Shown: piece after piece, positions 1 to 42,523 of the stretch
Layout: each line of letters opens with the position of its first letter
Position numbering within the stretch: the first letter of the stretch is position 1
NCBI GenBank assembly: GCA_030038215.1
Contig: JASHPI010000142.1
Span: forward strand, 1 to 42,523
Length of the DNA stretch: 42,523 nt
Direction of reading: 5' to 3'
From: Vulcanimicrobiota bacterium
Lineage (GTDB): Bacteria; Vulcanimicrobiota; Vulcanimicrobiia; Vulcanimicrobiales; Vulcanimicrobiaceae
Translations under genes and position numbers: made by a program
Notes under the pieces: model-generated
The model's input: only the letters and a program-made list of their open reading frames with translations
What the model was told of the DNA's origin: nothing
Databases searched by the model: none

Positions 1-152
1 CTCTTGGTCTTTTCCCCGAGCTGCGCCGCCGTGAGCATTGGCGGCGCTTCGACGACCGGAAGCTGATCGTGAAAGGGTGCGGGGTGTTGGCCGAAGTGAT
101 GGCGGCGCCGCGAGCGCCGGCGGCGTCCGCCGCCGCCTTGCGGCGGGCGCAT
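1..152 (-). CDS. N-terminus of an unidentified basic, Gly/Arg/His-rich protein (runs off left edge)
   Basis: On the minus strand an ATG at 152 opens a frame that stays open to the window edge. The first 20 or so residues are rich in Gly and Arg, followed by a His/Pro-rich stretch and then a more ordinary sequence (VVEAPPMLTAAQLGEKTK). The frame also stays open upstream to about 274, with a GTG near 206, so the start is uncertain. No clear Shine-Dalgarno sequence precedes either start. A good leftward promoter lies at 325-353, which supports a gene here. I do not recognise the family; a basic, low-complexity N-terminus suggests nucleic-acid binding, but that is only inference. Confidence 0.3.
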   Translation of the reverse strand, partial: MRPPQGGGGRRRRSRRRHHFGQHPAPFHDQLPVVEAPPMLTAAQLGEKTK

Positions 153-324
153 GTCATTGTTGGGACGATGTTCCGTTTGCAGTGGAGTATCTCTCTCGTA
201 GACGCGCACACGCCGAGCTTCGATGATCGCCGGCGAGGCTACCGCAATCAGATCGGTGACGTGAGCGTGGAAATGTCAAAAAGGGGCGCCGCGGCTGTCA
301 TGAGGACTGCGACGCGACGCCCAC

Positions 325-353
325 ACTATAGCACAGCCGCAGACGAGGTTCAA
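325..353 (-). promoter_or_regulatory. Sigma-70-type promoter, leftward
   Basis: On the minus strand TTGAAC (348-353) and TATAGT (325-330) are separated by exactly 17 nt, close to the vegetative consensus. Predicted transcription starts near 318 and would serve the gene leaving the left edge. The -35 overlaps the last codons of the DNA glycosylase gene. Confidence 0.5.
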
Positions 354-958
354 GGAGGGTTCAAGCGAGCCGGGCCGCTCACGAAAGGACTGCCGGCTTC
401 GTAGTAGCGTAAGCGGCGTTCGGTCGCGCGCGTCACGCCGATGCGCGGGCTTCGCTGCGCGCGGACGCGCTTGCGGGCGCCATCGGCGAGCCAGAGCGCA
501 GGGTGGACGAAAAGATCGATGCCGTCGCAGGATCGGTCAATCGCGAGCGCGCGACAGAGCCGCCCCGGACCGCGGCAGAGGTCGCGAACGCCCCGCGCTG
601 CGCGCCGCCTGCGCATTAGGTCGAGCCCTTCGATCGGCTCGAGCGCGCGGATCAACACCCCCGCGCCTTCGCCGTCAATCTCACTCGAGACATTGAAGCA
701 AAACGACGTGCCGTAAATTTGGTAGACGTACGCGCGATGCGGCGGCCCGAAGAGCGTGGCATTGCGACGACTCCTGCCGCGATACGCGTGGCAGGCCGGA
801 TCGTTCGGAAGGTATGCTTCGGTTTCGACGATACGTCCGGCTACGAGTCCCTCGTTCGTTTCACGAACGAGAACGCAGCCCAGAAGAGTCCGCGCCAATG
901 CACGCGTTTCGACCGGAAGAACCTCCGAGCCGATTCGCTTCAGCGAGGGACGCGTCAT
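350..958 (-). CDS. DNA-3-methyladenine glycosylase (AAG/MPG family)
   Basis: The 202-residue protein matches the AAG/MPG family of monofunctional base-excision-repair glycosylases, which remove 3-methyladenine, hypoxanthine and related alkylated purines. Visible family signatures are VETEAYL near residues 44-50 (containing the catalytic Glu), the substrate-pocket stretch HRAYVYQIYG around 73-82, and the RGPGRLCRALAI-like block (here CRGPGRLCRALAI). Length is typical for bacterial members. The ATG at 958 overlaps the stop of the upstream RNase H-like gene as ATGA, so the two are translationally coupled. Both lie behind a promoter with a LexA-type box, so induction by DNA damage is likely (inferred). 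Family assignment is firm. Confidence 0.95.
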   Translation of the reverse strand: MTRPSLKRIGSEVLPVETRALARTLLGCVLVRETNEGLVAGRIVETEAYLPNDPACHAYRGRSRRNATLFGPPHRAYVYQIYGTSFCFNVSSEIDGEGAGVLIRALEPIEGLDLMRRRRAARGVRDLCRGPGRLCRALAIDRSCDGIDLFVHPALWLADGARKRVRAQRSPRIGVTRATERRLRYYEAGSPFVSGPARLNPP

Positions 959-1350
959 GCAGCGAGATTCAGCGCCGCTTCCGCCCGTGCCCTCTGCGTT
1001 AAATCCTCCGTTGCTCCCGCCTTTACGCCATACGCCTCGAGCGCGTTGAGCGCACAGCGCAGACGCACGTACGCGAGCACGAGCACGTCGGGCAGATCGC
1101 GCTGCGCCACGATCTCGTCGACGAATTGCGCGTCGCCGAGCGTGAAGTTCACGCGCCGGCAGCCGCGCTCACGCAGTGCTCGCGCCACTTCGGTCAGCGC
1201 CGCGTAGCTAATCGCTCGATCCTCGGACGGCGCCGGTCTCATCCGGAACGGAAGACGCAGCAAACGATCCCCTTTAGCAGTGGCGACCGTTGCATACGCG
1301 ATCCCGCGTCCGCGGCGATCGGCGGCGTACCCTACTTTGACTTCGGTCAT
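955..1350 (-). CDS. Degenerate RNase H-fold protein, co-operonic with the DNA glycosylase
   Basis: This 131-residue protein has the layout of a small RNase HI domain. An N-terminal strand carries an Asp (GYAADRRGRG). A helix resembles the AEYxAL motif (ISYAALTEVARAL) but with Ser where the catalytic Glu normally sits. A strand ends in LGDAQ, matching the SDSQ aspartate. Catalysis on RNA:DNA hybrids is therefore doubtful, and a nucleic-acid-binding or altered nuclease role is possible. I chose the ATG at 1350, not 1392, because the longer frame would run through the promoter and LexA box. Transcription would start about 6 nt before this ATG, so the mRNA is nearly leaderless. The gene overlaps the glycosylase by 4 bp. 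The fold is inferred from pattern only. Confidence 0.65.
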   Translation of the reverse strand: MTEVKVGYAADRRGRGIAYATVATAKGDRLLRLPFRMRPAPSEDRAISYAALTEVARALRERGCRRVNFTLGDAQFVDEIVAQRDLPDVLVLAYVRLRCALNALEAYGVKAGATEDLTQRARAEAALNLAA

Positions 1351-1362
1351 CACCCTAACGGT

Positions 1363-1392
1363 ATCGTACCCCGAACATATGTTCGTGGTCAA
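1363..1392 (-). promoter_or_regulatory. LexA-type (Cheo) SOS box inside a leftward promoter
   Basis: The perfect 14-bp palindrome CGAACATATGTTCG lies at 1372-1385. It matches the LexA operator of Gram-positive and actinobacterial type (CGAAC-N4-GTTCG). On the minus strand it sits exactly between TTGACC (1387-1392) and TACGAT (1363-1368), an 18-nt spacer, so a bound repressor would block RNA polymerase. The downstream genes are the RNase H-like protein and the DNA glycosylase. The palindrome and promoter are seen directly; LexA as the binder is inferred, and no lexA gene is in the window. Confidence 0.75.
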
Positions 1393-2531
1393 GCGATGCG
1401 GGCGGGTTGCATGACGCTCGCGTAGAGGGCGAGCATGCCTTCGATCTGCCGGCCGACGGAGAATCGCTCGGCCGCATGCCGCGCGGTCGCCACAGAGGCC
1501 TGGTTCGCGGGCGGAATCGCGCCAAAGGCATGCGCAAAGGCTTCCGCCGAGGGGGCGACCGTGATCCCTGCGGGTCCAAGCACTTCGCGATTCTGCGGCG
1601 TGTCGGCGGCGATCACGTACGCGCCCGCCGCCAGCGCCTCGACCTGGACCAAGCCTTGCGTCTCGGTCGTGCTAGGCATCACGAAGGCGTCAGCGCTGGC
1701 GTAGAGGTCGGGAAGAGCGTCGCGCGCCACGATCCCGAGAAAGCGGGTCCGTCCGACCAGGCCGTATCTGCGCGCCTGTTCTTCCAGTTCGCCCCGGACC
1801 GGCCCGTCGCCGGCGACCGCGAGCTTCAACGACGAGTCATTCGAGCGCGCGAGCGCCTCGAGGAGTAACTGTACGTTCTTCTCCTTGGCCAGGCGGCAAA
1901 CACAGAGCAAGAGGCGATCGCCTTCACCGGCCCCGAGATGGCGCCGCAGGGCTTCGTCGCGGCGTCCGGCCCCGAAGTGCGCTACGTCAATGCCGCTCGG
2001 CACCACTTCGATGCGCGTCCGAACTCCGAGCTCGCGCAAGTGTACGCGCATCGCCGGGGTCGGCACGACGACCGCATCGGCAAGATTTGCAAACGTGCGC
2101 GTCAGTTGTGACGCTGCAAAGCGCGTTGCCTTCGGTTCGAACGGGACGTAATGCGCGTAAGCTTCCAGTTGCGTGTGATAGGTGAAGATCAGCGGCATCC
2201 CATAGCGGCGGGCGTAGCGCAGGCCCATCCAGCCTGTAACGAAGGGCGAGTGCACGTGCACCAAGGAGAGGCGCTCGATGATCGCCTTGACGTCGCGACG
2301 GCTCACGAGCGGAAGGGTCAAGCGGTACGGCGTGCGCATCGGAAGCGGCAAAGAAGGGATCCGAAAGACTGGGCCGTCCGTTTCGGCGTAACCTGGAATG
2401 TGGGGCGCAAAGCAGCACACCTGGTGTCCGCGAGCGCGTAAACCGTCGGCCAGCGTCTCGACCGAAGCGACGACGCCGTTGACCACGGGCCGGTAGATCT
2501 CGGTGAAGAACCCAATGCGCAGGCGCTCCAT
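1389..2531 (-). CDS. GT4-family glycosyltransferase (diacylglycerol/phosphatidylinositol glycosyltransferase-like)
   Basis: A GT-B retaining glycosyltransferase of about 380 residues. It starts with the typical strand RIGFFTEIYRPVVNGV, has HVHSPF and TYHTQLEAY in the acceptor half, and a donor-binding half with VPSGIDVAHF, RLAKEKNVQLLLEA, the AGDGP loop and a terminal E-x7-E-like block (TTETQGLVQVEALAAG). The order resembles enzymes that glycosylate diacylglycerol or PI mannosides, so a membrane glycolipid role is likely; the sugar cannot be told. I chose the ATG at 2531 because the family starts there; an ATG at 2606 would add a Pro/Arg-rich tail. A TATATA -10-like element lies at about 2626-2631. 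The stop codon is embedded in the -35 of the SOS-type promoter downstream. Confidence 0.85.
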   Translation of the reverse strand: MERLRIGFFTEIYRPVVNGVVASVETLADGLRARGHQVCCFAPHIPGYAETDGPVFRIPSLPLPMRTPYRLTLPLVSRRDVKAIIERLSLVHVHSPFVTGWMGLRYARRYGMPLIFTYHTQLEAYAHYVPFEPKATRFAASQLTRTFANLADAVVVPTPAMRVHLRELGVRTRIEVVPSGIDVAHFGAGRRDEALRRHLGAGEGDRLLLCVCRLAKEKNVQLLLEALARSNDSSLKLAVAGDGPVRGELEEQARRYGLVGRTRFLGIVARDALPDLYASADAFVMPSTTETQGLVQVEALAAGAYVIAADTPQNREVLGPAGITVAPSAEAFAHAFGAIPPANQASVATARHAAERFSVGRQIEGMLALYASVMQPARIA

Positions 2532-2703
2532 ACGCGGCTGCTTCGCCCCGCGCTCCTCTGGGCCCGGTCTTGAAGGTGGGTCCTGCCGGTCTGTGACTTT
2601 TGGCATGGTTCGGCCGACGGGTGGGCATATATAGTGCTCGGGTTCACTGCGCGCCCCTGACCTCAGACCGTCCAGGCGCCCCCATCGAGAAAGGATCCCC
2701 CAT

Positions 2704-3390
2704 TTGATCGGACGCCTGCTCCGCGCTGGCCTCACCTACGCCATCCTCGCCGTCGCTCCGGCGTTGGCATCCAATTCGGCCGCGCCCGCGAACGCCGTGC
2801 ACTGGCAGGGCGGCGGGGTCGTTACCTGGGAGGCCAAGCTGCACCGCTCGATCGCGCCGCAAACAATTCACCGGCTCGACTTCGCTCTGGCGCCGGGCGC
2901 CTCAAAGGTCATCGCCCACGGCGCGGCGGGCGAGCGCGAGCTGGTGGTGCGCTACTCGCAGCGCGACGGCGGACCGGTCCGGCGCAGCATCCTCTCCGCG
3001 ACGGTGATCCAAACACCGCGCCCCCGCATCGTGGCCGAAGGCATTGGTCGTTCGCCGCTCTCCAGTTTTGAAGCGCGCGGCGTTCTGCGAATGTCCTACA
3101 TCGCGCGCAGCGCGCTCCAGATGGTCGCCACCGCGTATACCGCCGATTGTGCGGGATGCGGCGGCATGACGGCCTTCGGTCGCGCGGGACGCGGCATCGT
3201 GGCGGTCGATCCGCGCGTCATTCCGATCGGAACGCGGCTCTTTATTCCTGGTTACGGCTTCGCGGTCGCCGGCGATACCGGTGGCGACATTCGCGGCGAT
3301 CGAATCGATCTGGGCTTCGATTCGGACCGCGAAGCGATGCTCTTCGGACGGCGCGACGTCACCGTCTATCGATTAGATTCGGCGAAATAG
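2704..3390 (+). CDS. Exported 3D-domain protein (YabE/MltA-like cell-wall factor)
   Basis: A 228-residue protein with an N-terminal signal-like hydrophobic stretch (residues 4-22). A central G5-like beta region follows (about 35-100, ending TVIQTPRPRIV). The C-terminal 3D domain has the three aspartates in VDPRVIPIG, GDTGGDIRG and RIDLGF. The 3D fold is shared with lytic transglycosylase MltA and with YabE/Rpf-type wall hydrolases, so peptidoglycan binding or cleavage outside the membrane is expected. The start is TTG with an AAAGGA ribosome site about 8 nt upstream. rsmA follows 15 nt downstream. The yabE-rnmV-ksgA order of Bacillus is the known parallel; rnmV is absent here. Confidence 0.85.
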   Translation: MIGRLLRAGLTYAILAVAPALASNSAAPANAVHWQGGGVVTWEAKLHRSIAPQTIHRLDFALAPGASKVIAHGAAGERELVVRYSQRDGGPVRRSILSATVIQTPRPRIVAEGIGRSPLSSFEARGVLRMSYIARSALQMVATAYTADCAGCGGMTAFGRAGRGIVAVDPRVIPIGTRLFIPGYGFAVAGDTGGDIRGDRIDLGFDSDREAMLFGRRDVTVYRLDSAK

Positions 3391-3405
3391 ATTGCAATAG
3401 ATCGG

Positions 3406-4239
3406 GTGCTGCCCCATCCCCGCAAGCTGCTTTCGCAAGCGGGTGTACGCCCCAAGAAACGCTACGGGCAGAACTTTCTCGTAGACGCGGCGACAGCGCA
3501 GCGCATCGCTCGGCTCAGCCTCGCGGGCGCGCCGCCGGCTTCGCGGATCATCGAAATCGGCGCAGGAACCGGCGCTTTGACGCTCGCCCTCCTCGATGAA
3601 GCCGCCGATGTGACGGCTCTCGAGATCGACCCCAGTCTGGTGAATCTTCTGCGCTCGCGCGAAGATTTGTCGCGGGCACGCATCCTGCAAGCCGATGCGT
3701 TGACCTTCGACTACCGCGCCTGGTCGGATGAGCGGGTCTGGCGCGTTGCCGGAAACCTTCCATACAACATCGCAACCGCGTTGATCGTGCGCCTGGCAGA
3801 AATGGAGTGCGGGCCGGATCACATGACGGTGATGGTCCAGAAGGACGTGGCAGATCGCCTCGTTGCCGTACCCGGCACGCGGGCTTACGGCAGCCTCTCG
3901 GTTGCGGTGCAGTATGCGATGCACGTCGAGCGCGCGTTCACGCTCGCTCCAAGATCCTTTTATCCGCCGCCGAAAGTGCATTCGACCGTCGTGCTCTTAC
4001 GGCGCCGCGCCTCGCCCGCGGTGCATCCGCGCGATCTTCAGCTCTTTTGGAAGGTCGTGCGTGGCGTATTCGCGTACCGGCGCAAGACGATTGCCAATAG
4101 TCTATCGCTTGCGCTCGACCTCGATCGCGCGATAGTTTCCCGGGCGCTTACGATCAGCAACCTCTCTCCGGAGCTTCGCGGTGAACGACTCGACCTCGCC
4201 GACCTCGCCCGCCTGGCCGACGCGCTGGCCGAAGGATAG
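3406..4239 (+). CDS. rsmA: 16S rRNA (adenine1518/1519-N6)-dimethyltransferase RsmA/KsgA
   Basis: This enzyme dimethylates two adjacent adenines in the 3' hairpin of 16S rRNA late in small-subunit assembly, using S-adenosylmethionine. The 277-residue sequence shows the family N-terminus KKRYGQNFLVD, the SAM loop EIGAGTGALTLAL, the catalytic NLPYN motif (within VAGNLPYNIATAL), VQKDVADRL and the FYPPPKVHSTVV block. Start is GTG at 3406. The 3' end overlaps the next gene by 59 nt in another frame, so the two are co-transcribed. Confidence 0.97.
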   Translation: MLPHPRKLLSQAGVRPKKRYGQNFLVDAATAQRIARLSLAGAPPASRIIEIGAGTGALTLALLDEAADVTALEIDPSLVNLLRSREDLSRARILQADALTFDYRAWSDERVWRVAGNLPYNIATALIVRLAEMECGPDHMTVMVQKDVADRLVAVPGTRAYGSLSVAVQYAMHVERAFTLAPRSFYPPPKVHSTVVLLRRRASPAVHPRDLQLFWKVVRGVFAYRRKTIANSLSLALDLDRAIVSRALTISNLSPELRGERLDLADLARLADALAEG

Positions 4240-4930
4240 CTTCACCGGCTTCTGGACGTGGCTGCTCGCGGGCTTCATCGCGGCGCTTTTTATAGCCGGA
4301 TTTTTCCTCACGCTCAAACTGAGCCGGACGCCGATTCAGCCGCCCAATCCCTTCATCTTCGACCTATCGATCGTGCTGCAGTTCGTGCTCGAAGGCGCTC
4401 TCGTCATCATCGTCCTCGCCGCGATGCCGGTCATTTCGAAGTTTTCGCTCCGCGAACTGGGGTTTCGAATGCCGAACGCTCGAACCGTCGGCATCGCGGT
4501 GCTCGGGGCGGCCGCAATGGCGATCGTGGCAAACGGAAGCGCCTCGCTTATCGACTATCTGGCGAAGAGCCAACATCAACAAGATATTGTCCAGATCTTC
4601 AAGAGCTTGCGCGATCCGACGACGATCGCCATCTTCGTGGCCTTCGCGGTCCTGTTCGCGCCGTTCGCAGAGGAGACGTTCTTTCGCATCCTGTTCTTCA
4701 ATCTGGGGATGCGTTACGGCGGCTTTTGGGGCGGCGCGATACTGAGCGGCGCGCTCTTCGGCATCGCGCACGGCGACATCTATGCCGCGCTGCCGCTGGC
4801 TCTAGGCGGCGTCGTGCTCTGCGCGGTGTACTATCGTACCGCTAATGCCTATGCCTCGATGATCTCACACGCACTTTTTAACGCGCTGTCGATCGCAGCG
4901 CTCCTAGTAGCTCCGCAAATCACCCGATAA
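4181..4930 (+). CDS. CPBP-family intramembrane glutamic endopeptidase (CAAX protease-like)
   Basis: A 249-residue polytopic protein with about six to seven membrane spans. It carries the CPBP/Abi catalytic motifs: EETFFR (Glu164, Glu165, Arg169), a His in GIAHGD (His197), and SHALFNAL (His230, Asn234). The family includes Rce1-type CAAX proteases and many bacterial proteases of unknown substrate; this member probably cleaves a membrane substrate. Start is GTG at 4181 inside the end of rsmA. Translation coupling to rsmA is likely. The 3' end overlaps the convergent glycosyltransferase by 11 bp. Confidence 0.9.
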   Translation: MNDSTSPTSPAWPTRWPKDSFTGFWTWLLAGFIAALFIAGFFLTLKLSRTPIQPPNPFIFDLSIVLQFVLEGALVIIVLAAMPVISKFSLRELGFRMPNARTVGIAVLGAAAMAIVANGSASLIDYLAKSQHQQDIVQIFKSLRDPTTIAIFVAFAVLFAPFAEETFFRILFFNLGMRYGGFWGGAILSGALFGIAHGDIYAALPLALGGVVLCAVYYRTANAYASMISHALFNALSIAALLVAPQITR

Positions 4931-6017
4931 GCGCGCGGACCGCCTCGAGAACGGCCTGCGAATCGATCGTGGGCGTATCCAAATAGCGCAGACGATGGCG
5001 GAGTGAAGCCGGCTTGCTGGTGGTCGCGGGCCGGCGGTCAAAGCCGTGGTCGCGGACGCGCCGCCCGATCAGGTGAATCGCGGCGGGATTCGGCTCATCG
5101 TACCAATCCGGGTGATGTGCGAGCCAAAGACCGATCGTCGGTATGCTGCCGCGCGCCATCGTGAGATGGAGCGGACCGGCTGGAATTCCGACAAAGAGAT
5201 GCGCGCGCGCGGCCAATCCTTTGTACAGCCGCGCAAAGGGCTCGTCGAGATCCGCAAAGAGCTCGCGGAAGCCCGCGGCCCCGTCGCCCAAATGCTCGTC
5301 GTCCATCGAGACAAAGTGCCAGCGCCGGTCATCGCGCCGCATGCGCATTGCGAAATCCCGTGCCTCCGAAGAGTCGCCCCAGTTCTTACGCGCGGCCGTT
5401 ACGCCGGCCCGAGAGAGGATGCAGAGGCGTGTGCCCGGTGGCGCGAATCGCGCCAACCGCTCGTCGAGTCGTCGCTGCGTGGCCGGCGGAGCCGTGAAAT
5501 CGACCGTGTTGACCAGCGGCTGCGAAAGATCGAACGAGCGTAGGCGTGCAGACGGCACCAAAAGGCGCGCGAGGTTGCGCGCTTTCGTGTGAAATGGATA
5601 AGGCGTGCGTCCTTCCGTCTCCGGATAGTCGGTCCACAGCAGGATCTCGGGAGCGAAGGCGCTCACGTTGTGACCGATCGGCCAAGGCAGCTCCATGCGA
5701 ACGCTGCCGCCGTTACACGCTCGCAGGCTCAGACCGAAGTGGCGCGCCCCAAGATCCGCGCCGTCTGAAGGAGCTCGCACTCCGCTGCAAAGCGCAAAGA
5801 TCTGAGGATGCTCTTCCATCACGCTCACGTAGTCGTCGCCAAACCGCGTGATCGCGTACGTATTCGAGGGCTCCAGTAGCGGGGCGAGCGCGCCGAAATG
5901 AACCCAGTCGCCCAACCCATGCGGCCAATAGATGAGCACGCGTCGGCCGGAAAGCGCGGCGAAGCGGCCTCGATCCTCGCGCATCGCGCGCACGGTCGCC
6001 TGCGCGGCGATGCTCAC
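4920..6017 (-). CDS. GT9-like (heptosyltransferase-fold) glycosyltransferase
   Basis: A 365-residue protein with a GT-B layout resembling GT9 heptosyltransferases. The N-terminus VLIYWPHGLGDWVHFGAL matches the usual GLGD-start motif. KNWGDSSEARDF corresponds to the K-x-W-P-x-F segment, and VGIPAGPLHLTMARG to the donor-site DTGPLHLAAA block. Asp is replaced by Pro in the last motif, so the donor may not be a standard ADP-heptose. The GTG start at 6017 overlaps the DUF2079 stop as GTGA. It closes the long leftward operon, and with its neighbours suggests surface glycan assembly. Confidence 0.7.
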   Translation of the reverse strand: MSIAAQATVRAMREDRGRFAALSGRRVLIYWPHGLGDWVHFGALAPLLEPSNTYAITRFGDDYVSVMEEHPQIFALCSGVRAPSDGADLGARHFGLSLRACNGGSVRMELPWPIGHNVSAFAPEILLWTDYPETEGRTPYPFHTKARNLARLLVPSARLRSFDLSQPLVNTVDFTAPPATQRRLDERLARFAPPGTRLCILSRAGVTAARKNWGDSSEARDFAMRMRRDDRRWHFVSMDDEHLGDGAAGFRELFADLDEPFARLYKGLAARAHLFVGIPAGPLHLTMARGSIPTIGLWLAHHPDWYDEPNPAAIHLIGRRVRDHGFDRRPATTSKPASLRHRLRYLDTPTIDSQAVLEAVRALIG

Positions 6018-7249
6018 GGCGTCACCGGGACCCCGCCGCACAGGTGCGGCGGCAACCGCCCCGTGAGGCTGGAGAAGAATGCCGGCGCGTTCGTGTCGTA
6101 CGCCGGACAAGCGGCGGCGTGCGGATCCGGATACGGATCGAGCCGCACCCGCGGATTGGCGGCAGCGACTGCCCAAACGCCCTCGTCGCGCCTGCCGAGC
6201 ACTGCGGAACGCCCGTCGTCACGGATCGCGACGGCGCGCGCGTACGCCGGCCAGTTTACGATGTACGGCCACCGCCCCGGGCGCAGCACGGTATCGTTGA
6301 AGATCAGCAGCGTGACGATCAGCGCGCAGGGGACCATCGCGCGGCTCAAGACCGGCCAGCGCCGCAGCCCAAACGCCGCCGCAATCGCAGCCGCCGCCAA
6401 GAGCGAAGCCGTGTAGTGCGATCCGACGCGGCTGGGCTCGTAGTTCCAAGGCCGCATGAAGACGATCTCGGCGACCAATGGCGCCGCCAAGAGCAGCCAT
6501 CGTCCGACGCCCAGCGGCGCGAAGGCAAAAGGCGCCAGCAGCAGCGCGATCATCGTGAGTTTGCCGCTCGGATCGCCGATCGTGAGTCCGTAAAGCGGAA
6601 TTCCCGGCCGCGCACCGGCGAGATGCTCGAGTCCAAAGAACAGCAGTCCGTTGAGCGCGCTTAGGGCGCAGAGCGCCACGCCGATGCGCCGGTCCCACCA
6701 CAACGCGCACGCTGCTGCAAACCAGAGCACGAAGAGGATCTGATCTTCCTTCAGCCCCATCAGCAACTGAGCGGCTACGAGGGTGGGCCAAAAGAGACGT
6801 TTGCGCACGGCGAGCGCCCCGCCGAACGCAATCAACGGGACGAAGACGTTCTCCGAAAAGTTATCGTAAGCAATCCCCTGCGCGGACGGCGTCAGCAGAT
6901 ACGCGATGCCGAGGAGATTCGCCCCTAGCTGCGGCACACCAAGCTCGCCGGCGAAAAGAACCAGCGGAATCGCCGCCGCTGCGACGGCAGCAACCTGAAT
7001 GACGAGCAACGTCTGCGCGCGTGGAAACACCGCCACGATCGGAACGAGCGCGCTCAGCGCCCAGGAGTCGTGCACCTCGAAGTGTGGCCGCCATTCTCCG
7101 AAGTTCCAGGATGAACCGTGGCGCAGGTTCACCAGAGTCTGCAGATACGTGCCGAGGTCGGCGCCGTAACGCAACGCGTAGAGCTTGTTCAAGTCGAGCG
7201 CCAGATAGACGATCGCGAAAACCGCCGCCGCGACGTAGACTACGCGCAC
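6014..7249 (-). CDS. DUF2079 polytopic membrane protein (GT-C-like)
   Basis: About 411 residues, with roughly ten hydrophobic spans and the DUF2079 hallmarks RYGADLGTYLQTL near the N-terminus and NFSENVFVPLIAF. The family is thought to be of the GT-C type, using lipid-linked sugars, with the early Asp as a likely catalytic residue; this function is inference. The frame is open far upstream through the glycosyltransferase gene, but that part is a shadow. I placed the start at GTG 7249, 8 nt after that gene's stop, with GAAGAG just upstream. A CTG at 7267 is an alternative. Confidence 0.75.
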   Translation of the reverse strand: MRVVYVAAAVFAIVYLALDLNKLYALRYGADLGTYLQTLVNLRHGSSWNFGEWRPHFEVHDSWALSALVPIVAVFPRAQTLLVIQVAAVAAAAIPLVLFAGELGVPQLGANLLGIAYLLTPSAQGIAYDNFSENVFVPLIAFGGALAVRKRLFWPTLVAAQLLMGLKEDQILFVLWFAAACALWWDRRIGVALCALSALNGLLFFGLEHLAGARPGIPLYGLTIGDPSGKLTMIALLLAPFAFAPLGVGRWLLLAAPLVAEIVFMRPWNYEPSRVGSHYTASLLAAAAIAAAFGLRRWPVLSRAMVPCALIVTLLIFNDTVLRPGRWPYIVNWPAYARAVAIRDDGRSAVLGRRDEGVWAVAAANPRVRLDPYPDPHAAACPAYDTNAPAFFSSLTGRLPPHLCGGVPVTP

Positions 7250-7256
7250 GATCTCT

Positions 7257-8345
7257 TCAGAAGGCAGTGCTCTCGTTACGAACGCGTCGTACGATGTCGC
7301 GTAAGCGCTCGATGAACTGCGCGGGTGAAAATTGCTCGGCGTGGGTGCGTAAGCGCCGTGGATCGAAATGCGACTCGTCGAAGTCGCAGAGCACCTTCGC
7401 CAGCGATTCCGGCGTCGCTTCATCGAAGAAGACGCCGGTTTGGCCGTCGATAATCGTTTCGAGCGCGCCTCCGCCGCGATAGGCGATGGCGGGGCGGCCG
7501 GCTGCAGCCGCCTCCAGCGGTACGAGGCCGAAATCTTCCTCCCCCGGCACGATCGCCGCCCGCGAGTCGCCGATGAGCACGTTGAGCTGCGCGTCCGGTA
7601 CGTAGCCCAGCAGCGTGGTCGTCGTCCCGCGTGCGCGCTCGCGCAACGTTCGCAGCGCGGGGCCGGCTCCGGCCACGAGGAGCTTGACGCCCGCGAGGGC
7701 CGCAGCCCGTATCGCAAGGTCGATACGTTTGTATGGCAACAACCGCGATGCGATGACGAAATAGTCACCTCCGCCGCTTCCGATGCTGAAGCGGTCGAGA
7801 TCGACCGGACACGGCAGCACATCGCAGTCGCGCCCATAATAGCTGCGAATGCGCTCAGCGACGTTGCGCGAGTTGGCGACGAAGCGCGTCGGGCGCCCGG
7901 CCGCGGCGCGATCCCAAGCCACCAGGCGCATGACCAAAGGACGCGCGAGCGCGGTCGGGCCGAGGCCTCCGATGTATTCGTCGTATGCAAAGGCGAAACG
8001 GCTGACCGTGTTGATATAGCACACGTGGACGGCGCCGGGCGGAACGCGTACGCCTTTGGCCCACGCAGTCGTCGAACTGACGATCGTGTCAAAGTCCGAA
8101 AAATCGAAACTCTCGAATGCATGCGGATAGAATGGCGCGAGCAGGCGAAAACAACGGTTCGCGGAGGGAAGCCGAGCCAGGTACGACGTGCAGACTCGCT
8201 GCCTTGGAATCAAATCGCCGACGGCTCGCTCGTCGTAGAGCGCCGTGTAGATCGGCGCGTCGGGCCATGCCTGAGCAATTCGAGCGAAGACGCGCTCCGC
8301 GCCGCCGCGCTGGTTCAGATAGTCATGAACGAGCGCGACCTTCAT
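7257..8345 (-). CDS. GT4-family glycosyltransferase (mannosyltransferase-like)
   Basis: A 362-residue GT-B enzyme. The N-terminus VALVHDYLNQRGGAERVF is typical of WbaZ/GumH-like mannosyltransferases. Other motifs are CPVDLDRFS, SRLLPYKRIDLAIRA, VAGAGP, GYVPDAQL and PGEEDFGLVPLEAAAAG, which contains the E-x7-E donor-binding pair. It probably adds a sugar to a cell-surface glycan lipid intermediate. It lies between a non-catalytic M16 gene (30 nt upstream) and the DUF2079 gene, in the same leftward chain. Confidence 0.88.
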   Translation of the reverse strand: MKVALVHDYLNQRGGAERVFARIAQAWPDAPIYTALYDERAVGDLIPRQRVCTSYLARLPSANRCFRLLAPFYPHAFESFDFSDFDTIVSSTTAWAKGVRVPPGAVHVCYINTVSRFAFAYDEYIGGLGPTALARPLVMRLVAWDRAAAGRPTRFVANSRNVAERIRSYYGRDCDVLPCPVDLDRFSIGSGGGDYFVIASRLLPYKRIDLAIRAAALAGVKLLVAGAGPALRTLRERARGTTTTLLGYVPDAQLNVLIGDSRAAIVPGEEDFGLVPLEAAAAGRPAIAYRGGGALETIIDGQTGVFFDEATPESLAKVLCDFDESHFDPRRLRTHAEQFSPAQFIERLRDIVRRVRNESTAF

Positions 8346-8375
8346 CTATCGCGGATGGACTGAATCAGGACCTCG

Positions 8376-9707
8376 TTAGTCCTGGAGGTTCGTGCCGCGG
8401 GGTAAAACCAGCGCGATGGTGGGATTGCCGAGATACCTGCGCGCGACGCGCTGCAAGTCCTCGGCGGTCGTCGCCGAAATCGCCGTCAAAGCCCGGTTCA
8501 GGAAATCCGGCGAAGCGTTTTGCTGCGCGAAGACTGCCGCCAGCCAGGTGCGGGTCTCGAGCGTCGTCGCGTCGGTTGCGAAATCGCCCGCCGCTTCGGC
8601 TTTGAAGTCGTCGATCGACCCTTGAAGCTTCGTTACCGCCAAGACGTTCACGATCGAAAGTGCCGTCGCGAAGGCGCGGCTTGGATCGCCGATCAGTCCG
8701 CCGTTAACGTAGATCACGAGGCGCGCCGGCGCATGGTCGTAGGTGTAGACGGCGCCGACCGAGCGCGAGGCAAAGGTCGGCGAAACGACGCCCGGCACCT
8801 GGGCGATATCGGAGAGCGTTCGACGCACGAACGACGCCAGCACGAGCATCGGCCCGAAGTCCTTGCTGTCGACGCTGGGGGCCGGATACTCAGCGATCAG
8901 CCAGGGCGACGAGATGTCGCGGTGCGCGACGATCTCGCGCGTCGCGCCGCTCAGCGTGGGAACGTGAACGGCTATCGGATCCGTCGTTCCGGGCGCCAGC
9001 GCCCCGGCAAGATTAGCGAGCGCATCAGGCGCCAGTGCATCAAGGCTTCCCGCGGCGCTGACGATTGCGCCGCCGCGCCGATAGTACGCGCGATAGAACG
9101 AGGCCGCGTCAGATGGAAAGAGCTGCGCGAGCGAGGCCGATGTGCCGAGCTCGGGCAGACCCGCATTGGCCTGCGCGGATGAGGCGGCGCTGAGCATGTC
9201 GAGGCCGACCTGCAACGCCACTTGTTCGCTCTGCGCAATCCGTTTCACCAGCGCGGCACGTGAATCGCGCACCGTTGCCGGCGAGAAGTCCGGCGCTGCA
9301 ATCGCGCTCTGCACCAGCCCTAGTACCGCCGTTGCGTCGCTGGGGAGCGATTCGATGTAGAAACGGACGTCACTCGGATCGACGGTGAACTGCACCGAGC
9401 CGCCACGCGCGGCGACCGCGTCCTCGAGCGGCTGCGCTGGTGTGCCTACAGGGGTGCGCATGATGGTCTCGGCGACGAGCGCCGCTAACCCGTTCTGCTT
9501 CATCGTCTGCCGGTCGAGCCCGGCACGCACCACCAGCGCAACGCCGACCAGCGTCGCGGCACTATCGGACTGGCGTACCACCGTCGTTCCGCCAACGTTC
9601 TCGACGATCGGCACCGGTGCGGGAGCCGTAGCCGCAAACGCGCCGGCTGGGAAGGCCGCGAGTGCGCCGGCGATGGCCGCGCAACAGAGCAAGCGGGAGG
9701 GGGTCAT
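8376..9707 (-). CDS. Exported M16-family protein without the zinc motif (second of pair)
   Basis: A 443-residue protein with a signal peptide (about residues 1-26, ending AFA) and the M16 (pitrilysin/insulinase) two-repeat layout. The segment that should contain HxxEH reads NGLAALVAETIM, so both His and the Glu are gone. The following VAARGGSVQF matches the ExxGGxxNA block. The C-terminal part (LQRVARRYLGNPTIALVLPRG) is the standard domain end. It is likely a non-catalytic partner, like the alpha or core subunits of M16 heterodimers. ATG at 9707 overlaps the stop of the other M16 gene as ATGA, so paired expression is clear. Confidence 0.88.
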   Translation of the reverse strand: MTPSRLLCCAAIAGALAAFPAGAFAATAPAPVPIVENVGGTTVVRQSDSAATLVGVALVVRAGLDRQTMKQNGLAALVAETIMRTPVGTPAQPLEDAVAARGGSVQFTVDPSDVRFYIESLPSDATAVLGLVQSAIAAPDFSPATVRDSRAALVKRIAQSEQVALQVGLDMLSAASSAQANAGLPELGTSASLAQLFPSDAASFYRAYYRRGGAIVSAAGSLDALAPDALANLAGALAPGTTDPIAVHVPTLSGATREIVAHRDISSPWLIAEYPAPSVDSKDFGPMLVLASFVRRTLSDIAQVPGVVSPTFASRSVGAVYTYDHAPARLVIYVNGGLIGDPSRAFATALSIVNVLAVTKLQGSIDDFKAEAAGDFATDATTLETRTWLAAVFAQQNASPDFLNRALTAISATTAEDLQRVARRYLGNPTIALVLPRGTNLQD

Positions 9708-11014
9708 TGCGAGCTTCCCTTGTCCTCGGAGGCGGCTGCGACGAGATTCACCACAACCGGATTGCGTAGATAGCGGCGCACGACTTCGGCGACATACGGC
9801 GGATCGAGCGCGCGCACGGCGCGTTCGTATTCGCCGTTCGCGAGCCCGGGGGCGTAAGCCGTGTTGCCCTCGACCGTGTACCAGCCGAGGTTGTCGGCCC
9901 GCTCCTGAGGCGTTTGCGTATCGGAGGCGACGTGGTAAAGAAAAGCCTCGCGCGCCGCATTGAATACCTGTTGATCCATCGGCTGCTCGAGCTTGGTCAA
10001 GGCGTCGAGAACGTGCTGCTCGGCCTGCTTCTTGTTGTCGCCACCTATCGTTACCACCATAACGCCAGGATCGTGCAGCGTAACGAACTGACCGACGAGC
10101 AGCGTGTCACCCTTGGATTGATCGATGATCTTCGAAACGACGCCGGTCTGGTCGCGAAAGAGATAGTCGGCGATGAAATCCAGCGCGGTCGCCGCTTTTT
10201 CGTCGGAGATCGGCGGTCCGACCCAGGCCAAGCCGACGCCGTCGATCGGCGCGGGGGCGGTGGTCGGCGCCGGATCGGCGGCAAGCTTTGAATCGTACGG
10301 AGAATCCATCGAACCCACGCCATTCCCATCGGTGACGGCGCTGATCGCCGAGGCATCGACGTCGCCGGTCAGCGTCAAGACGGCGTTGTCGGCGCGGAAG
10401 GCGCGTTTTGCGAAGGTCTCGACCTGCGCCGTGCTAATACGCGTGAGCTGCGAAAGCGCGGTCGGCAGCGGCGGATAGTGGGCCGGCCCGTTCTCGAAGA
10501 GCTGCTTGAAGAGCAGGTCGTGGAGCGTATTGTCGGTCTCGTAACGCTCCTGCACGCCAAGCACGGCGGCGTTCTCACGAGCAGTCTTGAGCGCCGCATC
10601 GTCGATGTTCGGGGCGAAGTAGGCGGCCGTCATCGCGGCGACGACCTGACGCGTTCCCGAAGCCGGAACGACCGCGCCGATGCCGACGATATCCGGAAAG
10701 ACTTGGATGTTGAGCTCACCGCCGAGACTGTGAACGAGGGCGTAGAGCGATTTGCCGCTGGCGAGCGGCGCAACCGCGGCTGCCGTCGCGGCCAAGTGCA
10801 AGATGCCCGGTGTCGCGTTGTCGTAACCGGCCCCGGGCGCGCGAAACCAAAGCCCGATCGCACCCGACCCGACGGTAGGATCCGGGTCGAGCACATAGGA
10901 TCCTCCGCGCGGCAGAGGACCGGACTGTTGTGCGCCGGCGATTGCAGGCACAGCCGCGCCTAGCTGCAGCGACGCCGCGAAAAGGACCGCCGCTACGCGC
11001 AACGCGCGAGTCAT
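9704..11014 (-). CDS. Exported M16-family protein without the zinc motif (first of pair)
   Basis: A 436-residue protein with a signal peptide (cleavage near AIAGAQQ) and the M16 fold. The metal-binding block is degenerate: TPGILHLAATAA keeps the first His but has Ala and Thr in place of the Glu and second His. LVHSLGGELNIQV is the GGxxN block. The domain end is VRRYLRNPVVVNLV. In known M16 pairs one subunit keeps HxxEH; here neither does, so a scaffold, chaperone or binding role is likelier than proteolysis. The gene overlaps ftsH upstream and its partner downstream by 4 bp each. Confidence 0.88.
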   Translation of the reverse strand: MTRALRVAAVLFAASLQLGAAVPAIAGAQQSGPLPRGGSYVLDPDPTVGSGAIGLWFRAPGAGYDNATPGILHLAATAAAVAPLASGKSLYALVHSLGGELNIQVFPDIVGIGAVVPASGTRQVVAAMTAAYFAPNIDDAALKTARENAAVLGVQERYETDNTLHDLLFKQLFENGPAHYPPLPTALSQLTRISTAQVETFAKRAFRADNAVLTLTGDVDASAISAVTDGNGVGSMDSPYDSKLAADPAPTTAPAPIDGVGLAWVGPPISDEKAATALDFIADYLFRDQTGVVSKIIDQSKGDTLLVGQFVTLHDPGVMVVTIGGDNKKQAEQHVLDALTKLEQPMDQQVFNAAREAFLYHVASDTQTPQERADNLGWYTVEGNTAYAPGLANGEYERAVRALDPPYVAEVVRRYLRNPVVVNLVAAASEDKGSSQ

Positions 11015-12933
11015 GCCGGCTCCGGCGAGATCTTTGGAGGGAGGCGCGATGGCTTCTCGACCCGCTTCGGCTCATCCGCGACGGGGCGATCGCTCTGTGT
11101 CTCGGGCGCGGGCATCACCTCGATGCCGCGTTCGCGATCGAACGCGCGCCCGTCGAGGATCGCCTGAACTTCTTCGGCTTCGACCGTTTCGTATTCGAGC
11201 AACGACGCGACCATTCGCTCGACTTTGTCCCAATTATCTTTAAGCAGCTGCTTGCCGTTGTCGTAGCAGGACTCGATGATCTTACGCACTTCGGCGTCGA
11301 TTTTGCTCGCGACCTCTTCTGAATAGTTGCGTTCGTCGCCGAAATCACGCCCGAGAAAGACCTGGTGAGCCCCGCGGCCGAATTGTATCGGACCGAGCTC
11401 GCTCATCCCGTACTGGGTTACCATCCGGCGCGCCAACTCGGTCGCCTTCTCGAAGTCGTTGCTGGCTCCGGTCGTGACGTCGCCGAACTTGATCTCCTCC
11501 GCAAGCCGTCCGCCCATCGCCATGGTGATCTCGGCGAGTAGCTCCTCGCGGGTGCGGCTATGCCGATCGTCTTCGGGCAACGACCAGGTGATCCCCAACG
11601 CCATCCCGCGCGGGATGATCGTCACCTTGTGAACGGGGTCGGCCTTCTCCAGCATACCGCCGATAATCGCATGCCCCGACTCGTGGAAGGCGGTGACCTC
11701 TTTTTCCTTTTGTGACATCACCAGCGACTTGCGCTCTGGGCCGACCATGACGCGATCGATGGCTTCGTCGCAGTCAATCATCTCGATCAGATTCTTGTTC
11801 TTGCGGGCTGCGAGCAACGCCGCCTCGTTGAGCAGGTTCTCGAGATCGGCTCCCGAGAAGCCAGGCGTGCGTTTAGCCAGCGTCTCGAGCGAGACTTCCT
11901 TGCCGAGCGGCTTGTTGCGCGCGTGAACTTCTAGAATTTTTTCGCGGCCTTTGAAATCGGCCCGACCGACCACGATCTGCCGGTCGAAACGCCCGGGCCG
12001 GAGCAGTGCCGGGTCGAGCACGTCGGCGCGGTTGGTTGCCGCGATGAGAATCACACCGGTGTTCTGATCGAACCCATCCATCTCGACGAGCAACTGGTTG
12101 AGCGTCTGTTCGCGCTCGTCATGACCGCCGCCCAGACCGGCGCCTCGCTGGCGCCCGACGGCGTCGATCTCGTCGATGAAGACGATGCACGGTGCCGATT
12201 TCTTGGCTTGATCGAAAAGGTCGCGAACGCGTGACGCGCCGACGCCGACGAACATTTCTACGAAATCAGAGCCGGAGATCGAAAGGAACGGCACGCCGGC
12301 CTCACCTGCAATCGCCCGCGCCAATAGCGTCTTGCCGGTTCCCGGCGGTCCAAGCAGCAGCACGCCCTTCGGAATGCGCGCGCCCAGCGATTGATATTTT
12401 TTCGGATACTTCAAGAAGTCGACGATCTCGGCCAGCTCTTCCTTTGCCTCGTCGACGCCCGCGACGTCGACGAACGTGACCTTGGGCCGATTTTCAGAGA
12501 GCATCTTGGCGCGCGAACGCCCGAAGGACAGGGCTTGACTGCCGCCGCTCTGCGCCTGACGGAGAATAAACAAGAGCAAGAGCACGGTGATCGCCAGCGG
12601 CGCAAGCGCAAAGAGGCTGGAAAGGAGCCCCGCGTTCGACTGCTGATCGAAGCTGATCGCGCCGCTCTTGATCTTCCGGTAGACTTCGTTGACGAAGGTC
12701 TGGTCGACGTTTGGAACCGCGACGGTGTACTTGGTGCCGTTCACCAGCTCGCCGGTTGCGCCCAAACCGGTCGCGTGGAACGACTGAACCTGGCCCGCCT
12801 CGAGCTTCTGGTAGAAAGCTCCGTAATCGAGCCGCGTCGCCCCTTCGCTGGGCTGAACGAACTTCTCGACGATGATGAAAACGGCGATGACCGCCAGGAT
12901 GATCAGAAAGATAGACTTGAGATGCTTGCTCAC
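11011..12933 (-). CDS. ftsH: ATP-dependent zinc metalloprotease FtsH
   Basis: Membrane-anchored AAA+ protease that degrades misassembled membrane proteins and regulatory proteins. The 640 residues contain two membrane spans (about 6-22 and 105-125) around an extracytoplasmic segment, Walker A GPPGTGKT (195-202), Walker B IVFIDE (250-255), the second region of homology [11 protein letters not shown], and the zinc site HESGH (417-421). The C-terminal tail is Pro-rich and charged. Start is GTG at 12933, 15 nt after the hpt stop, without a clear ribosome site. The tilS-hpt-ftsH order is conserved in many bacteria. Confidence 0.98.
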
Positions 12934-12948
12934 GTTTGTGTTAGACCG

Positions 12949-13506
12949 TTAACTCTCTCGAAGCTCGGCGAGGTAGGGAAGGTTGCGGTAGAGTTCCTTA
13001 TAGTCCAAACCGTAACCTATAACGAATGAGTCGGGCACCGTGAGACCGACGTAGTCGAGCGGAACGCCGACCTCTCGCCGCCCTCGCTTGTCGAAGAGAA
13101 CGCAGGTACGCAGGCTCGCGGGCCGGCGCTCTTCCAGGAGCCCCCGGAGGAACTCCAAGCTCCGGCCGTTGTCGGCGATGTCCTCAACCAGCACGACAGG
13201 CGTCCCATCGATCGGCACGCTGTGGTCCATGAGCAAGCGCGGAGCGCCGCCCACGCGCGACGGCCCATACCGTTCGATGCAGATATAGTCGACCATTATC
13301 TCGCTTGGACCGTCCGCCTCCGCGGCAAGCGCGCGCGAGAGATCGGCGCACAAACACAACGCCCCTTTCAACACGCCAAGCAGCACGAGCGGTTGCCGCC
13401 TGTAATCCCTGGCGATCTGACCGGCTAGCCGCTCGATCGCCCGGGCGATCTGCGCCGGCGTATAGAGACGGCGCCCAATCGCCTCCTCGTACCCCAGCGT
13501 CCTCAC
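12949..13506 (-). CDS. hpt: Hypoxanthine phosphoribosyltransferase
   Basis: A type I phosphoribosyltransferase of 185 residues that salvages hypoxanthine/guanine with PRPP to form IMP/GMP. Motifs are LLGVLKGALCLCADL (PP loop), IMVDYICIERYG, the PRPP-binding VVLVEDIADNGRSL, VLFDKRGRRE and YVGLTVPDSFVIGYGLDYKELYRNLPY. The PRPP loop has Asn-Gly where Thr-Gly is usual. The start is GTG at 13506, overlapping the tilS stop as GTGA; a longer frame to 13863 is only a shadow of tilS. Confidence 0.95.
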   Translation of the reverse strand: MRTLGYEEAIGRRLYTPAQIARAIERLAGQIARDYRRQPLVLLGVLKGALCLCADLSRALAAEADGPSEIMVDYICIERYGPSRVGGAPRLLMDHSVPIDGTPVVLVEDIADNGRSLEFLRGLLEERRPASLRTCVLFDKRGRREVGVPLDYVGLTVPDSFVIGYGLDYKELYRNLPYLAELRES

Positions 13507-14390
13507 TCTCTCTTGATACCCGCGATGAACCCCTGCTCGATCTTCAGCAAAAGCCCAGGCTTCATATGAAAGGTGCCCGTGCGGCCGCCCTCGAGGGCGC
13601 GCACCGCGGCCTCGACGTGCGTGAAGTCGATGTCCCGCAGCTCTCCTTGGGAGGCCAGACGTTCGCGGACGCGCCGGCGCAGGCCGGCCCGATCGCTGGT
13701 CTTGCGCTCGTCGCGCACCAGTTCGGCGGCTCGCGCGACCGCCCCGTCCAGACCAGGGAAAAGCGGACGCAACGCCTCGAGCGCTTGGCGCACGGCATTG
13801 CGCCGCAGGCCGGTATCGGCATTGGTTGGGTCGGCCGCCAACGGCAGCGCGCGTGCGTGACAATATTCCAACAACACGTCGGATGGAACGCTCAGGAGCG
13901 GCCGCGCGAGGTCGAGTCCTTCGCGCAGCGCCCGGCGAGCCGGCATCCCGGCGAGACCGGATGGCCCAGAGCCGCGCAATAGGGCCAATAACACCGTCTC
14001 GCTTTGATCCTGGGCGTGATGCGCGGTCGCGATCACCGCGCAGTTATGCCGCAACGCCGCGTCGACCAAGCCGGCGTAGCGCGCCTCGCGCAGTCGTTGT
14101 TCGTTGCGCGAACCGCGCGGCAGCGCAATGACGTCAACCGGGAGGTCGTAGGTCGCGGCAATCCGCAGCACGACACACTCGTCCTGCCAGGCCGACGCGC
14201 GTACGCCGTGATTGACGTGCCCGATGCGCAAGTGCAAGGCCATGCGTTTTGAGACCGCATGGAGTGCGGCGACCAACGCGACCGAATCGGGCCCTCCGCT
14301 GCATGCAATCAGGATGCGCTCGCCCGAGCGGACTACGCCATTGGACGTGAGGATTTGTTCGACGGCGCGCTCCGGATGGGCCCCTCGCAT
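13503..14390 (-). CDS. tilS: tRNA(Ile)-lysidine synthase TilS
   Basis: TilS converts C34 of tRNA-Ile(CAU) to lysidine with ATP and lysine, so the tRNA reads AUA and not AUG. The 295-residue protein has the N-type ATP pyrophosphatase P-loop SGGPDS (31-36), GHVNHGVR and the TAHHAQDQSETVLL motif. It is the short form, lacking the C-terminal substrate-binding domains of the E. coli enzyme. The ATG lies 58 nt inside the upstream ankyrin gene, in another frame. hpt follows with a GTGA overlap. Confidence 0.94.
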   Translation of the reverse strand: MRGAHPERAVEQILTSNGVVRSGERILIACSGGPDSVALVAALHAVSKRMALHLRIGHVNHGVRASAWQDECVVLRIAATYDLPVDVIALPRGSRNEQRLREARYAGLVDAALRHNCAVIATAHHAQDQSETVLLALLRGSGPSGLAGMPARRALREGLDLARPLLSVPSDVLLEYCHARALPLAADPTNADTGLRRNAVRQALEALRPLFPGLDGAVARAAELVRDERKTSDRAGLRRRVRERLASQGELRDIDFTHVEAAVRALEGGRTGTFHMKPGLLLKIEQGFIAGIKRE

Positions 14391-14899
14391 TGCGGACAGA
14401 CTTCAACTTGCGGCGCGCTATCTCTTAGCGGAGCAATCAGCGCGTGTAAACGTAGGCCGGCACGCTCGAGGATCCGCTGCGTCGCGGTGGCGCCGGCGGC
14501 ATCGCGCGCGTTCGGATCGGCACCGAAGGCCAGCAGCATTGCGATCGTCTCTTCCTCGCAGTCGAAGCCCAGATAGTGCAGCGGAGTTTCGCCATAGCTG
14601 TCGACCGCGTTAGGATCCGCGCCGTAACGCAGTAACAGCGCCACGACGCCGGCATGCGCGTTGAGGGCCGCCCGGTGCAAGACGGTCGCGCCGGAGGCGT
14701 CGCAAGCGTTGGGATCGCTCCCGTAGCAGAGCAGCAGGAGCGCGAGCGCCGCGCTGCCGCGGTCTGCCGCATGATGGAGCGGCGGCGTTCCATCGTCGTC
14801 GTGCTCGTTCGGGTCGGCACCCCGGGCAAGCGCGGTCGCAACGCACTCGAGTGATCCCCGCGCGATAGCCGCGCACAATGCGTCCCTCACCCCGGCCAT
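14333..14899 (-). CDS. Ankyrin-repeat protein with a C-terminal CxxC
   Basis: About 188 residues with four ankyrin repeats (for example TPPLHHAADRGSAALALLLL, then ARGADPN/YGSDPN/YGADPN/FGADPN turns). A C-terminal tail has a single CPQC knuckle. Such proteins bind other proteins, but no partner can be named. Start at ATG 14899; an ATG at 14908 is an alternative. The 3' end overlaps the start of tilS by 58 nt. It heads the long leftward gene chain and diverges from the STAND regulator with about 60 bp between them, so that gap probably holds promoters for both. Confidence 0.85.
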   Translation of the reverse strand: MAGVRDALCAAIARGSLECVATALARGADPNEHDDDGTPPLHHAADRGSAALALLLLCYGSDPNACDASGATVLHRAALNAHAGVVALLLRYGADPNAVDSYGETPLHYLGFDCEEETIAMLLAFGADPNARDAAGATATQRILERAGLRLHALIAPLRDSAPQVEVCPQCEGPIRSAPSNKSSRPMA

Positions 14900-14960
14900 T
14901 CTAACCATCGGGCGTCAGCCCAGCGTCGGGAAAGCGCTGAGCTTCGTTGAAAACGCCGTC

Positions 14961-17795
14961 ATGCGACTCGCCGTCTGGCTGATGGGACGGATGCGCTTTG
15001 CTATTGAGGGCAAGCCGATCCGTCTCACGGGCCCGGAGCCGATGCTCGGCCTGTTCGCCGCGCTCGTGTTGGCGCGCGGGCATCCCGTCGCGCGAGCAGC
15101 ACTCGCACGACGCTTGTGGCCGCGCGGAGGCGGCGGCGATCTCCTGTACGAGCTGCGCCAGCAGGTCTACAACCTGAAGAATGCCCTGGCTCGCCTCGGG
15201 CCGGGTTTCGAACCCCTCGTGACGACGAAGAGCGCGCTGGCCCTGGGCCCCGACGCCGTCACGTGGCTCGACGTCGACGAATACGAACGGCTCGTGGCGG
15301 AGCGCCGATGGGAGGAGGCGTCGCAGCTCTACGCGCCGTTGCTCGATGAAGCCTGGGCCCAAGAGGATCCCGATCTCGCGCGCGAACGCGAGCGGCTCGC
15401 GGCACTGCAGGCGCGGACGCTCGAGCGTTTGATCGGCCAGAAACTCGATGACGCAAATCTCAACGAAGCCTTCTACAACATCTGCGAGCTGATCCGGCTC
15501 GACCCGGAACGCCAAGAGCTCGTGCCGGAAGTCATTCGCCGAGCGCGCGCGCTGATCGGACGCGCCGGCGCGCTGCGTCTCTGCCGGCGCTTTCTGGACT
15601 TTCTCGCTTCGCTCGACGACGAGCCTCTTCCCGAACTGAACGATGCCTATCGCGCGCTGCTCGGTTCGGTGCCGGCCCAACCGCCCGCGCCGTTGCGGAG
15701 CCGCTTGCGCGACGTGTCCGGCATCAGCTCGATGCTCGAGCTCGCTCGTTGCGTCACCATCGCCGGCCCGCCCGGCATCGGCAAGACGCGGCTGGCGCTC
15801 CACCTCGCACACGAGCTTGCGGCGCGTTTCGATGACGGGGTTTGGTTCGTCGATCTCTCCAATGTGACGCAAGCCGATCTGGTCGAGCCGGCGATACACG
15901 GGGTGATGAATCCGTTGGCGCCGTCCGGTGCGACGCCGCTCGACAAACTCTTCAACGCCCGCCGCGTGCTGCTGGTGCTCGATGCTTGCGAGCGTACGAT
16001 CTCGCGCTGCGCATTGCTGATCGACCGGCTACTCGCGATGAATAAGGATCTGCGAGTGCTCGCCACGAGTCGAGCTCCGCTCGGGGCGCAACACGAGCGC
16101 ATTTGGCGCCTCGAACCGTTCGAATTGCCGGCTGCGATGGACTTCTTCTCCGCCCGGCTCCAGGCGCTGCGGCCACAGGCCGCCGCGAGCGACCGCGCGA
16201 GCATCGCCTCGATTTGCCGCCGACTCGATGGAGTTCCCCTCTTGCTAGAACTTGCGGCTGCGCGGGCTCGCGTGATGACCCCGCACGAGCTCGCCTTGCG
16301 CTTGGGAATTGGTCTCGACGTGCTGGCCGGCTCGGCCGCCGGCGGCGGCTCACTTGCGGCGACGTTCGCTTGGAGCTATCGATTGCTCTCGCCCGCGGAG
16401 CAACGCGTCTTCCGGCGGATCGGCATTTTTCCGAGTAGCTTCACGAGCGCAGACGCGGCCGAACTCGACGGAGAGTCGTCGCACGCGCAAGTCGCGCAAA
16501 CGCTGGCCAAGCTCGTCGATCTCTCTTTACTCGAACGGCTCGGTGAGAGCGGCGAAGTCTTCGTGCTGCTCCGCCCGCTGCGCGACTTTGCGCAACAGAT
16601 GCTTTCGCAGCAGCAAGAGTTCAGAGCGTTTGCCGAACGTTTCGCGGCCTTGACGCATCGCTTCGTCACCGAGCGCGCCGGAGCGATGGCGGGACCGGCG
16701 CCCCAAGCCGCTTTTGAAGAGATCGCCCGGCGGTGGGCCGACATCGGCGCCACGCTCGGCATCTACTTCCACGACAACGACGTTGCAGCCGGATTAGATA
16801 TAGCCTTCGGACTCACGCGATATTGGTTCGATCGAGGCGGAAGCGCGGAGGGCGCGTTTTGGCTGCGGACCGCACTGGAAAAGGTCGGAAGCGACTCCTA
16901 TTTACGCGGGCGCGCGCTCTACGGTCTCTATATCGTCACCCGTAATCTCGGCGACTTCCAAGCGGCATACGAGCTTGCGGCGCAGGCGCTGGAAGCAACG
17001 CGAGAGACGCAAGAAGCGCAGCGCATCTTCTCTGCCTGCATTTATACTGCCAACGCGCTGAGAATGATCGGCCGCTTCGACGAAGCGCAGGAGCTGGCAT
17101 CGGAGGCGCTCGCTCGCGTCAAGGATTCAGACGCCTATCTCACCGCGTTTGCGGAAGCGACGCTGGGCACGGTGGCGCTTTGCGCCAACCGTTTGTCGCA
17201 GGCGCGAACCCTTCTGGATCGGGCAATCGACGGCTTTCGCACCTGTGGTGCCACGGGCGACACGGCGCTGGCCCTTGCGAATCTCGGTGCCTGCGCGCTG
17301 GCCGAAGGCGAGATCGAAACCGCCGACATTCTCGTCCAGGATGCCCTGCGCTGCTACCGCGAGGCCGCTAATCCGCCGTATTACGTCGCACACGCCTGCG
17401 AGCTCTCGATCAAGATCGCGCTGGCACGCAACGATCTGGGCGGCGCACGGCGCTTCGCGCGCGAGCTGGTCAGCTTCGTCGACACGCTGGGCGACATCGA
17501 GCTCGCAATCGTGTCGGCGGAATGCCTCGCCCAGGTCGCCGCCGCTGGGAAAGATCCTGCCAGCGCGGCGGCGCTGCTCGCGGCTTGCACCTCGCTGCGC
17601 GCGCGCTATCACGCGCCGCGTTTCGCGGTCGAGAGCGTAGCGATCGATGCGGCCGCGGCGTGGGCGCGCCGCGAGCTCGGCGAACGCGCGTACGAAGCCG
17701 CGCACATCGTCGGCTCCGGATTCGATCTCGCCGCAACGATCGCGCGGACCCGGGACGTTGCCCTTCGTCCCGAAGGCCGCCGCGCGCCGTACTAA
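14961..17795 (+). CDS. AfsR/SARP-type regulator: winged helix, BTAD, STAND ATPase, TPR
   Basis: A 944-residue protein. An OmpR-like winged-helix segment (about 1-100) precedes a bacterial transcription-activator (BTAD) region (about 101-240, DEYERLVAERRWEEASQLYAPLL). An NB-ARC/STAND ATPase follows, with Walker A GPPGIGKT (269-276), Walker B-like LLVLDACE and LDGVPLLLELAAAR. Tetratricopeptide-type helices fill about 640-900. This plan matches SARP-family AfsR, which switches on target genes after ligand-driven ATP cycling and oligomerisation. The N-terminal domain is compact and diverged, so DNA binding is less certain than the ATPase. It stands alone, convergent with smpB (4-bp overlap). The ATG at 14961 has no clear ribosome site. 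Confidence 0.85.
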   Translation: MRLAVWLMGRMRFAIEGKPIRLTGPEPMLGLFAALVLARGHPVARAALARRLWPRGGGGDLLYELRQQVYNLKNALARLGPGFEPLVTTKSALALGPDAVTWLDVDEYERLVAERRWEEASQLYAPLLDEAWAQEDPDLARERERLAALQARTLERLIGQKLDDANLNEAFYNICELIRLDPERQELVPEVIRRARALIGRAGALRLCRRFLDFLASLDDEPLPELNDAYRALLGSVPAQPPAPLRSRLRDVSGISSMLELARCVTIAGPPGIGKTRLALHLAHELAARFDDGVWFVDLSNVTQADLVEPAIHGVMNPLAPSGATPLDKLFNARRVLLVLDACERTISRCALLIDRLLAMNKDLRVLATSRAPLGAQHERIWRLEPFELPAAMDFFSARLQALRPQAAASDRASIASICRRLDGVPLLLELAAARARVMTPHELALRLGIGLDVLAGSAAGGGSLAATFAWSYRLLSPAEQRVFRRIGIFPSSFTSADAAELDGESSHAQVAQTLAKLVDLSLLERLGESGEVFVLLRPLRDFAQQMLSQQQEFRAFAERFAALTHRFVTERAGAMAGPAPQAAFEEIARRWADIGATLGIYFHDNDVAAGLDIAFGLTRYWFDRGGSAEGAFWLRTALEKVGSDSYLRGRALYGLYIVTRNLGDFQAAYELAAQALEATRETQEAQRIFSACIYTANALRMIGRFDEAQELASEALARVKDSDAYLTAFAEATLGTVALCANRLSQARTLLDRAIDGFRTCGATGDTALALANLGACALAEGEIETADILVQDALRCYREAANPPYYVAHACELSIKIALARNDLGGARRFARELVSFVDTLGDIELAIVSAECLAQVAAAGKDPASAAALLAACTSLRARYHAPRFAVESVAIDAAAAWARRELGERAYEAAHIVGSGFDLAATIARTRDVALRPEGRRAPY

Positions 17796-18241
17796 CGGCG
17801 GACGTGCCGCGCGATTTCGCGCTCTACGTCGCGTTTGGCGGCGTCCGCGCGCTTGTCCCACAACTTCTTGCCGCGAGCCACCCCAAGCTGCACCTTTGCC
17901 TTACCCCGCGTGAAATAGAGGCGCAGCGGGACGATGGTCAAGCCCTTCTCGGCAACGCGACTCTGGAGTTGCACGATCTGCTCTTTGTGCAACAGCAGCT
18001 TGCGCGGACGGTTCGGCTCGGCATTCGAGAAACTCCCGGCTCGATATGGCGGAACGTGCATGCCGACGAGCCAAGCCTCGCCATCGCGAAAGCGCGCGTA
18101 AGCTTCGCTTAAACTCACCCCGCCGGCGCGCACCGACTTCACCTCGGTACCGGTGAGGACGAGGCCGGCTTCGACCGATTCGAGGATGTGGTACTCGTGG
18201 CGCGCGCGCCGATTCTCGACCGTTGCAGAGCTCTGTTTCAT
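17792..18241 (-). CDS. smpB: SsrA-binding protein SmpB
   Basis: SmpB binds tmRNA and brings it to stalled ribosomes for trans-translation. The 149 residues carry NRRARHEYHILE, GLVLTGTEVKSVRAGGVSLSEAY, and the C-terminal GKAKVQLGVARGKKLWDKR tail that mimics the anticodon arm in the decoding centre. It starts one base after the stop of the hotdog gene (TAA then ATG), as the last gene of the moeA-hisC operon. No tmRNA gene was seen in the window. Confidence 0.97.
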   Translation of the reverse strand: MKQSSATVENRRARHEYHILESVEAGLVLTGTEVKSVRAGGVSLSEAYARFRDGEAWLVGMHVPPYRAGSFSNAEPNRPRKLLLHKEQIVQLQSRVAEKGLTIVPLRLYFTRGKAKVQLGVARGKKLWDKRADAAKRDVEREIARHVRR

Positions 18242-18685
18242 TTACCCGAAACTGCGCGGAAGGCGATCGTCGGCTGCTGCGAGCGAGCCGAGGGAGACGA
18301 AGCGCCCCTCGGCGTGCGCGAGCACGTTCCCGGCCGCATCGAGCACGCTGGCCTCGACACCCAGCACGTTGCGCCGCTGCCAGACGACTCGTCCTCGCGC
18401 CTCGATCGGCTGCTCGAGCGGAACCGGTTTGCGAAAGCGGACGTCGACCGTCGCCGTCACGCCGCGATGTCCCGCGAATCCGGCCGCGTGCGCCATCGCC
18501 TCGTCGAGCAGCGCCATCACGATGCCGCCGTGGGCAATTCCGCGCCACCCTTGGTAGCGCGAGGCGAGCGTTACGCGAGTCGACACATCCCCATCGTCGT
18601 CGCGATCGAAGTGCACGTGCATGCCGATCGGATTATCCGGTCCGCACGCAAAGCAGTTGCCATCGTCGAAAGGGACATCGCCCAT
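18242..18685 (-). CDS. PaaI-family hotdog thioesterase
   Basis: A 147-residue single hotdog domain. The start NCFACGPDNPIGMHVHF is the usual PaaI/4HBT signature with its two Cys, and the central helix has HGGIVMALLDEAMAHAA. It probably hydrolyses an acyl- or aryl-CoA; substrate unknown. The ATG at 18685 lies 16 nt after the stop of the phosphoesterase gene. A longer frame to 19048 is a shadow of the phosphoesterase. Confidence 0.88.
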   Translation of the reverse strand: MGDVPFDDGNCFACGPDNPIGMHVHFDRDDDGDVSTRVTLASRYQGWRGIAHGGIVMALLDEAMAHAAGFAGHRGVTATVDVRFRKPVPLEQPIEARGRVVWQRRNVLGVEASVLDAAGNVLAHAEGRFVSLGSLAAADDRLPRSFG

Positions 18686-18701
18686 CAGCGAACCTCCCGC
18701 C

Positions 18702-19427
18702 TCAGCGGCCGGCCTCGAGCCGGTCGGCCAGATACTCCGGCAAGTGCTCGGCACGGATCTTGGCTTGAACCTGAGCGATCGGATAGTCGTAGCGCACCCA
18801 TTTCGCGCGACGCGCCGGTGGGTCGTAGAAGAGAATCGAGGCTTGCGGGTTGAGGTCACGCGGCTGCCCGACGCTGCCGACATCGATAATATATCGCTTC
18901 CCATCTTCGAGTTGGAGCTCGCCGCCATGCTGCATGTGCCGATGTCCGATCGATCCGTCAGGCTCGCGCGTCCAGTATTCGGCAATGTGGGTATGTCCGA
19001 TGAAGACCACCGGCGCGTCAGTGCGCGCGAAGGCGCGCGCCGCCGCATCCTTGTCGAGAATGTATTCGAAATAGCTGACCGGAGCGCCGTGAACCAATAG
19101 GAAATCGGGGAAGCGCAGCTCGTAGGGCAACCCGTTGAGCCACGTCCGGGTGTCTTCGTTCAAGATGCTCTGCGTCCAGCCGATCGCCGCGCGCGCGGCG
19201 TCGTTGAAGTTCTCGACGCCGAAGTTTTCGATCGCGGCGAGATCGTGGTTGCCCAGCACCGCGTGTCGAGCGCGCCGGCGCAAGAGCTCCACGCATTCGT
19301 TGGGATTGGGACCGTACCCGACGCTATCCCCGAGACAGACCAGCTCGTCGTCCGGCGCGACGAGCGAAAGCGCGCGCCCCAGCGATTCGAGATTTCCGTG
19401 GACGTCGGAGACGATCGCATACCTCAC
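18702..19427 (-). CDS. Calcineurin-like metallophosphoesterase (YfcE/DUF2437-type)
   Basis: A 241-residue protein with all the binuclear-metal motifs in order: SDVHGN, GDSVGYGPNPNE, GNHD, LLVHGAP and GHTH. It is a phosphodiesterase or phosphatase; substrate unknown. The real start is GTG at 19427 (VRYAIVSDVHGN), overlapping the hisC stop as GTGA. Confidence 0.9.
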   Translation of the reverse strand: MRYAIVSDVHGNLESLGRALSLVAPDDELVCLGDSVGYGPNPNECVELLRRRARHAVLGNHDLAAIENFGVENFNDAARAAIGWTQSILNEDTRTWLNGLPYELRFPDFLLVHGAPVSYFEYILDKDAAARAFARTDAPVVFIGHTHIAEYWTREPDGSIGHRHMQHGGELQLEDGKRYIIDVGSVGQPRDLNPQASILFYDPPARRAKWVRYDYPIAQVQAKIRAEHLPEYLADRLEAGR

Positions 19428-20542
19428 GGTAAAGGAGCCTCGGCTCCAGCCCCAACTTCGTCCAGCACGGCGCGCAGTGCGCGCGCGAAGATTTGTCGCA
19501 TCGTTTCCGTCCCGGCGCTCACGCGGATGTAGCGGTCGAGCGGCGGCGCCCCCGGCTTGCGGATCCAAACGCCGTGCAGCAGCAGTTCATTCATCACGCG
19601 TGTTGCGCGCTCGGCCGATTCCATGTCGACGCAGACGAAGTTGGTCCGCGACTCGATATACCCATAACCGAGCTCGCGGGCCAGGCGGTAGTAGTCATCG
19701 CGCGCGCGCCCCGTTTCGCGCACCACGAAATCGCGAAAATTATCGTCGTCGAGGGAGGCCAGCGCGCCGACCTGCGCGTTGCGATTGATTCCGTACTGGA
19801 GCCGAATCTTTTGAAAGGTCTGCACGTTGCGTTCGGTTGCGAGGGCGTAGCCGATCCGCGCTCCGGCCATGCCGTAGGCCTTGGAAAACGTGCGCAGCCG
19901 AATCAGACGGTCTTCGAAGATCGAGGGCAGCAGCTCCCGTTCGTCGGTGAAATCGGCGTAGGCCTCATCGAGCAGAAACAGGCTGCTCTCCGGCAGCGCG
20001 TCGTAGAAGCGCTCCAGCTCCTCGCGGCCGAAGAATCGCCCGCTGGGATTGTCGGGATTGGCGAGATAGACGATTGATGGATGCGCGCTGCGCGCGACCG
20101 CGAGCAGCGCGTCGAGATCGGGTGAACCGTCATCGCGATAGCTCACCTCCAGCAATTGCGCTCCGTACCCGACCACGTGATAGTTGAAGGTCGGATATGT
20201 GCCGCGCGTGGTCAGGGCGCTATCGCCGGGGCCTGAGTAGGCGCGGACCGCCAAGCCCATGAGATCGTCGATTCCCGCGCCGACGAGAATCTGCGAGGCG
20301 CCGCAGCCATGCTTTTCGGCCAGCGCGTCGCGCAAATCCAGCGATTCGGGATCGCCGTACCACGATAGGCGTTCCAGCTCGGCGCTCATCGCCATTATGG
20401 CTTTGGGTGACGGCCCGAAGGCGCTCTCGTTCGCGCCTAAACGCACGAGCTCGCGCTGCTGCGTCTCGCGCATCAGTTGCTCGGGGCCGATAAACGGCGT
20501 CGTCGCCGGAATCGCTTCAACGGCGCGCGTCGGTCGAATCAC
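19424..20542 (-). CDS. hisC: Histidinol-phosphate aminotransferase-like PLP enzyme
   Basis: A 372-residue class I/II aminotransferase of the HisC branch. It shows RLGANESAFGPSPKA, the substrate loop TYPTFNYHV, NPDNPSG (162-168), LLDEAYADF with the PLP Asp, and the Schiff-base Lys221 in RTFSKAYGMAGARIG. HisC makes histidinol phosphate from imidazole-acetol phosphate; paralogs act on other amino acids, and no other his gene is here. GTG start 6 nt after the moeA stop, with GAAGAG upstream. Confidence 0.85.
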   Translation of the reverse strand: MIRPTRAVEAIPATTPFIGPEQLMRETQQRELVRLGANESAFGPSPKAIMAMSAELERLSWYGDPESLDLRDALAEKHGCGASQILVGAGIDDLMGLAVRAYSGPGDSALTTRGTYPTFNYHVVGYGAQLLEVSYRDDGSPDLDALLAVARSAHPSIVYLANPDNPSGRFFGREELERFYDALPESSLFLLDEAYADFTDERELLPSIFEDRLIRLRTFSKAYGMAGARIGYALATERNVQTFQKIRLQYGINRNAQVGALASLDDDNFRDFVVRETGRARDDYYRLARELGYGYIESRTNFVCVDMESAERATRVMNELLLHGVWIRKPGAPPLDRYIRVSAGTETMRQIFARALRAVLDEVGAGAEAPLP

Positions 20543-20548
20543 TACTCT

Positions 20549-21796
20549 TCAGCTCCCTATGAACCGGTAGACCGTGACCAGCGCACCCGCCGGCCATTCT
20601 TCATCGCGCTCTCCCAGGACGAGATATCCATCGGCGCGCGCTGTTTGACTTACCGAGAACGAGCGCACGGGGAGGGGATGCGCCAAAGGGACGTCACCGT
20701 CATGCTGCAGCGTCACGGGAACGTACCACGTCCAACCCAAGCGGCTGCGCGCCGGCGCCGCCAAGCGTGCGCGAATCGTCGATCGTGCGACCGGCGCACC
20801 CGTGAGCGCAGCGACGATCGGTTCGGCGACCGCATCGAGCATCATCAATGCCGAGGTGGGATTGCCGGGCAATCCAAGAATCGGTTTCCCGCGCGCCGCA
20901 CCGAAGAGCGTCGGCTTGCCGGGTTTTACGCGCAAGCCGTGGACGATGATTCCGGGTTCGCCGAGGCGCGCCACCGCTTCGGGCAGACGATCGCGCTCGC
21001 CGACCGACGATCCCCCGGTAACGGCCAGTCCATCGCACTCCTGCAACGCAAGTGCGAGCGCGGCCTCGAACTCCTCGGCTTCGTCGCGAAGGGTGGGATA
21101 GTGCCGCGGCTGCGCGCCCATTGCGCGTAAGGAGGCTGCGACGGCGTACCGGTTCGAGTCGCGGATCTGGCCACGTCGCGGATGCGCGGAAGGCTCGACC
21201 AGCTCGTCACCGCTCGAGAGCACCGCGACGACCGGACGCCGGTAGACTGGGACGGCAGTGACGCCGAGCGTGGTCAGCACGCCGATCTGCGGCGGCCCGA
21301 TGCGTCGACCGCCCTCGAGCAACTCCTCGCCGCGGCGCATGTCGGCGCCCGTTTCGATGACGTTGAAGCCGATGTCCAAGCGATTCCCAACGACGAGCTC
21401 GCCGTTTTCCACGCTGGCGTCCTCGAACGGAATGACCGCGTTGGCACCCGGGGGAAGCACTCCACCGGTTGGAATTTGCATCGCCGACGACGGCGCGATC
21501 GCGGTCTCCGGCGCGGTACCCATTTCCACGCTGCCGGCGATCTCGAAACGCCCCGGCGTGTTTTGGGCATCGAGCGCGAAACCGTCCATCGCCGAACGCT
21601 CCGCATTGGGATAGTCATCGTCGGCTAAGATCGGCTGCGCGAGAACTCGGCCCAACGCGTCGTCGACCGAGACGTGCTCGATCGTCGGCCCCGCGAGGTT
21701 CGCGCGCGCGAAGAAGGCGACTATCGCCTGATGCGGCGCGAGCAGCGATTCGTCGGCGAATCCGCCGGCGGGTAGGACTGCATTTGCAGACTGCAT
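20549..21796 (-). CDS. moeA: Molybdopterin molybdenumtransferase MoeA
   Basis: MoeA inserts molybdate into adenylylated molybdopterin to form Moco. The 415-residue protein shows SAMDGFALDA, PTGGVLPPGANAV, the MoCF-binding segment DSNRYAVAA, VTGGSSVGERDRLPE, VKPGKPTLFG and GLPGNPTSALMM, and a C-terminal beta domain. The ATG at 21796 is favoured by GGAGAAG 9 nt upstream; in-frame starts further out would run into serS. It heads moeA-hisC-phosphoesterase-thioesterase-smpB. No other molybdenum gene is seen here. Confidence 0.93.
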   Translation of the reverse strand: MQSANAVLPAGGFADESLLAPHQAIVAFFARANLAGPTIEHVSVDDALGRVLAQPILADDDYPNAERSAMDGFALDAQNTPGRFEIAGSVEMGTAPETAIAPSSAMQIPTGGVLPPGANAVIPFEDASVENGELVVGNRLDIGFNVIETGADMRRGEELLEGGRRIGPPQIGVLTTLGVTAVPVYRRPVVAVLSSGDELVEPSAHPRRGQIRDSNRYAVAASLRAMGAQPRHYPTLRDEAEEFEAALALALQECDGLAVTGGSSVGERDRLPEAVARLGEPGIIVHGLRVKPGKPTLFGAARGKPILGLPGNPTSALMMLDAVAEPIVAALTGAPVARSTIRARLAAPARSRLGWTWYVPVTLQHDGDVPLAHPLPVRSFSVSQTARADGYLVLGERDEEWPAGALVTVYRFIGS

Positions 21797-21805
21797 AATG
21801 GCGCG

Positions 21806-21812
21806 CTTCTCC
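21806..21812 (-). promoter_or_regulatory. Strong ribosome-binding site fixing the moeA start
   Basis: GGAGAAG on the minus strand, 9 nt before the moeA ATG at 21796. It decides this start over longer in-frame candidates. It lies just before the serS initiator on the other strand. Confidence 0.6.
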
Positions 21813-23099
21813 ATGTTAGATAACTCTCTCATTCGTCGCGAGCCCGACCGCGTCCGACGGTCGTTCCGCCGGCGTGGGCTCGATCCATCGTTCGTCGATG
21901 ACGTTCTGCGCTATGACGAAGAGTACCGCTCCTCGCTCACCGCCGTCGAGCGGGCGAAGGCCGAGAAGAACCGGCTTTCGGCGCAGATCGCCAAGGCGAA
22001 CGACAAAGCGCTCACCGCGCGCGAGCTGCGCGAGCAAATAGAGGCGCTCTCACGCGAGATCGAACTGGGAGAGGAACGCGTTCGCGCGCTCGCGGTTTCC
22101 GAGCCAAGCTCTCCCCTGCGCGCGCTGTTGGAGAATGCGCCGAATCTGCTCGAGGACTCCGTCCCCGACGGCGCCGGTGAAGAAGCCAACGTCGAGCTGC
22201 GCCGCTGGGGCGAGCCGCGGCATTTCGCTTTCGAGCCCAAACCACATTGGGAGCTTGGCGAGCGCCTGGGCATTCTCGATTTCGAACGGGCCGCGAAACT
22301 CTCCGGTAGCCGCTTCAGCGTGCTGGCCGGCGCCGGCGCGCGCCTCTCGCGCGCGCTGATCGCATTCTTCCTCGATCGCGCCAACGAGCGCGGCTATCTT
22401 GAGGTCGCGCCGCCGTTGCTGGTTTCGCGCGACACGATGTGGTCGACCGGACAGTTGAGCAAATTCTCCGACGCGATGTTTCGCGACCCCGAAGCCGACT
22501 TGTTCATGATTCCAACGGCGGAAGTTCCGCTGACGGCCCTGCGCGGCGACGAAATTCTCGAGGCTGCCGAGCTGCCCCGAAAGTACGCAGCCTACACACC
22601 CTGCTTTCGCCGCGAGGCGGGAGCCGCCGGAAAGGACACGCGCGGACTGATGCGTCTGCATCAGTTCGACAAAGTCGAGCTGGTATGGCTGGCCGTACCC
22701 GAAGCATCGGACGATGCCCTCGAGAGCTTGACGTGGGACGCGCGGTCGCTGCTGGAGGAACTCGGACTTGCGCATCGCGTGATCGTCCTCTGCGCCGGCG
22801 ATACCGGCTTCAATGCGGCCAAGACCTATGATATCGAGGTCTGGCTCCCCTCCGGTAACGGCTATCGCGAGATCAGCTCTTGCTCGAACTGCACGGATTT
22901 TCAAGCTCGTCGAGCCGGGATCCGTTTTCGTCGCGACGCCAAGAGCAAGCCCGAACTCGTGCACACGCTCAATGGTTCCGGGTTGGCCGTCGGGCGCATG
23001 TTGATTGCGATCTTGGAGAACTACCAGCAGGCCGATGGATCGATCGCGATCCCACCGGCTTTGCAGCCTTACACGGGCTTCGCGAAAATCACTCTTTAA
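21813..23099 (+). CDS. serS: Serine--tRNA ligase
   Basis: A class II synthetase that charges tRNA-Ser and also tRNA-Sec. It has the N-terminal coiled-coil arm (about 30-105), then motif 2 (TPCFRREAGAAGKDTRGLMRLHQFDKVE) and motif 3 (NGSGLAVGRMLIAILENYQ). The ATG at 21813 gives the family start LDNSLIRREPDRVR; an ATG at 21798 would add five residues. No ribosome site precedes it, and CATAAT at 21794-21799 could be the -10 of a nearly leaderless mRNA. It diverges from moeA with almost no gap. Confidence 0.96.
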   Translation: MLDNSLIRREPDRVRRSFRRRGLDPSFVDDVLRYDEEYRSSLTAVERAKAEKNRLSAQIAKANDKALTARELREQIEALSREIELGEERVRALAVSEPSSPLRALLENAPNLLEDSVPDGAGEEANVELRRWGEPRHFAFEPKPHWELGERLGILDFERAAKLSGSRFSVLAGAGARLSRALIAFFLDRANERGYLEVAPPLLVSRDTMWSTGQLSKFSDAMFRDPEADLFMIPTAEVPLTALRGDEILEAAELPRKYAAYTPCFRREAGAAGKDTRGLMRLHQFDKVELVWLAVPEASDDALESLTWDARSLLEELGLAHRVIVLCAGDTGFNAAKTYDIEVWLPSGNGYREISSCSNCTDFQARRAGIRFRRDAKSKPELVHTLNGSGLAVGRMLIAILENYQQADGSIAIPPALQPYTGFAKITL

Positions 23100-24034
23100 G
23101 AGACGTCCTGGATCAACTCCAGTAAGACTTCGCGATCGAGGTAGCGGATGTGTCCGTGCTCGCGGCGTAGGGCGTTGCGTCCTTCGAGCTCGGCGATGGC
23201 GCGGGCCGCAACCTCCTTGACCGTGCCGCCGGCGGCAGCGATCTGCGATTGCGTGATCGAAGATAGGGTTGCGGCCGCGGGCACCAATCCGCGTTCGGGC
23301 ATCGCGTAGGGAAGCAGGACGCGTGCGATGCGTCCGAGGATCGGCAACGACCCTTGCACGCTCAATGCATCGGCCAGCAGCCGCAGGCGCTGGGCCATGA
23401 CGATCCCGAGCGCCGTCGTGAGCTCCGGATGGCGCGCCGCGACGCGCGAGACAACATCCCACGGAACCTTGAGCACGCGCACCGTCTTCGAGAAGACCGC
23501 GATGCGCGCCATCTTCAGTCCGCGGTCGAAGTACTCCGCGACCCCGAATAGCTCGTAGGGGAAGATCTCATAGAGGATGCGCTCGCGCTCGCGGCCGCCG
23601 CCGTTCGCGCGCGCGACGATGCCTTCGGTGACCATGCCGATGAACGGCCAGTCGATGTTCTCGGCAACGAGCGTCTGTCCGCGGCGTCCGGTTTGCCAAA
23701 CCGCCGCTCCTGCGAGCTCTTCGCGAACGCCGGCATCCAACGCAGAAAACGCCGAGCAGCGTCCCAGGTGGTGCGCGCTCGAGTTACGGTCGCTTGCCTC
23801 GCCCGTCCGGTGCGTCAAACGCAGCTGCCACACGCGACTCGCAACTCGCCGGGTCTCGACCACAAAGCGGTCGGGTCGATCTTGCGTGACGCGCGCCGAC
23901 AAGGCGCGTGGCTCGTTCTCGGTGATAAGGGTTAGAGAGGCTCCCGATGGAAGACGGTCAAGTGCCTTTCGCACGAGATCCGGGCGCTCCCAAACCGGAA
24001 AACCGCGCAGGTCGATTTCGGCAGGCTGTCCCAC
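23096..24034 (-). CDS. DUF2249-CRP/FNR fusion transcription regulator
   Basis: A 312-residue protein. Residues 1-75 (EIDLRGFPVWERPDLVRKALDRL...) match DUF2249, a TusA/SirA-like fold usually found as a stand-alone protein near nitrogen-oxide genes. Residues 90-215 form a cNMP-type sensory barrel and dimer helix, and the rest a CRP-type winged helix (SITQSQIAAAGGTVKEVAARA). There is no FNR-type Cys cluster, so an Fe-S sensor is unlikely; the ligand is unknown. GTG start at 24034; 4-bp overlap with the convergent serS. It diverges from the secreted protein, which is a candidate target. The fusion is seen directly; its role is inferred. Confidence 0.8.
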   Translation of the reverse strand: MGQPAEIDLRGFPVWERPDLVRKALDRLPSGASLTLITENEPRALSARVTQDRPDRFVVETRRVASRVWQLRLTHRTGEASDRNSSAHHLGRCSAFSALDAGVREELAGAAVWQTGRRGQTLVAENIDWPFIGMVTEGIVARANGGGRERERILYEIFPYELFGVAEYFDRGLKMARIAVFSKTVRVLKVPWDVVSRVAARHPELTTALGIVMAQRLRLLADALSVQGSLPILGRIARVLLPYAMPERGLVPAAATLSSITQSQIAAAGGTVKEVAARAIAELEGRNALRREHGHIRYLDREVLLELIQDVS

Positions 24035-24104
24035 AATCGGTCACGTTCTCGCCGGGCGAAGCGCTCTACTCCCTAGAATGGCTCAACGAAAGGGAACAAT
24101 CGGA

Positions 24105-24620
24105 ATGGTATGGACGTTGACGCTGCGGTGCGCTAGCTACATTGCGCTCGTAAGCCTGCTTCTTCTCGGTCTGGTGACAACGGCGACCGCCCAGCAGGCT
24201 ACCGAGATGCACTTCAATACGGCGATCACTCAGGTCTACGGCTCCCAATACCCGCTCACCGGACGGCTCGATCTCCAGGTCTTTCCAACGGGAACCGTGC
24301 GTGGCTTCTATCACACTTCCTATTATAAGTTGAACATTCCGGTGGTCGGCGGAAAGGATGGCAACTACATCTGGCTGGACATCGGACCGTCCACCGTGGA
24401 CCTCGGCCTGGGCGCCGGTCCCCAGGGACGGCTCCATGTGGTCGGCTCGCTCGACAAGGACGGGTCCTTCAGCGGTCAGGTTTATCCCGAGACGCCCGCG
24501 GTGCTGTCTGGGACGTCGCAGGCGCAGACGTTCCCGAATCCGGGCCCCACGACCGCCGATCAGTATCTCTTCTCGGCGACGCCGGTTCAGCCGGCTCCGG
24601 TTGCCGACCCAACACCTTAA
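24105..24620 (+). CDS. Secreted protein of unknown function
   Basis: A 171-residue protein with a clear signal peptide (about residues 1-29, cleavage near ATAQQ). A beta-rich middle includes GSQYPLTGRLDLQVFPTG and GFYHTSYYKLNIPVVGGKDGNYIWLDIG, and the tail is Pro-rich. It has no Cys after the signal. I recognise no family. ATG 24105 has GAAAGGGA about 9 nt upstream; an ATG at 24078 is a weaker choice. It lies divergent from the DUF2249-CRP gene and ends in a 4-bp convergent overlap with the cytochrome c gene. Confidence 0.8.
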   Translation: MVWTLTLRCASYIALVSLLLLGLVTTATAQQATEMHFNTAITQVYGSQYPLTGRLDLQVFPTGTVRGFYHTSYYKLNIPVVGGKDGNYIWLDIGPSTVDLGLGAGPQGRLHVVGSLDKDGSFSGQVYPETPAVLSGTSQAQTFPNPGPTTADQYLFSATPVQPAPVADPTP

Positions 24621-25144
24621 GACGCGGCCTGGCTCTTCACGGCCTTCCACTCGCGTTGCGGCGCCGGTGGGAGGCTGTCCATATGTTTGAGGAAGAGCGT
24701 TAGCTGCCAGAGCTGTTGGTCGGAGAGGGTCTTTCCGAAAGAAGGCATCCCGGTAAGGCGGATGCCGTGCGTGATCTTCCAATAAGTCACGCCCTCGGGA
24801 TCGTCTTCAACCCCATCTTTGGCGAGCTGGGGCGGTTTCTGGTAGAGCCCCTTCGCGACGTTCGAAGGCTTCTCGTCGGCGGCGCCGTGGCAGATGACGC
24901 AATCGCGCGCGTAGAGCTTGATCCCCGCGATCAGATTGTCATCGGTCAATGCCATCGGATTGGGCGTCCGCGGAGCCTCGCGCGCCAAGGCGGCGTGCAG
25001 CGAGACGCGGGCCGCCCACCTCTCCAACCTCGGCGGCTTCGCGTCGGCATTGGCCGGAATCATGCCGGCTTTTAGGCCGACGTACACCAGTAGCAACAGC
25101 GCGGCAAGCGTGGCTGCGACCGTGATAACGACTACACGTCCCAT
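24617..25144 (-). CDS. Membrane-anchored monoheme cytochrome c
   Basis: A 175-residue protein with an N-terminal membrane anchor (about residues 4-25), a class I cytochrome c domain with CVICH (heme attachment) and the axial Met in TGMPSFGKTLSD. It probably carries electrons outside the inner membrane, but the partner oxidase or reductase is not in the window. Start is ATG 25144 with GAAAGAG 9 nt before; a TTG at 25168 is less likely. Confidence 0.88.
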   Translation of the reverse strand: MGRVVVITVAATLAALLLLVYVGLKAGMIPANADAKPPRLERWAARVSLHAALAREAPRTPNPMALTDDNLIAGIKLYARDCVICHGAADEKPSNVAKGLYQKPPQLAKDGVEDDPEGVTYWKITHGIRLTGMPSFGKTLSDQQLWQLTLFLKHMDSLPPAPQREWKAVKSQAAS

Positions 25145-25264
25145 TTGCGGGCGCTCTTTCAACTCCAATCGGTCGCAAACCCTCGAACCGGCGTGACGAA
25201 CCTTTCAAACGCCCGCATGGAGTCCGGTGCAACCATTACGCTTGAACGATTGGTAGAAACGATC

Positions 25265-25687
25265 ATGAGCGTCAAAGTTTACGGAGTCAATCACATTGCG
25301 ATCGAGGTCGACGATGTCGCGCGGGCGGTGGAGTTTTATCAAGACGTGTTCAACTTGGAGAAGCTCGATGAAGGCGAGGGCGACGCCTTCTTCAAGCTCG
25401 GCGAGCATCAGTTTCTGGCGATGTTCGAAGTCGAGAAAGTTCAGCCCAGCCGAACGCGTCATTTCGGTTTGATGGTCCGCGACGAGGAGCAGGTTTCAGA
25501 AGTGCGTGAGAAGCTGATCAAGAAATACGGCATCAAGCTGATTCCGCCGTTTCGGTGCGATTTTATCGATCCGTTTGGAAACCGGGTGCAGGTCGTCGAC
25601 CTGCATGATGAATCGCTGGTCTGGCTCCTACCGTACCAAGAGGTCCAAAAGGCCGGCTTGCGCTTCGCTAACTCGACTCACTCTTAG
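25265..25687 (+). CDS. VOC-superfamily (glyoxalase/dioxygenase-fold) protein
   Basis: A 140-residue single VOC domain: VNHIAIEVDDVARAVEFYQDVF, RHFGLMVRDEEQV and DPFGNRVQVVDLHDE. The last block has Gln where the metal-binding Glu usually stands, so it may bind metal with other residues or be non-enzymatic. No substrate can be named. ATG 25265 is the family start; an earlier ATG at 25218 adds a tail without homology. Convergent overlap of 20 bp with the monooxygenase gene. Confidence 0.8.
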   Translation: MSVKVYGVNHIAIEVDDVARAVEFYQDVFNLEKLDEGEGDAFFKLGEHQFLAMFEVEKVQPSRTRHFGLMVRDEEQVSEVREKLIKKYGIKLIPPFRCDFIDPFGNRVQVVDLHDESLVWLLPYQEVQKAGLRFANSTHS

Positions 25688-26897
25688 CACCCGCGCCCCG
25701 GACGTGCTCCGGACGAAAGCCCAGGCCGACCAGCCGCGCCGGAACGCGCGGTAGGAACGGCAGGGCGCGCAGCAGCCACGGCACTCGGCCCAGCAGCGGC
25801 GCGCGCCCGTCGGCCAAGACGCGACCGATGACGCGACTTTGAATGAAGAGCTGCAAGCCTTGCGTTAGGCGGGCGGCGCGTTCGCGCCGCCGCTGTACGG
25901 CACGCAGGTCGCGCGGCGTAACCGTACCGTGGCGTAGTTTGTCGCCGAAGATGTTGGCCGCCGCCACCGCGTCTTGGATGGCCAGATTGATGCCCACGCC
26001 GCCGATCGGCGACATCGCATGCGCTGCGTCACCGATGCAGAGCAGGCCTGGGCGGTACCATCGGCGCAAACGATTGACGCGCACTGTCAGCAGTTTCACG
26101 TCGTCCCAGCTCCGGATCTCGCCACCGCGGTCGCGCAGAAAGGGCACGATCCCGATAACTTGGCGGCGAAACTCGTCAAGCCCGCGCTGCTGTAGCTCTA
26201 AAAACGTGCCCTTCGGAATCACGTACGCGCACTGCCAGTAAGCGCCACGATCGATGAGTGCCATGATGCGGCCGCCGCGAATGTATCCGAAGGTGTCATG
26301 CGGGTCGTCCGGATGCTTGGTCAGTCGCAACCAGAGCACGTCCATCGGCGCGCCCAGCTCGAGGCTGCGCAAGCCGGCACGCGCGCGCACCGCCGATTCA
26401 CGTCCGTCGCAGCCGACGGTCAGCGCGGCTTCGATCTCGACCGCTCCGTCCGGTCCACGAGCGCGCACGCCTGCGACGCGCCCTCCGTCCCATCGCAGAT
26501 CCTCGAAGCTGGTTTGCATGCATAGGTGAAAGCTCGGGAAGCGGGTGGCTTGCTCGGCGAGGAAATTGAGGAAGTCCCACTGCGGCATGAAGGCCAGAAA
26601 CTTGCACCGCGTCGGAAGATGTTTGAAGTCGGCAATGGTCACCAGCGTATCCTCAACGCGGCCGGAGAGCGTGGTGACCTCTTGGTGTGGCCGCCTTAAG
26701 AACTCGTCGAGCAAACCTAGCTCGGCCATGACGTCGAGCGTCGATGGGTGAATGGTGTCGCCGCGGAAGTCGCGCAGGAAATCTGCGTGCTTTTCCAAGA
26801 CGACGACCTCGACGCCGGCGCGAGCCAGCAGAAATCCCAGCATCATGCCCGCCGGACCGCCGCCTACGACGCAGCATTGAACGCGCAGCGCGCTCAC
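25668..26897 (-). CDS. FAD-dependent monooxygenase (aromatic hydroxylase-type)
   Basis: A 409-residue group A flavoprotein: Rossmann start VVGGGPAGMMLGFLLARAGVEVVVLEK, the middle VGCDGRESAVRARAGL, and the FAD-ribityl motif GDAAHAMSPIGGVGINLAIQDA. These enzymes use NAD(P)H and O2 to hydroxylate or epoxidise aromatic or polyketide-like substrates. GTG 26897 has AGGGGA 6 nt upstream. The gene upstream ends 9 nt before, so both form one operon. Confidence 0.9.
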   Translation of the reverse strand: MSALRVQCCVVGGGPAGMMLGFLLARAGVEVVVLEKHADFLRDFRGDTIHPSTLDVMAELGLLDEFLRRPHQEVTTLSGRVEDTLVTIADFKHLPTRCKFLAFMPQWDFLNFLAEQATRFPSFHLCMQTSFEDLRWDGGRVAGVRARGPDGAVEIEAALTVGCDGRESAVRARAGLRSLELGAPMDVLWLRLTKHPDDPHDTFGYIRGGRIMALIDRGAYWQCAYVIPKGTFLELQQRGLDEFRRQVIGIVPFLRDRGGEIRSWDDVKLLTVRVNRLRRWYRPGLLCIGDAAHAMSPIGGVGINLAIQDAVAAANIFGDKLRHGTVTPRDLRAVQRRRERAARLTQGLQLFIQSRVIGRVLADGRAPLLGRVPWLLRALPFLPRVPARLVGLGFRPEHVRGAGAKSESS

Positions 26898-26906
26898 ATA
26901 CGTCCC

Positions 26907-27410
26907 CTAGGTGTGCAGGCTGTAGAAACGGTAGCGCACGAACTCCTCTTCGCGCTGGTCGACAGTCGCCGTGCACGCGGCCGCGATATCGTCGATAAAG
27001 TTCTCGAGCGTACGCGTCGCGACGCCGGCGATCAACGTGGCATCCAAGAGTCTGCCGAAGAGATGCAGCGGTACGTCGTAGGTGCCATCCAAGTGCAGAA
27101 GCGACTGGCTCGGTCCGTCGGGCTTTACGTAGAAAGTCCCTTGGAAAGTCGGAAACGTTGCCGGCGAATTGACGGCACTGAAGCTCACCTTGAAGCTCTC
27201 AGGCTGCGCCGCGTCCTTGTGTACCGTGAGTGCAATCGGAATGGCAATGTAGCCGACATCGGGCAGATGAAGGTCGGCTAGTCGGACGTGGAGCGCAAAG
27301 CCGCGCCAGCCGCCTTTCTGCTCCGCGATCCCGTTCAATACGTCTTCCAGCGCCTGCGAAGCCGGCCCGGGCGGCACCCGAAGCTCCCGCTCTAGCTGTG
27401 TCTCCGGCAC
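26907..27410 (-). CDS. Unknown SRPBCC-like protein upstream of the monooxygenase
   Basis: A 167-residue soluble protein with alternating beta strands (FALHVRLADLHLPDVGYIAIPIALTVH; FKVSFSAVNSPATFPTFQGTFYVKP; LLHLDGTYDVPLHLFGRLLDATL) and a long C-terminal helix. The pattern fits a lipid/ligand-binding SRPBCC (START-like) fold, but I cannot confirm it. GTG start at 27410 with AAGGGG close upstream. It precedes the monooxygenase by 9 nt and may bind its substrate. Confidence 0.7.
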   Translation of the reverse strand: MPETQLERELRVPPGPASQALEDVLNGIAEQKGGWRGFALHVRLADLHLPDVGYIAIPIALTVHKDAAQPESFKVSFSAVNSPATFPTFQGTFYVKPDGPSQSLLHLDGTYDVPLHLFGRLLDATLIAGVATRTLENFIDDIAAACTATVDQREEEFVRYRFYSLHT

Positions 27411-27504
27411 GTTCCCCTTTCGCTACCGACTATCGGTGGTTCGAGCCTTTGCCGGGCCGGCAAGCTGTGCCTCTTGTGCGCTCCGGAAGGATTCGATTGC
27501 GACG

Positions 27505-28266
27505 GTGGTTCATTCGCGCATACGATTGGAAGCAAAGCGTAAAGACGAAGCCAACCGCCTGGACGGGCGGCGCGCACTGCAGCGCCGCAAAAAGCCGACG
27601 ACCCCGTTTCTCTGGCCCGACTGGATCATTCAGCGGGAGATCGCGCGGCAAGTTCGCGCCGCCCTGGCAGAGGTAGGGCGCGGGCGGATTCTCGACGTCG
27701 GATGTGGCGAGAAGCCGTTCGAGGTCTATCGCCCGGCGATCGCTACCGCCTGGATCGGATTCGACGTGCCCGAGAATTCGACCGCGGACGTTCAGGGATA
27801 CGCCGAAGCGATGCCGTTCGAGGCCGCAGCGTTCGACACCATCGTCTGCACGGAGATGCTCGAACACGTTCCCGAGCCGGCGCGCATCGTCGGCGAAATC
27901 GCTCGCGTGCTTAAGCCGGGCGGCTACGTGATATTGACGACGCCGCTCTACTTCCCGATCCACGAGGAGCCGTACGACTTCTTTCGCTTCACTCCGTTTG
28001 GACTGCGGCACTTATTCGAGCAGGCGGGCTTGGAGATCGCGCGCATCGAGCCGATGGCGGTCGGCTTCCGGATGGTCGCGCTTGCGGTGAATACGTGCTT
28101 CTTCAATTTTGGAACGCGCCTGCCGTGGGGGCATTCTCGAGTGGTCAAGGCGCTCTTCACCCCGATTTACGCCGCCTCGAACCTGACCGCATGCGCGATG
28201 TCGGCGATCTTTCCGTCGAACAGCAACGCGGTCGGAACATTCGTCCTGGCCCGCAAACCCGGATAG
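27505..28266 (+). CDS. Class I SAM-dependent methyltransferase
   Basis: A protein of about 253 residues with the SAM loop ILDVGCGEKPFEVY, the acidic FDVPEN, CTEMLEHVPEPARIVGEIARVLKPGG and a C-terminal part with a hydrophobic tail (FTPIYAASNLTACAMSAIF). It resembles methyltransferases acting on sugars or lipids at the membrane; substrate unknown. GTG 27505 is chosen, with GGAAGGA about 14 nt upstream; GTG 27436 is the longer alternative, without a ribosome site. Divergent from the SRPBCC-like gene. Confidence 0.85.
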   Translation: MVHSRIRLEAKRKDEANRLDGRRALQRRKKPTTPFLWPDWIIQREIARQVRAALAEVGRGRILDVGCGEKPFEVYRPAIATAWIGFDVPENSTADVQGYAEAMPFEAAAFDTIVCTEMLEHVPEPARIVGEIARVLKPGGYVILTTPLYFPIHEEPYDFFRFTPFGLRHLFEQAGLEIARIEPMAVGFRMVALAVNTCFFNFGTRLPWGHSRVVKALFTPIYAASNLTACAMSAIFPSNSNAVGTFVLARKPG

Positions 28267-28314
28267 GCCGGCCGCGACCGTCGCACCCAGGAGAAGGCGT
28301 GCCTACAGTGAATC

Positions 28315-28328
28315 TTAGGCATACCTAA
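28315..28328 (+). promoter_or_regulatory. DtxR/MntR-like palindrome abutting the oxidase-transporter start
   Basis: TTAGGCATACCTAA, with arms TTAGG/CCTAA around 4 nt, ends one base before the ATG at 28330. TTAGG/CCTAA arms are typical of operators of the DtxR/IdeR/MntR metalloregulators, though the spacing is shorter than in the IdeR 19-mer. A TACAGT -10-like box (28304-28309) would put the transcription start inside the palindrome. Metal-responsive repression is inferred from sequence and gene content. Confidence 0.55.
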
Positions 28329-28329
28329 A

Positions 28330-30207
28330 ATGTCAGCGCCGCGAGCTCGTCTACTTCCGGTTCTCATTGCCTGCGCGCTGCTGGCGTTCGCCGCCCCGCC
28401 GCTGGTCGCGTGGGCCGACGCTGACGACGTGTCGTCCGCGAACTCGACCTCGCTTGGCTTGCAACCGATCCAGGGACCGATCCCCCTCACCACGCCGGCG
28501 CCCGGTGAGTCGCCGGTCTTCCGGCGCTCTGACGGCGCCTATCAGGCCATCCCCGAAGTGCATGGGCGAACCAAAATCTTCCACCTCGTTGAACGTGCGG
28601 CGCCATGGACGCTCAAACCCGGGTTGACGGTGATGGCGAACACTTATAACGGCGTCGTACCAGGGCCGGCTCTGGTCGTCCATCAAGGCGACACCTTGGT
28701 GCTCGACTATACGAACGACGAAGCGACGCCCGACTCGATCCATCTGCACGGCATTCACGACATTCCGGTCACGATGGACGGCGTCGCCGGCATCTCGCAG
28801 CCGCTCGTTCCGAACGGCGGCCATTTCGTCTACCAGTTCGTCGCCGACCAATCCGGGACGTTCCTCTATCACACGCACGACAACGAAGCGAGGCTCGATT
28901 CGGGCCTCTACGGCGCGATTATCGTCGAGCCGGCGCATCCGCGTCCGATCGAGCGTAGCCTCGCGCACGATTTTCTGGAAGTGATCTCGTCCTGGCAGAT
29001 CCGCAGCGGCTCCGAAAACGAGTTCACGCTCAACGGCAAGGAGTATCCCGCGACGCAGCAGCTGAACGTGCGCTCGGGCGACCGCTTTCGGATTCGCTGG
29101 ATCAACATTTCGGGCGAAGAGTTTCACACCATGCATACGCACGGGCACTACCAGCAGATCGTGGCGCGCGATGCGGCTCCCCTCAACTATCGTGACATCG
29201 AGGACACGGTTCTGGTCGCGCCCGGTCAGCGCGTCGACGTCGTCGTGAAAGCAGATGCGAAGCCCGGCACGTGGCTGGTCCATTGCCACGTCATGGACCA
29301 TGTCGAAGATGCCAACGGGATGCCGAGCGGCCTCATTACCGCGATTCACTACGCGGGAACGCCGAACGTGCTGACGGCGATGCTGCCCGCGATGCAGTCC
29401 ACGATGCCGGCCAGCAATCGCGGCGGGCTGAGCTTCTGGATGACGGTCCTGCTGGGCGCGATCGCCGGGTTCACGATTTTTCTAGGCTTGCCGATCGCCC
29501 GCGCTCAGCGGCTCTCGGCGCAGACCGTCGCGCTGCTCAACGCGCTCGCGATCGGCATCCTGCTCTACCTGGTAGTCGAGATCGCGCAGAACGCGATCGT
29601 TCCGATCTCGCAGGGCATCAACGCATGGCATACCGGCGGCGGCGCGTTTCCGGCCGGGCTGATCGCAGTCTTTATCATCGGCCTGCTGCTCGGGCTGGTC
29701 GGGCTGGGCAGCGCCGCCTCCTACTTCTCCCGTAGGGCTGCGATGCACGCCGAAAATCCAATTTTGCTCGCTGCGATCATCGCCATCGGCATCGGCGCGC
29801 ACAACTTCGGTGAAGGTTTGGCGATCGGCGCGTCGGCGGCGTCGGGCGCGACCGCGGTGGCATTGGCGCTGATCGTCGGCTTCGGCCTACACAACGCGAC
29901 CGAGGGCTTCGGCGTGGCGGCACCGCTGGTCGGGCGCGTGGTTCCTTCGTGGGCGCTGATCGGTCTGGCGGGACTGATCGCCGGCGGACCGACCTTTATC
30001 GGTACGATTGTCGGTTACAGCTTCTACTCACCGACGCTCTCGGTGTTCTTTCTCGCGATCGCCGTCGGCGCGTTGGTCTTCGTGATCGGCGAGCTCTGGA
30101 CGGTTCTGCGGCGCACCGGGCTTACCGCATTCGTCACCGCGACGATGTGCGCAGGCTTTCTGATCGCCCTCGCGACCGAGCTCTTTCTCGACATGAACGG
30201 CGGTTAG
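28330..30207 (+). CDS. Multicopper oxidase fused to a ZIP-family metal transporter
   Basis: A 625-residue protein. A signal peptide (about 1-29) precedes a two-domain multicopper oxidase (about 85-340) with all four copper motifs: HLH (138, 140), HTH (181, 183), HxxHxH (266, 269, 271) and HCHxxxH (318-324), with a possible T1 Met331. About eight membrane spans (368-620) follow, with ZIP motifs HNFGEGLAIG (His491, Glu495) in TM4 and HNATEGFG (His521, Glu525) in TM5. ZIP proteins import Zn, Fe or Mn with an extracytoplasmic N-terminus, so the oxidase would sit outside, feeding the pore. The domains are clear; the metal is unknown. No ribosome site near the ATG. A DtxR-like palindrome abuts the start. 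Confidence 0.9.
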   Translation: MSAPRARLLPVLIACALLAFAAPPLVAWADADDVSSANSTSLGLQPIQGPIPLTTPAPGESPVFRRSDGAYQAIPEVHGRTKIFHLVERAAPWTLKPGLTVMANTYNGVVPGPALVVHQGDTLVLDYTNDEATPDSIHLHGIHDIPVTMDGVAGISQPLVPNGGHFVYQFVADQSGTFLYHTHDNEARLDSGLYGAIIVEPAHPRPIERSLAHDFLEVISSWQIRSGSENEFTLNGKEYPATQQLNVRSGDRFRIRWINISGEEFHTMHTHGHYQQIVARDAAPLNYRDIEDTVLVAPGQRVDVVVKADAKPGTWLVHCHVMDHVEDANGMPSGLITAIHYAGTPNVLTAMLPAMQSTMPASNRGGLSFWMTVLLGAIAGFTIFLGLPIARAQRLSAQTVALLNALAIGILLYLVVEIAQNAIVPISQGINAWHTGGGAFPAGLIAVFIIGLLLGLVGLGSAASYFSRRAAMHAENPILLAAIIAIGIGAHNFGEGLAIGASAASGATAVALALIVGFGLHNATEGFGVAAPLVGRVVPSWALIGLAGLIAGGPTFIGTIVGYSFYSPTLSVFFLAIAVGALVFVIGELWTVLRRTGLTAFVTATMCAGFLIALATELFLDMNGG

Positions 30208-30614
30208 GCCCGCAGATCGAGGTCCATGTAGGTGGGCGACGCGTAGTCGACCGGTCCGTACGGTTCGCACTCGGTAAAGCCGAGCGAACGGTAGAGCTCA
30301 TAGGCAGCGGGTAGACGCGCCTTATCGGTATCGAGCACGACGCGTGCGTAGCCGCTATCGCGAAGAAATGCAAGCGCGGCGTCGACGAGCTTGCGGCCGA
30401 TCCCACCGCCGCGAGCCTTGGGCCTGACGAAGAGTCTCAGCACAAGCGCCCGCGATGCGTCCAAGCGCATTACCGCGACGCACCCGACCGCATCGTTCCC
30501 GTCCATCGCGACGAACGCTCCGTTAGGTTCGCCGTAGGCGCGGCGCACCGATTCAAAGTCCGGCACGAGGCCATGCCGCAGGTCGGCAGGCAGGCTTTTT
30601 TCGTAGTCGATCAA
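30204..30614 (-). CDS. GNAT-family N-acetyltransferase, start uncertain
   Basis: A GNAT domain with the acetyl-CoA loop VRPKARGGGIGRKLVDAAL and the typical end YELYRSLGFTECEPY. The first canonical start in frame is TTG 30614, but the frame stays open to a TAG at 30684-30686. The residues before 30614 (IEIRRAQSASDFARFYALL) look like the genuine first beta strand and helix of GNAT. The likely true start is near 30668 with a non-canonical codon (AUC, or AUU at 30662), GAGG being placed upstream of it. Convergent 4-bp overlap with the oxidase-transporter. Confidence 0.8.
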   Translation of the reverse strand: MIDYEKSLPADLRHGLVPDFESVRRAYGEPNGAFVAMDGNDAVGCVAVMRLDASRALVLRLFVRPKARGGGIGRKLVDAALAFLRDSGYARVVLDTDKARLPAAYELYRSLGFTECEPYGPVDYASPTYMDLDLRA

Positions 30615-30683
30615 GAGCGCGTAAAATCGGGCAAAATCGCTCGCGCTTTGCGCCCGGCGAATCTCGATTGCAGACCTCGGGCG

Positions 30684-30974
30684 CTACGGGGCGGAGTACT
30701 TCGCCACCAGCCGGTCAGCGTACCAAGCCGACCAGGGCTGCGATGGAGCCAGCTTGGTGTACTCCTCGTCGAGCTCAACCAAATCGCGCGTCAGGTGGCT
30801 GCGGACGGGCCGCCGGGCGAGGAGCTTGGCGAGATCGGAGTGCGCGAGCAGCCAATCCGAGTAGAAGGACGCCCAATCGTCGTCGTTTCCATCGGTGTCG
30901 GCAAAGACCGTATGATGCACCTCACCGACTTGATGCAGCAGCTCGGCAATTCCAAATTTGGCATCAGTGCTCAT
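30684..30974 (-). CDS. Small conserved-looking protein of unknown function
   Basis: A 96-residue acidic, helical protein with Trp-rich motifs DWASFYSDWLLAHS and PWSAWYADRLV. Similar small proteins of unknown function are my recollection, not verified. ATG 30974 has GGAGG 5 nt upstream. It lies just downstream of tRNA-Ser and upstream of the GNAT gene on the same strand. Confidence 0.75.
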   Translation of the reverse strand: MSTDAKFGIAELLHQVGEVHHTVFADTDGNDDDWASFYSDWLLAHSDLAKLLARRPVRSHLTRDLVELDEEYTKLAPSQPWSAWYADRLVAKYSAP

Positions 30975-30995
30975 ATCGACCTCCACGAGCAGCCC

Positions 30996-31083
30996 AGGAG
31001 AGGGGGAGATTCGAACTCCCGGAACGCTCATCACGTTCTGCGGTTTTCAAGACCGCCGCATTCAACCGCTCTGCCACCTCTCC
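30996..31083 (-). tRNA. tRNA-Ser (anticodon UGA)
   Basis: The minus strand folds as a type II tRNA. The acceptor GGAGAGG (31077-31083) pairs with CCTCTCC (30997-31003). D-arm box TGGCAGAGCGG follows, then the anticodon loop CTTGAAA with UGA, a long variable arm, and a T-arm with GTTCGAATC. CCA is not encoded. Base 73 reads T, where serine tRNAs normally have G. Confidence 0.93.
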
Positions 31084-31162
31084 GCGGTGCGATTTTGGAA
31101 CATTTGCGAGCCGTCCCGGGCGCACCGGTGCCAATGGCATTGTCCCCAATAGTCGTTAGCGT

Positions 31163-31354
31163 TTAGCTTTTTTGCACGAACTGTTGTCCGCACTGAGTGC
31201 AAACTGTTCCATGGGCTCCGGCAGCCCGTAGAACCTCGACGAGCTCGGAGACGTGACCCTGACAAGCAGGGTCGCGGCATACGGCGACCCGGTGGCCGTC
31301 GACTGAATAACCGAAGAAGCCGACGATCTGATTACCGCGTGTGTTGAGAGTCAC
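31163..31354 (-). CDS. Small putative zinc-ribbon protein
   Basis: A 63-residue frame with two Cys pairs, CRDPAC and CTQC, separated by a helix, fitting a small zinc ribbon. GTG start at 31354 without a good ribosome site. A 14-bp palindrome lies 55 nt upstream (31409-31422). No family recognised; it may be a spurious frame. Confidence 0.5.
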   Translation of the reverse strand: MTLNTRGNQIVGFFGYSVDGHRVAVCRDPACQGHVSELVEVLRAAGAHGTVCTQCGQQFVQKS

Positions 31355-31606
31355 GATCGGTGAGTTTGACCGTGATGGTCTCAGCCACCTGGCAGCAACA
31401 GGACAAGGACCTTCATGAAGGTTTGCGTGCTGGCGCGAAAGCCTGTTTTGGGTGGCGCGGAGATCGGGCGCAGTCTTGGGAAAAGAGCCTTACGCCGCGT
31501 CCCTCGCGCCATGGGCATCGTAGGCTTTGTTCCCTGGCAAAGACCTGATAAGTCAGGACGCTAGAAGTCCCGCGGCGACGCTGCTGTGCGCGCCTCACCC
31601 ATCCGA

Positions 31607-31954
31607 TTATGGGAGTCTATCCGATAGGGAATGCTGCAGCATCTCGCTCATCAAGCGTGCCCGCCATAGGATGCCGGGAGCTATGGATTCGACCCAGTAG
31701 CTCGCCCAATCAGCTTGCTCAGCGGTCACCGTCCTGAAAACGTCTTGGCCGGTTATGACTGCCAATACCTCCCCGCGTATCGTTGCGAGCTCCTTGCCTT
31801 CGAGCGAATCCAAACGACGAAGCAACTTATCCGGTGCGTTGTTACAGAAAGTCCACCAGACCTCGTTGCCCGCGCGCACCTTCGCCTCGGTGAGCATGGG
31901 CGGTTTGTAATAGGTCGGATCGAATTGAAGGTCGTCCGCGGTCTTGCGCGACAT
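31607..31954 (-). CDS. Unknown 115-residue protein
   Basis: A 115-residue frame with Trp-rich stretches (GNEVWWTFCNNAPDKLL; ADWASYWVESIAPGILWRARL) and an N-terminus MSRKTADDLQFDPTYYKPPML. ATG 31954 has GAAAGGG about 10 nt upstream. No family recognised. It lies in the gene-poor stretch after tRNA-Ser and may be island cargo. Confidence 0.6.
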   Translation of the reverse strand: MSRKTADDLQFDPTYYKPPMLTEAKVRAGNEVWWTFCNNAPDKLLRRLDSLEGKELATIRGEVLAVITGQDVFRTVTAEQADWASYWVESIAPGILWRARLMSEMLQHSLSDRLP

Positions 31955-32045
31955 GGTTTCATGGCCCTTTCGTCTTTACGGTGCCACTTCACACCGCGCG
32001 CCAAAAATGCGCGCAGTTTGTGGCAGCTTTTTAGCTTCGTAGGAC

Positions 32046-32678
32046 TCAGGCCACTTGCGGCGGGGCGCGGAAGCCACGAGAGCCATCGGCGATCGCCAAC
32101 GGCACGTGAAGGACGTACAGTACAAATGCCGACACTCCAACCATACGAGGCGTCGCGCTGACGTCCAGAAGTTTGCGGAGGAACTCCGCGAAAATCTCGG
32201 CGACGAACTCGCTCGCGTGGCCGGCAACGCGAATCGAGCTCCGCAGCGCACAGTGTACGATCGCGCCAATCACGGCAAAGGCGATCACCAGCGCCACTGA
32301 GTGTGAAAGAACGACCGAGCGGGTGTCGAATGGCGACAAGCCGCCGAAGCGCGTCTCGTATCCTTCCATAACAATGACGCACAGAGCGCTGCCGCAGAGT
32401 GCGCAAGCACCGTCAACGAAACGGCTGCGAAAATGGCTCATGAGCGACAGCAGTGGATCAGCCGGACCTAAGCGGGCGAGGAGGATGTACAGCAACAATG
32501 CCAGCGCGATGGCCGCGCCCAGAACGAACGCCGGGACAATGGCCTCTTGCTGGCCATCGCGAATGCTACCGCCAAGCCAGCCGCAATTCTCCGCAAACTC
32601 GGTGCCCGCATCGGCAGTAGCGCCTGCGAGAATGGCGGTCGCGAGCGCGGCCCAGGCGCGAACAATCGCAAAGCGCAC
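32046..32678 (-). CDS. Polytopic membrane protein of unknown function
   Basis: A 210-residue protein with a hydrophobic N-terminus and four more spans (about 47-70, 88-107, 123-147, 180-200). Cys and His occur in or near spans (CALCGSALC, LSHSV, VHC). No family recognised. GTG start at 32678, no clear ribosome site; a later start is possible. Confidence 0.6.
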   Translation of the reverse strand: MRFAIVRAWAALATAILAGATADAGTEFAENCGWLGGSIRDGQQEAIVPAFVLGAAIALALLLYILLARLGPADPLLSLMSHFRSRFVDGACALCGSALCVIVMEGYETRFGGLSPFDTRSVVLSHSVALVIAFAVIGAIVHCALRSSIRVAGHASEFVAEIFAEFLRKLLDVSATPRMVGVSAFVLYVLHVPLAIADGSRGFRAPPQVA

Positions 32679-32947
32679 GGCTAATTCTTAGCACGATCGC
32701 CTGATCCGCGAAAGAGTGTCCGCGCTTAGCCGACCGCTCGGTCGCTTGCGGCGGAAAGGCTTCGCTTTATCTCGCGAGGCCGCGCGATTGGGGCCTTTCA
32801 TTCGCCGCTACTTCAAAGTCGCGAACTAGAAATCGCTTCGCGAAATGCATTTCAAGCTGAGGCCCGCGAGCAGCCGCGCCTCGCCGGAGCCTCTTCATCG
32901 CGCCGCGCTAGGGCTCAGCCGAGGCTGTAGGTAGGGGGTGCACTTTT

Positions 32948-33136
32948 TTAACGTGGCTTAGCCGTCATTCTGGGCTCAGCGGGCGACGGATGCAGCTCTG
33001 AGCACGTCCATGTGCCGATAAGAAAGTCTAAGCCATGTGCCCCAACTCCGACGTTCGCCGGTGACGTCTGGGATCGCACGGCACAAGGCGAGGCCACCAA
33101 TGCCGCAAGTATAACCGGCCAAACGAGCTGCTTCAC
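32948..33136 (-). pseudogene. Truncated secreted protein, remnant of a larger lipocalin/DUF1579-like gene
   Basis: A 62-residue frame starting at GTG 33136 with an excellent GGAGGA ribosome site. It has a signal peptide (cleavage near AVRSQ) and then GLDFLIGTWTCSELHP, which resembles the first strand of DUF1579/lipocalin-like proteins (about 150 residues or more). The frame then stops, so the rest of the domain seems lost. Family match is by eye. Confidence 0.5.
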
Positions 33137-33262
33137 TTCTTTTCCTCCACGACGAGCGCGCGGCCGGTACGACGGAGGCCCGTTCAACAACGACGCGGGT
33201 GGTCCATCCTCAACTCTTGGGTGGTCACCACTTAGACCCAGCGGCCAGGCGCGCAGGGGGCG

Positions 33263-33619
33263 TTACCGCCCGAGCTGTGTAAGCGGCGAGAGGTGCTTCG
33301 GCTCATAGAGGCCGAGTTTATCGCCACCTGTAAGTTCGAGCGTCGTCGCCAAACCCCAGCCGCGGTCAGCGACTGGTGTTGTTTTGATTCCTGTTTTCTC
33401 GAGCTGCTCTAACGTTTCGGCGATATCGTCGCAGATTAGCCACAGTTGGTGTTCGGAGTCGCCGTTCGTGTCATGGACGGCGAGTTCCGTCGGTGGCGCT
33501 GCAAAGAAGAGCCGCCCGTTGCCGGCGTCGACGTAGCGTAGGTCAAGCACGTCTTTGAGGAACTCGTACATCTCTTTGGAATGCCTCGCGTAGAGGATCG
33601 CGTGGATGCCAGTAATCAT
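33263..33619 (-). CDS. VOC-superfamily (glyoxalase-fold) protein
   Basis: A 118-residue VOC domain: GIHAILYARHSKEMYEFLKDVLDLRYV, EHQLWLICDDIAETLEQLEKTGI and the closing GDKLGLYEP with a metal-type Glu. Similar to DUF-type glyoxalase-like proteins of unknown substrate. ATG 33619 has GGGAGAGG 6 nt upstream. The surrounding DNA has lower GC than the rest of the window. Confidence 0.8.
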   Translation of the reverse strand: MITGIHAILYARHSKEMYEFLKDVLDLRYVDAGNGRLFFAAPPTELAVHDTNGDSEHQLWLICDDIAETLEQLEKTGIKTTPVADRGWGLATTLELTGGDKLGLYEPKHLSPLTQLGR

Positions 33620-33871
33620 TCTGTACCTCTCCCTTTTAAAACTGAGCGCTTTGCGCGCTCGCGAGAATCGCATTACTACTACGGTGCGTTGCGGCGCTCC
33701 GCTGGGCCGACCTTGCTTAAACCAGTCGCGAAGACTCACAAGAGGCCAAGCTGTTCTGACGTATATGTCCCGGAAGCAGAAGCCTGAAGGCCTTTTTGTC
33801 AGGCCCGCAGGCCATTCAGAGATTCTTAACATCCAACACTATTATGGTTATTCACCACAAGGAGCTCTCGC

Positions 33872-34189
33872 ATGAACTTGATCAAAGTCTGGGACCGCAT
33901 TTGGGATAGCCTTAGGAAGAGAGCGACAACTCAAGGAGAGAGCGGCTACCTCATGACCATGGCGGACGCCAAGTTTCATGTAGTAGGCGTATGCGGCGAT
34001 GCCAGTGCGGAGTACCCATCTTCGGACGATTTGGAATTTCTCGCGTCTGACCTAGTACGTCTCACTTTAGAGGCCAGCGACCAGCGTGAGTCGAGGCTTC
34101 GCCCGCGGTCTAAGCACTACGAACATGTGGCTTTACCTGAAGTTCTGCTCCATTGCGCTTCAGGTAAGCGGGGCTATCACGTGCACTAG
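33872..34189 (+). CDS. Unknown 105-residue protein
   Basis: A 105-residue frame, ATG 33872 with AAGGAG well placed upstream. N-terminus MNLIKVWDRIWDSLRKR is amphipathic; the rest is soluble with no Cys pattern of note. No family recognised. Base composition is more AT-rich than neighbouring genes, suggesting recent arrival. Confidence 0.6.
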   Translation: MNLIKVWDRIWDSLRKRATTQGESGYLMTMADAKFHVVGVCGDASAEYPSSDDLEFLASDLVRLTLEASDQRESRLRPRSKHYEHVALPEVLLHCASGKRGYHVH

Positions 34190-34711
34190 CCTCGTGCGTT
34201 ACAGGCCGGCAGCACGTCCTGCAGCGCGAAAATCTGGAAGGGCTCTCTAATCACGCAGGGGCCCTTCCTGACCGCTTCGATTTAGGCCCGTGAGAGACAC
34301 TCGTGCGAAAACGCGAGGCGTGCCCCCGGCGGAGCCCCGGTGGGCGTCATTTGCACATCGCTACCGTGCCTTCACGCAAGCTAGCCGCGGACCGTCTGTC
34401 TCTCGCTCGCGGTAACGCTTCTCCTATAATTCGTTCGATGTTCGGCGCCTTCAGATCGAGCATGCTGACGACACTCTCGATCCCGTGACTATTCCGGCCG
34501 ACGACGTTCGAGTGTTGGAGCAGGCTTGGCCCGGCGGGAACGATCGCGGACCAGGCGCTACGAGTGGGAGAACGCACGAAACCGCGCGGCAACAACGTAA
34601 CTCGTCGTCTGAACTGAACCATGTCGCCGACCCGCAACGGACGCCGTGTGCACCCACGACACCTGCGGGGTCTAAGATTCAGGGCGTTAAAAACCGAGAG
34701 CGAACGGCTAA

Positions 34712-34737
34712 AACCGATCTGCCACCTCTCCACGGTG
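34712..34737 (+). repeat. Near-repeat of the tRNA-Ser 5' end (candidate attachment-site remnant)
   Basis: 26 bp matching 31064-31089 at 24 positions. It covers the first 20 nt of tRNA-Ser(UGA) plus 6 flanking bases, in the same orientation, about 3.6 kb away. The DNA after it does not continue as a tRNA. Together the two copies bracket a gene-poor, lower-GC region. Confidence 0.6.
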
Positions 34738-35056
34738 GATTCATGCGGCTTTCCACCTCGTTAACCTGCCGGCGTGACCCGCCGCGCCGTGCGGTTGCGG
34801 TGCAGCCGGTGCCCGTCAAGGGGGAATAAGGCTATGATGCCGCCAATGTTGGAGCCGTCGTGAATGATACGGCCCGTTCTTGCTATGCCGAACGCCTAGA
34901 ACGCCGCCGCATAGCCCGTTGGCGAGGGTTTCTCGCGCTGCGGCACCTCTAACGAGTTCGATGCCGGAAGCGCTCGTATCTCGCGCGCGTTCCTCTATTT
35001 TTCTTTCCCAGCCTACTTCCAGGATTCCAGCCGTCGGTCAGCAGTATGCTAAAGGC

Positions 35057-35108
35057 CGGGGCTGGGATATGAAGGTTAGTCCTCAACCAGCGCACCATCC
35101 CAGCCCCG
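35057..35108 (+). repeat. 12-bp perfect inverted repeat (stem-loop)
   Basis: CGGGGCTGGGAT (35057-35068) and ATCCCAGCCCCG (35097-35108) with a 28-nt loop that itself has GGTT/AACC. It lies 32 nt before the TTG start at 35140 and could fold in its leader RNA. No U-tract follows, so it is not a classical terminator. Confidence 0.55.
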
Positions 35109-35139
35109 CCGATATGGGTCAAGGGAAGAGGCTGCGCGT

Positions 35140-35706
35140 TTGAAAACGCACAGCCCGCTCGCACGCGCTATTGCGTTTCTCAGCGCCGTCGAGATCAGTC
35201 CCGGACGGTACGCCTACCGCGATATGCATCGCTACTATATCGCAACGGGCTCACAGCTGGCGCGGCTTGGGCGGTATCTCGAGGCGCAGATCCGCCAGCG
35301 CACCATGCCGGCGATCGCGTTGCCACAAGGAGGCGGATACTCCGAGTGGGGCGCCGACACCGTGACGTTCGAGATGCCGGCTTGGTGGACTCCTGCGATT
35401 AGTCTAGAGGCGTTGGCGATGGATCCAGCGAGAGACGACCGCGCGGCCGAACGTGAAACGGCCGAGAAGCTTATTCGCTGGGTGAAGAAGCGCCGCGCCT
35501 TCGAGCCGACCACGGCGATCGTCGCGCGGCTGAAGCTACGGCGTGACTTCGATCACTGTATGATGATCGATGACATTCGCTACGGTAGCGAAAAATCGGC
35601 GCGCGCTGCGGCACTCACATTAGCCAGCGAAATCATCGACGTGTCGCTTTTAGACAGAGCCGACGAGTACCAACCTCCATCCCGCCGTCACCGCTCCCGG
35701 AGCTGA
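35140..35706 (+). CDS. Unknown 188-residue protein
   Basis: A 188-residue soluble protein starting at TTG 35140 with AAGGGAAGAGG about 9 nt upstream. Start ARAIAFLSAVEISPGRYAYRDMHRYYIATG and a basic, helix-rich C-terminus (KLIRWVKKRRAFEP). No Cys pairs or signal. No family recognised. A stem-loop sits in its leader. Confidence 0.65.
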   Translation: MKTHSPLARAIAFLSAVEISPGRYAYRDMHRYYIATGSQLARLGRYLEAQIRQRTMPAIALPQGGGYSEWGADTVTFEMPAWWTPAISLEALAMDPARDDRAAERETAEKLIRWVKKRRAFEPTTAIVARLKLRRDFDHCMMIDDIRYGSEKSARAAALTLASEIIDVSLLDRADEYQPPSRRHRSRS

Positions 35707-35715
35707 ACGGCTAGA

Positions 35716-36477
35716 TTAACGTGACTCGATCGTAAGGCCCAACAAGATCGGCGTAGACCCACCGTACGTGTCGGTCACGATGACCTTCTTAAGAGTCTGG
35801 CCCTTAAGCGCGCTAAGGGTGTACTGCTGCTCATCGATGCGATATTTCCCCTGCTCTCCGGTGTGAACGTTCCCAGTTCCACCTGCGCCAAGACACGTTT
35901 TCGGATCCACGCAATGAAATACGTTTCTTGCAACTACTCCCGGCACCCCGTTGCTGAGGGTGTCCGCGAAGCTGCCGTCGTAGAAGTCTCGAATATCCTT
36001 GCCGCCTATCAGGGCAAACGTCACCTTTGCTCCACCATTTCCCACAAACTCGATGGTCGCAAGTTGCTGCTTCGGCTGCGGAGAGTACGCGTTCATTAGC
36101 GTGTAAGCGGTTGCGGGTTTTGCAATCGAGGTGGACATTGTAATTTGAGCCCCGCTACCCGAGAAGCTGTCGTAAAAGTTGCATGCGCCCTTATCGCTGT
36201 ATCCGCACTTTTTGGGTTTCGACGGAATCGAAAAAGAGCCGTACTTCGGCTTATATATCCCCACCGGGAACGTGCTGATCAAATCGTCTTGAATGCTATC
36301 GGTCGTTGGAATTTTAACATAGTGCGCGGTCGACTCAGCCTGCCTAGATCGATCGCCGGCGCTGAACAGAGTTGCGCCGCCCGGCGGCATAGCTTGCGGC
36401 ATGTTGGAACAGCCCGCCAGCACCACGATAGCCAGGGTCGCCGAGACCCTCGTGCCCGATATGAAGCTTGTTTCCAT
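35716..36477 (-). CDS. Putative lipoprotein of unknown function
   Basis: 253 residues with a type II signal ending in the lipobox LAGC (VVLAGCSNMP). A beta-rich mature part has two Cys pairs (KKCGYSDKGACNFYDS; FHCVDPKTCLG) that may form disulfides. The C-terminus (KKVIVTDTYGGSTPILLGLTIE) is a strand ending. Function unknown. ATG 36477 has GGAG about 10 nt upstream. Its leader holds a promoter and a terminator-like hairpin. Confidence 0.75.
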   Translation of the reverse strand: METSFISGTRVSATLAIVVLAGCSNMPQAMPPGGATLFSAGDRSRQAESTAHYVKIPTTDSIQDDLISTFPVGIYKPKYGSFSIPSKPKKCGYSDKGACNFYDSFSGSGAQITMSTSIAKPATAYTLMNAYSPQPKQQLATIEFVGNGGAKVTFALIGGKDIRDFYDGSFADTLSNGVPGVVARNVFHCVDPKTCLGAGGTGNVHTGEQGKYRIDEQQYTLSALKGQTLKKVIVTDTYGGSTPILLGLTIESR

Positions 36478-36560
36478 CTTTGTCAACTCCGTTGCCTTGT
36501 AGCCACCTGCGTCCGGCGTCCCTACCCCGCCTCTACTTGTATCGGCAGCATTAGGTAAAT

Positions 36561-36580
36561 AAAAAAGCTCCGGCCGGAGC
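36561..36580 (-). terminator. Terminator-like hairpin in the lipoprotein leader
   Basis: The perfect palindrome GCTCCGGCCGGAGC (36567-36580), followed on the minus strand by TTTTTT (36561-36566). It lies about 85 nt before the lipoprotein ATG and about 20 nt after the predicted transcript start, so it could act as an attenuator. Confidence 0.6.
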
Positions 36581-36605
36581 CTATCCACCCTCTGGAGGTG
36601 TCGAA

Positions 36606-36634
36606 ACTATGAGCATATAGCGCAAACGTGTCAG
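36606..36634 (-). promoter_or_regulatory. Predicted promoter of the lipoprotein gene
   Basis: On the minus strand CTGACA (36629-36634) and CATAGT (36606-36611) with a 17-nt spacer. Transcription would start near 36599, so the first 40 nt would contain the terminator-like hairpin. Confidence 0.4.
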
Positions 36635-36704
36635 TATCTGCGCGGATACAAACGCCTTCCGGTTAGCTGGCGAGCCGAATCTATCGCTCTTTTTTAGGTA
36701 CTGA

Positions 36705-36751
36705 TGCGGCGCACAATGCGGTAGAATACTAACGTTGTAAGCTGCGCCGCA
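36705..36751 (+). repeat. 9-bp inverted repeat around a -10-like box
   Basis: TGCGGCGCA (36705-36713) and TGCGCCGCA (36743-36751), 29 nt apart, bracketing TAGAAT (36722-36727). It lies before the 55-residue gene and may be an operator or leader hairpin. Confidence 0.45.
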
Positions 36752-36786
36752 CCCTTTGCAGAAAGGATTCTAAGAAAGGGCTTCTA

Positions 36787-36954
36787 TTGGCACGGATCTA
36801 CGACTTATTCGAGTTCACGGAGCGGGATATCCAGGAGGTATTCGAGGACGCCGTCGTGGCGACTCGCTGGACCTGGCGGCAGTTCGATCTAGGTTCGCCG
36901 GCGCGTGATGCCTACATCGAGGAGCTAGCCAACGGACTCGACTGCGACGAGTAA
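36787..36954 (+). CDS. 55-residue acidic protein of unknown function
   Basis: A short frame from TTG 36787 to TAA, with AAAGGG about 7 nt upstream. The product is strongly acidic and helical (YDLFEFTERDIQEVFEDAV; DAYIEELANGLDCDE) with one Trp pair. No family recognised. The gene has an inverted repeat upstream and a strong terminator 40 nt downstream, which supports it as a real transcription unit. Confidence 0.65.
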   Translation: MARIYDLFEFTERDIQEVFEDAVVATRWTWRQFDLGSPARDAYIEELANGLDCDE

Positions 36955-36993
36955 GGCGTCGGAGGGGCGCGCAGCAGGTTGCCCTCCGGTGAG

Positions 36994-37025
36994 AGACCCC
37001 GTCGATCTACCCGGCGGGGTCTTTT
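36994..37025 (+). terminator. Rho-independent terminator
   Basis: GACCCCG (36995-37001) pairs with CGGGGTC (37015-37021), followed by TTTT. It closes the 55-residue gene and lies 25 nt before the MscS start. Confidence 0.8.
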
Positions 37026-37049
37026 CTTGGATGCGGGTACAACGAGGCG

Positions 37050-38129
37050 ATGGAGTTTGTCCACGCACTGAGCCCGTCGCAGGCCGATGCGCTGATCACC
37101 GCCGTACTGCTCGCGGCCGCGATTGTGGCCGGCCTGGTAGTGCAACGCATACTCTACCGGTTGCTCCGCCGCTGGGCGGAGCGCGGAAGTGGCGTGCTCA
37201 CGGCCGTCGTAACTCGGACGGGACGTCCGGCCGCATACATCATCCCGCTCGCATTTATCGGCATCACCCTTCCGAGCATCGCATTGCAAGAACAACACGA
37301 GCACTGGCGCGGTGCGCTCGAGCACGCCGTCGTCGTCGCGACGATCGCTGCCTTCACCTGGGCTGCGATCGCCATGGTTCGCCTCTGGGCCGATATCAGC
37401 GTCGCCCGTTGCCCGGTCGACGTTGAGGATAACCTGCTCGCCCGGCGATCGCAAACTCGCGTCGGCATTCTCGCGCAGACGGCGATAATTCTCATCGTCC
37501 TCGTTGGCATCGCGATCGCGCTCATGACGTTCCCGAGCGTGCGCACCCTCGGCACGACGCTGCTCGCGTCCGCGGGCGTTGCGGGCCTCCTAGTCGGTCT
37601 TGCCGCGCGCCCCCTCTTCGAGAATCTCGTCGCCGGCATTCAGCTGGCGCTGACGGAGCCGATCCGGCTCGACGACGTGCTTGTCGTCCAGGGGTACTGG
37701 GGACGCGTCGAGGAGATTACCCCGACATACGTCGTGTTGCGGGTCTGGGATCTGCGCCGGCTCGTGGTTCCGCTCTCATTTTTTATCAATAACCCGTTCG
37801 AAAATTGGACGCGCCACACGGCAAATCTGATCGGAGAGGTCTTCGTTCTCGCAGACTGGACGGCCGACGTTGAAGCCCTGCGAGCCGAAATCCCGAAGAT
37901 TCTTAGTCGCACGAAGCTATGGGACGGGCAAGTCCAGAACTGCCAAGTGACGGACGCGACGGATCGGGCGATCCAGGTTCGCGTCTTGGTCAGCGCCCGG
38001 AACTCCGGCGATCTTTGGGATCTGCGTTGCTTCGTTCGCGAAGGCATCGTCGCGTATCTGCGCGACCACCAGCCGCATGCACTGCCGCGCGTTCGCTTCG
38101 GATCTCCGGCCTTTGATACGGTAGTTTAG
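37050..38129 (+). CDS. MscS-family mechanosensitive ion channel
   Basis: A 359-residue protein with about four membrane spans. The pore-lining helix is SAGVAGLLVGLAARPLFENLVAGIQL, followed by the MscS beta domain (IRLDDVLVVQGYWGRVEEITPTYVVLRVWDLRRLVVPLSFFINNPFENWTR). These channels open under membrane tension to release solutes in osmotic downshock. ATG 37050 has GAGG 4 nt upstream. The C-terminal domain is short, as in many small MscS members. Ends in a 4-bp convergent overlap with the DUF1330 gene. Confidence 0.92.
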   Translation: MEFVHALSPSQADALITAVLLAAAIVAGLVVQRILYRLLRRWAERGSGVLTAVVTRTGRPAAYIIPLAFIGITLPSIALQEQHEHWRGALEHAVVVATIAAFTWAAIAMVRLWADISVARCPVDVEDNLLARRSQTRVGILAQTAIILIVLVGIAIALMTFPSVRTLGTTLLASAGVAGLLVGLAARPLFENLVAGIQLALTEPIRLDDVLVVQGYWGRVEEITPTYVVLRVWDLRRLVVPLSFFINNPFENWTRHTANLIGEVFVLADWTADVEALRAEIPKILSRTKLWDGQVQNCQVTDATDRAIQVRVLVSARNSGDLWDLRCFVREGIVAYLRDHQPHALPRVRFGSPAFDTVV

Positions 38130-38434
38130 CTGCCCAGGTTTTGAGGCACCCCATCGACGATTACCAGCCAATGGGTCGTTGCAGACTCGCCTCGCACACC
38201 GCGCGCGGGCCGATACTGTTCGGAATCGTACCACCGCCGAGCGGCGTCGACGGAAGGGAACTCGAGAACCGCGAGTCTCTGCGGAGCTCCGGTGCCCTCG
38301 AGCGCCGCGTCGATTGGCCCGCGGACCAGGTAGCGCCCACCGAACGGTTTGAGCGATTCGAGAATAAGGTCGAAATAGCGACCGGCGGCTTCGGTGTCAT
38401 TCCAGGTTACGTGTGCGACCAGATATCCTGGCAT
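38126..38434 (-). CDS. DUF1330-type dimeric alpha-beta barrel protein
   Basis: A 102-residue protein with the DUF1330 pattern: GYLVAHVTWNDTEAAGRYF, GGRYLVRGP, LAVLEFPSVDAARRWYDSEQYRPARGVR. The fold is a ferredoxin-like dimer; enzymatic role unknown. ATG 38434 has GGGGAG 5 nt upstream. Confidence 0.85.
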   Translation of the reverse strand: MPGYLVAHVTWNDTEAAGRYFDLILESLKPFGGRYLVRGPIDAALEGTGAPQRLAVLEFPSVDAARRWYDSEQYRPARGVRGESATTHWLVIVDGVPQNLGS

Positions 38435-38469
38435 CGTTCTCCCCAAGTGGTTCGGCGGGTTTCACCCAG

Positions 38470-39882
38470 TCATGTAAGAGTATCTTTAAAAATCGTTCCG
38501 TCTTTCATGATGATCGCAAAGCTCGTCTCGGGTTTGGCGACCAGCGTAATGTCCTCGAGCGGATTGCCGTTGACGACCAAGAGGTCGGCGAGCGCACCTT
38601 GCTCGATGACACCCAACTTGCCGGGATAGGGGTTGCGAAGGCCGCTCAAGGCAAGCAGCTCGCCGTTGGCGGCGGTCGCCTGTTTTAGAATTTCAGCGTT
38701 CGTATACCAACGTGTTAGATGCGTCAACATGAGATTTTGCCGCCGCGCCAACGTTGCGGAGAATAGGAGATCAGAGCCGAACGCGGTCTTGATGCCGTGC
38801 TTGATCGCGAGGCGATAGGCCTTGTCGGTACCGCCGAAGACCGTCTGCATTTTTTCGCGCGCCTCGCCGCTTTGAGGAAGCTGGTCCTCTTCGGTAAGGA
38901 ACGGCTGGGTGCTCAACCAAACGCCTCGTTCGGCCATCATGGCTGCGGTCGCGTCGTCCATCAAATGCGCGTGCTCGATGCATTGGGCCCCTGCCGAGAT
39001 TGCTCGCTGAACCGCCTTCGGCTCGTAGGCGTGCACGGTCACGATCGTGTTCCAGTCGCCGCAGACGTTGACGGCCGCGCGTATTTCGGCCTCGGTGTAG
39101 GTGACGGAGTCCAACGGGCTGCGCGGCGACGACACACCGCCGCTTCCGACAACTTTGATATGCGAGGCACCCTGCAGCAGCTGCTCGCGCACGCGCATCA
39201 TGACGAAGTCGGGGCCGTCGGCAATTAAAGCGCCTTCGGCTTCTCGAATCGAGTTGAACGGGGCGGCGGGCGCGGTCCGAACCTCGTAGAGCGGGCGCAT
39301 GTCGCCGTGCCCGCCGCTGCTGGTGATCATGGCACCGCACGGATAAATCCGCGGCCCGGTTGCCAGGCCTTGGTCGATCGCCTGTTTGAGCGCGAAGGTC
39401 GGCCCGCCGAGATCGCGGGTCGTGGTAAAGCCGCGCATCAGCGTACGCTCGGCCTCCTGGGCGGCAGCGAGGTTCGCGAAGCCCGTATCTCCCTGCATCA
39501 ACACCGGTAGCGGTAGGCCGGCAAAAAGCGCGTGCCAATGCGAATCGATTAGGCCCGGCATGATGACTCTGCCACCGCAGTTAATCACGCGCGCGCCTTC
39601 GGGCGTGCCCGGGGCACCGTTGCCTACCGCCTTGATGCGGGTGCCTTCGACGAGCAGATAGAGCCCGTCGCGCAGACCGCTTGACGTGCCGTCGAAGAGC
39701 CGAACGTTCGTAAAGAGAATCGGACGCGCCGGCGCCTGCGGTGCGGCCTTCGCCGAACTAAATAATCCCAGCGAGGCGACCGAAGCGGTGGCGCCGGCGA
39801 TGAATCCCCGCCGTGAAAGATCCGCGCTGATCCGCTGCGATGCAGCTTGAATGATCGAGCTGTGGCAAAACTCGTGCTTCAC
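38470..39882 (-). CDS. Tat-exported metal-dependent amidohydrolase
   Basis: A 470-residue protein with a Tat signal (SRRGFIAG, residues 23-30) and the amidohydrolase-superfamily metal site: DSHWH (His115, His117), Lys243, His284, His304 and Asp371. Close in plan to prolidase/imidazolonepropionase-like periplasmic peptidases (Sgx9260/PepQ-type). Substrate unknown. GTG 39882 has AAAGGGAG about 10 nt upstream, in one of two copies of a 17-bp repeat. It follows the TonB receptor by about 105 bp on the same strand, so a role in using an imported substrate is likely. Confidence 0.9.
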   Translation of the reverse strand: MKHEFCHSSIIQAASQRISADLSRRGFIAGATASVASLGLFSSAKAAPQAPARPILFTNVRLFDGTSSGLRDGLYLLVEGTRIKAVGNGAPGTPEGARVINCGGRVIMPGLIDSHWHALFAGLPLPVLMQGDTGFANLAAAQEAERTLMRGFTTTRDLGGPTFALKQAIDQGLATGPRIYPCGAMITSSGGHGDMRPLYEVRTAPAAPFNSIREAEGALIADGPDFVMMRVREQLLQGASHIKVVGSGGVSSPRSPLDSVTYTEAEIRAAVNVCGDWNTIVTVHAYEPKAVQRAISAGAQCIEHAHLMDDATAAMMAERGVWLSTQPFLTEEDQLPQSGEAREKMQTVFGGTDKAYRLAIKHGIKTAFGSDLLFSATLARRQNLMLTHLTRWYTNAEILKQATAANGELLALSGLRNPYPGKLGVIEQGALADLLVVNGNPLEDITLVAKPETSFAIIMKDGTIFKDTLT

Positions 39883-39883
39883 T

Positions 39884-39919
39884 GGTGCCGGCTCCCTTTC
39901 GGATGCCGACTCCCTTTCG
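39884..39919 (-). repeat. Tandem 17-18-bp repeat containing a ribosome site
   Basis: Two adjacent near-identical copies, each with CGAAAGGGAG followed by a (T/C)CGGCA segment on the minus strand. The copy next to the GTG of the amidohydrolase gives the Shine-Dalgarno; the other is a duplicate. Confidence 0.6.
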
Positions 39920-39987
39920 CGAAGGCTCTTACTCGACCTTGGGGCTCGAGCAGGAAGCCTTCAATCTCTGGCTCGAGTCTAGGTGTT

Positions 39988-42523
39988 TCAAAAGCGAAAC
40001 GTCGTTGTTGCCCACATCTGACGGTAGGGTAGGGTGAACTCTTGGCTGAGCGATGGCGCACTCGTAACGTACTGATTCTGAGGACACGGTGTTCCCACGT
40101 TCATGATGCCGTAATTCCCCGCGGCGCTGTTGAAGATGTTGCTCACCCCCAAGTTTACCGTGACGCCGCCGACCGTTTTCGAGATATTTCCATTCGCATA
40201 CCAAAACGCCGGTCGGAAGAAACCGTTGTTGTTGCCGACGTAGTAGCTATCGATACGCGCGATTAGCCCGCCGGACCGATTGTCATATCCCACCCCGATG
40301 CTCCCGGTCTGCGGAGGAATGCCGTAGAACTGCTGTCCGTTGACGTAGCCGCCGTTGGTGACAAGAATCGACTGGCTCAGACCGGAATAGTACGCGATCT
40401 GGACCGTGTAGTTGCCGTCGATTTCGAAGTGACGCGAGAGCGGCACCTTGGCATAGACGTTCAGCCCTCGACAGGTTGCCTGTCCGGCATTGAACGGGGT
40501 GAAAATGCCCAAGTCCGCCTCGCTAAACCCACTGCCGCAACCACCGGGCCCGTTAAGCTCTTTGAGCGCGTTTTCGAAGTACGTTGGGTGCGCCGCCATG
40601 AACTGGCGAAACTGCCCCGACGTCATGACCGAAAGCGGGACGATGTCGGTGATGATCGGATTCGTTTCGATGGTGTTGTAGCCGTCGACCTCGACCGTTG
40701 CCTGATCGGGAAAACGGTGCGCCAACGCCACCTCGGCATCGTTCGCCTCTTCAGGCTTAACGTCGGCATTGAAGCCCTGGATGACCGGAATCAGCGGAAC
40801 GCACGCGGGGCCGCTCGGCTCAAAGCCATTGAGCCCTCCATTTGAAAGCTGATTGTAGAGTGGTAGGAACGTCGACGGCGGATAGGTGCCTCCGGTGTAC
40901 AGCACCGGGTCGGGCGAAATCGAGGCGTGGCCACCCGTTATTCGGAAGATGTCGTCAAAATCCGGACGGAAAACGAAGGAGAGACGTGGATCGAAGCTCG
41001 TCGTATGCGACACCTGCGAGTTGTTGAGCGTGAAATTCCCGAACACAGAAAAGCGCTGGCCCGCCGCATAAGTGTCGTTCACAAAGTAGTTCGTGTCCCC
41101 AAAGGGAAGCCCAATATAACAATCGCCCGCACATGGCGGCGACGACCACTGATTCGTAAAATGCGTCTGGTGCTGGAACGACATACCGAAGTTGACGTCG
41201 TTGTTCTTTCCGGTGTACTCGTCGCTGATCATTGCGCCATGCGTGAACCATGAGTCCTGCTCGTCGTAGCCGATGATGTCGCCCTTCTCGTTGAGATAGT
41301 TATAGTTGTCCACATAACCATCGATAACGAGCGTGCCGCCTCCGATCTGACGTGCGATCCGTCCGTGGTAGTCCTGATTCAATCCGGTGTGCCACACCCC
41401 GGGCCCCTTGTTCCAAGGCCCCGCGAACGTTTGCGCGAACTGCGCGGCGGTCAGGCACTCGTAGCCCAGGTGCGAATCGTTCAACACGGCGAGCGTGGTC
41501 TTGGAGCACCTCGTCATCACCCCGCCGGGCTCCAACATGAAGTTGTTCTGGCCGGCCGCGAGCACGCTTTGCGCTTGCGTAAACATTTGGTCTGCGGGAA
41601 TGAAGTTTGTATCTCCGTTGCCCACCCCGTCGGCATACGTTGTGGCGTTCCATGCCGTGAACAAGATCGACGTCTTGGGATCGAGTTGATACGTGACCTT
41701 GCCGAGCAGGTTGCGATTGAGATAATCTCCGTTGACCGCGGTGGTACACGCAATGATATCGGCTTGTTTTACCGAGGGCGGCGGCGCGGTGCTGCTGTAA
41801 GCCGACGCCGTCGGTGAGTTCGGACAGTAGTTCTGATCCTTTCCACCCAGCGGGCTGGCGAACGCTGCTCCCGACAACATCGCGGTCTGCGTAACCGGCG
41901 CGTCGATCGGCCCCGAAATGCCTTGGACGCCGTACGCGAAGGCATATCCCAGGCGTCCCGAGGTTCCGGTGGCCGCGACTCCCGTCATCATCTTTCCCCA
42001 CATCCCTACGCCTTGCATGACGGTGAACTGGTCGGTCTGCGTCGGGCTGAGCGTTTGGAAGTCGACCGAACCGCCCAACGTCGGCACGCCGTAGAGTCCC
42101 ATCGCACCTGAACCATACGTCACGTTGATGTTGCCCAAGCCCCAGAATTGGGCCAGTTGGTAATCGAAGACGCTTCCTTGATTATTGTAGGGGCACGCGC
42201 CGCCGACGAGCGGATTGTTCGCCGAGGGGCAAGCGCCGAGCGGACCAATTGGGTGACCATCGATCAGTACGACGCTTTCGGTCGGATCGAATCCGCGCAG
42301 TTGGATCGTCTCGTCGTCGCCGATCGACGAACTGGTTGAAGAGGTGACGAACGGCAAGGTCCCGAGCGCATCGCCGGCTCGGATGTAGTTTTGGTCCTGC
42401 AGAATGCTCGGCGACAGGCTCTTGTTGATGGTCGCGGTAGATTGTAAGGCGTTGCCGCCCCCGACGACCTCCGCGATGGTCTTCAAGCCGGTGGTCGCGG
42501 GGGTCAGGGCGGTCCTGACCTGT
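39988..42523 (-). CDS. TonB-dependent outer-membrane receptor, N-terminus beyond the window
   Basis: At least 844 residues, open to the right edge. The part visible starts at the end of a carboxypeptidase-like regulatory domain (RTALTPATTGLKTIAEV). The plug domain follows (ALGTLPFVTSSTSSSIGDD, ETIQLRGFDPTESVVLIDG) and then a long beta-barrel ending in the aromatic C-terminus TTTFRF. These receptors import siderophores, vitamins, peptides or glycans using TonB energy; the substrate cannot be told. The first in-window candidate start (TTG 42486) is not the true start. Followed by the amidohydrolase. Confidence 0.92.
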   Translation of the reverse strand, partial: QVRTALTPATTGLKTIAEVVGGGNALQSTATINKSLSPSILQDQNYIRAGDALGTLPFVTSSTSSSIGDDETIQLRGFDPTESVVLIDGHPIGPLGACPSANNPLVGGACPYNNQGSVFDYQLAQFWGLGNINVTYGSGAMGLYGVPTLGGSVDFQTLSPTQTDQFTVMQGVGMWGKMMTGVAATGTSGRLGYAFAYGVQGISGPIDAPVTQTAMLSGAAFASPLGGKDQNYCPNSPTASAYSSTAPPPSVKQADIIACTTAVNGDYLNRNLLGKVTYQLDPKTSILFTAWNATTYADGVGNGDTNFIPADQMFTQAQSVLAAGQNNFMLEPGGVMTRCSKTTLAVLNDSHLGYECLTAAQFAQTFAGPWNKGPGVWHTGLNQDYHGRIARQIGGGTLVIDGYVDNYNYLNEKGDIIGYDEQDSWFTHGAMISDEYTGKNNDVNFGMSFQHQTHFTNQWSSPPCAGDCYIGLPFGDTNYFVNDTYAAGQRFSVFGNFTLNNSQVSHTTSFDPRLSFVFRPDFDDIFRITGGHASISPDPVLYTGGTYPPSTFLPLYNQLSNGGLNGFEPSGPACVPLIPVIQGFNADVKPEEANDAEVALAHRFPDQATVEVDGYNTIETNPIITDIVPLSVMTSGQFRQFMAAHPTYFENALKELNGPGGCGSGFSEADLGIFTPFNAGQATCRGLNVYAKVPLSRHFEIDGNYTVQIAYYSGLSQSILVTNGGYVNGQQFYGIPPQTGSIGVGYDNRSGGLIARIDSYYVGNNNGFFRPAFWYANGNISKTVGGVTVNLGVSNIFNSAAGNYGIMNVGTPCPQNQYVTSAPSLSQEFTLPYRQMWATTTFRF

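Follow-up and report, generated by a model that had tools for sequence, protein, structure and literature searches.

At one locus of the DNA analysed here, a stretch of 42,523 nucleotides that we call the window, a multicopper oxidase (MCO) and a ZIP metal permease are encoded in a single frame, which raises two questions: whether the two really form one protein and, if so, which metal it handles. From the N- to the C-terminus, the product consists of a signal peptide, a two-domain MCO, a linker and an eight-helix ZIP permease (Table 1). This layout had been proposed in the original prediction and is borne out by the open reading frame, the Pfam matches and an AlphaFold2 model. The model, a monomer computed with 52 homologues as input, has a mean pLDDT of 83.9 and consists of a cupredoxin pair up to residue ~345, the linker, and eight membrane helices at residues 369-622.

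Table 1 Features of the MCO-ZIP fusion locus, in window coordinates
Feature	Position	Strand	Basis or remark
Palindrome TTAGGCATACCTAA, predicted operator of IdeR/DtxR type	28315..28328	.	one base before the start codon
MCO-ZIP fusion gene	28330..30207	+	uninterrupted ATG-to-stop frame, 625 aa + stop
Signal peptide, residues 1-29	28330..28416	+	hydrophobic core and AWA/DADD cleavage site, judged by eye from the sequence
Two-domain multicopper oxidase, residues ~62-345	28513..29364	+	Pfam, PDB sequence and fold matches (2zwn, 3g5w), model
H138-L-H140, T2/T3 copper ligands of domain 1	28741..28749	+	invariant in 52
H181-T-H183, T3 copper ligands of domain 1, without T1 cysteine	28870..28878	+	invariant in 52
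HTMHTHGH of domain 2: H266 (T1), H269 and H271 (T2/T3)	29125..29148	+	invariant in 52
H318-C319-H320 and H324: T3 ligands and T1 copper site	29281..29301	+	C319, H320 and H324 invariant; H318 in 51/52
Linker between oxidase and permease, residues ~346-366	29365..29427	+	variable in the alignment; pLDDT low at 361-363
ZIP permease, eight helices, residues ~367-622	29428..30195	+	Pfam, alignment to 5tsa, model
TM4 metal motif H491-N-F-G-E495	29800..29814	+	H491, N492 and E495 invariant in 52
TM5 metal motif H521-N-A-T-E525	29890..29904	+	H521, N522, T524 and E525 invariant in 52
E588 in TM7	30091..30093	+	invariant in 52

The source genome is a MAG broken into 241 contigs, which would favour an assembly artefact that joins two genes. 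The identical join, however, is present in 65 separate genomes, some of them in very few contigs (e.g. G042), and this rules out the artefact, so that the fusion stands as the genuine one-piece protein that had been proposed. The full-length fusions share 44-96% identity and belong to three families of the class Eremiobacteria, among 149 genomes of the phylum that were searched; they amount to 76 copies, some from duplicated genomes, and reduce to the 52 distinct sequences used for alignment. All 52 are unbroken near residues 345-365, where a stop or frameshift had been named as the result that would speak against the fusion. Broken frames were seen in a few MAGs only: one TAG in G124, a frame break within the ZIP part in G127, and a run of N in the oxidase of G120. 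With the ZIP part as the query, no complete unfused copy was found in the class. A scan of genome contigs gave 21 loci, 20 in records titled Eremiobacterota or Eremiobacteria and one in an unclassified MAG. The host phylum, Eremiobacterota, is uncultured, and the record titles place several homologues in palsa, bog and other soils. Viral or mobile spread was rejected, as the viral contigs scanned contained no relative of the fusion.

The oxidase half is matched by Cu-oxidase_3 at residues 95-202 (E 1.9e-31) and by Cu-oxidase_2 at residues 227-326 (E 6e-26). Its eight trinuclear-site (T2/T3) histidines are at positions 138, 140, 181, 183, 269, 271, 318 and 320, and the only exception among the homologues is a His318 to Gln change in one sequence. 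The T1 ligands are His266, Cys319 and His324, with Met331 probably serving as the axial ligand. The T1 site is confined to domain 2, and domain 1 has HTH in place of the HCH of a T1 domain. Classified by these residues, the oxidase is a two-domain multicopper oxidase of type B, that is, one with two cupredoxin domains, eight histidines and T1 in domain 2. Oxidases of this type are homotrimers whose subunits share copper sites at their interfaces. In a Foldseek search with the whole model, the oxidase half groups with the two-domain enzymes 2zwn and 3g5w; the best 50 matches were exclusively oxidases, and the search therefore speaks to the oxidase fold and not to the ZIP fold. These two-domain laccases or blue copper oxidases are the closest solved oxidases in both sequence and fold, but they have no permease, and by alignment the T1 site of 2zwn is in domain 1 while that of the fusion is in domain 2. 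In two genomes, G118 (on a single contig) and G123 (on contig 430), we also observed MCOs of the fusion type that end in a single membrane helix where the fusion has its ZIP (loci L100:5932-7149 and L102:3818-5569); G123 additionally holds a ZIP-fused copy that is cut by the contig end.

The permease half scores below the curated Pfam cut-off for ZIP (PF02535; residues 479-583, E 6e-5, 22.8 bits against 35.1), which indicates divergence, and it can be aligned from end to end with the solved Bordetella ZIP 5tsa (E 0.0065). On sequence grounds, it is a divergent member of the ZIP (SLC39) family. The metal residues originally assigned, His491/Glu495 and His521/Glu525, are correct and are invariant in the 52 non-redundant homologues, together with Asn492, Asn522 and Glu588. 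The fusion shares its eight helices, the HNxxEG motif of TM4 and the HNxxEG-like motif of TM5 with the Bordetella ZIP (5tsa) and E. coli ZupT, but those two have the TM6 glutamate and no oxidase, and the fusion is the opposite on both counts. Indeed, the TM6 glutamate of the second metal site (E240 of BbZIP) is replaced in every MCO-linked ZIP that was aligned; this glutamate is a feature of canonical ZIPs that is not mandatory in all ZIPs. Positive charges are found on the loops after helices 1, 3, 5 and 7 (RAQR, SRR, GR and RR) and the remaining loops carry none, which by the positive-inside pattern argues, from sequence and model, for a ZIP with both its N- and C-terminus outside. An N-out ZIP behind a signal peptide would put the oxidase outside. 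This location had been deduced from topology in the original prediction, and it is supported by the signal peptide, the loop charges and a fusion of reverse order in Deinococcus, described below. The fusion as the sole zinc importer of the cell was rejected, as ZnuA is present in 102 and Nramp in all 117 of 117 genomes of the class.

The first regulatory evidence on which metal is involved comes from the DNA in front of the gene. When upstream DNA was aligned within the genus, we found a conserved palindrome ending just before the start codon. The pattern TTAGGNNNNCCTAA matches the window exactly once (28315-28328; 0.01 expected), and it lies upstream of 38 of the 52 distinct fusions as an exact match and of 6 more with one mismatch (44/52), compared with 2 of 644 control segments; the other 8 fusions have no box. 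The same 14-bp consensus has been proposed for iron-dependent IdeR/DtxR regulators in a study of IdeR (PMC8464063). Across 16 whole genomes, exact boxes numbered 27 compared with 24 for the reversed control pattern, so there is no enrichment in number and the case for an operator rests on position: 11 of the 27 are in front of the fusion or its operon, and another 9 are in front of the gene of a secreted protein of ~360-370 aa, the Cyc2-like protein described below. No such box was found at the single-helix MCO genes without a ZIP (G118 and G123), which indicates that the box goes with the ZIP fusion.

A candidate regulator is encoded next to some of the fusions. At all 12 loci read in the family f3, the gene immediately before the fusion, on the same strand and often overlapping it, belongs to the DtxR family (10 by ORF comparison and two by PF02742, G026:C33 and G018:C13). 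Seven of these loci have an exact box 530-590 bp ahead of the reference point in the fusion, farther upstream than the start region of the fusion itself. The closest solved relative of the f3 regulator is M. tuberculosis IdeR (E 1.5e-26), and the protein keeps EACR-EH (Cys102, Glu105 and His106), while two ancillary-site histidines are lost. The DtxR family is represented in 107 of the 117 genomes of the class. DtxR-family proteins can sense manganese as well, and the pair Asp8/Glu99 versus Met10/Cys102 distinguishes the manganese sensors (MntR) from the iron sensors (DtxR). In the genomes compared, the paralogues adjoining Nramp have MntR-like Asp and Glu, and the others have IdeR-like Met or Glu together with Cys. 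Taken together, the sequence evidence points to the fusion being an IdeR/DtxR-type regulated gene, and the predicted operator and regulator would lend independent support to the metal-import role that had been proposed from the domains. A conserved operon partner was not found in the window's own genus, where the neighbours are lineage-specific only.

In addition to the fusion, a Cyc2-like cytochrome-porin gene has this box upstream at 22 of 30 loci (L115:2557-3669, L128-L157). The Cyc2-like protein is secreted, is 360-372 aa long, and has an N-terminus of AIPxFAHQY, CxxCH and PxL, near the Cyc2 motif AXPXFAR[Q/K][T/Y]; this motif is exact in one sequence, and its Arg is His in most. In the model, the protein has 16 strands and matches general porins. 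Cyc2 itself, a known Fe(II) oxidase, has the motif AXPXFAR[Q/K][T/Y], CXXCH, PXL and a 16-strand barrel, and is usually at least 400 aa long (PMC8406198). The shared box suggests that the fusion and the Cyc2-like gene form a small iron regulon, in which the Cyc2-like protein could serve iron uptake rather than energy metabolism. The window's own genome contains no close copy of the Cyc2-like gene (best E 9.7e-12). Its second exact box (L114:2477, G000:C125:5676) is near a HiPIP gene and not near a cytochrome-porin gene.

We also found the combination of oxidase and ZIP in other groups. In plasmid searches, members of the same ZIP subfamily lie directly downstream of an MCO gene, often with a 4-nt overlap, and such unfused pairs occur in Deinococcus, Rubrobacter, Arthrobacter, Rhodococcus, Nocardia, Peribacillus, cyanobacteria and haloarchaea, where they are annotated merely as 'metal transporter' and 'multicopper oxidase domain-containing protein'. 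The pairs of Deinococcus, Actinomycetota, Cyanobacteriota, Bacillota and haloarchaea resemble the fusion in having a ZIP of the same subfamily without the TM6 glutamate and an adjoining MCO; they differ from it in that the genes are separate, the T1 site is in MCO domain 1 instead of domain 2, and the ZIP has an extra N-terminal membrane and outer domain. Two exact boxes precede the pair of Deinococcus QL22, and the weak two-mismatch matches at other unfused pairs were discounted. The taxonomic spread of single chains with oxidase and ZIP, a check that had been suggested at the outset, covers the class Eremiobacteria and, in reverse order, one Deinococcus. This ZIP-MCO fusion (L053:3560-5371) is on a plasmid of Deinococcus sp. 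KNUC1210 within a heavy-metal cluster, and its MCO is still outside; its HCH reads QCH, so that one T3 ligand may be missing. In Mycolicibacterium, a ZIP was found without an MCO neighbour. A maximum-likelihood tree joins the Mycolicibacterium ZIP and the Deinococcus fusion with the fused ZIPs in one group (98/95) and sets the ZIPs of the pairs apart in another (90/91); both groups are far from the canonical ZIPs, whose long branches leave the root uncertain. That one ZIP subfamily associates with two types of MCO, and is fused in two different orders, argues for a functional coupling of the two proteins.

Such pairs have a precedent in ammonia-oxidising archaea, where gene pairs of MCO1 and a ZIP permease (NVIE_000600/NVIE_000590) have been proposed to take up copper jointly (PMC7785015, PMC7819960). 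As compared by its published description, the archaeal pair is like the fusion in that an MCO and a ZIP permease form one proposed uptake system, but it consists of two genes and copper is the proposed metal, whereas the fusion is one chain with iron-type regulation. The Fet3-Ftr1 system of yeasts, which had been taken as the nearest known logic, couples a ferroxidase to an iron permease, as is proposed for the fusion. Its permease belongs to another family than the ZIP of the fusion, however, and the unfused archaeal pair, with further pairs in five other groups, is closer, so this part of the original prediction was not supported as stated. FTR1 (PF03239) had no match in 117 genomes of the class. 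In the open-licence literature, we found no paper on an MCO-ZIP fusion, on Eremiobacterota MCOs or on DtxR-type control of MCO or ZIP; thus, MCO and ZIP gene pairs were already known in archaea, while for the one-chain fusion and its DtxR-type control no published report was found in that literature.

We consider that the fusion may be an iron-regulated importer of the inner membrane to which an oxidase, most likely a ferroxidase, is tethered on the periplasmic side, a reading to which we give about an even chance. When iron is scarce, an IdeR/DtxR-type iron-dependent repressor would leave the operator and the fusion would be made, along with the outer-membrane Cyc2-like cytochrome-porin, which under the same operator would form the outer part of the response. 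Iron would then reach the mouth of the ZIP and be imported by it, and the oxidase tethered there, with O2 as the electron acceptor, would act on Fe(II) or on competing Cu(I). Fe(III) might then pass into the ZIP, in the manner of Fet3-Ftr1, or the oxidase might do no more than guard the site. Known ZIPs transport divalent ions and are not known to carry Fe(III), which weakens the direct analogy. Prior oxidation of Fe(II) would therefore hinder import, unless this ZIP is unusual, as the missing TM6 glutamate may indicate. In this scheme, we infer the iron substrate, repression rather than activation, the ferroxidase activity and the hand-over from oxidase to ZIP. A bolder version is rather unlikely in our view: an O2-driven iron importer in which the product of the oxidase is passed directly to the TM6-Glu-less ZIP, which is fed by a Cyc2-like porin serving uptake, all under one iron-dependent repressor.

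Zinc or copper is less likely to be the metal because the regulation is of the iron/manganese type. The alternative that survives best, although we think it unlikely, is a manganese importer, in which a DtxR-family regulator would sense manganese, the ZIP would carry Mn(II) and the oxidase would remove competing Fe(II) or Cu(I). It draws on the unfused pairs, five of which have a DtxR-family gene beside them with MntR-type Asp and Glu, and one of which, in Deinococcus, is near Nramp, and it is likelier for those pairs. In Eremiobacteria, by contrast, the regulator of the fusion is IdeR-like (Met10/Cys102-type), a separate MntR-like paralogue goes with Nramp, and the three Nramp-linked loci that were read contain no exact box. 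Copper ranks next and is likewise improbable; here the oxidase would convert Cu(I) to Cu(II), either feeding the ZIP or keeping Cu(I) off its metal site. The archaeal MCO1 and ZIP pairs do rise under copper limitation (PMC7785015), and several plasmid pairs and the Deinococcus fusion are among heavy-metal resistance genes. DtxR-type regulation, however, is not a copper response, the conserved neighbours in Eremiobacteria include no copper regulator or chaperone, and no Met-rich copper segment was found in the oxidase of the fusion.

The oxidase could also act as a laccase on phenolic or other organic ligands that bind iron outside the cell membrane, and the ZIP would import the iron so freed. 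Organic matter binds iron in palsa, bog and other soils from which several homologues come, and laccases are among the nearest solved relatives, but two-domain MCOs of this kind vary in substrate and we regard this as quite unlikely. Still more improbable is a respiratory role, in which the cytochrome-porin and the oxidase would pass electrons from outside Fe(II) to O2 and the ZIP would be an anchor or a side function: the co-regulated gene is like that of the Fe(II) oxidase Cyc2, and Cyc2-like genes reported earlier in Eremiobacterota were interpreted as Fe(II) oxidation (PMC8357290), but the IdeR-type box predicts expression under iron scarcity and the invariant metal residues indicate that selection maintains the ZIP as a transporter.

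With these findings, the loose idea of archaeal MCO and ZIP genes working together, perhaps on copper, becomes a testable system that comprises one chain across a bacterial class, a chain of opposite order in Deinococcus, and neighbours with a different oxidase type in five other groups. The iron-type switch and the fusion would point to an unrecognised iron uptake route. Should the Cyc2-like gene prove to be part of a response to iron scarcity, some of the Cyc2-like proteins that are counted in environmental genomes as markers of iron-oxidising metabolism may instead serve iron acquisition.

Several observations concern the neighbourhoods of these genes. A methyltransferase-like gene (window 27436-28266) is on the same strand 66 bp upstream of the fusion gene; it is absent there in a 96% identical relative (L002) and looks like a lineage-specific insertion. 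At four loci, a gene for a NiCoT-like nickel/cobalt transporter is a few genes from the fusion, at -4 in L073 and L074 and at +4 in L003 and L008. The unfused pairs are often followed by a Rieske protein, and in Salarchaeum a plastocyanin-like protein was seen (L064, L066, L067, L068 and L069); these are possible electron partners of the oxidase. Plasmid 3 of Variovorax sp. RA8 encodes a further membrane-domain fusion (L057:1903-3870), in which DUF4396 precedes a multicopper oxidase; CueR and a metal P-type ATPase are encoded alongside, and DUF4396 may be a metal-linked membrane domain.
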